Of a DNA stretch of 64,000 bases, positions 1 to 64,000 are shown in pieces (positions within the stretch are counted from its first letter, which is position 1; every line of letters begins with the position of its first letter). Where the stretch lies: positions 3,803,501 to 3,867,500 of the forward strand of contig NC_089438.1 in assembly GCF_026210795.1 (NCBI RefSeq), in the 5' to 3' direction. The notes beneath the pieces were generated by a model. It did not search any database. It was not told the origin of the DNA and saw only the letters and a program-made list of their open reading frames with translations. The DNA comes from Rhizophagus irregularis (lineage: Eukaryota; Glomeromycota; Glomeromycetes; Glomerales; Glomeraceae). The translations under genes and the position numbers were made by a program.

Positions 1-235
1 TAAATGATCTTTATTTGTTAGACAACGAGAATATATTTCACAATTTTAGAATTAAATATATGATCATTTCTTTAATATGCAGTTATTGCATGCATGCTGA
101 AAATTAATGATTATATGGCTGACATCAAAACACGGCACAAATATAATCTACTCCTTCTCCTAACAATATACTATCACGTGACAAAAGATTTAACCAACAT
201 CTGTAAAAATATACAAGAGAACGTGTGGAAGTTAC

Positions 236-371
236 CTGTGCAGGATTCGTCAATAGTTTGTCTTTGCTGTGGAAGTGCTTTTTTTTTAGCCTTTTGTTTA
301 TCTAAGGAATTACGAAAATTCTTATCAATCACATCAATAGCTTGCTTAAAGTTACATTGTTTTAAGGCCAT
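236..371 (-). CDS. Probable first exon of a small unidentified gene
   Basis: A minus-strand reading frame starts at an ATG in a strong CCACCATGG context (371) and encodes a lysine-rich helical start, MALKQCNFKQAIDVIDKNFR, running about 45 codons to a possible donor (CACAG then GTAACT) at 236/235. Beyond it a TTTTCAG acceptor near 101 and an AATAAA-like signal near position 10 would allow a short last exon, but the continuation is not compelling. The gene would diverge from the coiled-coil gene at 754, with a pyrimidine-rich tract (630-700) between them. I do not recognise the protein. The plus-strand ORF over the same bases has no sensible composition and is taken as a shadow. Confidence 0.35.
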
Positions 372-753
372 GGTGGACTTGGGCTTATCATCATCGTCTA
401 CATTGACTACTTATTTTCCTCACAACAATCTATATAACGAAGAACATTTAACAAATATCAAACATTATCAATCAGTTGCATGCATGTGTGTTATGTGTGT
501 GGTGTTGTTTTGCTTTCCCTCACTCTTTTTTCAATAAAAATTATAAAATACAATTCCAATCAGAAAACAGACTAACCATCTTTGTACAACAAGGCAAAAA
601 TGATTTTATGATGATTATTGTGGAAGGTAGATCTTTCCCCTTTTTCTTCCTTCTCTCTCGTCCCCCTTTCCCTTTCCCCTTTCTCATTTTCTCTCAAGAC
701 GACACACAAGACTACAACTATCAACATCCGTCAAGGATACAATCAAAAGAAAA

Positions 754-1002
754 ATGACATTATCAACTATTTCATCACTAGAACTCAGAAAAAAGATCAA
801 ACAAATGGAGGCAACGTATAACATGTTAGCTATAAAATATCAAGAACTTGAAAACTGCATGAAAAACAACAATAATCAACAAAAAGATACGAAACAAAAC
901 ATTGTCAACCTCCAGACAAACGTTACTAGTTTGGAACAAAATTTCCAATTATACAAACAAACCCAAACTCAAATGAACCAAAAAACTAGATCTCATTATT
1001 AA
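754..1002 (+). CDS. Small coiled-coil protein, 82 aa, function unknown
   Basis: The ORF begins MTLSTISSLELRKKIKQMEA and is rich in K, Q, N and E with heptad-like spacing of L/I/M from about residue 10 to 75, so most of it should form a single coiled coil. There is no signal peptide or membrane segment. The start is the first ATG after a CT-rich stretch (about 630-700) of the kind seen upstream of fungal genes, and an A-rich leader. It ends RSHY before a TAA. It may be complete or the first exon of a longer gene; no good downstream exon was found. Function cannot be assigned. Confidence 0.45.
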   Translation: MTLSTISSLELRKKIKQMEATYNMLAIKYQELENCMKNNNNQQKDTKQNIVNLQTNVTSLEQNFQLYKQTQTQMNQKTRSHY

Positions 1003-1372
1003 CAAAATAACAAATACATTTATACCATCTCAACCAAAACAATACCAATACGAAATTCTTTCCCTTTTTATCTTTGTCTATTACCAGATCAATGGCTTTT
1101 TGATTAATCCAAAATAATAGATTTCACACTGGTTACGAAAATTATAATTCTTCTCTTCTCCTTTTCTTTGAATATTTAGAATGGAAAACTGAAAAAAAGA
1201 AGATATAAAACTAATTAGCAAGAAAATCACCTCCAGGAATTGAACTTGGACACAGATATTGTGGAACCAACGGTGATGGATTTTGTTGAGTTGATAAGTT
1301 ATTAAGGAAAGAAACTCAACAAAGGAATGAAATAAAGGATATCACATGTGAAGAAGGAAATCACATGAGATA

Positions 1373-1620
1373 GATCAAATGATCAAGAAAGGTAAATTTT
1401 ACAAGACAAAGGATCTCTCTGACACCAATTAGCACCGTGCAATGCTTCATGGGCGATGCAAACGATCCCCTTGTAAAATTTATCTATCTAAGAATGATCA
1501 AATGATCAAGAAAGGGTAAATTTTTACAAGACAAAGGATCTCTCTGACACCAATTAGCACAGTGCAATGCTTCATGGGCGATGCAAACGATCCCCTTGTA
1601 AAAATTATCTATCTAAGAAT
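1373..1620. repeat. Tandem duplication of a ~123-bp hairpin-forming unit
   Basis: Unit 1 spans 1373-1495 and unit 2 spans 1496-1620. Each contains inverted arms about 88 nt apart: AAATTTTACAAG (1394) pairs with CTTGTAAAATTT (1470), and inner GGATC pairs with GATCC. In unit 2 the left arm has five T instead of four and the right arm has five A instead of four, so pairing is kept. The loop carries a shared segment around GCAATGCTTCATGGGC. No coding potential. It could be a pair of small MITEs or a structured RNA. Confidence 0.7.
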
Positions 1621-2516
1621 GGCCAAGTATTCCCAAGTTGACCAAAGGGTAAAGATTACGTCTCCATGCTATATTTGGTAAGCCATGGACCTAGCTACGT
1701 AATATAAAATTATTTAATTAAATAATGTCTAAATTATTGGGAATTTTCAAAGGTATTTTTTAAATCAACTATCAAATCAATTTTATGTTTGTAAAAAGAA
1801 AGTGAAGATAAAAGAAATAATATTATGAAATGAGTTAACTCATAAAGAAAATCAAGAAAATAAAGAAGAGAATCAAGAAATAAAAGATTAATTGACATAG
1901 CAAGAGAATATTGTGATAATAATAAAAGTTTTGAAATAAGAAAATGTTTAAAAAGAGAGAGATTTGATAGAAGATTTGATGGATGAAATTGTTGGAGGAG
2001 TAGAGAGAGATTTGAGAGAGAGAGATTTAAGGAAAGGAAAAAGAAAGTATTAATTATGGCTTTTATCAATATCAAGAGCAAAATGAGTGTATTGGTGAGA
2101 AGATTTGTATATATGAATAAAAATACAAAAAGAATGTATAAGTAAGTAATGAATATTGATAAGTATTGAGAGGTAAATGGTTCAGCAGATTGAAGATGGT
2201 ATGGAAAACATTTATCAAGAGGAATAGTATTTAAAGGAGTATTGATGAAATTTGCACACATTTGGTAAGACATTTTAGATTTTAGTAATATTTGAGAAAA
2301 TTCAAATTGAAAATTTGGTTGAAAATTTGATTGTAAATTTGATTGTAAATTTGATTGTAATATATATTTGAAAAAAAATTGAAAGTTTGTTTGATTTTTA
2401 TTTTCCCTTGAGAAAAATTTAAGGGTATATATATACTTGTAAAAACCCTTGATACATAGTGACTCATAAAAAAAGATTGAGATTATGTATGAGTCACATT
2501 GCGGCTTATAATACAT
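1621..2516. other. Low-complexity AT-rich region with purine-rich stretch and 12-bp repeats
   Basis: The plus strand is GA-rich from about 1800 to 2100. At 2311-2360 there is a short tandem repeat of TTGATTGTAAAT-like units. The minus strand stays open for 260 codons (2516-1734), but the translation is almost only L, S, F, N and I with no domain, which is what the purine bias alone would give. I do not call a gene here. Confidence 0.5.
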
Positions 2517-3626
2517 ACAATCTATAATATTGTGTAATTAATATATTATTTAACTAATATTTTGACTAATATCTATGATCATAATTTATTGATTTTATAA
2601 AATCTATTATCTTCAGTATTTTTTCGTAATATATCTCATTTTAAAACCACATAAAAAAATATATTTTACAATTCATATTACGCGTAACATTCAAAAATTT
2701 TGTGTAATTCGTGTTGGATTCTTTTGCAAAGATGTAAGTTGTGAATTTAATAATGTCATTAGGATTGTACAAGAGTTAAAGCTAAAAATCTCGGATGATT
2801 TTAACCAGATATATAAAAAATTCAGATTATCATAAATGATCAGATTATTGCACATCACAAGTTTAGAGTCTCTAAATTATCAAAATCATTTTAAGGTCTT
2901 TCGCAGAAATGAGTCATGGGTATGGTAGTACGGAAACTTTCCTGCAGATCGATTTTCTGCGGCTTGTGTAAATCGTCAAAACTAATATGATAAATTATTT
3001 CGTTCGCGTCCCATTTTACGTTCTAGGTTGGTTTATCTATTCTTGATTATACTATCCTAAACACCTTTAACAAAAATTGTTAGACACGATATATTTTCAT
3101 TGTGGCTTTTTTCTTTATGAGTTGATTTAGTATAATTGAAAACTTTTATGTATTAATAGTTTTCAGAGATGTCGAAATTTGGCTGATTTTTTTTGGTCGT
3201 TTGTTAATTAACACACAATTAAAGTTTAAATTTTTGCTAAACTTAAACTTTTATTAAAATTAGTCATTTTTTCCCTTATTTCTCGAACTCGAACTACTAC
3301 TAAGATATATTTGTCAAATCGAAATATTATTAACTTAGCGTTTCGTAGGAATATCTGTTAGGACGAAACTGGTCTTGGAGGTAAAGAAATTTTATTTTAT
3401 TTTATTTTATTTATTATAGTAACGTATTAACATTTCTCTGCTATTATTTTATTTGTGGGAATACCGGACTTTAAAGTAAAGAAGTAGGGAAAGTGTTAGT
3501 TAATTCTTTAAGAAATGTTTAAAGTGTGGCTTAGATATAAAAGGTTGCTTTGAATTTGAATCGATCCATAATCTGAATCTTGTGTAACATCCAGATCTAG
3601 AGTTCATTTCATTTGGTTTTAGCATT
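2517..3626. other. Gene-poor AT-rich DNA
   Basis: No credible ORF or exon chain on either strand. A short TTTTA run of repeats lies at about 3390-3412. Nothing else recognised. Confidence 0.5.
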
Positions 3627-4328
3627 ATGGCAAAGGCTTTTAGTGAGGATTTGATGAAATGAAGGTTTTTCTGTAAAAGATTATTTTATATAAGCGGTAC
3701 AAATTTGAATTTGTTGTTATATAAAGTTATAAACTATTATTTACTTGGACTCTTGGAGAATGATGTTAAAAGATTTAGAAGAAAAAGTACTGGGGCTAAA
3801 AAAAAATTTTAATAACTCTATGAGGATGTATATTTACTGTAGATGAAATTGCTGCTAAGATGACATTAGTATTGGAAATTTTGTTTCAATTACAACCATA
3901 TAGAGATCTTTGGAATTATTACACGAAAAAAGTTAAGTTTATTTATTCTATATTTTAACAATTACTCTGCGTTAATAATTTTAAAGTTAGAAAAAGCTGC
4001 AAAGAAAAGAAATGATATTTTGCGTGGATATTATATTATAATCTTCAGAATGTATTTTCAATCTGAATGGTTAAATCTTTGTTGATGAAAGTGCAAAAGA
4101 TGAACGAACTTCTTATCATCAACATATAGCCATTCATCACGAAATCATGTCAGCTATAGTATTAAAAAATTTGTATTTCCTATATTTCCAGCATTATCTT
4201 TAGGGATGCATTTATTTCACCGAATATCGTCATACTGAGGATTATTTAACCTACAATTGTTTCATCAACGGTCATTTCACTGATAGGAACATTTCATTGA
4301 CAGGTTATATCACCGACGAATATATAAT

Positions 4329-4388
4329 AGTTATTCGGCACGAAGTGCGAATAACTGTGATCAATATAACAAGCTACCTTCAGGTAGC
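4329..4388. repeat. Two adjacent strong hairpins
   Basis: At 4329-4356 the arms AGTTATTCG and CGAATAACT flank an inner GCAC/GTGC stem. At 4373-4388 GCTACC and GGTAGC pair around a TTCA loop. A related CAGTTATTCGGC follows at about 4390. They sit inside the Mutator-like element; no coding sequence. Confidence 0.65.
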
Positions 4389-4420
4389 GTCAGTTATTCG
4401 GCTCAAAGCGCCAAAAAAGT

Positions 4421-5264
4421 AATTTATCCAGAATCACGTGATTTGAAATATTGCGATTTAAAATAAAATTTTTGAGCATCCTTATCCTGGGCCACGGTCC
4501 AGATGCTTATCCTGGACCAGCAAATCTAATTGGATGAGATTGTTTTGTGTAACATTTGTCTTGGAAAAAAAAACAATTCGCGTTTTTTTTTAAAAAAAAG
4601 GTACGAAATGCCTTTTTTTAAAGCATTTAATACTACCATTTTAAAGTAATATGTTATTTAAAATTTGTACTTTGGTATGCATTTTATTAAACTTTATTAA
4701 TAAATAAGTAAAATTGCATATATAACTTTATAAAAAAGGTCTTTACATTATTTTTTACTGTAATTTTATTATTAAAATTATTTTAACGTTAATATCAAAA
4801 CAAAAGTACAAAGTAATAGTATTATATTAGCTTTAAAAGTTTTGTTATAAATGTGTAATTTACAACCTTTTTTGAACAACTTTGCTTAACCCCAAAACTT
4901 AAAAAAAAAACACTTGATTTCCAGAATAATATCAATATATCATAAAACTCTTCAAAAAGAAAATAAAAAACATTTAGTATTATCATAAAACTACAATAAA
5001 TACAATTAAAATTAAAATATACAAACTGAAATGAAATATGAAATACTAAGTACTAACATACCACAAAAAAGAATAGAGAAAGAGTGAAAGATAGGAAGAG
5101 TAAGAGATAAAATAAAGTATGCCGGAGTTATGTAATAAAAGGGCTGATTAGCCAATCAAAAGTTGACTGGTCCAGAATAAGCATCTGGACCGGTGGATCA
5201 GGTTAAGGATGGCCAAAATTTTTTAATTATAAAAATCACATGATACCGGGTAAATAAATAACTT
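4421..5264. mobile_element. Nested inverted-repeat element of ~845 bp
   Basis: Long imperfect inverted repeats face each other: around 4421-4530 with CATCCTTATCCTG and GGTCCAGATGCTTATCCTGG, and around 5160-5264 with the same words in reverse complement. The outer edges resemble each other (TTTATCC then ATCACGTGATTT; the right end mirrors this). The interior is AT-rich and non-coding, so this is a MITE-like or deleted DNA transposon. No clean target duplication was found. Confidence 0.6.
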
Positions 5265-5365
5265 TATAATAAAAGATTCATTGATTATTTAGTATAAGAC
5301 TAGTTTTCTCCCCATATGATTTAACCCAGGTAACATCACCTACGTAAAATTAAATCATGTAGATT

Positions 5366-5452
5366 AGTTAGGGTTAGAGTTAGGGTTAGGGATTGGGTTA
5401 GGGGATTAAGATTAGGATTAGGATTAGGGTTAGGATTAGGATAAGGTTTGGG
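5366..5452 (+). repeat. Degenerate interstitial telomere-like tract
   Basis: About 14 imperfect copies of TTAGGG and variants (TTAGAG, TTAGGAT, TTAGGATTAGG) in one orientation. TTAGGG is the usual fungal telomere repeat. The tract is short, degenerate and internal, next to the palindrome GGTGACGTCACC at about 5537, so it is not a chromosome end. Confidence 0.7.
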
Positions 5453-6113
5453 TTCGCTGGAGTTATTAAATTTGATGATGTCATTTTAAATTAAAATTTC
5501 CAGTTATAAAAGTTATAAATTTTATTTTTTAGTACAGGTGACGTCACCTAGGTGACATCTCCCAGAGAGAAAGTTAGCAAAATTCGATTATTTATTTTAT
5601 TTTTTATTAATATTAATTACTCAATATTATTATACGCTAAATACATTTATTCAATGTATAACGTATAATTTCATATCATAATACTGCTTATATATACAAT
5701 AAACAATGTATTTATACTTAATAAAAAAAATAATAACGTATTTAACATATAATATAGATCATTACTCTTAACATTAAAATTAGTTATAAAAATATATTAA
5801 TAAACAAAAAAAATCATGCTTACAATTTGTGAAGCTGATTCAATAAAGTAAAAATAATAAAATTTGGTGAAATGATTTTAGGTGATATAATTTTTGGTGA
5901 ATAGCCCTGTGAAAAATGATCAAATGATTTTCGGTGACCTCTGTCTGTAAGTTGACTGTCGGTGAAATAATTGTCGGTGAAAGAAATCAAATCCCTTATC
6001 TTTAGATGAAATGATGGTAATAAAGAGAGATTTACAAGATTTTGTATTACATGGTGTAAAATATTAGATCTAATATAAAGCTTATGAAAAAATAAAGTAT
6101 GAAAGATTCATAA

Positions 6114-6632
6114 TTCGGCAACATGTGTAATATTTTTATATTTAATTTCGGGTACAAAATGACATCGTATACAAAAATATCGTATTATAAAAAATTTTCA
6201 AATTGCGCTAAAAATCATAAATGTTATGTATTTTTTTTTTACTGGGAAAAAATTTTTTTTTTATATAAATTCGTTTTTATGTTTTACTTGGGGCACCCGT
6301 GGGTTCCAGCGGTGAAACTGCACATAAAATTTTAACAATTTAAAACTGTGGCACTTTTTGCCACATCATTTCATTTATCAAGAACGATACCCGTGGAATA
6401 ACAATATTAATATACGGACCAGAACGATCATCACTTGATTAGTCAACTAAACTTTTAATTATACTTTTTATAAGCTTATTAGATCTAATATCAAATTCAG
6501 ATTTTAATATCAAATTAATATAACTAATTAATTCTACATTAGCTCTGTTCAATTCCGGTTGGTTGCATTTTTCGGTCGGGTTTATTTGTCTGATTTTTTG
6601 CGTAACACGTGAAATATACATGTTGCCGAAAT
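6114..6632. mobile_element. Inverted-repeat MITE-like element, ~520 bp
   Basis: TTCGGCAACATGTGTAATATT at the left end is mirrored by AAATATACATGTTGCCGAA at the right end. The interior is AT-rich without coding sequence; the 93-codon minus-strand ORF 6720-6439 overlaps the right end and has no recognisable content. The target duplication is unclear. Confidence 0.5.
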
Positions 6633-6768
6633 AATTTTTAATTTCGGACCAATTTCGGCCTTGTGGCATAACTCCACAGTGTGTAAACGTAATCATCTGA
6701 AATTTGTCAGAAGATTTCACTGGATTCAGAGAGTGTAGAGAAGTTCTTAAATAATTTCATCTTACAAA

Positions 6769-7674
6769 TAGTGCTCCGTACGGGTCGGGTTGGTCGGGTT
6801 TGAGGGGATGTTTGAATTCGACTCGAATATTCATGTAACCCGACCCGAATTTTCGGGTCGGCCAACTATGTAACCCGAACTTGACTCGACCCGACTGTAG
6901 TTTGACTCGAATAACCCGGGTTGAACCCGAATTTATATGAAAATATTTTTTTTTGAATTTTTGATTGAAACATGGGCCTTATCAATGCTAATATTTATAA
7001 TATTACGAATAGATCAAGTTTCTCTTAAGTCAAAAGGCTATGACTTAGAGAAAATATGAAAGTTTGATGTAATAATTAAATTTTTTCTTTAAAATATATA
7101 TGTGTATAGTATCAGGTATATAATTTTAAATTTATGGTTTTTAGTTTTGGCAAACTATATTTTGACGGTATTTCCCCAATTACCAATTTTATGTCACCAA
7201 GTTTTTAACTTCTAGAGTTTTAAAGAAATAAATACTAATATTAAGTATATATTTCAATTAAAACATTACATTTAAAATTTTTATGACGATCAATTATGAA
7301 CCAAAATGATAATTTAAAGTTAAAGGTATTAGAAATTGCAAAAATAAAAGCTCACTATGCAAACTTTTCGTTTCCAAGTTGAAATATTGATTCCAATAAG
7401 ATCGATAGTCTTAGACATTATATTAATTAGTAAAGTATTTACAAGTATACAAACTAAACTAAAATAGTTTAGCATAAAATAAAATTTTTTCGTCTGGAAA
7501 AAGACGCGTTCATCCGGGTCACTCGGGTTGTTCTGGGTCAAAGTAATAGTATGACCCTGACCCGACGGGTCGGGTCATGCGGGTCACGGGTCATTAAAAT
7601 TACCAATCCCGACTCGATTTAAAATCCGGGTCGGGTCTATCACCCGGGTCTGACCCGACCCTTTCGGAGCACTA
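6769..7674. mobile_element. hAT-like MITE with GGGTCGGGT-rich ends, 906 bp
   Basis: Terminal repeats TAGTGCTCCG...CGGAGCACTA are flanked by an exact 8-bp duplication, CTTACAAA, at 6761-6768 and 7675-7682. The first and last ~150 bp are packed with GGGTCGGG/CCCGACCC words that can form many stems. An 8-bp duplication and a TAGNG end are hAT hallmarks. No transposase remains inside. A second member of the family is at 48212-49031. Confidence 0.8.
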
Positions 7675-7842
7675 CTTACAAATGTTGTTGCGGTTAATTT
7701 TTTAAATCTTTCTATTTTTGGTTTGAAAGAATTTATGAAAACTGATAAACCGAACCCAAGAAAAAAAACAAGAAAAACATTGGTTTATGCTTTATTAAAA
7801 AAAGAAGGAAAACCGCTTCAAATTTCTTGTACCAAAGAATAA
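7675..7842 (+). pseudogene. Decayed coding fragment next to the MITE, family unknown
   Basis: Directly right of the MITE the plus strand reads open for 55 codons, including NFLNLSIFGLKEFM and KKTRKTLVYALLKKEGKPLQ, ending at a TAA (7842). Composition looks like real protein rather than AT-rich noise. Left of the MITE the same frame meets a stop within six codons, so the gene seems to have been dead or frameshifted at insertion. No family could be named. Confidence 0.35.
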
Positions 7843-9938
7843 TTTAACCTATAAAAGGACATTATCTAATATTATTTTTTCTTATCCGTTATATGCATCA
7901 TTTATTTTAAAGAATTGAAAAGAAAATTATTAATATTAATAATAAATGCTAACCAAATGAAAATAAATGGTCATGAGGTGTAACAATATGATTTTGTAAA
8001 ACTTTAACATGCACTTGAATTCCATATTATTTAGTCAAAGACAAAATTACTTTATAGGCGTTATTTGAATTCCATATTATTTAGTCAATGACCAAATTAA
8101 CTTTATAAGCGTTATTTAAATTTTGCGTAACCGTTACACTAAATTCAAATACATTTCATTAAATAAATCTAATAAATCTAATATATAAAATTTTAATAAA
8201 CTGCTACTAATAAAGAAATACGTTAATCAAAAAAAAAAAATTTCAATAAACTGCAATAATTACACAATACAAAATTACACAAAATAACAATGCCTAATTA
8301 TTTTGATTTTCTTTAGGTATTAAAAAAATCATTTTTTAAAATCCAAATGATTAACAAAATGATCATCGCCATGCTAAAATTCGTGAAAACCGAAGATTTT
8401 CCTAAATGATTACGCATAAAAAGGAAAAATTACGCTATGTTGTAGCACGCTATGTTCACATAATTTTGAATCAGTATATTTAATTACGATAAAGTTTGAT
8501 AAGTGTAGATTATTCATGAATTTAAATTCTATTAACAGTTATGTATCTAATGATAAACTGATAACGACTAACCAAACTAGGGAAAATGTTAATAATGAGA
8601 ACAATACTTATGTAGCTATTAGCTTGCACAACAGCATCACCCCATGACAATTATCATATAATCATATTACAATATTATCAAATCCAATTAATACTAAATT
8701 TGGTAACTTGGTAATTAGAACGGCGAAAGTATATGCCATTAATTCACGGATAACTAAACTACATTTAATCGAGAATACTATACAATAATGTTGATCATTT
8801 AATTATGTACAATTCACGTCTCCACATGAAAATCACTAATAAAGAACATCCTTCCAGTTTTAGAAAGATTTCTCGGAAGCCGTATTGTGTAACAAGACGA
8901 TCACAATCAGTTTGAGTTTAGGCATTTTTTTTTATAGCGATAAATTGCACGTAATATCTTGTATAAAAAGTATTGCTCTATTAACTTTGGATAACTTAAA
9001 AGAGGTTTAAAATTCAGATATATTTATTTATATTATATGTTGCCGCTTTCAAAATCACGTATTGTATCTTACAAACTTGAGCTAAAGCTTTTGTTGTCGA
9101 TGAAATTCTAATATATTAGTTATATGGCTAATATACTCGCATATTACTTTCCTAATTTTTCATTGAAAAATTACGTAATAGACAAACAAAGTACTAAAAT
9201 GGTTGTTTGTGATAATTTTGATCTCCTTCAATCTTGTGAATTTTTATAAAATAACGATATATATCCCGAAAATATACAATTTACATAAGGAAATATTAAA
9301 GGGTCAAGATTTAAATAACGACCTAATAAGGTTATGACAAACTAATATTCGAAAATTCTGATATACTGTATATTAACTATATAAAATTCTCTATATGTCA
9401 CCTAAACGCCTATTGTTCATATTTCCAATATATCTGCATACTACCTGCATCTATCTGCATGCACAATAATAAAAAAAAAGTTGAGAAAAAAAAATAAAAA
9501 CATTAAAAAAACTGTCAAGGTAATTAACTGATTGACTAAAATCGGTTATAGTTTTCATATCTATTTGATTATCGAGTCTAATTCAAAATAATAATGCATT
9601 AGAGTGACAAATAACTTTAAAAGTGCATAAAATATATGGAAGTGCATTGCATATATATTTAAAAAATAATAAGCGTTTTTCTTCGCTTTATAATTTATTA
9701 TATTAAAATATAATATATATTAGTAATAAAGAAATGCGTGTTACCAGTATATTGCGTATGAGCTATCTTATATCACCACAAAATAAAAAACACTGAATAG
9801 CGATATGCTGTGCAACTCCTTTAATTCAGTTAATAATGATTCCGCAGCCTTCATTGCTCTATAAAATAGCAAAATTTTTTGTATTTTGAAAGACATTAAA
9901 TTGTAAAAAAAAAATAAAATAAAAATAAAATAAATAAA
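7843..9938. other. Intergenic AT-rich DNA upstream of the HMG gene
   Basis: No gene seen. It contains a 50-bp tandem duplication (8015-8064 and 8065-8114, starting TTGAATTCCATATTATTTAG) and an A/T-rich, poly-A-studded stretch (9880-9938) just before the HMG gene start. Confidence 0.5.
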
Positions 9939-10562
9939 ATGCCTGAAAAAGCTTCCCCGAGTACTAGTCATAGTTTGAATATTCATATTAAAGCTCCGTC
10001 ACAACCTAATATAACTGTTGATGATTTGTTGTCAAGGAAGAAACTACCTGACGGAACAAATAAAAGAGTTCCCTGCGCATTTATTATTTATCGAATGGCT
10101 TTACAACGCGAACTTAAATCTAGAGGTCATAAGCTTACTTTGCCTCAAGTTTCTGTCATGGCGGCTGACGCATGGAAGATTGAACCTGAAGAAGTCAAAC
10201 AAGGATATATTAAATTATCTAATGATGCAAAAGCTCGTTATAACGAAACACAAAGACGAAATAGCTCCATTATTGAAAATACAGGCGATAACAACACGGA
10301 TCTTCCTGATAATGTCATAACAGATGAAAGTTCGTTTAATGATGTTGTTGGTCCTCACTTTTTCATTTTAGCACCCGAAAATACGTTAAACTTTGATTCT
10401 TCTAACAATTATATTGCTACCGAAAATTATTACAATAATATTGGTAATTTAGAAATTAATAATAACCTTACAGCCTTTGAATCTTCATTAGTTGAGCGTG
10501 TTCGTATATTGGAAGGTCATCTAAATTTAGTGGCTGAATTTTTGGGAGTTCAACTTTGGTGA
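9939..10562 (+). CDS. HMG-box protein, MATA-HMG type, 207 aa
   Basis: This intact, intronless ORF encodes a DNA-binding protein expected to act in the nucleus. After a Ser/Thr-rich tail and the pre-box motif VDDLLSRKK (about residues 27-35), the HMG box runs from about residue 43 to 108, with KRVPCAFIIYRMALQRELKS, LPQVSVMAADAWK and a helix ending AKARYNE. The pattern fits the MATA-HMG subgroup, which is strongly expanded in Rhizophagus and related to fungal mating-type and sexual-development regulators. The C-terminal half is Asn-rich and low in known domains, ending EGHLNLVAEFLGVQLW. The start is the first ATG after an A-rich leader. Most members of this expansion have no proven mating role, so no such function is claimed. 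Confidence 0.85.
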   Translation: MPEKASPSTSHSLNIHIKAPSQPNITVDDLLSRKKLPDGTNKRVPCAFIIYRMALQRELKSRGHKLTLPQVSVMAADAWKIEPEEVKQGYIKLSNDAKARYNETQRRNSSIIENTGDNNTDLPDNVITDESSFNDVVGPHFFILAPENTLNFDSSNNYIATENYYNNIGNLEINNNLTAFESSLVERVRILEGHLNLVAEFLGVQLW

Positions 10563-12157
10563 ATAGAAATTTATGTCCGGTCTGACAAGCACTTTAATTT
10601 TTTTTGCCACAAAATTTAGCCGTTAAAATATCAAAATAAATTATATATTAGTAGGTCAAAACGACGATATTATCAGAAAAATGTAATTAAATTAGCTGAA
10701 TACTCTTGTTTCTTATCATTAATGTAACATAGTATGAACCATATCTTATGAACAATTTTATTTTCGTAATTTATCGTTATAAATTAAATAGTAATATGTA
10801 ATTTCTTTTAAATTTTTTTACATATAATAAAACCACAAATAAAAAAATAAATAAGTAAAAATTTAAAATTTACTAAATACATTAGCCTTCGCCAATTGAA
10901 ATGATTATTTATCATGCCAATTATTAGTGCACGTGTAAAATATGATTTAGAAAATTAATATATACTAATAACTGAAAGAATTTTCATCAACTAAAGAAAT
11001 TATTTATTTATAAAGGCGCGTTTAAGTGTAAGTAAAAAGATATAAACTTTATTAATTATCAGTGATTTAACTATATTATTAACAGTTAATATAACAGATA
11101 ACTCCAAATTTAATTCGATTGGTCCATTGCAATTATAATTGTTTTAAAATTAAGGATAATAGTTTAATGGAGATATCACATTATGCATGCGTAACAATTT
11201 TCTGTCACGTAATACTTCTTAGATATATATTTTTTTTATGATACACAATATTAAATAATTTGGCGTAAACGCACCACCTTTGCAGTTGACTAATTAATTT
11301 GATTTTGCGCCCTATATGTACACTTTGTCTTTGAAGTTTGTTAATGTTATTGTTTAATAATTTGTATAAACTGTTGTACCCAATGTTCAAATTGGAATCC
11401 ATACCCCAAACCTGACCATGCTCTAAACTTAAATAGGTTAATTCCTTACCTAATTAGGTTTGGAATCGGAGCTGGATTTTGAGCTACATAGCGATATACA
11501 CTGCGGCTTTCAATATACGATTGATCAACAAAATAAATAGAATTTAATGCAACATGTAAATTATCAAAAAATTATCAATCTAGCTGAATTGCTGAGTAAT
11601 ACAAATTTGTAGATTTGGCGTAACAAATGTTTATTACACACGGAACGTTAACTTTTTTAAAACAAAATAAGTACCTAAGTTCTTTATAATTTATCTCTAA
11701 CATATGAATGTTTTTTTGCTCTCTACATGTCATAAAGTCTAAATATTCTGCATTTTAAGATCAAATGAACCTAGAGATTATTATAAAATAGACAAAATGT
11801 GGAGTTAGAAGTAGTATTTTGAAACAGAAATTATTATGAAATTGTTTCTTTAAACAAAAATGTTAAAAAATCAGTACAAACAATCAATTCAAATGTTTTA
11901 TCATTTATTAAACAACATTTCAGTATATAGTAATTTCTTTTTTAAATTTTATATCCTATTTCTATTTTGTTTTTGAAGCTAATAGAACCCATACATAATC
12001 CGAACTACATATACTTGTAAAAACAAAAAAAACAAAATATGCAGAGTAGAATATAATAACTAATATAGGCTCGCCCTAAGATATAGAAAAACCATCTACC
12101 GTTCTAAATATGTTCTAAATTAACTACACGTGCAGGTAGAACAATATTCAAAAGGTA
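10563..12157. other. Intergenic AT-rich DNA
   Basis: No supported gene. A 65-codon minus-strand ORF (11402-11205) lies here but has no family resemblance or neighbouring exons. No clear repeat family. Confidence 0.4.
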
Positions 12158-12481
12158 ATGCAACCAAATGGTAAACTAAAGCAGACTATGATTCCCAAAT
12201 TCACTATTTATAGACTCCCAGATAATTCCAGGCAGTTTGAACAGGCCAAGCATGAAATGAATTTAACGTTTGAATGTACCCCTATTGTTATTTCATTACA
12301 ATCAGTGCCTACCGTCAGATGTGGATTGTCGCGTCAAAATGAAACTACCGAGTTATTTTTTGGTAGAACAGACGAGAATAATGGTGAATTTAGTTATGGT
12401 AAAGGTGGTAATATCAGAGGTAATCAGGCAGGGCCTGGAGTCAAAGATGTAAGTGGTGTAATTATCATATCGGTGCCTTGA
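12158..12481 (+). CDS. Unassigned 107-codon ORF of doubtful status
   Basis: The ORF starts MQPNGKLKQTMIPKFTIYRL and ends GVIIISVP. Base composition is less AT-rich than the surroundings and the reading frame has mixed residues, which suggests present or past coding. The opposite strand at 12540-12440 also reads plausibly (ENMIIVDGGKLSQGTDMII), so the true coding strand is uncertain. It may be a transposon gene fragment, given the LINE ORF1 relic and Tc1 element just downstream. Confidence 0.2.
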   Translation: MQPNGKLKQTMIPKFTIYRLPDNSRQFEQAKHEMNLTFECTPIVISLQSVPTVRCGLSRQNETTELFFGRTDENNGEFSYGKGGNIRGNQAGPGVKDVSGVIIISVP

Positions 12482-12976
12482 GACAACTTCCCGCCATCAA
12501 CAATAATCATGTTTTCACCATCAGAAGTGGAGGCATTCACTTAAAAAAACATCGACCCTGTTTAAAAGGTTGAGATCACTGAAATGAACGTGCGCTGGCA
12601 TATTCCGATAATTCTCTATAACCTGGACGTATAAAATGTACAAGATCAATTGAATAAATACCATTATCCTATCGTCTGATAATAATGGGATCGAACAGGA
12701 CAATTCCTTAATTTAAGACCATGGAAATCATAAGAGTGAAAGTGACTACCATTAGAGAAAGGTTGCAATTTTTATTTCTTTTTCGTTCTATTAACAATTC
12801 TTATCTAAGATTTTCAGATGCATTTTTCTTCTTCACTTAATGGTGGTCGAAGATGGTTGATAAATTTTCGTGTTGAATAGCTTTGATCAAATAATCGAAT
12901 TACATTCACCAATATGCAAATAGCACTCTATTTTTAAGGACTGTTTCAAAGTAATTTACATCATATATTTCATCGC

Positions 12977-13158
12977 GGCTATACTAATTTTCGCCCCCAG
13001 TTCCATTGATTCTGGCTGGTGAACCAGGTCCGATTGATCAACATTTGGAATTTTTTGATTTGTAATCATTAGTAATTATCCGGACCCATGTCTTCTGCCG
13101 TCATTACATAAAATCCAAGCTAATTTACATCGGATCCGAGGCGAAAATTAATATAGCC
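12977..13158. mobile_element. Small inverted-repeat MITE, ~182 bp
   Basis: GGCTATACTAATTTTCGCC at the left edge is mirrored by GGCGAAAATTAATATAGCC at the right edge. The interior has no coding capacity. A size under 200 bp with ~19-bp terminal inverted repeats is typical of MITEs. No obvious target duplication. Confidence 0.6.
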
Positions 13159-13439
13159 CGTAAGTCACAAACTGTCTAACAATACCAAACTTGGCATTAT
13201 TATATTCTTTGTAATATCTTTTTGCAAGCCACTGAAGTAACATCTCAATTGACACACTAGAGAATCTCTATCTTTGATTTTTTAAGAGTGATTTTACTAA
13301 GTACTATGGATTTATTAATTTGTTAGCTTGTAGACGCTCCTCATCCATACCTACAGGCCTATCCTGAAGGTAAAGCAAATATCTCGTCCTTCTGTATAGC
13401 TTCAGCTGGAGACGTCCCAAGTAAAACGGGTCTCCGAAT

Positions 13440-13600
13440 TATTTAGCTCATCCAGTGCAATGTTGGTTCAGCATCATACACGTTCATACGGACTGATATT
13501 TGTGCTTTATCTTGAAGGATATTTCCAAAATTTGTCCCCAATCCGATAGGATCCTAATATTTGATCGTAGGCCCAAGTCGCCGAGACGTCATGTAGTATG
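13440..13600 (-). pseudogene. Relic of a LINE ORF1-like (RRM-type) protein
   Basis: On the minus strand the piece SDWGQILEISFKIKHKYQSV (about 13547-13488) matches, nearly residue for residue, the middle of the ORF1 protein encoded at 59345-60688 (DWG, stop, VLEISFKTQHKYQSV). Upstream the frame reads TWAYDQILG against TWSHDLILD in the other copy. A stop follows at once and further sequence toward 13330 is frameshifted, so only a fragment survives. It helps interpret the other copy, since this relic has a sense codon (CAA) where that one has TGA. Confidence 0.65.
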
Positions 13601-13787
13601 TACTTGATTGAACCAGCATATGATTTTCATAAGCCATTGAAAGTGCGATATTAGATTGTTAGTATGTAAAACATTGCGCCAGTAGTTTGTATGAGGCGCA
13701 GCAGCGTACGAAAAATCCTCATATTTTTTTGTATAAAAATTTTATGTATGTTATCATTTTACTCATTAAATTGCAACTCAAAATATA

Positions 13788-15099
13788 CAGTGCCTGGAAA
13801 AAAGTCAGTAAGCACGTGATGTTGATCAATTTTAATGCGAATTTTTAAAATTAAATAATTCATAAATTACTACGCCAAATTTAATTTTTTTTTTTTTATT
13901 TGAAAGACAAAGCCTTCAACTTTTTATTAATACTTTGTTGGGTAACCTTTACTATTTATAACAGCAGAGATACGACGAGGCATGCTACTAATAAGATTTT
14001 GATATTTATCAGCTTCAATATTTGACCATTCCTCTTGAAGTATTTCCCATAAATTCTCCCTGTTTTTTGGTAATGGCTTATGTGCCCGCACCTGCCTTTC
14101 CAATTCATCCCATAAATGCTCTATAGGATTCAAATCTGGGCTCTGTGCGGGCCAAGGAAGGCTGTTTACTTCATTTTCTTCTTCCCAACTCTTAACCACC
14201 CTTGCAGTATGTATAGGGGCATTATCATCCTGAAAAATAAAATTTTCCTGATCGTCTAAATTATTAATAAATGGTAATAAATAATTTTCCAGTACATTCA
14301 TATATACTGTGGCTGTTATTTTACCTTCTAATTTAACTAATGGACCAAGATTGTTTTTTGAAAAACATCCCCAAACCATCACTCCTTGTTGACCTGACTT
14401 TACTGTAGGTATTAAACACTCAATATCATATTTTTCATGTGGCCTTCTCCAAACCAATCTCCTACCATTTCCTCTAAATAATTCAAATTTGGATTCGTCG
14501 CTCCAAATAACACTGTCCCACTCATTTATCCATAATTTTCGTTCTTTGGCCCAGTTGAGTCTTTTAATTCTATTTGTTTCAGTAACAAGAGGTTTTCTTA
14601 CTCCTACTCGACTATAAAAACCTTGTTCATGAAGATAATTAAGTAAAGTTTTTTTGCATACATGTGTGGAAGTAGAATCAACGAAATTCTCATGTAACTC
14701 CTGAAGGGTCATTTTCCTATCTTTTTTAAGAATTCTTATTAAATGTCGGCCATCCCTTTCTGTCATTTTAGGCGGTCTTCCAGTCCTAGGAGGGAGTGTT
14801 TCATCACCACGTATCTTGTAAGTAGAAATAACCTTATGAATGGTACAACTGGGACAATTTAATGCTTCAGCTATCTTTCGTTCACTTACTCCACATTTCC
14901 AAGCTCCAATGACTTCTCCACGTTCAAAAATTGTAAGTTCTCTTCGTTTGCAAGACATAGTAGTTAAAGAAGGTTCTAAACAACGCATGGGAAAAAATTG
15001 GAGACAAATTTATAATAAAATGATCGACAAAACTGGTTTTAAAGTTAAACAAATAAATGATCTACAGTCACGTGCTTACTGACTTATTTCCAGGCACTG
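13788..15099. mobile_element. Complete-looking Tc1/mariner element, 1312 bp
   Basis: Terminal inverted repeats of about 32 bp start CAGTGCCTGGAAA and differ at one position; they are flanked by TA duplications at 13786-13787 and 15100-15101. One uninterrupted transposase gene fills the interior on the minus strand. All parts needed for a mobile Tc1 element are visible. Confidence 0.9.
13927..14988 (-). CDS. Tc1-family transposase, DD34E, 353 aa
   Basis: Cut-and-paste transposase that would bind the flanking inverted repeats and insert at TA. The N-terminus has paired helix-turn-helix domains (about residues 14-120), with the basic linker PPRTGRPPKMTERD between them. The catalytic DDE domain shows WSDESKFELF, FQDDNAPIHTA and SPDLNPIEHLWDEL, with 34 residues between the second Asp and the Glu. 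No stop or frameshift breaks it. Either the first ATG (14988) or the internal one at 14958 (MSCKRRELT) could be the true start; the second fits usual Tc1 N-termini better. Activity cannot be judged from sequence alone. Confidence 0.93.
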   Translation of the reverse strand: MRCLEPSLTTMSCKRRELTIFERGEVIGAWKCGVSERKIAEALNCPSCTIHKVISTYKIRGDETLPPRTGRPPKMTERDGRHLIRILKKDRKMTLQELHENFVDSTSTHVCKKTLLNYLHEQGFYSRVGVRKPLVTETNRIKRLNWAKERKLWINEWDSVIWSDESKFELFRGNGRRLVWRRPHEKYDIECLIPTVKSGQQGVMVWGCFSKNNLGPLVKLEGKITATVYMNVLENYLLPFINNLDDQENFIFQDDNAPIHTARVVKSWEEENEVNSLPWPAQSPDLNPIEHLWDELERQVRAHKPLPKNRENLWEILQEEWSNIEADKYQNLISSMPRRISAVINSKGYPTKY

Positions 15100-15101
15100 T
15101 A

Positions 15102-16369
15102 CATAATCTATGAAAATAAATAGAAACGGTACTTTAGAGGAATTGAGTGATTAAAAGGAGAAAAGCACCAATTAGGAAGTTGGGCTTTTGGACAAAAATT
15201 TGGATAATCGATAGATCAAATGATCAATCCCAGAAGTTTTAGCTTAGGTGGTACAGAAATGTCAGCGGATAGAAAATAACACATGACTTGTTCATGTATC
15301 ACGTGGATTATATGTTTTGTGATTCATCGCTTGGCCATCGCAAAAGATCCAATTATGTGGATATTGTAATTTGATATTAAGCACTGCCCGACAAAATGAA
15401 ATTGAAAACAAACGTAAAAAAAATAGTAATATGTTGTAAGTTCGTCAAGATTTTTATGAAAAATATATTCCTAAGATTATGGGCATAAATTTTCCAGTAT
15501 TAAAAGATGTAAATTTCCTTTAAAATTACGTAATATTCATGCTCCAATTGCTCCAAGAACTAACATCAAATTCACTATCACATGGCGTATAACCCGCATT
15601 GCTGGTGTTTGAACTTTGAAGTTATGCGGTGACAATTAATATGTGACAAATAAGTTTCCACACCAAAAAACTGTCTCTCAGATAATGACAACGCGGCTTC
15701 GGTGATGAATATTACATGATAGTGAAAATTTGATGGTGTTACTGAGGAAGATGACTGCATGTCTTTTGCTGTTGCATTGGGTTTGGATTCATTTTATAAA
15801 TAAATATATACATAATAAACTGGTTTATTTTTTATTATCAAATGTACGTATGTATCTTATTATAATAAATTATATCGATATTATATTCATCTTAATTGAA
15901 ATAAAATATAAATATATCGGAGGAAAATAAGATTTCTTTATTACACTCTCGGATATTTGTAATCAAAATTCTATGATTATATAACTGATAATAAGAAAAA
16001 AAAATAATTTTGTAAATTTCTTTTATTTAAAATATATAAATATATATATATATAATGAGCTATCTGTTTAAGTGTAACATTGTTAATTCACTAACATATA
16101 AAATTACAAACTATGAATTCTGAATTATGTCACATCTTATCACTCTATTCTTATAATAATTTTTTTAGATGTAATATCGTTTATATATAATTTGTATGTA
16201 TAGAATTCCAAAAAATACGCCTATACTGAAATAAACTTACTACTGATCTTGACGAAATTTTATTACATCATTAAACTTGGAGACATAATAGTTGTAGTAA
16301 CAAATGGCTAAATAAAAAATATAAAATTTAAAAGAACAAAACTTTTTAATTTTCTTCTTATCTATATTT
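15102..16369. other. AT-rich DNA without supported gene
   Basis: Only short ORFs, for example 15760-15578 minus and 15730-15930 plus, with no family resemblance. 15930-16360 is extremely AT-rich with TA runs. Nothing recognised. Confidence 0.45.
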
Positions 16370-17000
16370 TTTATAACTCACCACTAAAATACCAACGTTT
16401 CTTTAAAATTTTAGTAGACAGCAACGTTTGTTTAAATTGATCATAAAAATCTAGTTGCGAAGAGGTCATTAAACCACAATTTCCTATTTCTCTTAAGTTT
16501 TTATAGCTATAATTTTTCATAATATTATTTAATCTATCAAAATTTCTAGGTTGCTCGTTTTGTTACATATGAGATATAACTATTAATGGTGACATACCAA
16601 AAAAACCTCCTATACATCCTGATAATGATGCACAAAAAATTTTTTTGTATAAGGTAATTGTTTACATTATATGTATTATACTGTATGTTAAGATATAAAA
16701 ATGTTTAATTTATTTACTTTGAATCTTTTGGTATAGTATTTTTTTTAAATCTAACATAAATACCAAATCTCAACATAAAATAAATGATTTGCCCGAATAT
16801 TCCTCTATATAATCCTCTAATACATCCATATGTTACTATATCATATATGTTCCATTGCTAAATTAACCATTGATTATCTTGTTACTGAATTATTAAAAAT
16901 GGGTTTGTTGCTATTTGTCTTGTTGCTAACGGGCTAACCTACGGATGATTAATATTGCCAATGATGATGCTACTCCTTAAATAAAAAAGGAGTTTAAATT
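16370..17000 (-). pseudogene. Decayed mitochondrial carrier, dicarboxylate-carrier-like
   Basis: Reading the minus strand in shifting frames gives GVASSLAILIIRRLA, then MEHIYDIVTYGCIRGLYRG, FGQIIYFMLRFGIYVRFK, SLSGCIGGFFGMSPLIVIS, and finally GLMTSSQLDFYDQFKQTLLS with a stop near 16380. The order matches an SLC25 protein of the dicarboxylate carrier type: first repeat, G-I-R-G-L-Y helix segment, RFGIYE-like motif, second repeat, and the conserved MTSSQLASYDQ region. The P-x-D/E-x-x-R/K signatures are mutated and there are several stops, so it is not functional. These proteins normally exchange dicarboxylates and phosphate across the inner mitochondrial membrane. Confidence 0.65.
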
Positions 17001-17655
17001 CGTAAAATCTAATTCTATGGGCAGAATTAAGATTATTAATAATTAAGTTTTAAATATAGAATTTAATTTTAAAATATATTTTAACGTAGTATCTGCAAAG
17101 ACAGGTCCCGCGGAATAACCCACAAGGATGTAATCCTTTGCCACCAGACCTAATGCATTTGGGTTAAAATAATAATTTATTTCCGAGTTCATTAGTTAAT
17201 ACAAAAATAATAAAAATGAAAAATTAAAAAAAAAGAATCGATAAAAAAAAAAATTTCTAATTTGCGTCGATGAATAAATATGATCTGCAATTTTCCCTAA
17301 ATTAGATCAATTATATTTTCCCAAATAAGATATTCTTTAATATCTGGCCCAGCAAAATACATCATAGTATAATGTCATTGCGGACGCCTTAAAGTAATAT
17401 TTACCAATAGTTTAAGGTCATACGGACCGCAGTAAACTAAATTTAAAACATATTTTGAAAATAGAATCTGAAACAGGGTGAATTATCTAGCTTCCAATAA
17501 TGGGATGGTAACAATATACCTCACTCAATGTTTTATAGATTGGCTTTTAATTTGAGAAACAAAATTATTTTAACAATTAACAATTATTTTAGTCAGATCT
17601 TAACAATCAGTAAATATCTGACAGGATGATCAGAACTTAATATGGAATTACCATA
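17001..17655. other. Left flank of the giant element
   Basis: AT-rich, no gene. An imperfect inverted repeat (TGCGGACGCCTTAAA ... GTTTAAGGTCATACGGACCGC, about 17378-17446) and a small palindrome (AAGGATGTAATCCTT, 17125) are the only structures noticed. Confidence 0.4.
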
Positions 17656-17663
17656 TATATATA

Positions 17664-17773
17664 CACCCCAGCCAAATGATCGACATAGTTTATAAGCTGG
17701 ATGTTCGTGCGCTAACTTATAGCTTATAAACTGCCCATGGGCATATGTAGCCCACGGGATCTGATTGGTTCAG
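17664..17773 (+). repeat. Left terminal inverted repeat of the giant element
   Basis: Unique, non-satellite part of the terminus. It contains two internal inverted pairs: TTTATAAGCTGG / TAGCTTATAAACTG, and GCCCATGGGC followed by TAGCCCACGGGATCTGATT. It matches 36311-36420 in reverse complement. Confidence 0.88.
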
Positions 17774-19575
17774 AATGAGGACAATAATGTCCCCGTAATT
17801 ATGGACTATGTTGCGCCTTCAGTTTAAAAATGAGGACAATAATGTCCTCGTAATTATGGACTATGATAGTCCTTCAGTTTAAAAATGAGGACAATAATGT
17901 CCTCATAATTATGGACTGTGATAGTCCTTTAGTTTAAAAATGAGGACAATAATGTCCTCGTAATTATGGACTATGAAGTGCCTTCAATTTAAAAATGAGG
18001 ACAATAATGTCCTCGTAATTATGGACTATGATATGCCTTCAGTTTAAAAATGAGGACAATAATGTCCTCGTAATTATGGACAATGACATGCCTTCAGTTT
18101 AAAAATGAGGACAGTAATGTCCTCGTAATTATGGACTATGATGCGCCTTCAGTTTAAAAATGAGGACAATAATGTCCTAACGTAATTATGGACTATGACA
18201 AACCTTCAGTTTAAAAATGAGGACAATAATGTCCTCGTAATTATGGACTATGAAGTGCCTTCAATTTAAAAATGAGGACAATAATGTCCTCGTAATTATG
18301 GACTATGATATGCCTTCAGTTTAAAAATGAGGACAATAATGTCCTCGTAATTATGGACAATGACATGCCTTCAGTTTAAAAATGAGGACAATAATGTCCT
18401 CATAATTATGGACTATGATGTGCCTTGAGGACAATAATGTCCTAACGTAATTATGGACTATGACAAACCTTCAGTTTAAAAATGAGGACAATAATGTCCT
18501 CGTAATTATGGACTATGATGCGCCTTCAGTTTAAAAATGAGGACAATGTCCTCATAATTATGGACTATGATAGACCTTCAGTTTAAAAATGAGGACAATA
18601 ATGTCCTCATAATTATGGACAATGACATGCCTTCAGTTTAAAAATGAGGACAATAATGTCCTCATAATTATGGACTATGATGTGCCTTCAGTTTAAAAAT
18701 GAGGACAATAATGTCCTAACGTAATTATGGACTATGACAAACCTTCAGTTTAAAAATTAGGACAATAATGTCCTCGTAATTATGGACTATGATGCGCCTT
18801 CAGTTCAAAAATGAGGACAATGTCCTCATAATTATGGACTATGATAGACCTTCAGTTTAAAAATGAGGACAATAATGTCCTAACGTAATTATGGACTATG
18901 ATAAACCTTCAGTTTAAAAATGAGGACAATAATGTCCTCGTAATCATGGACTATGATGCGCCTTCAGTTTAAAATGAGGACAATAATGTCCTCATAATTA
19001 TGGACTATGATGCGCCTTCAGCTTAAAAATGAGGACAATAATGTCCTCATAATTATGGACTATGATGCGCCTTCAATTTAAAAATGAGGACAATAATGTC
19101 CTCATAATTATGGACTATGGTAGACCCTTCAGTTTAAAAATGAGGACAATAATATTCTCATAATTATGGACTATGTTGGGCTTTAGTTTAAAAATTAGGA
19201 CAATAATGTCCCTATACATCATGGCGGATTTATAGAATACCCAAAAATTTGTCTGTCATGTCAAATTAAATAAATATTAGATGAGGTATTATTTTAGTCA
19301 TCAAATTTCTATTTAAGTCCCAAATTTATTAGTGAACAGTCAAAAATGAGTTCTAAAAAATTTTTTTGTACCTTAAATCTTGCATCTAACCAATTTTCCC
19401 ATTATCTAACCAATTATTTCAGTATTAAAGGCACATCATTATTTGACATTTTTTAGGAAAAAGCTTAATGTTTTGGTAAGTCAATTTTGATTTCTGAGGG
19501 CGCAGCAGGATTTTTGCCAAATTTCATAAATCCGCTGCAATAAATGATGGACTATGATGGACTTCAGTTTAAAAA
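17774..19575 (+). repeat. Left subterminal satellite array, ~27 units of ~55 bp
   Basis: Each unit reads TGAGGACAATAATGTCCTCG, then TAATTATGGACTATGATGCG, CCTTCAGTTTAAAAA. The core GAGGACA-ATAA-TGTCCTC is a 7-bp palindrome arm pair and is the best conserved part, while the segment after GACTATG varies (GCG, AAG, CATG, TAGA). Some units are shortened to GGACAATGTCC. A higher-order repeat of about 277 bp is visible (17970-18240 against 18247-18520). A MITE interrupts the inner end at 19218-19548. Confidence 0.92.
19218..19548. mobile_element. MITE copy 1 inside the satellite array
   Basis: Ends ATCATGGCGGATTTATAGAAT and ATTTCATAAATCCGCTGCAATAA form terminal inverted repeats. Satellite sequence resumes right after it (GGACTATGATGGACTTCAG), so it inserted into the array. 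It is closely related to 26704-26967, sharing TTTGTCTGTCATGTCAAATT and CCCAAATTTATTAGTGAACA. No coding sequence. Confidence 0.7.
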
Positions 19576-20240
19576 TAAAGGAAAAAATTATATAGTGGAA
19601 CGGAAAGTTCACTATGACGAGCTTTGACTGTATAACTTTAGTTGCTTATTTAAATTTTTTTTTACTAGCTAGTACTAGTATTTTTAATTATCCAATCAAA
19701 ATTATAGTCCAGAGTTTAAGTATTAAATAAGTTGCAAATTCAACTGTAAAGTTCTTTAATTAATTGCATATGGTTTAATATATTTAATTTCAATTTTTAT
19801 ATAATGATAATATACATGATTTAAAATGTACAATTAGCTTACTGGTATATAATGAATTGGTCTGTTCTGTTCTGATCCAGTCTGGTTTTAACAAAACTAG
19901 TCTTTTAACTAGAACTGGATCAAATCAGCCTTTGAGCCATTTTAAAGATTGTTCTTTAGACTGGTATAAAACTGAAATTATTTTGCTATATGTATGTAGC
20001 TTTGACTTAATCAGAAAGACAATGAAATTATCAGTCATAACTTAACAGTCATTATTTAATTATATCTAATTTGTAATAAACTGATATGAAATTTGAAATA
20101 TGAAATTTTAATATTATATGATAATGAAATTAAATCATTTTATTGGATGAAAAATTTATAACCTTGGATTAAAGACCATAATAACCAGTTCTAGAACTGG
20201 GGAAATTATTTTATTACCAACTATAATGCTAACTATTCTA
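19576..20240. other. Spacer between the left array and the HMG-like gene
   Basis: AT-rich. 19857-20200 contains GGTCTG/CCAGTC and AACTAGAACTGG words resembling the ends of the hAT-like MITE at 46127-46684, so it may be a degenerate relative. No gene seen. Confidence 0.4.
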
Positions 20241-21705
20241 CTATTCACTCAAATTATTTATCTTAAAATATATGTTATTTAAATTACTTAATATCTTTTT
20301 CTTATCTTCAGTACTTAAATCAGAATAATTACAGAATAAAACATCTTCAGGCCATCCTATTATAGTATATTTAGTTTGGTTATACCAATTTTTATAGGGT
20401 ATTCTTTCTTTTGTTATCAAATCTATAATTAATTAAGTATAATTATTATTAACTTTCCATTATATTTAAAATTATAATTATTACTTACTAAATTTCTCTT
20501 GTAAATATTTTCTAACTTTATCACGTGCATTCTTACTATTTGGACATTCTTTATCAATAATAGATAATTGATCATCTGCACTTTCTATCATAGTTATATC
20601 CTCTATATCTTTTTGAAATGTAACTTGTTTAATAATTTCATTTTTAGCTGATACAGAATAATATAAAAAGTTAGTTAATTTTTATAACATTTGTATAAAA
20701 TAATATTATTATACCTGATTTTTTTAAACAAGAAAAATGATAAAAACTGTTATGAATTTCGTCTAGTTTTAAGCAGGACTTGTAAAATTCTTCACCAACT
20801 GGAGTTCCAAAATAAGAGATGTTCAATTCTTTGCTTAAAGGAATCACAAGTGTCAAAAATTCTACATCACAGGTAATTTGTAAAGTTCGATACTAGAAAT
20901 CAAGCATTTAATAATTAATTATATAGAATTTTATATTTTAACTGATAATCTAATAATATATATACATACCAATTTTCTAATTTCACAAATTTGTTTATTT
21001 AATTCAGCTTTGCGAAGTCTTATACTTTCTATTAATTTTGGTTCTTTATTGAATCTATTTTCAGATAATTCTTCAGCTCTGTTTTTAAAAGAATTCAATT
21101 GTTCTTTATTAAGCAATGCATATTCTTCAGCACATTGTTTTTGAGCTCCTGGAGTAGTAACTTTAATTTCTAGTAAATATATAATTCTTTTAATAAGTAA
21201 ATATTTTATGATAAATTAAACCAATAATATTTATAGAACATACTATTTTTTTTGAACCATTCAGTTTGAAATGTATTCCATGAACTAATACTGCGAGTCT
21301 TTTTTGGTGCTGGTTCTCGATTATCTTTCATGATACTCTATAATTTATAAAAAATTTGGTCAAATCAAAATAAATTATTCTTTGAATTGTATTCAAAATT
21401 TTTAACCTTTATAAATGCTAGCTCAAGTTGGCATTCATCAGATAACATTTGGATTTCTGCATCATGTTTTTGTTGTAAAGCAATAATCTTTTCATATTTT
21501 TCCTGTGTAAGACCTAAATTAAATTAATTAACTTAAATATAAACTGAAAGTATAAAGTATTTTAATATTTAAAACATTATATTGTAATTACCATCGCCTT
21601 TTTCTTTGAAAAGTTGATCACTAAAAGAATCAGATATGAGATATTAATACAAGGTAAATAATTTTTAAACAGTATATCAAAAAAACTTTACGTTGAAATA
21701 TCCAT
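20241..21705 (-). CDS. Eight-exon HMG-box-like protein carried by the giant element, 320 aa
   Basis: Hand-built model, exons (minus): 21705-21692, 21620-21592, 21513-21407, 21337-21244, 21169-20970, 20892-20715, 20647-20489, 20422-20241. All introns are GT-AG, 66-78 bp, and the 963-nt reading frame has no stop before TAG at 20241. The protein starts MDISTDQLFKEKGDG, has a charged helix (residues about 17-50), then KKTRSISSWNTFQTEWFKKN through QLNSFKNRAEELSENR (about 62-115), which resembles an HMG box: aromatic first helix, basic surface, third helix with KNRAEEL. A coiled stretch and a C-terminal conserved-looking part (KNWYNQTKYTIIGWPEDV) follow. A role in element DNA binding or regulation is inference; it could also be captured host cargo. 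The HMG assignment is by pattern, not alignment. Confidence 0.8.
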
Positions 21706-22079
21706 TATGAGATGGGTGTAAAGAGATTAAATGATCAAAAAGATGAAAAGATTGTGATGAAAAAAGCATGAAAATGTTATTTTAATTGGCTGTCAGCTAT
21801 TTTGATCAAGAATTATGATTGGCTAATAATCACCTGAAACAAACAAACAATCATTTGTACAATAAATAACGAAAAAAATATGATTCAAAGTTTTGGTGAC
21901 ATACTTTTAATTACTAACTTATCAAATTGCTTCTCTTTACTGAATTTTTAGAAAGCTTACTTATTCACTGTTAGGGTATTTAACTCATTACCATTTCTAA
22001 TATTTTCTCATTTTATTTTTTTAATAATTTTACTATTTTCTGAATTTTTTTGTTTTTATTATTTATACTTAACTCCTCT

Positions 22080-22700
22080 GTTTCTCTATCACTTCTTTTA
22101 TCCTTCTCTAATCAAGAATCCCCTTATCTTTTAATCCAATTCACCTATGCTTTGAGACTTCTCAGAACTTACTACTTCTTGACATCTCATTTTCCAAATT
22201 TTTTCATATATATACGTCAAATATAAGTCACAACATATCTTCAACATCTTTGAATCATCTACTTTACAATGTTTATATTGCCAAATCTTGATGTTAGAAA
22301 GTCCACGCATTATCTCATATAGTAAATTCTTAATGTAAATAATCTTGATTTAACATTACTATGTTGTAAAGCTTTTCTCTTTCTTTATTATCTTCTGTAA
22401 TTACATTGACTGCATCTATCCATAAATTAATAGAAGAATCTTGTTACAATGCTACTATATAGTAGTATGATCCCATGTTTCTGTTTCTTCATTACATCTT
22501 ATACATTTCTCTGAAGAAGTTCCAAAAACTTTCCTTTGATATAATATTTCATATGTTGGCAATGTTTAAAGAAACTTTTTGATCCTAAAAGCTCTAATTT
22601 GAGTATCCATCGCATTAGTTGATGATTTTGATACACTTGTTTCATTACGAATTATCATAAACAAAATTGGCCAATTGATGTTAACTTATATTAGTTACAA
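22080..22700 (-). pseudogene. Decayed LINE reverse-transcriptase C-terminus (fragment 1)
   Basis: The minus strand reads TQIRAFRIKKFLKTLPTYEI and then EKCIRCNEETETWDHT, the Cys-Cys-His motif found at the C-terminus of glomeromycete LINE polyproteins. Stops and frameshifts surround it. It is separate from the next fragment, which has its own copy of this motif. Confidence 0.6.
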
Positions 22701-22799
22701 ATAGCTGTTCTAATTATTTTAATAACATAATTTCTTTCTTATTGTTAAGACTACTAAGGTCTTTGGCCCATTTCTATAACAACCTTCCATATTTTATTT

Positions 22800-25700
22800 T
22801 TTAAAAAAAAATTTGCACTGCATTTCTTTATTAAACAATACCATAGATATACATATTAACGTCAGAAATACCTAGAGGCATGTGAAAAAGCACATGACCC
22901 TATAGCAAACCAGTCTATTTAAATACAAAGAGCATATATAATTATATATACCTGAGCGTGCAAAAAGAACTAACAACAATATATAATCGATGTCACTCAA
23001 CCCAAAAGAAACAATACAAAATAAAAAAAGAAAAACAAAAAACTTTCACACATAACATATATAAAAACTCTAGACCTAACAGAAAACTAAAATTTAACTA
23101 AAGTAAGATTACAAGTAACTTCCATTATACGGAAATGTGTTTAAAACCAAACGAAACTTTCATTAGTGACCACTCGCCCAGAATTATCACACCTCTTTTC
23201 CAACTTCCATCACCTATAATCCACTTATCCCTTTTTTTTATTTTTTTAATTTTAATAATGCATTTATTATCAATTACAAAAAGATTACATAAAAAAATTT
23301 TTAAAACACTAAAAAATAATTAAAAATTTTAATTATCTTCTATAACTAAAAGCATTTTATACTAAAAAATTTTTTTATACTAATTTATTTTAATACCCCC
23401 ATGATTTCGTAATTGATATACCTTCCATTATTTCTAATATTGTTTTCTATATTTTTTCTTTATCTTTTTCTATATTATCTGCTGTTTTGTATTTTTTCTC
23501 GCTTTACCTCCTCCTTTTGCTCTTTTGATCTTTTTTACGTTTCTTTTTCTCACCTTTCTTTAAATCCTTCTTTTCTTCTATCGCCACTACATCTTTACAT
23601 CTTTTATCCCATATTTTCAATCTTATATTCTCATAACAAAAACACCACAATTCTTCTATAATCATATTGTATTCTTTTTCTTCAAAATAAGATTGAAATT
23701 GTTATTATATAATCCTCTAAGCATCTCCCATTCTCTACTAAAACCTAATAAAATTCTTGTAGGCTTTTCTAATACTTGAACAAAATCCTATTAATATCTC
23801 ATAATATTGTCGAATCATCAATCTTTTTTTCATCCTCCAACTTTTTATCGAATTCTCTATAATTTCTCTTACAGAAAATTCATTACACTCACATTTCCAT
23901 TAATTATACCAATCTTCTTCTTCCTTATTGCATCTTGGGCAGGTATCATTATCAATCCAAATATTTTCCTTTTAAAAAGTACACTATATGTTAGTAATTC
24001 TTTTATCCAATTTTTAATTTTATACGCTCTTTCTTTTGTGTCCTCTTGCGCACATTGCCAAAATGTAAATTTGTTCCATTGCTTATAAATTTTAAAGACT
24101 TTACCCAATCGAATTTATTTCTGTAATTATAGGAAAATAAATCTTCAATCTTTTTACTATTTAAAATTTCGTTCTTCCATATCACTTCTGAAACTTTCTT
24201 TCGCCATCCCCTTAAATCTCCTAAAATCAAATTATATTTCCAATATAAATTGAATTCGTTGGTCACTAATCCCCCTTCATTAAAGTCTATCATATATGTT
24301 TCATTTTTGCTTTCTTTCATTTGCAATAGAATTTATCCATTTCTTCTTTACATATTTTTATATCGTTCGCCTCCTTCTCCGTACACGAAATCGTTCTTAT
24401 ATTCATTTGCGATCAAAACTTTTCTATTACCAATAACTCCATATTGTATTCATTATCTAACCTTCGTCTTGTACTTAAATTTTCTATAATTCTTTGATAA
24501 TTCACAAAATTTCCCATCTAAACCTAAAATTAATTCGCTATTACTATTTAATAAAATGATACCTATTATCAAACATCTTAATAAAATTTTGTATTCATTC
24601 TCAAACAATACTTTAAATTTTCTGTTAAAATTAATCTCATTCTTTGTAACGAATTCTTCATGTCTTATCTTCCACATTACTAAATATTCAATCGATTTTT
24701 TCCCATTTTCCTTAACTTTACTTTTTAGTTTCATAACCTCTATCATTAAAAAATTTACCTTCCTCCTAAAACTAAAATCGTCTTTCTCTAAAATACTATT
24801 CTTTAAAATTCTATCAGATTTTTATTTGTATTAACCAAATTATCTATCATCTCAATTCTTGTATTAAATCTTTATTCTTTTTATTCTTCTCTTAAATATT
24901 TTTCCACCAGATCATTTATTTTTAATATTTCGGAATGTCTCATAAGGTTTGATATTCCAACCTTCGTTCCGTTTTCTAATAATCCTACTTTCTTCATTTT
25001 AAATAAATTAAACATTCAATTTTACTCTCTTTATTCATATTTTTTTTTACCTATATTCTTTTTACAACCCTTACATTTAATTAAAGTAGGTGAATCATCT
25101 ATATTTATATTCTCATTTATCATGATCCAATGTATCCCTATCCTCTTATAATTTTTATTTCTTGATTTTTTCCTATCTTCTCCAAAGATAGGAAATCCTT
25201 TTTCATCATTCCATGTTATTAAATTATTTCTTGACACTTTCTCATTTTCATCAAAAATTTTCATATGAATATTATTTCTATCAAAATTTTTATTTTTATA
25301 TTAAATTTCTCATCTCTTTATTTTCTCTCACTTCGTTTTCTACAATCTTAAACCAATTAGGTATTTTACCTCTAAAACTCAAATCATTTCCTATAAAACA
25401 TGTTTCCACTTCATTATTCTAAATTGATTTGCTTCCAATAATTGTTCTAAAAAGAGAATTTCTTTCTTTCTTCGTGATAATGCACTTCTTTAAATTTCTG
25501 AATCAGGTAATAGATCTATTATCTCTATATTACCACCTTTAATCTTATGCCCTGCATTTTCGTCTAAAATCTCATGATTGCATAAACTCATGTTTCTGAT
25601 TTCAACAAGTTAATTGCATCGTTAATCTAACAATTGCGTCCTTTTATTGCTTTACCATTTATATCTCCTATGCACACTGCGGTCCACAATCTCATTTATT

Positions 25701-26170
25701 CTTGCATTATCTTGATTTTAAATAAAGTACTCAATTTTTCATTACCATTTGCTAAATAAATAACATTCTTACTTAAACTTTCAAGTTGCAGATCGTAAAT
25801 ATTTTTTAACCCATAAAATCTTTCTCATATAAAATCATTTTTTAAAGCTTTCATAATTTGTCCCCATCAAAATTTTTCCTTCGTTAGAATTTTACTTAGT
25901 CATTTACCAGAATTTTCAAAAATAATTTTCTCGCTGTCTCTATTAAAGTAATTGGTTGTATCAATTTCAAATCTTGATTCCAGTCGGATAAATTAGACCT
26001 TTTTTCCATTCTCCTAAAATTACTCCACACTCCATACCCTCATTAATTATTCCTAACAAAAACCTTTTGTTAAATTTTTACAATATTTCCAATAGTCATA
26101 TGGAATCCCACATTCCCACTAATATCTGGAGCTTTATTATTTTTTGCGTGCTGGCATCTCTATAAAAAAA
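22800..26170 (-). pseudogene. Decayed LINE with reverse transcriptase (fragment 2)
   Basis: Reading from 26160 downward in shifting frames: APDISGNV, GVILGEWKKGLIYP and IQPITLIETARKLFLKIL resemble the fingers/palm start of a LINE reverse transcriptase (the P-G-x-D-G-I and R-P-I-x-L-L-E-T region). Further on come NEKVSRNNLITWNDEKGFPI, DDSPTLIKCKGCKKN (Cys motif, about 25075), a basic region, and NDTCPRCNKEEEDWY (about 23960), followed by a Lys-rich tail near 23500. Stops are frequent, so the copy is dead. 22800-23330 looks like its 3' untranslated region. The plus-strand ORFs here (23135-25422) are F/L/S-rich shadows. Family name is from pattern memory. Confidence 0.6.
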
Positions 26171-27384
26171 ATAAGAAATTTCAGAAACATTTCTTTAAAA
26201 CAATTAAATTAAAGAAAAAGCTCTATCTCCTATAAGTGTCTACCTTCTTTGTTTAATGGCACCCTTTGAAAAACTTTAAATTTATATTTCATTTATACAG
26301 TATTCTCTATTGTCTCATGTTTTATTATACAAGTAAAGATTTTGATTATCTCAAATTTAGCTATAATAAATGATGGTACTGGATTATATTATAAATAGTT
26401 GATAGAAGCCAGGTGTAGAGTACTGAAATATTTGCAAAGAAATCTTAAAATAAAATTGGAATTTTAACAATTTAATTAGCGTTAATTAGGATAATCATTA
26501 AAAGCCGAAACCAAATTTACTTTTATACCATGTGAAATCAGACAATCAATACAAAATATGACGTAATAAAAGTTATTGGAAAAATCGAAAAATCAGAATT
26601 TTTTTATTTGATTATAATAAATATAAAAATAATTATTAAAAGTTTAATATTCAGTTTCATAATAAATATATAATATTTATATAACAACTTAATTAAAATT
26701 AACATCATGGCAGATTTATGAAATACCCCAAAATTTGTCTGTCATGTCAAATTAATTATATGTTTGATCACCAAATTTCTATTTAAGTCCCAAATTTATT
26801 AGTGAACAGTCAAAAATGAGCTTTAAAAATTTTTTTTTCCAGTGTTAAAGGCGCATCATTATTTGACATTTTTTTAGGAAAAATTTCTGTAAGTCAATTT
26901 TAATTCCCAAGGGCGCAGCAGGACTTTTTCCAAATTTCATAAATCTTTATAAATCTGCTGCAATGATGATAATCAGTAATATTTATTTCTTGAAAAAATA
27001 ATCGCAAATGAAGTTAAATTTTTTCGCCTAATATGAAGAATTTTATGCCACAATAAATTTGCATCATTTTTGTGATTGATTTAATATATAAATTTGCACA
27101 AGAAAATAATTTTTACACAAAAACCCTATAACTATCTTTTTTTATTTAGTAATCATTAATTTAAATTTGATTGATGATATATTACATTTTATTTTCAATT
27201 GACCGTTTATGATTAAATAATCCTTTGTAATTTAAATTGTATTATAGTTACTAATTAAAAAAATTCAAATAAAATGTATAGATTTTTTTTTATTATTTTA
27301 GCCCCCATTTGATCGGAGTACAAACTATAAATAAGTTTTCTATAATTTTTAACAGGTAATTAAAGTAATTATTCTATTTTGAGT
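26171..27384. other. Spacer with MITE copy 2
   Basis: AT-rich and without genes. It contains a MITE at 26704-26967; the remainder up to the ACGCGT repeats shows nothing recognisable. Confidence 0.5.
26704..26967. mobile_element. MITE copy 2
   Basis: Starts ATCATGGCAGATTTATGAAAT and ends with the mirrored ATTTCATAAATC...CTGCAATGAT. Internally it matches copy 1 at 19218-19548 over most of its length but is shorter by about 65 bp. The left end also matches, in reverse complement, short tracts at 39005-39042 and 61389-61425. Confidence 0.7.
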
Positions 27385-27690
27385 TACAATCTAAAAATAG
27401 TATAGAAAACATTTCAAACATTTTCCCATTACGCGTTTAATTCTAAAAATAGTATAGAAAACATTTCAAACATTTTCCCATTACGCGTTTGATTCTAAAA
27501 ATAGTATTGAAAACATTTTAAACATTTTTCCATTACGCGTTTAATTCTAAAAATAGTAAAACATTTTCCCATTACGCGTTTAAGTCATTTAATTCTATAA
27601 ATAGTATAGAAAACATTTCAAACATTTTCCATTACGCGTTTAATTCTAAAAATAGTAAAACATTTTACCATTACGCGTTTAATTCTAAAA
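27385..27690 (+). promoter_or_regulatory. Tandem repeat with six ACGCGT boxes upstream of the 555-aa gene
   Basis: Units of about 52 bp (some 38-40 bp) read ATTCTAAAAATAGTATAGAA, AACATTTCAAACATTTTCCC, ATTACGCGTTTA. ACGCGT occurs at 27431, 27483, 27535, 27573, 27633 and 27673, ending about 110 bp before the start codon at 27782. ACGCGT is the MluI cell-cycle box bound by the MBF complex at G1/S in ascomycete yeasts. Whether it works so here is inference; the conservation of the hexamer in every unit is what is seen. Confidence 0.6.
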
Positions 27691-27781
27691 ATAATTAATT
27701 ACAAATGTACTAGAATAAAATAACATAAACAATCCCTATTTTTCTTTTTTTTTAACGTTTACGAAATTTTAAACTTTTACA

Positions 27782-29772
27782 ATGTCAAATAATATAAAGG
27801 TAAATTGTACTTTTAGTTATTATAGTTAAATAAAATTATTTATAATGTATTTAATATGTTTATTTATTTAACTTTAAGGACAATAAAGTTTCATTATCAT
27901 TATCTGATAATGACAATATAAAAATTTCAGAAGCTTTATCTTTTATTCGTAATAAACTTCAAGGCCGCCTTAAAAACATTTCTGTCATCAACGATCGTAC
28001 AGCTGTCGTCATATATGGAAAACATAAAGATAGATTGATGATCGATTTGAAGGATAATAATTATTATGAAAATTTAGAAGTAAGATTATTAAAATTAAAT
28101 TCTTTTTTTTCTCTATAATTTATATTTATATTTTTATATGCATATTAGGAAAAACTCGAAGCACTTAAAGCTGAAAATAATAATTTGCTGGTAAATAGTG
28201 TTATATATAATACAAATGTGTTTTAATTTTAAAATTTACATTTTATTAAAATTTTATTTAATATATTAAAATTTACTTTAGTCTGAATTGAAGAAGTTTG
28301 AAACCCTGGCGCGTTTTGATGGATCATTTTCAACAGTCGTATCATCAGATAATTATAATAACGAAACTAGTCTAGTTGATAACATATCTACAACTTCTAC
28401 TGCATCTAATAATTTGCCATCAATGTCATCCCCGTCTATATCATCTTCTTCTAAACCTTTTAAATTAGAAGATTATATTACAGTTTTAAATAATGATTTA
28501 AATACCGTTAATCAATCAATTGAAGATGATTCTGATGAAATTTGGGAGAAATTAAATTCCAGATGCCACAAAAAATTTGGATATAATAACGAAATCAAAC
28601 AACCTACAAGAGAGGATATAAAATGGGGGGCTGATATTCTACCTATTTATGCAGAATGGAAAAAACTAAAAGATTTTAAATGTTTAATAGAAAAATGGAT
28701 CGCTAAAATCAACGAATATATGCAGAAAAATGATATGTTATCGTCGTCCCCAACTTTAATTTCATCTTCATCTTCGTTCTCAACATTAATTCAACCATCA
28801 CCATCTTCAACATCAGTTCCATTATCATTTGTCTCTTTAATTAAAGGAAAGAAAGTAAGAGATAATGTAAATGAAAGCATAGAAGTTGTAAAAATTAATG
28901 TAGATAATAAAAATGAAGTGGACGAAGATGTAGAAATTATGGAGATTGATGTAGAAAATGACAATATACAAAATGAAGAAACTGAAGGTATTTCTGTTTT
29001 TTATTGAACTAATAAATATAATTATTATTAATTTATATTTATATAATCTATTATATTTCTTAAATCAATAGATAAAGCAAAAAAAAACCTTGAAGCTAAA
29101 GAATTAAAAGAGAAGAAATTCAAAAAATTTGGTGAAAAACTCCGAAAACTAGTTATGGATGATCTTCAATCAAATACTCATGATTCACCAGTTCAAAAAT
29201 TGGCAGATAAAGATATGGTTAATGAATCGGATTTACAAAATAATAATTTAACGCACTCCCTTAATCTTTTAACTGCTGAACCAATTAAGATTATAGATAA
29301 AACAAGTGGTATACAAAGAGTCAAGCAGTGGGCCCTCCAAAAGAACCAAATAGAAAAAATTGGAATAGCGTTCAATGTATTCAAGTTTTATCATAGGATG
29401 TCCTTGATTGATATTTATAATGAAATTAATGTTGTGGCAGAATCAAATTTTCCAAATCAGAAGGGTAAACAAAGGACATTTGTAAAAGAGATTATTTGTA
29501 TTCAAGAAGGCATTTCAGAACGTTCAGAACAACGTTTTAAAACAAGTGCAATGAGGTTACAACATATCGTTAGTGCAGGAATATCCTTTAATCAGATAAT
29601 TAAAGTAGGAATGCACGTATCTGATTTTGAATCCACCAACCATTTTTATGAAATATTTATGGAAGCACTTGATATCAATTCAATAGAAAATTTAAATGAA
29701 GGAGTACGACCATTAAATACAAAAATTTTATTTGATAAATTGTCAGCATATGAAATAATGGAACTAGATTAA
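27782..29772 (+). CDS. Five-exon protein of unknown function in the giant element, 555 aa
   Basis: Exons: 27782-27799, 27879-28079, 28149-28190, 28282-28987, 29072-29772; introns 69-91 bp, all GT-AG, frame unbroken over 1668 nt. The N-terminal ~70 residues hold a compact-looking domain (SEALSFIRNKLQGRLKNISV, then TAVVIYGKHKDRLMIDL), followed by a short coiled coil (EEKLEALKAENNNLLSELKK), a Ser/Thr-rich linker, an acidic central part, a basic stretch (KKFKKFGEKLRKL), and a C-terminal ~170-residue region (SGIQRVKQWALQKNQIEKIG to KLSAYEIMELD) that looks folded. No family recognised and no catalytic motif seen. It lies 537 bp upstream of the transposase on the same strand, so an accessory role in transposition is plausible but unproven. 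Confidence 0.85.
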
Positions 29773-30308
29773 TGAGTTTTAGCATTTATTAATTTTTAGT
29801 TAAATTTGTATTGTTTTTTTTTTGAAGTAGGGAATTATTATAAAATCTTTACTAAATATTATTAAAATTATTGAAATAAAAGATTCTTAAAGTAATAGTT
29901 CAGTATAAATTAAAGTTACCGTGCATTGCTTAAAAGGCCCATTTTAGCTTCTATATTTAATACCGACCCAAAATATCATAATATATAGATTTTTTTTATT
30001 TTCTTAAATTAAGAATATTAAACCATTAAACCATTACTATAAGTTGAATGAAATCTTTCGTACATTAAATTTGTTTAATACAGCAGGATGTATGTATACA
30101 CCCGATCTAATTAAATGTTTTAAACCTGGTAAATTGATTTATACCTAAGGTATTAGGCAGTGTTATAAGGTACTTATGGTAATATCTGCTAATCTGCTTT
30201 TATTTTATAAATAGATTTGATCTGCAGCAAGTAGTCTAATTGGCTAATTTAGTTTGATCAATCCCGAAAAATTTTTTTTTGTAAATTTATTCTTTTTACA
30301 TATTTAAT
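29773..30308. other. Intergenic spacer before the transposase
   Basis: AT-rich 3' region of the 555-aa gene and promoter region of the transposase. No ORF or repeat worth naming. Confidence 0.5.
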
Positions 30309-33300
30309 ATGAATAAAGGAAATTTGAATAAAAAAGGTATTTATATTATTGTTATTAAAGAAATATATTTAAATTGTTACTTAATATCTTTTATTTTTAG
30401 GTAAAATTAGTTACAGGCCTTATTTAGTTTCTTCAAATAAAAAAAATGCAAAAAAAGTAGTTATTAATCGATATGCAAAAGGAAGTAACAAATATCGAGC
30501 CAAAAATTTATCTGAAAATATATATAAATCTACTGAAATAGTGGATGAAGATAGAAACAATGATGAATGGATAGATATTGATATTATAAAAGAAGATGAA
30601 AACTATAGTTCTGCTAAAAATACATATAAAAATGCTCAAAAAAATTTGTCCGAAAATTGGAGAAAAATCTCACCAAAATTATTTGACATTATGATAGAAA
30701 ATAATGCAATTAATAAGGACTCCAAATGCTTCAAATGTAATTCACCTGCCATTTGTTATTGTTTAGATTGTGGTCTTAATACTTATTTGTGTTTAGAGTG
30801 TAATACTTTATATCATAAGGATATAAATTTATTTCATAGAAAAGTTTTTATAAGTAGTATTTTTGATAAAGAAGAAATAAAACTACCACAATTATGTACA
30901 GGATTTTGTGAGCATGAAATTAAGGAAATATCAATCATTAATTTAAAAGGTAAAGTATAAATCTTATTTGTTATACTTTAATAAAATTTTCAATTAAATA
31001 AATATTGCATTAAATAGGAATATTTAAAGCAAAATTTCCAACTTGTGAAGGTTTGGTTGAAACATTAATCAGGCATAAATTATTTCCTTCCACCCCTATA
31101 AATCCACAAGTTGCTTTCTCATTTGAATTATTTGATATTTATCAAGAATTATTACTCGAAGCACATGTATCATATCTTTCATTTTGTCGAGTATTAGAAT
31201 CATTATTCTCTGATCAAGATATAACTAGAGTTAAGTTTTTAAAAAATTTCATTATATTAATGTTATATAGTTTACTAATATGTTTTTATTATTATTAGAA
31301 CATATATTATCTTTTTAAATCTGCTTTTCATCAATATTTAGGATTAAAAACTATGATTGAAAATACTATTAATAAGTTATTTAGTAGTAAATCACAATTT
31401 AATTGTCCAGCTTGTCCACAGGTAACTTTATTTTTTGCTTGATTTACTTCCCATTTATATTTTTAAAAACTTTTTTACATTATATTTTGAATTAATAAAC
31501 AAATTTAATTATAGCCAGAAGAGAAAAACTCTAAAATTATAATTGCATTGGATGCTAATTTTCAACTTAAACGAATGAAAAGTGCTGGTTCTAATATTGG
31601 TGAAAGAATAATTGAAGAATCATTTATTTTAAACCAAAATAAATATGATGAATGGGTACAAAATTCGATTAATTTAAGTTCATTAAATACATTAAATATA
31701 AATAATAATAATGCGGTAAGTATTCTATATATATATTTGTTGTTTATTTAACTTCATTTATTATTTTAATTTGTTAATTATTAATTATTTATTATTTCAT
31801 TAAGCAAATAAATGTATGTGACAGCCATTTTAAAGCGGCTAATCAAACAAAAGCAAACCTTAAATCCAATTATTTGGACGATACAGGAATATTTGGAAGT
31901 ACATGTAGGCACGGCATTCCTTTAAAATTTATTAATTTAAAAGGAATTGGTGAAAGGTAATTTATATATTATTGTAATATTAACATTTGATATTAACATT
32001 AGTTATTCATATTATATAATTACATTTTTATAGATTTTCTTTAGCAGAATATATTTTATCAGATTTACATAATATGTTTTATGAAGATTCTTCTACATTT
32101 ATTGTCTTATATGATATTGCATGCAATCTTCATTCACATGTAGAAAAAAGTGAAAGTAGACTTTTTCCATTCAAATCTCGATTTAATTGGTGTGTTTCAA
32201 TATTTCATGCCTATGCACATTCAATGAAATGCCAATTAAATTACCACCCAAGGGCTTGTAATTCCATAGGATTAACTGATGGGGAAAGTTTAGAAAGACT
32301 GTGGTCATATTTAGGACGCTTTTCTTCTACAACAAGATATATGAGACCACATCATAGATTGGATATTTTAGAAAAAGGAATTCAGCATATAAGTAGAAAA
32401 ATGATTAGTAATTTAGGTAATGTTCAATTAAATTTATGATAATTTAAAATATTTATATTTTAATTTATATTTTTATTTTATATCAGCATGTAACTTAGTT
32501 AAAAGGTTTAAAAATGCTTATAAAATAATGAATGTATCAGTAAAAATATTAAAAGAAATGGAACAAATGCATGGAATTGATGAAAGTAAAATACTTTATT
32601 ATATTCAGTGCCAGTATGAATCCAATTTTGGTAAATATTATGTATTTTATTATGCTAATTTTTTAAAAATTAGTTTTAATATATGAGATTTTTAGTTTTT
32701 AGGCAACATTTAATTGGAAAAGAGTTGTATTTCTTAAACCTAATGGAATTACATCGATATGAGTATGTACTAATTTTATTCAAGTAATAATTATTTTAAT
32801 ATTACTAAATACTAATATTATTTTTTTAGGATTGAAATATCAAAAGCTAACTCTGAAAGACAGTTGGAATCATTAAAAAGATCTCGCTCATTATATATAA
32901 AAAAAGTTGAAAAATGTGAATCAGATTTAGATATACCTGAATCAAAAAGATGGAATCCATTTAATCCTATATATTCCAAATATTTTCATGATTATTGTGA
33001 ACGTAATTTGGATTTAATTTCTGATAAGCTTAGAAAATTTCGTAATGAATATATATTTAAAAATTCACAATTATATAATCAAGACCATATAGGTAATTAT
33101 ATATATTTGTAATCTTAACTTATTTATTAAAATATTATTTAACCATATTTATTTTTATTAGGTCATAAGTTAACATTAAAAATTAAATCAAGTATTAAAG
33201 ATATTTCAAAACAAATTGAAATAAACATTTCATATTATGAATATTTCAGATTACTTGCACAAGAAAATTCATTTTGTAAAGATTATCCAAAAGCAATATT

Positions 33301-33953
33301 TAATGAAATAGTTAATCATACGTCAGATTTTTGGCAAATATTAGATATATCAATTAATGATAAAATGGATAATATACCTCGAATAGTTATATTCAATTCA
33401 ATTAAAAATTTTAATAATTTACAACGGTCTAAAGAAGAAATATCATTAATTGTGCAAGAATTAAAAAGATTATATGATTTCTGGATGAATTATAAAATTA
33501 AAATTGAAAATAAATTACAACAATTACAACAATTTAATGAAAAAACTACAAAAAATGTAAGTATTATTCATTTTTATCTTGTAATTATTTTGAACAAGCT
33601 ATTAATAATCTAAATAAAAAATTTGTTTGTAGTATGGAATGATTTGTATTTTGATGAAATATTATAAAAATGTAAGTAAAAATTTAGAAAATTGTCAGAT
33701 AGCTTTAAACAAAATTGAAAATTACAAAGTGAATAATACTGTACAAGTAGTAGATGTTCCAATTTATGATTTAATTAATGAGATTGAGGAAGATAATCTT
33801 TTAAAAGGAGATTTAGCAGAAAATTTAACTGAATTAGAAATTTGTGATAATGAAGAATGTATAGAATATGAAGGGGAAATAGTAGATAAAAGTAAAGATT
33901 GTGAAGAAGAAATAATAACAGAAGGTGAAAGTATGGATTATAAAATAGTATAA
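30309..33953 (+). CDS. KDZ (Kyakuja-Dileera-Zisupton) transposase, 12 exons, 945 aa
   Basis: Exons: 30309-30336, 30401-30949, 31018-31229, 31299-31421, 31515-31715, 31805-31956, 32034-32416, 32487-32630, 32696-32762, 32830-33092, 33162-33556, 33633-33953. All introns are GT-AG, 64-93 bp, and the 2838-nt frame is open to the end. A zinc-binding cysteine/histidine cluster sits at about residues 119-155 (KCFKCNSPAICYCLDCG, LCLECNTLYH), of the CxC type known in KDZ transposases. The catalytic fold shows IALDANFQLKR (Asp 317), LYDIACNLH (Asp 449), FHAYAHSMKCQ and GLTDGESLERLWSYLGR (Glu 506 or 509), the standard KDZ landmarks. The C-terminal third is coiled and acidic, ending MDYKIV. It should cut and join the ends of the surrounding element. 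Gene and element look recently active because nothing is broken. Confidence 0.93.
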
Positions 33954-34589
33954 TCGATCCAAAAGGAGCAATATGAATTGAATATCTAATAAATCTGACA
34001 AATATTTTGATACTTAAAAAAATTAGTCATATATGATATAATATTTATTATAACAACTTTGAAATAAATAGAAGAAACCTATTTTACTTTAAAAATAACT
34101 TTTCTAACAATTTGATTAGGAGTTTAAAGCGGTAAAAAAATATTGCAATTAAAATATATTTTTATTTCTCTAAATTTTCTGCCATATTATTACCTTTTAG
34201 TTTAAATGGTTATGGCACAATTTCCTGACGGGATTACATTTGCCTGAAAGATTTGGCCAGTGTTATGCAGGTTATGCATGAACACGTGATCAAACGGCCA
34301 GCGTTAGGTTATTGGAAAAATGTCCTGTCAGGGAACAGTCCATAAGTGGTTTAAATAGACAATCAAATATGAAAATACATTTTAAACAAAAAGAACATGC
34401 TATTTATAATATAACCTGTTAATAGTAAGTTATATGAGTATACTACTGTTATTATTTTAAATGAGATCTATAATTATAAAGACACTATGATTGTCCATTT
34501 ACTAATTAGGAGGTTCCTATAATCTATATATGAATACAGAAGCTGAATATAATTTAAATGAGAGGTCCAATATAGTCTGTAATTATGAG
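33954..34589. other. Spacer between the transposase and the right array
   Basis: AT-rich with no gene. A short inverted repeat (TTTCCTGACGGGA at about 34221, TCCTGTCAGGGAA at about 34323) bounds about 115 bp and may be a small MITE. From about 34490 decayed satellite units begin to be visible. Confidence 0.45.
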
Positions 34590-36310
34590 AGCTATTTTTA
34601 AACTAAAGGACTATCATAATCTATAATTACGAGGACATTATTGTCCTCATTTTTAAACTGAAGGCACATCATAGTCCATAAATACGAGGACATTATTGTC
34701 CTCATTTTTAAGTTGAAGGTCTATCATAGTCCATAATTACGAGGACATTATTGTCCTCATTTTTAAACTAAAGGACTATCATAGTCCACAATTACGAGGA
34801 CATTATTGTCCTCATTTTTAAACTGAAGGCACATCATTGTCCATAATTATTAGGACATTATTGTCCTTATATTTAAACTGAAGATCTATCATAGTCCATA
34901 ATCACAGGGACATTATTGTCCTCATTTTTAAACTGAAGACACTTCATACTAGTCCATAATTACAAGGACATTATTGTCCTCATTTTTAAGTTGAAGGTCT
35001 ATCATAGTCCATAATTACGAGGACATTATTGTCCTCATTTTTAAACTAAAGGCTTGTCATAGTCCATAATTACGAGGACATTATTGTCCTCATTTTTAAA
35101 CTGAAGGCACATCATTGTCCATAATTATTAGGACATTATTGTCCTCATTTTTAAAATGAAGATCTATCATTGTCCATAATTACGAGGACATTATTGTCCT
35201 CATTTTTAAACTAAAGGACTATTATGGTCCATAATTACGAGGACATTATTGTCCTCATTCTTAAATTGAAGGCACTTCATAGTCCATAATTATTAGGACA
35301 TTATTGTCCTTATTTTTAAACTGAAGATCTATCATAGTCCATAATCACAGGGACATTATTGTCCTCATTTTTAAACTGAAGACACTTCATACTAGTCCAT
35401 AATTACGAGGACATTATTGTCCTCATTTTTAAGTTGAAGGTCTATCATAGTCCATAATTACGAGGACATTATTGTCCTCATTTTTAAACTAAAGGCTTGT
35501 CATAGTCCATAATTACGAGGACATTATTGTCCTCATTTTTAAACTGAAGATCTATCATGGTCCATAATTACGAGGACATTATTGTCCTCATTCTTAAATT
35601 GAAGGCACTTCATAGTCCATAATTACAAGGACATTATTGTCCTCATTTTTAAACTAAAGGACTATCATAGTCTATAATTACGAGGACATTATTGTCCTCA
35701 TTTTTAAATTGAAGGCACTTCATAGTCCATAATTACGAGGACATTATTGTCCTCATTTTTAAACTAAAGGACTATCATAGTCTATAATTACGAGGACATT
35801 ATTGTCCTCATTTTTAAATTGAAGGCACTTCATAGTCCATAATTACGAGGACATTATTGTCCTCATTTTTAAACTAAAGGACTATCATAGTCTATAATTA
35901 CGAGGACATTATTGTCCTCATTTTTAAACTGAAGGCACATCATTGTCCATAATTATTAGGACATTATTGTCCTCATTTTTAAACTGAAGATCTATCATGG
36001 TCCATAATTACGAGGACATTATTGTCCTCATTTTTAAACTAAAGGACTATCATAGTCCATAATTACGAGGACATTATTGTCCTCATTCTTAAATTGAAGG
36101 CACTTCATAGTCCATAATTACGAGGACATTATTGTCCTCATTTTTAAACTAAAGAACTATCATAGTCCATAATTATGAGGACATTATTGTCCTCATTTTT
36201 AAGCTGAATAAGGCGCATCATAGTCCATAATTATGAGGACATTATTGTCCTCATTTTTAAACTGAAGGCGCAACATAGTCCATAATTACGGGGACATTAT
36301 TGTCCTCATT
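34590..36310 (-). repeat. Right subterminal satellite array, ~31 units of ~55 bp
   Basis: Same unit as the left array but in the opposite orientation: ATAATTACGAGGACATTATT, GTCCTCATTTTTAAACTGAA, then a variable piece before ATCATAGTCC. A higher-order repeat is clear: about 34894-35110 is repeated at about 35333-35545, including the odd variants CACAGGGACATT and CATACTAGTCC. Neighbouring blocks around 35,650-35,930 are near-identical, so the array has grown by local duplication. The innermost units are the most decayed. Confidence 0.92.
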
Positions 36311-36420
36311 CTGAACAAATCAGATCCCGTGGGCTACATATGCCCATGGGCAGTTTATAAGCTATAAGTTAGCGCACGAACATCCAGCTTATAAACTATG
36401 TCGATCATTTGGCTGGGGTG
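36311..36420 (-). repeat. Right terminal inverted repeat of the giant element
   Basis: Reverse complement of 17664-17773, with one noticed difference (GATTTGTTCAG against GATTGGTTCAG in the same strand sense). It ends GGCTGGGGTG at 36420. Confidence 0.88.
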
Positions 36421-36428
36421 TATATATA

Positions 36429-37431
36429 AATTTAGCCGACTGACATATTTCTTTCTCGATTTTTGGAAGGGCTAATCAATCAACGCACCTGACGCACCTC
36501 ATTTGCTTATAGACCGGTCTAGCCCTTTCCTTTTTTGGTATAAAGTTATATGTAGATCACCGACTAAATATATGCCGCACCTCTACCTGGGTTGATTGAT
36601 TAGAATTCCAAAAATTGGCCGATATGTTTATAATATATGTATGATGATAAATTTTTACCAAAATTATATTATTGTGCACATAGAAGAATCTTATCAACTG
36701 ATGTTAACAAAAAAATGATATTACCAAATATTTTACCTGAAATTTATCAAATAATCTTGAGAAACTTTGTATAAAAATAAAAAAATAAAAAATTTTTATG
36801 TTACTATTTAATTTTTTTTTATGTATATTAATGGAAGGAGGCTTTCTTTAGAGGAATAAAATCTTGATCGCTGACCGTTGAACTTTCTTTCAAGCATTAA
36901 ATCCTTCATTTACAATTATTTTTGATTGGAAACAAAAAAACCAAAGGAACAAAATTTTAACATGATATATCAAACAAGTTTTGAAAATGATTCTTTCATA
37001 AAATTACAAAATTTTTGTATTGAATTGATTGCGAGTGAAGTTGTCTAAAAAAAATGATGAGAAAAAATTTTGAAGCTTCAAATTAAATTAATTAAGAAAA
37101 CGCCGAACACTGAAATTAAAATTGTTTTACTTCAAAAGAATAAATAAAGTTTGAGCTAAAAAATAGGGAAAACGTGCAAGGGAAAAACAAACTTTATATT
37201 CCATATTATTAGAATATTTAATAAATATGAATTATTAATTCACATCTTAAAAAAATGTAAAAAAGACAAAAATGTATTATTTTATTATTTTTTATATTAT
37301 ATATTAATATATTATGAACTTTTTTTTTTGTCATTTTATTTTAGAGAATATTATAAATAAAATATGTAACAAAATATTATATATATATTTATTTAAATAA
37401 AAATAATTTTTAATTTTTTTTTAATATTTCA
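36429..37431. other. Right flank of the giant element with a small inverted-repeat element
   Basis: About 36450-36625 carries inverted arms, TTTTTGGAAGGGCTAATCAA with TCAACGCACC on the left and the mirrored GGGTTGATTGATTAG...CCAAAAA on the right, so a further MITE-like element. The rest is extremely AT-rich with no gene. Confidence 0.45.
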
Positions 37432-40400
37432 AGATTTCTAAATGTTAAAATATATATTTTTGTAATTTAAAACCATAAATTTCATAAAAAAATTAATTCT
37501 ACTTAAATCAAGCCCGCTAATTTTTTAATTTTTCTTTATAATGATTGTGAATAGTACATCTATATACTATATAATTATTATATTGTACATCGAGCATTTC
37601 TTGCATTGATGAATATAAAATATTATTAGAATGCAAAAGGAAACAAAATGTTGGATTTTTGTCATCATTCAAGTTGCGTACTAATCCCATATTTTCTTGT
37701 TAATATTCCTTTTTTTATTCTATATTAACAGATCATAAATATAATTGTGTTTAGAGTGTTCAAACTTAACGACAAATTGAGTCTCTTAATGATTATGATC
37801 TTTTAAGATTTCATTGTAAATAAATTATTTAAATATTTTCGATTAACAACATTGATATTACTATTTAGAAATTGAAAACGAAATTATGAATTATTAAGTA
37901 ATTAGGCTTAAAAAGGATAAATTTTGTTACACTTACAGTAGTATAATTGAAGTATATTATTGTTAGGTCAGTTCTTTAATGTTTATAAAAATAAACAGTA
38001 TGCAAAGGGTAAGCAGAAGGATATTATAATACGAAAATTACACAACAAATCCAATCAGATGTGAATAAAGTATGGCTCTACACTAGCTCATACAATCAGA
38101 CACAAATAAAGGATTAAAAACTCAAATGTTTTCTTATATCAAAACTGAGGAGATAATTCTCACTCTTGTCTGCAACGGGACAGAGCTTTATTTATATTAA
38201 ATTTCATACATATTTTGATATATCATATAAAATAAACATAACAAATAAAATAAATATAATAAATTTATCTAATAAAATAAATATAATAAATTTATATAAT
38301 AAAATAAATATAATAAATATAACAGATAAAATAAACATATTAAATCTATCAACTATATATGATTTCCATGATATGTCATACATCTATGACATTCGTGACA
38401 TTGATCGTCCCTTGTTTTACAATTTTAAAATGATCGACGATCACGTGACATCATATAATAATTACGGTAGAAGCTTTATTAGCAACTTTTAAAGTAAGTT
38501 TTATAGTTTATGATATAATTTACTTACAATTAATAGGATCAATTGCAATAAATGAGTTTAATGAATTTATTATGACCCACTTTACAACTAAAAAGATCAC
38601 CTCACTTTGGTGATCAGGTAGAAATGAGTTTTTTAAAAGACTTGGTCAGGATGGTGCGTCAAATTTGACATATTAATACAATAATACTACATAACTTAAT
38701 GATTCGATCTTCAGACTGTTTATATTCATACCAATAAAATAATAGCCAATGATAAAACTGGCAATAATTTATGCTCTTTTTGAAACAATAAAAGATTTAG
38801 TATCCCTTATAATAGTGCGATTCATGGTGTAATTCGAAATTTCTTTACCTACTTCCTTCAATTTATGCATTTTGTAAATTGTTAATTAATAAAAAGAATA
38901 TTTATTTATATATGAGTTTAACAAATTAGCCATAAAAGTATACTGTAATTCTTAATTAGTTTCACGTACTTGATCAATTGAACTTTTCAAAGTCAATTGA
39001 AGTAACAGACAAATTTTGGGATATTTCATAAATCTGCCATGATGATATAAAATATATAAATATAAAGATTTTAATTTGCTTCTTTCCTCAAGATTAGAAA
39101 GTAATATGAAAAATTTTATTTATAATCGTCAATTATTAGGATAATAAGCCATAGAAAATGGAATAATTGATGATGCATAACAACAAAAAGACTTATTTCA
39201 AAATCTGTGTTAATTTTATTTCTCAATTACAAACTGATTTTATTTATGTAAAAAAAGTTTTACACATACTCTATATCAGTGTTGAACAAATATAATTAAA
39301 TTTCATATTTAACATTTTATAAAAATATTTATAAAGATAAATAAAATATATAAGTTATAATAAGCAGAAAATAAGTAAAATAAGTTGATAATTTTTGTAG
39401 TAAAATTAATTCCGATCATTTTTCATCATCTAACCTATTGATATTTTAAAATTTTAATGTTTTTTATTTAAAGGAAGTTGAAAATAAGAAGATTTAAGTG
39501 AATATGACTTACTCTGTAAAATCAATTGCAAGTCCTTCTGTATAAGGATTAAGTAACCGAGATGTATAAATAGCTTGTGGATGAGTAATAGTTAATTGAC
39601 TGTTTTCCTTATATTCTCTAAATAGATATTTTTCTGCTTTTTCAATTTCACTTGGCGAACCAAACTTATCAAAAATAGTGCTAATTGATTCAATATTTGG
39701 TCTATTATCTGGATTTGAATCCCAACACTTTTTCATTAGATCAATATACCAATTTGATTTCAATTCAGGTATTTCAGGTATTTCAGGTTTAATTCCACTA
39801 CATATTTGTAATGCTAATTTTTCATCATGTGCACAATCATCAAAAGGTTGTCTTCCAGTTATTATATAATACATAACCATACCAAAACTATATATATCTG
39901 CTGCTTGAGTATAAGGCTTGCCTCTTAATACTTCAGGAGCTACATAAGGCATAACCCCATAAATTTTTGTTTCATCTTTATTACTAACTTCTCCACATAA
40001 TCCCATATCTGAAATATGTATGCCTATAGGAATTTTTCCATAAGTATTATTATTGTTAACTAATATATTCCCTATATGAAAATCACGATGAACCATCTGC
40101 TTCTGATGAATTTCTTTAAGACCTTCAATGGTATATTTCAATAAATAATATTTAACCCAACAATCAGAATTTTTATAGAAATAGTGCATCCAATTATTAA
40201 AACTTCCACATTTTGCATATTGAAGAACTATAATATAATTTTTTGTATTGGGATCTTGAGATATTCCATATACTTTAAGAACATGATTATACTTATTATC
40301 ACCTGTAAATGAATATGCTTTAATCTATTTAAAGTATAAACAAAATTAATATATTAATAATTATTTCAATTTTATTAAGAAAATTCATACCTCATTTAAA

Positions 40401-41640
40401 AATTCATCAGTAATATTATGTGAGTTATCTATATATTTTAATGCAACTTCTTTATAATTATCTCTTTTGAATATCTTTTTATCATAATTACATTTTAATG
40501 GACCATCCTTCCATATTGCTGAATATATTGTAGCAAAACCACCTTTACCTACTTCTTCAATATAATCAAACTGATTATATGGTATCCATTCAAATATTAT
40601 ATTATCATAACTATCAATTTTCAAATGCATTTCTCGAATAAAATCATCAATCTTTTGATTTCCACTCCAATTTGTCAAATTATTTTGTATATAATTTATT
40701 TGACACGATTTACAACATTTATTTCCTAAATTACTATATGGCTTGCAACATCTTTTACAATACTGATCATTTTGAAAAACTAAAATATAATCATTTGTAT
40801 TTGGGTTTTGAGATATTCCACATATATCAATATAATTGTTAACCTGTTAAACATGAATCAAATTATTGTTTGAAGCAAAATACTTAATTGACTAAAATAA
40901 TTTTCATACCTCAATAAAAAATTCATTGATATCTAATGTTAAACATTTTAATACAACTATTTTGTAAGAATTCCTTATCCATGACTTTGTCTTATAATAT
41001 AATGGACCATTCTTCCATATTGCTGAATAGATAATAGCAACATTATCATCAACTTTTCCAATTTCATTAATATTAATAAACTGATTAAATGGTATCCATT
41101 CAACTACTATATCATTGAAACCATTTATCTTTATTTGCTTTTCTTGAATGAAATTATCAATTTTTTGATTTCCACTCCAATTTGCAAAATTATTTTGTAT
41201 ATGATTTATTTCACATAGCTTACACCATTTATTTTCTAAATCATTGTATAGTTTACCACATCTTTTACAATTCCTATTTTGAAGAACTAGAATATAATCA
41301 TATGTATTGGGATTTTGAGATATTCCATATATGTTACTATAATTATCAACCTATTAAATAAAAATAAAATAGTTATTTCTTTGAATATTTAAGTTATCAA
41401 ATTTATAAATAATTTTTATACCATATTGAAAAATTCCTCAATATCTAATGATAAGCAATTTAATATAACTTTTTTATCAGGATTTCTTATCCATTCCTTT
41501 TTATCATATCTATAATATAGTGGACCATTTTTCCATATTGCTGAATATGTAATAGCAGAATTATTATCAACTTTCTCAATTTCTTTAATATTAGTAAATT
41601 GATTGTGTGGTATCCATTCAACTATTATATGAGTCCAATA
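37432..41640. repeat. Segmental duplication, copy A
   Basis: Sequence from AGATTTCTAAATGTTAAA onward matches copy B beginning at 57926 in the same orientation, through non-coding DNA and into the repeat-exon kinase gene, up to the point where copy B meets the window edge. The copies differ by point changes and by private insertions: 37961-38453 here, and 58656-61111 in copy B. Confidence 0.88.
37961..38453. mobile_element. Insertion private to duplication copy A, possible solo LTR
   Basis: Copy B reads straight across this position, so about 490 bp were gained here (or lost there). The insert begins TGTTAGGTCAGTTC and ends GTGACATCA, with a promoter-like and GC-richer middle and an AAAATAAATATAATAAAT tandem stretch (38224-38340). 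TG...CA termini fit a solo LTR, but a clean target duplication is not visible. The 108-codon ORF 38166-38492 is a translation of the low-complexity repeat. Confidence 0.4.
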
Positions 41641-44600
41641 ATTAATTTTTAATTGCATTTTTTGAATAAAATCATCAATTATTTTATTTCCACTTAAATT
41701 TGTAAAATTATTTTGTAAAATTAACCATGGTATACATTTCTTAATATTTGAAACTATAAAATAATTTTTTGTATCTGGATTTTGAGATATTCCATATATA
41801 TCTTTGTAATTATCAATCTATGAATATAATTAAATGATTATCTGAAGTAAAATTTTTAAATTGACATGTAAAAAATTTTCATACCTTATTAAAAAATTCC
41901 TTAATATCTAATGTTAAGTAATTTAATATAACTTTTTCATTAGATTTTCTTATCCATTTCTTTTTATAATATAATGGACCATTTTTCCATATTGCTGAAT
42001 ATACAGCAGTATTATCATCAACTTTTCCTATTTCTTTAATGTTAATAAATTGATTGTATGGTATCCATTCAACTATATTATCATCATTATCATCAATAAT
42101 TTTTAATTGCATTTCTAGAATAAAATTATCAATTATTTCATTTCCACTGGTCCAGTTTTTAAACTCATTTTTAAAATAATTTATTTGACATGGTTTACAC
42201 AATCTATAATATCCATATGTATACAATTCACCACATTTTTCACAATATTTATTATTTGATAAAACTATGATATATTCTTTGGTATCTGGGTTTTGAGATA
42301 TTCCATATATGTCATTATAATTATTAGCCTATATATAAATAAGTATAAATGTCAATTTTATTTGAAGTATTTAAATTAAACTTATAAATAATTGTCATAC
42401 CTTGCTGAAAAATTCATTAGTATCTAAACATTTTAATACAATACTTGTATAAGATTCCCTTATCCATTCCTTATTAATGTATAATAATGAACCATTCTTC
42501 CATATTGCTGAATATATAATAGCAGCATTGTTATTATCTTTTGCAGTTTCTTTAATATTAATAAACTGATTGTATGGTATCCATTCAACTACTATTCTAT
42601 TAGATTTATTAATTTTTAATTGCATTTCTTGGATTAAATCATCAATTTTTTTATTTCCACTCCAATTTGTTAAATTATTTTGACATAAACACCACTTATC
42701 ATGTATGTTTGTATATTGCTTACTGCATTTTTCACAATATTCATCCTGTGAAACTATAATATAATTTCCTGTATCTGGATTTTGAGATATTCCACACATT
42801 AAAGAATAATACTTCTTATGAAAGGAATCATATACATTACAGTTGTTAACTATCAGTATACTTTTAACCTGTTTTTAATGTAAATAAATTATTATATTAA
42901 AAAAAAAAAGAATTTTAATCAAACTTAAAATAATTTTTATACCTTATTAAGAAAATCATCAATCATATTTTGTAATTAATGTAACATTTTTAGGCTTTCT
43001 TATCATTTCTTCTTTAATAGAACTATAATATGATGGACTACCATTCCATATAGCTGAACGTATTATAAGTAAATCATTTTTTTCTATTTCTTTAATATTA
43101 ACAAACTGATTGTATGGAATCCACTCAAATATATCTTTAATATTTTCATTATTTCTATTATCTAATAATTGCATTTTTTTAATAAAAACATCAATTTTTT
43201 CATTTCCACTTGTACATTTTGTAAAATTATTTTTTAAATAATTTATATAATTTATGTGACATTTCTCATGCAATACATCTTTAAATTCCAAAACAATGAT
43301 ATATTCTTTTGTATTTGGGTTTTGAGATATCCCATAGTATGTATTGTGACTTTCAGCCTATTAAATATGAATAAAGTTTTTATATCTTAAAGCATTTAAG
43401 TTAAATTTATAAATAATTTCCATACCTTATTAAGTAATTCATCAATAATATTTTGTGAATAATTAAAACATTTTAATGTAACTTTTAAATTGGAATCTTT
43501 CACCCATTTCTTTTTATATTCATTATAACATAATGAACCATTACTCAACAATGCTGAATATATATTAGCAGTATTATCATCAATTTTTCCTATTTCTTCA
43601 ATATTAATAAATTGATTGTATGGTATCCATTCAACTATTTTATCATTATAACTATCAATTTGTAATTGCATTTCTAGAATGATATCATCAATTATTTTAT
43701 TTTTACTGGTCCACTCATTTTCAAAATAATTTATGTGACATGGTCTACACCATTTAATACATTCATTTGTATATTTTTCACCACATTTTTCACAATATTT
43801 ATCTTGAACAATGATGTATTCTTCTGTATCTGGGTTTTGTGATATTCCATACAATTCATGTAACCTACATAATCTATATAATCCAACAGATGATATATTA
43901 TATTTTACAGCCTATTAAATATAAATAAATTTATTATTATTAAGCATTCAAGTTAAATTTACAAATAATTCTCATACCTTACTAAGTAATTCATCAATAA
44001 TATCTTGTGAATCATTAAAACATTTTAATGCAACTTTTATATTAGGATTTCTTATCCATTCCTTTATATCAGTATCATAATGCAATGGACCATTATTCCA
44101 AAATGCTGAATATATAGTAGTATTGTCATCAACTTTTTCTATTTCTTTAATATTAATAAATTGATTAAATGGTATCCATTCAACTACTATATCACTAGGT
44201 ACATTAATTTTCAATTGTATTTCTTGAATGATATCATCAATTATTTCATTTCCACTGGCCCAATTTTTAAATTCATTTATAAAATAATTTCTGTGACATG
44301 GCTCACACCATTTAATATATTTATCTGTATATTGTTCACCACATTTTTCACAATATATATCTTGTAAAACGATGATATAATCTTTTGTATCTGGGTTTTG
44401 AGATATTCCATGCATATCATCATAACATGTATTAGCCTATTAAATATAAAAAAGTTATTATGTATATTAAATTATTTGAATTAAACTTATAAATAATACT
44501 CATACCTCAATTAGAAATTCATCAATTATATTTATTACATTTTGAGAGTTGTTTAAACATTTTAATACAACATTTATATCAGGCCTCCTTGTTAATTCTT

Positions 44601-44913
44601 TTTTATTAATATCATAATGTAATGAACCATTATTCCATAATGCTGAATATATAGTAACAGCATTATCAACATTTTTTTCTATTTTTTTAATATCAATAAA
44701 TTGATTATATGGTATCCATTCAATTATTGTATAATACAAATCAAATTTTAATTGCTTTTTTCGAATAAAATCATCAATTTTTTCATTTCCACTTGTCCAA
44801 TTTGTAAAATTATTCTTTAAATAATTTATTTGGCATGATCTACACCAATTAATATATGTGCTTGTATATTCTTCACCACACTTGTTACATATATCAATAT
44901 GATATAGTACCAT
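39416..44913 (-). CDS. Kinase gene with nine tandem N-lobe exons, one exon frameshifted
   Basis: Exons (minus): 44913-44506, 44436-43978, 43911-43426, 43357-42943, 42868-42401, 42328-41885, 41817-41422, 41350-40910, 40843-40391, 40324-39513, 39434-39416; introns 66-78 bp. The first nine are diverged copies of one exon: YGISQNPDT, a cysteine module (YCEKCGEQYT with WCEPC), NWTSGNEIIDDFI, VEWIPYNQFINIKEI, IYSAIWKNGPL and VALKCLN. Only the ninth has the glycine loop EEVGKGGFATIYSAIW. Exon 10 supplies the rest of a TKL-like kinase: VHRDFHIGNIL (40090-40082), DMG for DFG, YVAPEVL and DIYSFGMVM. The last exon adds LDDEK. Repeat exons are in phase 0 with lengths divisible by three, except exon 4 (415 nt), which has a +1 shift before its end; exon 7 lacks the paired CxxC. 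Kinase activity of the last unit is likely, the rest look like pseudo-N-lobes. Confidence 0.8.
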
Positions 44914-46126
44914 TTTTATTCTTTCATTAATTTAATTTTTTTTTTAAAAAAAAAAAAAATTTTAAAAGCGCTAAACTTCGTGTCAGATTTTTTATAAATT
45001 TATAATGTTACATCAGATGATCAGAGTGTTACCTCAACACAAAATAACAATGTAATATTTAAATATTGTTTCCAATATAATTGAAATCGATGTCAATCAT
45101 GTCAATCATGCAACACGAAAAAAAATATGCAAGTGTTACGCGAATTTTTGCGCATGTGATTTCCGATATTGTATGATGATCCGATGAAATTTCGGTACAT
45201 TTGTGTACACGTCGATTTCCGATGTTACGAGACGATTTACGCTGATGTATAGTTGCTGATTTGTGTATACCAGTTAACTATATTAAAGATATTGATTTTA
45301 TATGATAAATTTACTTATATGTCATTTTTATATTTATTTAATTTATTTATTTATTATCAATTATATTATTTACTTTCTTTATTTGTATTATTTATGTATA
45401 CAATTTTATTAGAATTTAATTGTGTGAGAATTAGTTCAATAGTATTAATTATCTAAAATTATCATTTGTGTTCTATTAAAAAGGTGGCTTACAATACAAA
45501 TTATCGCTATTGTAATATTGAGGTGAAACATGACGAATAGACAATCTATAGATTAGATTTTCGCCCTTGATCGATAGAAAAAGAGATGGCAATAAGATAT
45601 AAATATGTCTCTGCCAGCTCCATTAAAGGGAGACTTAGGTAGTTGTTTCTGAGATAATTCCTATTACCCTTTTATCACCTTAATGTAAAACTCGAATTTT
45701 TACATATATAAAATAAAATTGTTATACTTCGTCAATTTATATACGTTATTTCTGCCTATTCACATAAATTTGTTATATACCCGTCGCGTATTACTATTAA
45801 TCGTATTTATAGTTGTTTACCTTGACGATTCTTAACGAACAATACCGGAAATACCTTGGTTAGGTAGTATTGAGTAAGAATTTCATTGGTATTCGTGTAG
45901 TTATACGATATAAATCATCCGCCATTCGTCCCTTAATTACCGTCATTATTTCGGTAACACAAGCAAATATGATATTTGTCCTAATTTTTATTTATGTGAT
46001 AAAAATAAAATAAGATTATATTCTCCGCTGAGATATAATAGAGACATATAACTTCAACGATTTCTGGAATAAGCGAAAAAAGAGAATTTGTTCTTTGAAA
46101 ATTTATTATTTTCTTTGTATTAAATT
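44914..46126. other. Upstream region of the repeat-exon kinase and intergenic DNA
   Basis: 44938-44960 is a poly-T/poly-A junction directly upstream of the start codon. 45120-45245 repeats TTTCCGAT and TACGC words (TTTCCGATATTG, TTTCCGATGTTACG). No gene in the rest. Confidence 0.45.
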
Positions 46127-46684
46127 TAGGGTTGGATCAGTTCCAGCAAAGACCGATCCTGTATCAGTCTTGGGACCAGCATTCATGGTTTTAAGTCCAA
46201 GATTTGGGGACCAGTCCGGACTGGGACTGACTACTTTATATAAAATTTTTAATCTAAAATAAAAATAATAAATTATATAAATTATATATTATTAATAAAG
46301 TATTCATTTTAAAATATCAAAATTTTTATATATCAATATCATTTGATTTCTTGAAATAAAAATTTTTGCATATGCAATTATTTTGTATTACATGATTAGC
46401 ATCAATTGATAATTTTATTTATATTTTTTTTTATTTCCATTACAATTTTTTTTTCATATTTTGATAATTGTATAATGTTTTAAAATTCTATCTAGATTTT
46501 ACTCATAAATAACAAATTAATGTCATAATTTTTTAGTGTGAATTGCATTTCATTATTTTGTTAAGAATACCGCTGTTATAAATAAGATAATTTAAAAACT
46601 TTAAGAACTGGTCAAAAGACCAGTCCAGTCCAAAACTGGTCTTTTTAGGACCAGACTGGACTGGACCGGACTAATCCAACCCTA
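46127..46684. mobile_element. hAT-like MITE with GGACCAG-rich ends, 558 bp
   Basis: Ends TAGGGTTGGATCAGTTCC and GGACTAATCCAACCCTA are inverted and flanked by exact 8-bp copies of ATTAAATT (46119-46126 and 46685-46692). Subterminal GGACCAGTCC/GGACTGG words are repeated on both sides. The interior is AT-rich without ORF. The 8-bp duplication supports hAT. It is a different family from the GGGTCGGG elements. Confidence 0.8.
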
Positions 46685-46692
46685 ATTAAATT

Positions 46693-47006
46693 GCTTTTAA
46701 TTAAAGAAATATGTCAATTGCTAACATTTTAGGCAAAATGTCCTCCAACAAAATAGATAGCAAAATGCTCTTAATGAAATGTCTCTTCTGCAAAACTTCC
46801 AAAACTTCTCTTCAGTGAAATGACCTTGGAAAAATGAGTTTCTGTGAAACAGACATAATTTATAAGCAATACTAATGAAAATAAAAATACTGTATAAACA
46901 AACATTATTCAATAATTATTATAATTGTACATTTGTACTTAATAATATTTATTTTATTGCAATAATTGTAATTTAAATAATATAAATAATTCTATAAGTA
47001 ACAAGA
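46693..47006. other. Short intergenic region 3' of the Sel1-kinase pseudogene
   Basis: 46720-46860 has repeated AAATGTC/GAAATG words (TGAAATGTCTC, TGAAATGACC) similar to the subterminal motif of the Mutator-like element at 4203-5995. No supported gene. Confidence 0.4.
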
Positions 47007-48211
47007 TCATTTATTTTCAATTATACATTCAAAACACTCAGACTTTTCCTGAGCTAAGATTTCAGACTTTTCCTGAACTACGATTTCAGATTTTTCTTGA
47101 GCTAAAATTTCAGTAAATTTGCGACTTGTATAATATGCTTGTGGATGAGATTGCATAATAGAAGTATTTGCTTGTTCTTGTACTAAAATTTTGTTTGTTT
47201 CTACAAATTCAAACATATCATCTTTTAATTGATTATCAATATTAGGTACAACATAACGATAAATTCCATCCCTGTTTATTTTATAATATTCATTAATACA
47301 TCTAACCCATTCAGATACAATATTTTCAAGCATTCTTATAGTTGGTCTATTGGAGGGATTTGAATCCCAACATTTTTTCATTAAATCTATATAACATTTT
47401 GGAGTATTTTTTATAATTTCAGGACGTTTTTCTTGATTACAAATATCCAAGACAAGTTCAAGATCATGTGCTTCATTATGAAATGGAGGAACACCTGATG
47501 TAAATTCCCACATTATCATTGAAAGACTATAAATATCACTTGCTGGGGTATAGGGTTTGTTTCTTAATATTTCAGGAGCCATATAAGGTAAAACTCCATA
47601 AATTTCATTAATCTTATTACTATAGGTTTACATAGCCCTAAATCATAATAAATAACTCATTGTGATTATCTGACATTAAAATATTACCATCATGAAAATC
47701 ACCATGAGTTAAATTTGATTCATGAATTACTTTAAGTCCTAATATAATTGTTTTCAATAATTGTAACTTGTCTTGCCATTTAAATTTAATTATATTAGAC
47801 AAACATTTTCTTAAACTTCCTTTTTTTGCATAACTCATTACAATTATATAATTTAAATTATTTGGATCTTGAGTAATTCCAAAGAATTGAATAAATTTTG
47901 AAAATGATTTTTTTTGACAATTATAATGATATTTCCACTATATAGGCAATAAAAAAAATTGTTAAATTTTTTGCAAAAGAAAATAAAATTTGCTATTAAA
48001 ATTATTAAAATAAATACTATACCTCATCCAGAAATTTACTATTTAAACTTGATGAATTATTAAGTATTTTAAGAATAACCTCATAATCTATTTGTCTATC
48101 CCATTGTTGTTTTTTAAAATTCCAACTATAAATAGGTCCATCTAACCAGATGGCTTTGTGGATTTCACCAAATCCTCCTTTATCATAATAATCAATGCTT
48201 GACAATTTATT

Positions 48212-49031
48212 TAGTGTTCCGAAAGGGTCGGGTCAAACCCGGGTCATTTGACCCGACCCGTGTTTAAAATCCGAATCGAGTTTATCATTATTTGACACGA
48301 GTCTTATATTCAACCCGGCCCGTCGGGTCAGGGTCACACCTTTGCTTGACCCGGGTTGACCCGGGTTGACCCGGGTTTAATCAAATATTTATATTTAAAA
48401 TATTTACAAACGTTTACTATGTTACACGATTTTTAATTTCTAACTTTGTTTGCGTATAAAATGAGTGAGGGTGAGAAATTAACTCTTGGAAAGCGAACTT
48501 ATTTTAAGAAGTCTATAACCCTTGAGCAGATCGAAATCAAGATGTTCTACTATGATGGAAGGTATATGTTTAATAATAACCAGTATATTTTATTAGATTT
48601 TATTAAATCGTTATGAAAATATACTAGTAAAATATAGTAAAGTATTCACAGTTTCACACCTAGCATCAATGGTAAGAGATTATCTTGTAATTAAATAATA
48701 TTAAATTTTTTTTTTACCTGTAATTAAAAGTTTTACAGTTGAAGATTTTTTCTGGAGGAACCGGCCAAAAGAAGCAAAACCAATTACAAATTGCGCGTGT
48801 ATATCTTTGAAATTAGGCTGGGCGTAAGGAGGATTTAAAAAATTATATATTTTAAACATATGAAAATTTTATTTGGACCCGGGTTATCCGGGGGTTAAAC
48901 TATATCGGGTCGGGTCAGAGGTCGGGTCATGTAAATATTAACCCGGGTATTTGTACGGGTTGGTTTTTATACTCGGGTCAAGTTCGAATACATCCTCAAA
49001 CCCGACCCGACTCGACCCTTTCGGAACACTA
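48212..49031. mobile_element. hAT-like GGGTCGGG MITE inserted in the kinase pseudogene, 820 bp
   Basis: Ends TAGTGTTCCGAAAGGGTCGG and the mirrored CCCTTTCGGAACACTA, with exact 8-bp duplications AATTTATT (48204-48211, 49032-49039). Subterminal DNA is rich in GACCCGGG words, including three tandem TTGACCCGGG near 48353-48380. It belongs to the same family as 6769-7674, but the middle differs. Confidence 0.85.
48461..48832 (+). pseudogene. Possible captured gene fragment inside the MITE
   Basis: In the middle of the MITE the composition turns balanced and reads MSEGEKLTLGKRTYFKKSIT, then LEQIEIKMFYYDGR, to a GTATATG donor-like site at about 48563. Later KIFSGGTGQKKQNQLQIARV and YL to a stop follow a TTTTACAG acceptor-like site (about 48737). 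The pieces could be exons of a small host gene picked up by the element, or the remains of the hAT transposase. No family recognised. Confidence 0.3.
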
Positions 49032-49930
49032 AATTTATTATAAGGTATCCATTCTAAAACTTCATAACTATTTTTAGCATTTAGTTGTGCTTCTTGAATA
49101 AATTTATCAATAAATTCATTTTGACTAGTCCACTTTGAAAAATCTTGTTGAAATCGTATAGTATTACATTGTTGGCACTACTGATAATCAGTATATGGTT
49201 GCTTGCATTCATTACATGATTTAACTTCATTTTTAGGATTTACTTTATCATTTTCTGCTGCTTTTTGATACCAATAAAAGGCTTTTTCTAAATTCTTTTC
49301 TGTTCCTTCTCCATTTTTATAACATATGGCTAAATTATTCATTGCTTTAATATGATCTTTTTCTACTGCTGCTTTTTGATACCAATAAAAGGCTTTTTCT
49401 AAATTCTTTTCTGTTCCTTCTCCATTTTTATAACATAAAGCTAAACTAAACACTGCATCAGTGTGACCATTTTCTGCTGCTTTTTGATACCAATGAAAGG
49501 CTTTTTCTAAATTCTTTTCTGTTCCTTCTCCTTTTTTATAGCATACAGCTAAACTATTCATTGCTGTTTCTTCACCATTTTCTGCTGCTTTTTGATACCA
49601 ATTAAAGGCTTTTTCTAAATTCTTTTCTGTTCCTTCTCCATTTTTATAACATATGGCTAAATTAAACATTGCATCAGTGTAACCATTTTCTGCTGCTTTT
49701 TGATACCAATGAAAGGCATTTTCTAAATTCTTTTCTGTTCCTTCCCCATTTTTATAGCATATGGCTAAATTATACATTGCCACTTTATCACCATTTTCTG
49801 CTGATCTTTCTAAAGAATGAATACATTCTTTACACCATAATTCTTTAGTAAATGGTTTACAACAATTTTTGGTAATTATAGTATCAGTATCTTTATCCGA
49901 GATATTCAAATTACTAAGCTTAGTTTCCAT

Positions 49931-51535
49931 CTGGTTATTTTAAAAATTTATTTTATCGAAAAAAAAATTTATTGAAAAAAAAAAATTTTATTTTTTTTTT
50001 TATTCAATATGCCATGAATGAGTTACCAAAAAAGGAAAAATTAACCAAAAGTAGAAGTTACAATTAAAAATGAATTTTTTCGGGTCATATTTTTTTCCGA
50101 TGCATTGATCTGCATTAATAACGTTTTCCATAATATACCAAAATACTTGGAAAAAGTTTTCTATTGAAACAGATTGGTCCGATGTGTCAAATTTCACTGT
50201 GTTTTAGTATAATAAAACATACGCAAAATTTCAAACAAATTTATGTATTCTAACATCCTATTATTTAAATAAACTTTAATTAACAGTTAAAGCATTAAAA
50301 GCTATATTTAAGTAGAATCTAAATAAAAAAAAATTGTAATTAAAATAAACAAGCTTAATTTTTGAAAAATTTTGAGATTATAAGAAATGTTTATATCAGT
50401 ATGTTCTTCAATGAAATTGGTAGACAAATAAATGGGTATGAATTGAATATTTCCACAAATAAAACCTAATCATATAGGTGTTATAAAAATCGTTATACTA
50501 ATATAATTATAATAATTACAGTACATTTAATAGTAATTTTTTTTTATGTTTTCGGAAATTTGACGATACATTGTATAATTAAATGATTAATATAAATTAA
50601 GAATCCTGTTATAGTACTCGTTATACTCACAAGTAATACTTACAAATACACAAATAGTATTTAAAAAAGAAATTTTTTTTTGAAAAAAATTTTCTGGGTA
50701 TCGTATGCTTAAAAAATAATAAAATTTAAATATATAAATTAAATCCATTTTTGATAAAAATAGATGTCAAAAGTTACAATAAATGAATCCTAAATTTAAA
50801 TTGGTCCATGTGCTATTACGTAATCTAATTTTTTTATATTAATTAAATTAATTAAATTTGAAAAAAAATAATTTCAAAAAATTCTTTTTTTTTTCAAAAA
50901 TTCTTCTAGGCATATTTTATTATTTAACGTAAACAAATTTCTAATTTTAGTTAAAGCATGCTTTATCCTCGGAGAAAAACGCCGATAAAAATTCGCCATA
51001 ACAATGTATAAATGTAACGCAGATCATTGTATCGGAAATAATATAGCCCGAATAATCGTGGTCAATCCATCTATTTTTAATATTGAATATCGTGGTTTTT
51101 TTTTTAAAAAAAATGTAATTTTGAATAAATCTGTAAAGGAACAATTTACTGCGCATATAGATAAATAACATGACTACAGTATGCAGACGTTCGTTAAACG
51201 CCTGTATTTTCATCACGTTAAAAAATAACATAAAATCAGATCTTTGCTTTTGATTTTCACATTGCCCCAAAAAATTTAAAGTTCGTCTGTTATAAATTGT
51301 ACCAAAATAAAATTGGTACTGGCAAATTAATTAATTAAACTGAACATTTTTTAATAAATAGCGTCCGTTAAGTCGTAACTTAAGAAGAAATTAATGATTT
51401 CTTAATAGATTGTGGACTAGATACTTCTTAGAATCTCTACCTCGTGATATTATCAGATCAAAAGCACAACAATTATCAGTTTCCGCTGATGTTCCTTCCA
51501 ATATATAAGTTATTTAGATAATACATCATCTTTCA
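49931..51535. other. AT-rich intergenic region
   Basis: No supported gene. The 107-codon minus-strand ORF 51270-50947 has no recognisable features. Poly-T/poly-A tracts are frequent. Confidence 0.45.
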
Positions 51536-51870
51536 ATGATGATATCAGAAAATAAAGAAAATGACAGGAAGAGTCATAAATTGGATGATGATGGTGGAGG
51601 TGTAGATGGTGGAGTTCGTTCAATTGGAATGGTATTGATTTCATGTTTATTTAATAATTATAACATATGTTTACTGTTACCGAATATTCAAGCAAAAGAT
51701 TTGCCTACAATTTTATTTAGACGGTAAGATAATTTAAAATATTAATTAATTGGTTATTTTTATTTCATATTTTCTTTTATAGAAGGATAATGAAGGAATT
51801 GGCGCATTTCTTTAGTGATAATGTACTTCAAAGTCGAACTAAATCACAACCTGGGTCTAAAGTAACCTAA
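51536..51870 (+). CDS. Small two-exon protein, 91 aa, unknown
   Basis: Exon 1 is 51536-51723 and exon 2 is 51783-51870, with a 59-bp GT-AG intron (GTAAGA ... TTTATAG) that keeps the frame (CG|A). The protein has a charged Gly-rich start (MMISENKENDRKSHKLDDDG, then GGVDGG), a hydrophobic middle (IGMVLISCLFNN, YNICLLLPN) and a polar end (SRTKSQPGSKVT). It could be a genuine short gene or the 5' part of a decayed one. No family recognised. Confidence 0.4.
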
Positions 51871-52554
51871 CCTTATTCACAATATTTTCTTATTCATAGT
51901 TTGTGAGTAATATATTTTAATTTGTTTCAGTTATTCTAAATTTACAGCTTTATTATTTTATTAATTGATTCTTACTGATCTTGATTAGTTTTACGCTTTA
52001 TTAAATTGATTTCTTTATGAGTTGAAGTTGAATTGATACGATGAAACGAATATAAAAAATTAGTGTTTATTTACTTGCATTTGTTTATATTTTTATATAT
52101 ATATTCAGTATATATATTTTATTTTTTTTTTATCAAATAAGTGGTTACTTATTTTATAAACTAAAATATTTCATAGGAGAAAGATTTCAAAGGTGTTCAA
52201 AAATATGAGTATTAAATATATTACAAAGTTACAGAACTATGAAATTATTTCAATATAAAATATGAATAGTACGTTCCTTCCAATTAAAAATCTTCATAGT
52301 TCATTATATCTATTTATTATATATGAAAAACGAAATTATTGGTCTCAAATGAAGTTATCGCTTTATTATTTGAAGTACTGTATATTAAACTATTTAAACT
52401 ATCTATATAATTAAAAAAAAATGGTGTTTGTGTGACTAATGTTTAGATTAGTCTGTATAAATTAATTTTGAATTACTGATCTGTATTCTTTATAGCTTGA
52501 TCAGCAAGTTATGTTGTATATCTAATCCAATTCCGGTTAGTGAAATTCTAATCG
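51871..52554. other. Intergenic AT-rich DNA
   Basis: Nothing recognised beyond TA-rich runs at 52090-52140. Confidence 0.45.
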
Positions 52555-53190
52555 TTTTATTTCTTTTCGTTTTTTTTTTTTTTTGAACCGATCTTTTACA
52601 AATGGTTCTTTCTTTCTTTTCAAATTTCCTCTTTTCTCTTTCGAAACACCTTTTTCTTTTCCTTTTCTTTTTCTTTTTTTTCTTTTTCCATTTTTTTCTC
52701 TTTCTCTTTTTTGTTTTTTTTCATTCTTTTCTTCCAAAAACCAAAAAATTATTATTATTATTTTTTTATTAAATAATCTTTTAAGACTTATATATTTTCG
52801 GTCTTTTTTTAGATCATATTATAATTTTTTTTTGAATTTTTTTTCGGTCTTTTTGGACTGAATCATTTTCCTTTTTTTCGGAATTTTTTTCGGTACTTAT
52901 TTTTTTTTAAACCCGATTTCTTTTTTTATCCTTTTTCTTTTCCCCCAAATTTTTTTTTCTTTTTCTTTCAATTTTTTTTTATTATTCTTTCTTTTTCCTT
53001 TTCGGGTTTTTTTCAACCCGATTTTTCTCTTTGTTTCTCCCACAAATTTTTTTTTTCATTTTTATTTATTCGAATTTTTTTTTATTTTTTTTTTGTTTTT
53101 TCTGGTTGGCTTTTTTTCCAATCCAAAAATTTTTTTCCCCTTTTCCTTTTTCGGTTTGGCTTTTTTTTTCAAACCGATTTTACATTCTTT
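52555..53190 (+). repeat. Long pyrimidine-rich tract
   Basis: About 630 bp in which nearly all bases on the plus strand are T or C, with repeated TTTTTTCGG and CTTTTTCTTTTTC words and semi-regular AACCCGATTT. The opposite strand reads as K/R/E-rich ORFs (for example 52737-52537) purely because of this bias. It could form triplex-type DNA. Confidence 0.6.
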
Positions 53191-53302
53191 AACCTGCGCC
53201 TCATAAATAATATTATATTATCACATTTCCTGACACTATAACTAATTTTTTATTTTCCTTTTGGACAGAAATCTGTATATGATATCAAAGTAATCTGGAT
53301 AG

Positions 53303-54797
53303 GTACCTACGAGTATACATATAAACTATACTGTACGATCAGCTAAACTGTACTGTACGAATAATCATTGTACGATTTTTTTTTCGTACAGTACAGTTCT
53401 TTTTTCACGTGATTTTGTCACGCGTATATTTAATCTGTTTGTTCATCGCAGATAATCTTTTTTTCATCCACTTTTCGACTTTTCGTGTACTATTTTTTTT
53501 TCTTTTGTTCTCTTATTTTTTGAAATCATCTTTTTTTAAGACTTGGAATGACTTTATTAGAAAAGTCTAGCGCACAGTTCAAGGTAATTTTTATTGTTTT
53601 TTACTATTTTACTGTTTTATTTATTTATTTATTTATTGCTTTTTACTTTTGCTAACTGTTTCAACATAGTTGCTTCTTGCTGAAATATTTTAGCTACTAA
53701 GGAACTGAAGTATGTCATTTTTCTTATTATTTTATTGTTTTCTGTTACTTCTTTTGATTTTGAAACTTATTAATCATTTCTTCTTTTTCATGGGCGGTGG
53801 TTTTCTTTTTTTATTTCTAATTTTTTTTTTGTTACGCTTCCTTTAATTTTTTTCATTCCTGATACTTCTCTTTTATTGTTTTTCATATCTGATACTTCTA
53901 TGTCTATTTGTTTTTCGTTTCTGACATCTCCCTTTTGTTGTTTCTCATTCTTAACACCTTTCTTTCATTTTTTTTCATTCCTGATGCATCCTATTTCATT
54001 CTTGACATCTCCTTTTCATTTTTTTCATTCTGATGCTTTTCTTTCTTTGTTTTCTGTTCCTGACACTTCCCTTTCATTTTTTTTTCATTCCTGATACTTC
54101 TCTTTTGTTGTTTTTTGTTTCTGACGTTTCCCATTTATCGTTTTTTATTCCTAACATTTCCCTTTTGTTGTTTTATTTTTTTTTCATTCCTGGTACTTCA
54201 CTTTCGCATTTTTAATTCCTAACAATTGTTTCTACTCATGATATTTTCCTTTCATTGCTTTTCTGTTCCTTTTCATCTCTATCCTATCTCTAATTTTTAC
54301 TCTTTTTAATTTAAGAGGCAGTTTTGAAAATAAAAAAATATTAAATTAATCGTATTTTATATAAAATATTAAATAAATACCCTTTAAAACTCATTAGAAA
54401 TAAAAAAAATCTGTCAAATTGTAAAAAGAATTTTATGTAAATCAGTAATATTAATAAAATTTCAATCGTAATAATGATTAATAAAAAATTATTTTAATTT
54501 ATTTTATTTATTTTAATGAGAAAATACAGTTACAAGTGAAAAAACGTATAGGTTAAAAAGTTATTATTTGAACTAAGTTAATCAGTATGTCAAAAATTAT
54601 CTACATACCTATTATAAATATAATTACAAGTATAGTAATAAACTGTACTGTACGAATTTTTTTAATTTATAATACAGTACAATATAGCGCTTTATATAGT
54701 ACTGTATTGTACTGTACGATAAATTTCGAAAAAAAATTTGTACGGTACAGTTTAGCCAATCGTACAGTACAGTTTATCTCTATACCTGGTACCTACT
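53303..54797. mobile_element. Inverted-repeat element with GTACAGTAC-rich ends, ~1.5 kb
   Basis: Left end: TAGGTACCTACGAGTATA, then ATAAACTATACTGTACGATC and AGCTAAACTGTACTGTACGA. Right end is the mirror image (TCGTACAGTACAGTTTATCT, CTATACCTGGTACCTA). Several extra TGTACTGTACGA words lie in each end, about 13 in all. The interior has a possible start (MTLLEKSSAQFK at 53548, followed by a GTAATT donor) and a degenerate minisatellite, but no transposase. No target duplication was recognised. Confidence 0.6.
53850..54260 (+). repeat. Degenerate ~31-bp minisatellite
   Basis: Units read approximately TTCATTCCTGATACTTCTCT followed by TTTGTTGTTTT, repeated about 12 times with many changes (CTGACATCTCCC, CTGACACTTCCC, CTAACATTTCCC). 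Plus-strand ORFs here are F/S-rich translations of the repeat. Confidence 0.65.
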
Positions 54798-55824
54798 AAT
54801 CAATTTTATTTAAACAAAAAACTAAGCATACCAACCAACAAATTTTGGAAAAATTGCATTTCACAAGCCTACATTTAAATATGGTATTACGTGTTCAACT
54901 GATCAAATTTATTTTCAGAAAATAAAAAATATAATTACTTCTTTTCAATCATTATTTTAAAAAATTTGTAGACATATGTAATATGTTAGAATTAATTTTT
55001 TAACCAGTCAGTAAAAGAAATAAGGTTAATACTTTCTTACTTAGGGAAAAAAATCATTTTTTTTTTAATTTTTTCTTTTTATTTATAAAATATTTATGAA
55101 TAAAATGTAGGAAGTACTCTTATTTTTCAATAAACTAATTTTATATCATTTATCTTTTACCTTTTAGATTTGTTCTATTAGTTTTCTTCTACTAAAATCC
55201 TTAATTAGTAAATAGTAAAGTAAAAAGATTTATGACTCTCTAGTGAAATATTTTTTGGTAGGAAACATAATTTTTGAGAATTTTACCAAGCTAATAATTT
55301 TATATTCATCTGAAAGGAGAGATATTTTTCTATCTTTTGAATCAAATACTATTATTCAGATTGGCCCATTACATACAGAAATATTAATGTCCAAAATTAA
55401 AGATTAAAAATAAATGCATTGTTGCATTGGAATATATTTATTCAGCAACCAAGTAATCCAATTCATACAATTTTGAATTCATTAGATCTCACCTTTAAAT
55501 GAATGTAAATTCATTCATCCAGTTCGCATATTTATTATGAAGTTATTCATATTCTTGTCACAAAAAATTTATTCTACAATTTTACATTAAAAAAATAAAA
55601 ATTATATATAACTATAGTAATTTGTTTTATTTTATTTTATTTGTTAGGTTCATAATTCTCATCTAGTAGTATTTTAATTAATATCATGTTTAACACTTGT
55701 TATTAAAAATCTAAAATTATATAAAGTTTAATTATTTGTACTTTATTAATATTTAAAACTAACAAACATACAATACTACTAAATCCAATTCTAGAATTCT
55801 CTAGTTTTTTAAGATAAATAAAAG
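54798..55824. other. Intergenic DNA with a possible gene fragment
   Basis: Mostly AT-rich. 55219-55407 (plus) is open for 62 codons with balanced composition (SLVKYFLVGNIIFENFTKLI, then SSERRDIFLSFESN) and could be the last exon of a decayed gene; no family recognised. The rest is 3' flank of the F-box-type gene. Confidence 0.35.
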
Positions 55825-57255
55825 TTAATTATATAATACGTAGTCTGAATCATCAATATCTTTACACCAAAATTTAATAATACCTAGATTTTGATATTTT
55901 TCAATAATTTTCAAATTTTCATCATTTTCAAAAATATTAATAAATATTAAAAAAAGTAATTTCTTTGGTGTTCTGTTTTTCCAGCCTATAAAAAATGATT
56001 CCCAATCTTTTGGAGTAACATCAGAATTTAAATCACTATGTATTTTTAGTTTATGAAAATTACTTTGTGAATAATTTACAACAGTATCCAATACTTCCTT
56101 TTTTTTTAAATACAAATTTCTATTTCCAAACCAAATTTTAATACTTTCTAAGTATTTGCAATTGATAAATATAGCTTTTAAAATATCTATTTCATCATTA
56201 TTAAATACTATAAAAAGCTTTCTAATATTTGGACAAAATTTAGCAATAGTTAAACTTAAAGCCTTATTCATTTCAAGCATATAAAATATTTTAAGGTTCT
56301 TTCCATTATTTTCTAAAAATTTAATTATATACTCAGGCTTAAAACATTGATGAGGAATTTTTAAAATTTCTAACTTGAGGAAATTAGCATTTTGTAACTT
56401 TTTAAAATCTTCTAAAATTACTCCATTATCGAATGAAAATATACATTTTTGTAAATTTGTGAATAAACTCACAAATGAAAGTGGTAAATCTCCATAATCA
56501 CCATAAAGTTGTAATTTCGTTATAGTTTTAGAGTGTTTTATTACAGCAGGTATAATAATTGCCCAACTAATCCTATAACGATAAGTTGATAAAGTTAAAT
56601 TTTTTAATTTATTTTGTGAAGAAATTAATTCATTTAACCCATTTGAAACATTTTTTCCCTCAAATGATATAGAAATTGATTGTAAATTATGACATGTTTG
56701 AGATAGCTGAAAGAGAAAGCTTGAAGGAAGATTTGAACTACAACATAATTCTGAAAGATCTCTCGCTCCAGGAACATAAGGGATAGAAATATTTATGTGG
56801 GAATAATAATCATAGTAATAAGTAAATTTTTCCAAAGAAGAAATTTCATTTATAAACATTTTAATAATTTCATTCGTAACTAAATTATTTCTATCATTTG
56901 ATAAGACATCTTCAACTATTGAAATAATTTTATTAATTGAAAGGACTTTGCAAAATTCTACATAATTAAACAATAAAGAATTTAGAGTAGGTGTTGAAAT
57001 GAAAATTTCATTTTTATGTAAAAGATTTTTTGATTCAATGGGAAGATTAGCAATTAATGTACTAAGAATTGATGATTTTATCCTTAATGAACGTGGTTGA
57101 TAACAATTATAATCCAAAATATTTCTCCACAAGATTCTAACAGCTATTTTACACCAAAGACGATTAACTAGCAAACATGAATGTAAAGTGAGTTTATCTC
57201 CCTCTAAATATTCAAGTATTTCATTCAAACATTCAGTTGGAAGTTGACAAGCCAT
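55825..57255 (-). CDS. F-box-type protein with leucine-rich C-terminus, 476 aa
   Basis: An intact single-exon gene. The N-terminus (MACQLPTECLNEILEYLEGD, then LHSCLLVNRLWCKIAVRILW, residues about 1-48) is an F-box, with the LP start and the SCLLVNRLWC core. The rest contains irregular leucine-rich-repeat-like segments (for example LKNLTLSTYRY, ITKLQLYGDYG, LRKLFIVF-like). F-box proteins join substrates to SCF ubiquitin ligases through Skp1; Rhizophagus has a large family of this exact layout. The start is the first ATG, after a long poly-T/A stretch (57257-57300). Substrate unknown. Confidence 0.85.
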   Translation of the reverse strand: MACQLPTECLNEILEYLEGDKLTLHSCLLVNRLWCKIAVRILWRNILDYNCYQPRSLRIKSSILSTLIANLPIESKNLLHKNEIFISTPTLNSLLFNYVEFCKVLSINKIISIVEDVLSNDRNNLVTNEIIKMFINEISSLEKFTYYYDYYSHINISIPYVPGARDLSELCCSSNLPSSFLFQLSQTCHNLQSISISFEGKNVSNGLNELISSQNKLKNLTLSTYRYRISWAIIIPAVIKHSKTITKLQLYGDYGDLPLSFVSLFTNLQKCIFSFDNGVILEDFKKLQNANFLKLEILKIPHQCFKPEYIIKFLENNGKNLKIFYMLEMNKALSLTIAKFCPNIRKLFIVFNNDEIDILKAIFINCKYLESIKIWFGNRNLYLKKKEVLDTVVNYSQSNFHKLKIHSDLNSDVTPKDWESFFIGWKNRTPKKLLFLIFINIFENDENLKIIEKYQNLGIIKFWCKDIDDSDYVLYN

Positions 57256-57925
57256 TTTTTTTTTATTTTTTTTTTTTTAACTTTTTTTTAAAAACAAAAA
57301 TAAAAATAAAAATATTGGTGTAAAAAGGGTTTAAAAATGTAAAAAAAACTTCTATTGTCATTTTGTGTAATAAATATACGAAGTTTTCCGGTATATACAT
57401 TGTGTAATAATAATGATACTATCCAATAAAATACTACATTTGTACGACCGTGACTAATAACTTGTGTTATCAACATTCATCATTTATACTATAAATAGTC
57501 TAGTTAACCTTTTTAAGAAATGTTTCATTATGACAATTTATAAATTTTAATCAGTAAAAAGTTTGACGATAATATACTGGAAAGTACATAACCATTGGTG
57601 GACTTCCCGATTATAATGATACTGTATTTTCAAATATGTGCTTTGTATTAATAGATCTATAAGAATTTACACAAATCGAGTTAAATTAACTAATAGTATA
57701 TTAACGTTAATAGGTTTTAAACATTATTTTTATCACATTTTATTAAACAAAGACCAGTGCCTGTAATGAATGTCAGATTTTTATCATTATATGTTGTCTT
57801 TGATGTCTAACCTGCAGTATCCAATAACAACCATATACTGTATATAGTATGAACAGAAATACAGCAAAATATTTTGTTATAATTAATCATTATTAATGAA
57901 AGATTAGTAATAGTTCCTTTTAACT
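57256..57925. other. Upstream region of the F-box-type gene
   Basis: Poly-A/T leader (57257-57310), then AT-rich DNA without genes up to the boundary of duplication copy B. Confidence 0.5.
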
Positions 57926-58793
57926 AGATTTCTAAATGTTAAATACATATTTTTGTAATTTAAAAACATAAATTTCATAAAAAAACTAATTCTACTTAAA
58001 TCAAGCCCACTAATTTTTTAATTTTTCTTTATAATGATTGTGAATAGTACATCTATATACTATATAGTAATTATTATATTGTACATCGAGCATTACTTGA
58101 TGAATATAAAATATTATTAGAATGCAAAAGGAAACTAAATATTGGATTTTTGTCATCATTCAAGTTGCATACTAATCCCATATTTTCTTGTTAATATTCC
58201 ATTTTTTAATCTATTATTAACAGATCGTAAATATAATTGTATTAAGAGTGTTCAAACTTGACGACAAATTAAGTCTCTTAATGTTTTTATAAATATTTTC
58301 GATTAACAACATTGGTATTATTATTTAGAAATAGAGAAATTGACTTGCAATATTAAGTAATTAGGCTTAAAAAGGATAAGTAAGTTTTGTTACATTTATA
58401 GTATAATCGAAGTATATTATATAATAATTATGGTAGAAGCTTTATTCGTAACTTTTAAAGTAACTTTTGTAGTTTATAGTATAATTTACCTACAATTAAA
58501 GTTTAAGAATTTATTATAACCCACTTTACAACTAAAAATATCACCTCACATTGGTGATCGGGTAGAAATGAGTTTTTTTAAAGACTTGGCCAGGATAGTG
58601 CATCAAATTTGACATATTATTGCTACATTATTTAATAATTCCAATCTTCAGACTGAAATTCAATACACCAGATCTTTGATAAACTGGATTTGGGCCTAAA
58701 CTGGACTTTTCCAAATCATGTGTATTAAAATAGGGTTGACATACCGAGTTTATTAGTAAAAGCTCGATATTCGCTATAACAGATCAATTTTCT

Positions 58794-60753
58794 TTTTTTT
58801 TTTTTTTTTTTTTTTTTTTGAAGAACTAAAATAGTAACCATGACTTTATTGGACTAAAAGATATCATAAATGGAAACAATGTTAAAGTACAATGGAATTA
58901 ATCCCACATTAGTAGGACCTATTTACATGTAAACGCACTATCCAAATAAAAGACTTGCATTTACTTAGAAAAAAAAAGAAAAAAAAGAAAGAAAAAAAAG
59001 AAATAACACACTGGGACCGGGAATATGACCAATTAATAGGAGTAGGAAAAAAGCGGAAGCTGAAAAAAACCTGATGACGCAGAAAAAAAAAGAAAATTAA
59101 GAATGATTAATTCTAAACTACTACCTACTAAATAATTTTGTATAGACTAAACTAGAAACTAAACACTATAACTAATACTAATGCACTTTAAATGACTAAC
59201 ATAGGTTCATCATAGGAGTCGCTAATCTAGGGGTACCTATAACTAAATACAACTATAGCCCTTCATAAAAATTCATCCATTCCTTCGCCTTTAGGAGTCC
59301 TTCTATACCTATAAAATAGTCTTTGAAGGATTTTTGAAAGAAGTTCAAGCCAATAAATTTAATAGCCTGAGAAGCAAAGCACGAGTGTCCGTATCCATTT
59401 TATCTTGCTTTGGTTTGTGTCGTGATTTAGAAGAGGGACCTTTGATATCATTTTTGGTCTTCTTCTGGTCTTGCTTAGCGTCCTTCTTACGTTTCTTTTT
59501 GTCTTTAGAAGACTTGTCGTTCGGTTTAGGAGGAGCATGTGATATTGTCACTTTCCAAGGTTGCACTAGATCCATGAAATCATGAAGATCCTTTTGTGTC
59601 TCAAAATAAAGTATCACGAATTTATTGCCCTTGTCCTTTATTGAACGGTATGATTTAACCTTTCCTGTCTTTTGCAAGAAAGTAAAGAAAGGTAGTCCGC
59701 TGACGTAATTATTCATCATGTCATCGGTTGCATCTGCTGGGATATTGATTTTTGCCTGGTAACGTTCACATTCCTTACGGTCTTTGAGTTTCCAGAATTC
59801 CAGATACCATCTCACATCAATTCCACCTAATTGTTTTGACCATGTTCTCATAACGAACTCTGAGTCTGCAAGCGGAGACAATAATATCTTAGTCCAAACG
59901 GACTGATATTTGTGTTGTGTCTTGAAAGAAATTTCTAGAACTCATCCCCAATCCTTTAGTTTATCCAGGATAAGGTCATGTGACCAAGTTGATGGTATGT
60001 CGTAAATCATGAGAGTACACACTTGACTTTTTTGCGTATCATGAATGACGTTATTATTCATAGTTAATTTAGTGATTTTACTATTCTTTTTTTTTGATTC
60101 CGTCTGTGTTATGGCAGCGGAAGCTGAGGTACCAATAGTAGTGTTTGTAGATGGTGCAATAGATGGATCTATAAGATTGCCTTCCTGGTTTGATTGTCCT
60201 TCGGCAATGTTCGGATAGATATCCGTATCTATGTCCATGGATTTGTCGATCACTGGGGGAGGTTGAGAACGTGCTGAATTTGAGTTCTCTGATTGGTTGG
60301 ATTGTTTGCCTTTGTTATTTGGTTTCGTTTCGGTCGCTATCCTTTGAACAAGGGCATTATTATAAGCATTCTGGTACCTAGTAGTTATCTTTTCCAACTC
60401 TTGGCGTGCTTTAGCAGTGGCTGCAGAAACTATCCCAAAGAACACTTCAGGCCTTAAAGGGCCAGTAAACTCAGAAGAGTTTTCAGCTGCGTTACATGGT
60501 TCTATTATGTCTTGCCATCCTAGAAGTGACTTTGTGACATGGGTTTGATATAGTTCGCTGCTAGTATAAATTTCTGACTGAGTAAGGAAGTGGGACATCA
60601 TCCTTCGGAACTGGTCAGTAAAATTTATTATATACTCGTCTACTGGGATATATGGAATATATTTAGCTTTTCTGTTTTTTGGACCCATTTCTCTTAATAA
60701 AATTTCCGCAGTAATTTATGGAAAAATTTGTGAGAAAGAAGAGTTTTTTTTCA
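58794..60753 (-). mobile_element. LINE-like retroelement with ORF1 only, 1.96 kb
   Basis: An exact 16-bp target duplication, AACAGATCAATTTTCT, flanks it (58778-58793 and 60754-60769). On the minus strand it ends in a poly-A tail (poly-T at 58794-58819) and begins about 65 nt before the ORF1 start codon, so 5' truncation is not obvious. There is a ~525-bp 3' untranslated region and no reverse transcriptase, so it must have been mobilised by another LINE. The layout recalls the HAL1 (half-L1) elements of mammals; that comparison is analogy. Confidence 0.8.
59345..60688 (-). pseudogene. LINE ORF1 protein, RRM-like, interrupted by one TGA
   Basis: One frame of 448 codons from 60688 to a stop at 59345, broken only by a TGA at 59944-59942. 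Upstream: a helical N-terminus (MGPKNRKAKYIPYIPVDEYI), a low-complexity Q/N/S linker and an RRM-like start (VCTLMIYDIPSTW, LDKLKDWG). Downstream in the same frame: VLEISFKTQHKYQSVWTKIL, LGGIDVRWYLEFWKLKDRK, a Lys-rich tail (SSKDKKKRKKDAKQDQKK) and the end RALLLRLLNLLA. The relic at 13440-13600 has a glutamine codon at the TGA position, so the TGA is a recent nonsense change or a readthrough site. Such proteins bind element RNA. Confidence 0.75.
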
Positions 60754-61780
60754 AACAGATCAATTTTCTAACCAGCTATTGTAAAAATGATTCAATAAAC
60801 TGGATCACGTGATCATGAGCCAATAAAATTTAAGTAACGTGATGCGGTAAATCTTGATTTTGGCCGGAATTATAAAAATCTTAATTCCGGCTGAAGTTAT
60901 ATATTACTTATTTATTCAATTAAAATATTTTATATTCATTTTCATGACCTCTATGACTTAAAACTAAGATGAAAAAAATAAATTATAGTGTATGAAAATT
61001 CAGTATAATAGACTTTCAATATATTGAAATTTTTTCACTAAACCGGATATCCCGATAAACTGGATATTTTTAGTGGAACTGACAGATCCGGTTTATCAAA
61101 TTATTTCACTGTATAGCCGATAATAAAACTGATAATAATTTATGCTCTTTTTGAAACAATAAATGATTTAAAGTATCCCTTATAATAGTGCGATTCATGG
61201 TGTAATTCAAAATTTCTTTGCCTATTTCCTTAATTTTATGCACTTATGTAAATTGTCAATTAATAGAAAGAATATTTTATTTATATATGAGTTCAACAAA
61301 TTAGTCATAAAAGTATACTGTAATGCTTAATTAGTTTCACATACTTGATCAATTGAATTGATTAAGCTTTCCAAAATTAATTAAAGTAACAGACAAATTT
61401 TGGGATATTTCATAAAACTGCCATGATGATATGAACTATAAGTTTTTAATTTGTTTCTTTCCTCAGGATTAGAAAGTAAATATAAAAAATTTTATTTATG
61501 ATTGTCAATTGTTAGGATAGTGAGCCATAGAAAGTGGAATAATTGATGATGCATAATAACAAAAAGACTCATTTCAAAAACTGTTAATTTTATTGCTCAA
61601 TTACAAACTGATTTTATTTATATAAAAAAGTTTTACACATACTCTATATCAGTGTTGAACAAAATATAATGAAATTTCATATTTATCATTTTATAAAAAA
61701 TATTTATAAAAATAAATAAAATACATTTTTTATAACAAGCAGAAAATAAGTAAAATAAGTTGTAGTAAAATTAATTTCGA

Positions 61781-64000
61781 TCATTTTTCATCATCTAATC
61801 TATTGATATTTTAAAATTTTAATGTTTCTTATTAATAGAAAGTTGAAAATAAGATTTAAGTGAATATGACTTACTCTGTAAAATCAATTGCAAGTCCTTC
61901 TGTATAAGGATTAAGTAACCGAGATATATAAATAGCTTGTGGATGAGTAGTAGTTAATTGTTTGTTTTCTTTATATTCTTTAAAGAGATACTTCTCTGCC
62001 CTTTTAATTTCATCTTCCAAAATTTCCATCCCCATATCATCTAATACAGAGCTAATTAATTCAACATTTGGTCTATTATCTGGATTCAGATCCCAACACT
62101 TTTTCATTAGATCAATATACCGATTTGATTTCAATTCAGGTATTTCAGGTATTTCAGGTCTAATTCCACTACATATTTGTAATGCTAATTTTTCATCATG
62201 TGCACAATCATCAAAAGGTTGTCTTCCAGTTATTATATAATACATAACCATACCAAAACTATATATATCTGCTGCTTGAGTATAAGGCTTGCCTCTTAAT
62301 ACTTCAGGAGCTACATAAGGCATAACTCCATAAATTTTTGTTTCATCTTTATTACTAACTTCTCCACATAATCCCATATCTGAAATACATATGGCTAGAG
62401 GAATATTTTTTAAAGAATCATTATTGTTAACTAATATATTCCCTATATGAAAATCACGATGAACCATCTGCTTCTGATGAATATCTTTAAGACCTTCAAT
62501 GATATATTTCAATAAAAAATATTTAATACTACAATCAGAATTTTTATAGAAATAGTGCATCCAATTATTAAAACTTCCACATTTTGCATATTGAAGAACT
62601 ATAATATAATTTTTTGTATTGGGATCTTGAGATATTCCATATACTTTAAGAACATGATTATAATCACCTGTAAATGAATATGCTTTAATCTATTTAAAGT
62701 ATAAACAAAATTAATATATTAATAATTATTCAATTTTATTAAGAAATTTCATACCTCATTTAAAAATTCATTAGTAATATTATATGAGTTATCTATATAT
62801 TTTAATGCAACTTCTTTATAATTATCTCTTTTGAATATCTTTTTATCATAATTACATTTTAATGGACCATCCTTCCATATTGCTGAATATATTGTAGCAA
62901 AACCGCCTTTACCTACTTCTTCAATATAATCAAACTGATTGTATGGCACCCATTCAAATATTATATTATCATAACTATCAATTTTCAAATGCATTTCTCG
63001 AATAAAATCATCAATCTTTTGATTTCCACTCCAATTTGTCAAATTATTTTGTATATAATTTATTTGACACGATTTACAACATTTATTTTTTAAATTACTA
63101 TATAGCTTGCAACATCTATTACAATACTGATCATTTTGAAAAACTAAAATATAATCATTTGTATTTGGGTTTTGAGATATTCCACATATATCATTATAAT
63201 TGTTAACCTGTTAAATATAAATCAAATTATTGTTTGAAGCAAAATATTTAATTGACTTAAATAAATTTTCATACCTCAATAAAAAATTCATTGATATCTA
63301 ATGTTAAACATTTTAATACAACTTTTTTATAAGAATTCCTTATCCATGACTTTGTCCTATAATATAATGGACCATTCTTCCATATTGCTGAATAGATAAT
63401 AGCAACATGATCATCAACTTTTCCAATTTCTTTAATATTAATAAACTGATTATATGGTATCCATTCAACTACTACATCATTGAAATCATTTATCTTTATT
63501 TGCTTTTCTTGAATGAAATTATCAATTTTTTGATTTCCACTCCAATTTGCAAAATTATTTTGTATATGATTTATTTCACATAGCTTACACCATTTATTTT
63601 CTAAATCATTGTATAGTTTACCACATCTTTTACAATTCCTATTTTGAAGAACTAGGATATAATCATTTGTATTGGGATTTTGAGATATTCCATATATGTT
63701 ACTATAATTATCAACCTATTAAATAAAAATAAAGTAGTTATTTCTTTGAATATTTAAGTTATCAAATTTATAAATAATTTTTATACCATATTGAAAAATT
63801 CCTCAATATCTAATGTTAAGCAATTTAATATAACTTTTTTATTAGGATTTCTTATCCATTCCTTTTTACCATATCTATAATATAGTGGACCATTTTTCCA
63901 TATTGCTGAATATGTAATAGAAGCATTTTTATCAACTTTCTCAATTTCTTTAATATCAGTAAATTGATTGTGTGGTACCCATTCAACTATTATATGAGTC
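61781..64000 (-). CDS. Second copy of the tandem N-lobe kinase gene, cut by the window edge
   Basis: Exons (minus): beyond 64000 to 63787 (partial), 63715-63275, 63207-62755, 62689-61875, 61799-61781. These match exons 7-11 of the gene at 39416-44913 in order, length and phase. The catalytic exon has MVHRDFHIGNIL, DMG and YVAPEVL and the exon before it has GKGGFATIYSAIW, so the final kinase unit is intact in what is visible. The catalytic exon is three nucleotides longer overall: it lacks NK in the GDNKYNHV region but has extra residues near EILEDEIKRAEKY. The C-terminus is again LDDEK. Number of upstream repeat exons is unknown. Confidence 0.85.

Follow-up and report, generated by a model that had tools for sequence, protein, structure and literature searches.

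An 18.8-kb KDZ transposon of Rhizophagus irregularis with mirrored palindrome arrays and a candidate array-reading gene that recurs in a hAT family

Two-thirds of the transposable elements of R. irregularis are said, in the available parts of PMC11075540, to be unclassified. The stretch of this genome analysed here (the window, 64,000 nucleotides) contains, between positions 17664 and 36420, a transposase gene and two further genes enclosed by mirror-image satellite arrays and inverted ends. This raises the question of whether all these parts move as one unit and, if so, what the arrays and the additional genes contribute to it.

Ends, copies and superfamily of the element

Our analysis confirmed that a single, complete DNA transposon of the KDZ superfamily, 18.8 kb long, occupies 17664-36420. 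The sequence-only reading had described inverted terminal repeats of about 105 bp; these are present and in opposite orientation, but their true length is 143 bp (17664-17806 on the forward strand, starting with CACCCCAGCC, and its mirror at 36278-36420 on the reverse strand, ending with GGCTGGGGTG), with 142 of the 143 bases identical between both ends, CACCC...GGGTG termini and no break before the first array unit, into which the left repeat continues. The identical letters TATATATA noticed just outside both ends proved to be an 8-bp target-site duplication (17656-17663 and 36421-36428). Since the four other full copies carry different duplications (TTTGACTG, TGAAAATC, ACATAAAG and TGATTCCG, the first and the last also read on the other strand), TATATATA was ruled out as a preferred target. 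Each of the five copies thus has its own perfect 8-bp duplication, all five different, and the stretch between the arrays is 99.82-99.94% identical among them (copy E4 being compared in two pieces around an insertion). A paralogous empty site exists for copy E2, with 98% identity over 300 of 300 joined-flank bases, but for the window copy the same kind of search spanned the junction with incomplete matches only (77% over query positions 1-176 and 68% over 1-178). The five copies with five duplications, the E2 empty site and the match of the transposase to the Pfam KDZ family (PF18758; E 3.9e-51, 174.3 bits against a cut-off of 26.6, residues 311-540) bear out the earlier proposal of one mobile unit carrying two genes besides a KDZ transposase. 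The element is a recently spread jumping gene and probably an autonomous cut-and-paste KDZ transposon.

A genome search with the first 117 bp of the left end yielded 76 candidate matches, 40 of which were scored. Among these 40 of 76 matches, the ten ends at 99-100% identity form five pairs with a KDZ core inside each, none of them standing alone or apart from the transposase; the other 30, at 84-86%, comprise 11 pairs (22 ends) and 8 unpaired ends. No KDZ core match was found inside these 11 pairs, nine of which are flanked by a perfect 8-bp duplication, and a search of viral contigs with the KDZ core retrieved no relative. The analysis defines complete, young and probably autonomous KDZ families, with their exact ends, duplications and non-autonomous partners.

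The transposase gene (30309-33952, forward strand) had been read as unbroken, which does not hold: its frame is open only once 11 predicted introns are spliced out, giving 12 predicted exons and 945 aa, and with predicted splicing it is open in four of the five copies. Its N-terminal CxC2/CxC1-like cysteine cluster reached 34.6 bits for CxC2 (cut-off 27) and 28.7 for CxC1 (cut-off 26.9). The PF18758 domain, the CxC cluster, the terminal inverted repeats and the 8-bp duplication of all five copies are the features of a KDZ element. Although the termini are CA..TG, the 8-bp duplication and the 143-bp inverted repeats disagree with the Kyakuja branch, two Laccaria families of which have, in the available text of PMC12730594, a 7-bp duplication and CA..TG termini without terminal inverted repeats; from the same partial sources, an 8-bp duplication is known in Dileera (PMC12730594) and Cryptococcus KDZ1 (PMC12810828). 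The three gene models gave no Pfam match to Tet_JBP (TET/JBP dioxygenase), and a TET-positive fungal transposon was rejected on this ground; the TET/JBP family occupies 13 places in the genome, none coinciding with the studied KDZ elements. A Starship was likewise discarded, since no tyrosine recombinase family, the type of enzyme by which Starships are classified in the source excerpts, was matched by Pfam in the three gene models and two filler reading frames, a KDZ transposase and inverted repeats being present instead. The CACCC termini and 8-bp duplication also set the element apart from CACTA transposons, with CACTA ends and a 3-bp duplication (PMC2613891, in part).

As in the fungal KDZ elements covered by the accessible portions of PMC12810828 (Cryptococcus KDZ1-3) and PMC12730594 (TET-positive Dileera, Kyakuja and Zisupton), the KDZ catalytic domain is here accompanied by a CxC-type cysteine cluster, inverted repeats longer than 100 bp, an 8-bp duplication (KDZ1, Dileera) and, in some of those elements, accessory genes. 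Unlike them (about 9-11 kb), the window element type measures 18-19 kb, has two accessory genes without a Pfam family and long mirrored palindrome arrays, and gave no TET/JBP match. Elements of this size are known already: giant KDZ transposons that carry accessory genes have been published, of up to 30.3 kb in Ectocarpus and 31.7 kb in Chlamydomonas (cited there; PMC12477816). With these, as far as the excerpts of that paper describe them, the window element has in common the size class, extra genes mostly of unknown function, non-autonomous families and nested insertions fixed among copies, but not the mirrored palindrome arrays or an accessory gene common to another superfamily. A full-text literature search for KDZ transposases together with tandem repeats in subterminal position found no paper.

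The accessory genes

Gene 1 (20241-21705, reverse strand; 8 predicted exons, 320 aa) contains weak HMG-box-like and GTF2I-like stretches under the Pfam cut-offs and probably supplies KDZ elements with a second DNA-binding factor. Gene 2 (27782-29772, forward strand; 5 predicted exons, 555 aa), the proposed reader of the palindrome arrays, matched no Pfam family, and the VANC families DUF1985 and DUF287 (named in PMC5735166) were not among the Pfam matches of gene 2 and its relatives. A profile search of solved structures with the domains of both genes gave nothing, or only hits at E 0.12-0.34; of two gene 2 pieces modelled from single sequences, one had a pLDDT of 44 and the other formed two long helices, possibly over-confident. 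A tandem array with six ACGCGT hexamers (27390-27693, forward strand) ends about 100 bp ahead of the gene 2 ATG. With predicted splicing, gene 2 is open in all five copies and gene 1 in four of them.

The large size of the element, together with a stretch at about 22.0-26.7 kb that resembles filler, could suggest that genes 1 and 2 are chance passengers of use to the host, like Starship cargo. This stretch is retained in all five copies and includes two short reading frames (24003-24821, reverse strand) without a Pfam match. Nonetheless, homologues of both genes recur, in shuffled order, at each of the six additional KDZ loci whose match is 57% or higher, and therefore they are not random cargo but belong with the transposase to a conserved three-gene set. 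Neither gene has a metabolic or resistance domain in Pfam, and in the one large relative read inside, of 29.5 kb, the interior frames resemble, by eye, nested transposable elements. Chance cargo is thus the explanation to which we give the least credence, and very little of it.

The arrays and their palindrome

The mirrored 55-bp arrays reported inside both ends hold 26.3 copies on the left (17774-19211, forward strand) and 31.1 inverse copies on the right (34594-36310, reverse strand), with 24 and 31 exact GGACN6GTCC palindromes, respectively, the longest mirror pairs between them being of 410 nt at 92%. All 55 GGACN6GTCC sites of the window lie within the two arrays, against 0.07 expected. 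Array units vary by KDZ lineage (55, 49, 26/52 and 99/65 bp), and GGACA-N4-TGTCC and its spacing are common to all. Among 3,328 gapped palindromes compared in seven sets for enrichment over the base-composition expectation, GGACA-N4-TGTCC ranked first, at least about 977-fold in every set, the best unrelated pattern reaching 1.5-fold; with its own nested form, it was the only one strongly enriched throughout. It fits 212 of 215 palindrome sites, the spacing is 6 bp in every set with at most five sites at any other, and the genome contains 1,467 such sites, the reversed pattern occurring 21 times (1,896 versus 277 for the looser GGACN6GTCC).

Arrays of this kind might be passive satellites generated by slippage or gene conversion, the common palindrome coming from ancestry or from hairpin-prone sequence, with no protein to read it. 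Column conservation in the window element's arrays is hardly higher in the palindrome (0.92) than in the rest of the unit (0.88), and copies with near-identical cores differ in length, chiefly in the arrays, both in keeping with such satellites. However, the palindrome and its spacing persist while unit lengths and sequences change, and it adjoins gene 2 in the hAT elements discussed below, which makes a passive origin improbable.

Gene 2 and the palindrome in KDZ and hAT elements

Palindrome sites also occur at gene-2 loci without a KDZ core: eight of these contain 43 sites in 16,008 bp (none for the reversed-pattern control), and four further loci carry them too. On C1 up to 3.19 Mb, gene 2 or a remnant of it lies in or next to every one of the four clusters that have at least three sites; C1:2363975-2367875 was discarded as a cluster without the gene, a remnant at about 2368176-2368493 having been found with the hAT gene 2 as query. 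The neighbouring transposase is a hAT at the three loci where it was identified (C2, C1:2363500 and C1:3182000), and the sites of this family fall 5' of the middle exon of gene 2, between this exon and the first, and also 3' of the gene. These loci are not independent, as similarity among the compared hAT copies is 98-99%. For the gene-2 homologue at C13:692141-693544, the 5,001 bp inspected contain no palindrome, though this gene groups with the C5/hAT type.

In the C5 lineage, transposase and gene 2 disagree. The transposase is closest to that of the window element (61%; 49% to each of the other two), whereas gene 2 is 51-58% identical to the hAT and C13 genes versus 31-39% to that of the window element; the grouping of C5, hAT and C13 gene 2 received a support of 100 in both IQ-TREE runs, and the C5 palindrome spacer, AAAATT, is that of the hAT family. 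These comparisons therefore show, for a swap seen as a single case, that the palindrome goes with gene 2 and not with the transposase. This bears on the idea that the KDZ transposase itself binds the arrays, by way of its cysteine-cluster domain, and that genes 1 and 2 serve other roles. DNA transposons often have subterminal sites for their transposase, the CxC2/CxC1-like domains do exceed the Pfam cut-offs, and palindromes are kept, one to three per end, in all five relatives read (four non-autonomous elements whose interiors are unrelated, plus one of 29.5 kb). Nevertheless, the same palindrome with its 6-bp spacing is present in a hAT family, the transposase of which is unrelated, and the C5 spacer matches the hAT-like gene 2; both render transposase binding distinctly unlikely.

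The reading that we favour, at a probability of about 0.62, is that of an autonomous KDZ transposon whose gene 2 product would read the GGACA-N4-TGTCC arrays in a TnpA- or VANC-like manner. The copies, their duplications and the one empty site show that the 18.8-kb element inserts in full and duplicates 8 bp of its target; the KDZ transposase would catalyse this, cutting at the CACCC...GGGTG ends. The mirrored arrays would serve as a tandem series of binding sites for a protein, probably dimeric, that recognises the palindrome; this protein would be the gene 2 product, because gene and palindrome co-occur in two unrelated transposon superfamilies with matching spacers. Binding, dimer formation and an effect on transposition or silencing are what we infer from the sequence. 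Once bound by the protein, the arrays could mark both ends or bring them together for transposition, the role of TnpA in CACTA elements, and they could also, or instead, keep the element accessible for transcription in the way of plant VANC proteins. In the available part of PMC2613891, En/Spm and other CACTA elements, which encode TnpA and TnpD, likewise have a second element protein (here the predicted gene 2 product) beside the transposase, subterminal repeat motifs and non-autonomous elements that keep the cis sites, those of CACTA then moving; binding is established for TnpA and predicted for gene 2.

It can also be speculated that the arrays and gene 2 are a purely epigenetic, VANC-like anti-silencing device outside the cutting machinery. 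The portions seen of PMC8647823 describe CG methylation at R. irregularis transposons, and the position of the hAT-family sites around gene-2 exons resembles that of the VANC-motif tandem repeats, which occupy introns of VANC21 and VANB21 and, at VANA21, the upstream region (PMC5735166, in part). In the excerpts of PMC5735166 and PMC10398659, the VANDAL/VANC system of Arabidopsis similarly comprises an accessory protein gene, a short motif in fast-evolving noncoding or intron tandem repeats, and related proteins with different targets; here too the motif repeats adjoin the accessory gene, as arrays in KDZ and between gene-2 exons in hAT. Unlike VANDAL/VANC, a plant system for which loss of methylation has been shown in these sources, gene 2 and its relatives lack VANC domains in Pfam, and the gene/motif pair is common to KDZ and hAT. 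In addition, non-autonomous elements without the gene set retain one to three sites at both ends, which fits a cis requirement for movement. An exclusively anti-silencing role, the strongest of the competing explanations, is on balance unlikely.

This array/gene-2 module common to KDZ and hAT seems to be new. Tentatively, and with somewhat less than even confidence, gene 2 and the palindrome may be a portable module traded between KDZ and hAT elements, protein and spacer changing together, as a fungal counterpart of VANC or TnpA possibly directed against CG methylation. One protein and one 14-bp palindrome make a simple testable pair for asking how the ends of large fungal transposons are marked, or how these transposons avoid methylation, and the natural swap in C5 predicts which gene 2 protein pairs with which spacer.

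As to the relatives of 27-30 kb, host cargo was rejected for C4:1940139-1969634, the only large relative read inside, whose interior resembles, by eye, inserted LINE, Gypsy and Tc1-type elements nested inside a short element; a second relative of this size lies at C4:2960319-2987869.

Structure and mobility of the KDZ element

The KDZ transposon at window positions 17664-36420 (18.8 kb) is bounded by inverted terminal repeats identical at 142/143 bases, with TATATATA directly outside each inverted end, and carries inside the ends two tandem arrays of a 55-bp unit in opposite orientation (17774-19211, 26.3 copies; 34594-36310, 31.1 copies). The sequence-only reading had anticipated all these features, as well as two further genes, which we recover as spliced models: gene 1 (20241-21705, minus strand, 320 aa) and gene 2 (27782-29772, plus strand, 555 aa). 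The unbroken transposase that it also claimed is open only once 12 predicted exons are spliced; the 945-aa product has a KDZ match in Pfam (3.9e-51) and CxC2 and CxC1 cysteine clusters, both above the Pfam cut-offs.

When the genome was searched with 117 bp of the element end (40 of 76 candidates scored), at least 40 matches were retrieved, ten of them 99-100% identical. These ten make five pairs bounding elements of 18.1-22.2 kb (the window copy and E2-E5), each with one identical KDZ core inside, i.e. 5 of the 13 core matches in the genome. Perfect 8-bp duplications, all different in sequence, flank the five copies. Between the arrays, identity to the window copy is 99.94% (E2), 99.87% (E3) and 99.82% (E5), and for E4, compared in two pieces, 99.82% and 100%; therefore, the element spread recently. 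E4 bears one insertion inside one end and a second, of 2.9 kb, inside the transposase, and gene 1 of E3 is frameshifted, shorter by one base; gene 2 is open in all five copies. Empty sites, a check that the earlier reading had called for, were searched with joined flanks: those of E2, joined through one copy of the duplication, align with C16:1272331-1272630 at 98% identity over 300/300 bases, which by this likeness is a paralogous empty site, and those of the window copy gave a partial match only. The five copies, their different duplications and the E2 empty site thus bear out the proposal of one mobile unit, and the window element is built like a unit that has transposed. Between genes 1 and 2, about 4.7 kb of filler (22000-26700) is present in all five copies, two of its reading frames being without a match to any Pfam family. 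Two short segments that resemble each other and have inverted ends, recognized by eye (19218-19545 and 26702-26965), look like nested miniature elements.

Ectocarpus is reported to have KDZ elements of such size that carry accessory genes and nested insertions fixed among copies (PMC12477816), fungal KDZ elements with 8-bp duplications are already known (PMC12810828; PMC12730594) and KDZ is mentioned once, as a search profile, in work on R. irregularis (PMC11075540). Among the open-access papers listed in our literature searches, we saw neither the window element nor any palindrome arrays of KDZ transposons described.

Related and non-autonomous elements

Other KDZ lineages, named after their contigs, occupy C5:487168-504588 (17.4 kb), C28:2055009-2072822 (17.8 kb) and C10 from 4196724, where a right end was searched for and not found. 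Additional pairs of C28-type ends, 99-100% identical, occur on C25, C20 and C17. Flanks were read for 18 end pairs (the five copies, loci L010-L013, seven further pairs, two of them with a one-base shift, and the C28 and C5 elements); 16 have a perfect 8-bp duplication, one base differs between sides at L012, and L010 has none. Four short elements read whole (3.3-6 kb between ends) resemble the window element mostly in the end (84-86%) and in the palindrome described below. Thirty of the matches listed (40 of 76 candidates scored) are ends at 84-86%, and 8 of these lack a listed partner. A 29.5-kb element with such ends and a perfect 8-bp duplication GATGCTTA (C4:1940139-1969634) has the appearance of a short non-autonomous element enlarged by nested insertions. 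Five end pairs 90-94% like the C28 end, spaced 8.6-33 kb, are without a KDZ core match (C10:2863334-2871900, C12:633540-642119, C19:524228-532909, C29:2907446-2930815 and C11:919605-952675). TET/JBP dioxygenase homologues lie at 13 genome places, including C8:3485036-3485503; two of the 13 are above the Pfam cut-off, and none of the 13 is at the KDZ elements studied.

A palindrome shared with hAT transposons and associated with gene 2

Homologues of both accessory genes, in varying order and orientation, are present at all six other KDZ loci with a core match of at least 57% (C5, C10, C25, C28, C17 and C20), making this a conserved gene set across KDZ loci; near the weaker, partial cores on C15 and C18 neither gene appears among the matches listed. 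Gene 1 has six matches away from KDZ cores (C6, C1, C25:2344631, C11, C23 and C3), and was not found at the hAT loci searched. Its C-terminal stretch is conserved, with 19/60 columns invariant across four lineages and a GTF2I-like match, below cut-off, in 2/4 members (E 5.4e-4), besides a weak HMG-box match (E 0.11) in the gene. Gene 2 contains three conserved blocks, and Pfam scans of it and its relatives gave no family match.

The array units differ among the four KDZ lineages (55; 49; 26/52; 99 and 65 bp) and have GGAC-N6-GTCC in common. Exact sites number 55 in the window element, all within the arrays and with zero in the 45 kb outside, 34 in C5 (two outside arrays), 58 in C28 and 19 in C10; other GGAC/GTCC spacings from 0 to 12 give at most five sites per set. 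When 256 tetramers at 13 spacings were ranked in seven sets against an expectation from base composition only, this palindrome came first, at about 977-fold or more in each set, followed by its own nested form (187-fold) and a third at 1.5-fold. The tighter GGACA-N4-TGTCC fits 212/215 sites, and occurs 1,467 times genome-wide versus 21 for the reversed pattern (1,896 versus 277 for the looser form).

Further gene-2 homologues lack a KDZ core (78 of 104 candidates scored). At eight such loci palindrome sites lie in 15 of 16 flanks, 43 sites in 16,008 bp versus 0 for the reversed control, and sites are likewise present at four more loci, of which three are on C1 and one is on C2. Leaving a C1 remnant out of the count, sites thus occur at 12 of the 13 loci examined. 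Conversely, among the matches listed on C1 up to 3.19 Mb, four clusters hold at least three palindromes; gene 2 lies inside three and a gene-2 remnant adjoins the fourth. The palindrome is therefore shared, and associated with gene 2. The neighbouring transposase was read at three loci, C2, C1:3182000 and C1:2363500, where its reading frames identify it as hAT (DUF659, 3.3e-18 and 3.4e-15; Dimer_Tnp_hAT, 5e-7). Palindromes of the hAT family occur in the interval separating the first exon of gene 2 from the middle one, 3' of the gene and at the far end. Four copies compared of this multi-copy family are 98-99% alike (C1:3140000-3146500, C1:3182000-3188500, C1:201000-207500 and C2:1325500-1332500). 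The open frame of the thirteenth homologue (C13:690500-695500) spans 468 aa, and the 5,001 bp searched there contain no palindrome site; this homologue could be a solitary copy, possibly one retained by the host.

The C5 transposase is nearest to that of the window element (61%, against 49% to each of the other two). For gene 2 of C5, the nearest relatives are those of C13 (58%) and hAT (51-55%), with only 31-39% identity to the window element, and both IQ-TREE runs group C5 with hAT at support 100. The palindrome spacer in C5, AAAATT, is also that of hAT, the window element having AATAAT. Therefore, spacer and gene 2 have changed together, apart from the transposase: a natural swap, seen in this single event. 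The C13 case shows that a gene 2 of C5/hAT type can be without nearby palindromes.

Possible roles of gene 2 and the arrays

We propose that the gene 2 product, probably in dimeric form, would bind the palindrome, and that the arrays would serve end recognition and/or counter silencing. Non-autonomous elements keep palindrome sites at both ends, which favours a role in movement. An anti-silencing role is favoured by the hAT sites between gene-2 exons, together with the CG methylation of R. irregularis transposons (PMC8647823) and the likeness of the sites to VANC targets (PMC5735166). Both roles may be true. For TnpA, both subterminal-repeat binding and a requirement in transposition are stated in PMC2613891. 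Directly upstream of gene 2, two of the four KDZ lineages carry another tandem array, which contains ACGCGT hexamers (window 27390-27693, 6 hexamers; C28:2065809-2066225, 7 hexamers), with none in C5 or C10. ACGCGT, or MCB, is a site of G1/S regulators in fungi, and gene 2 might therefore be cell-cycle timed.
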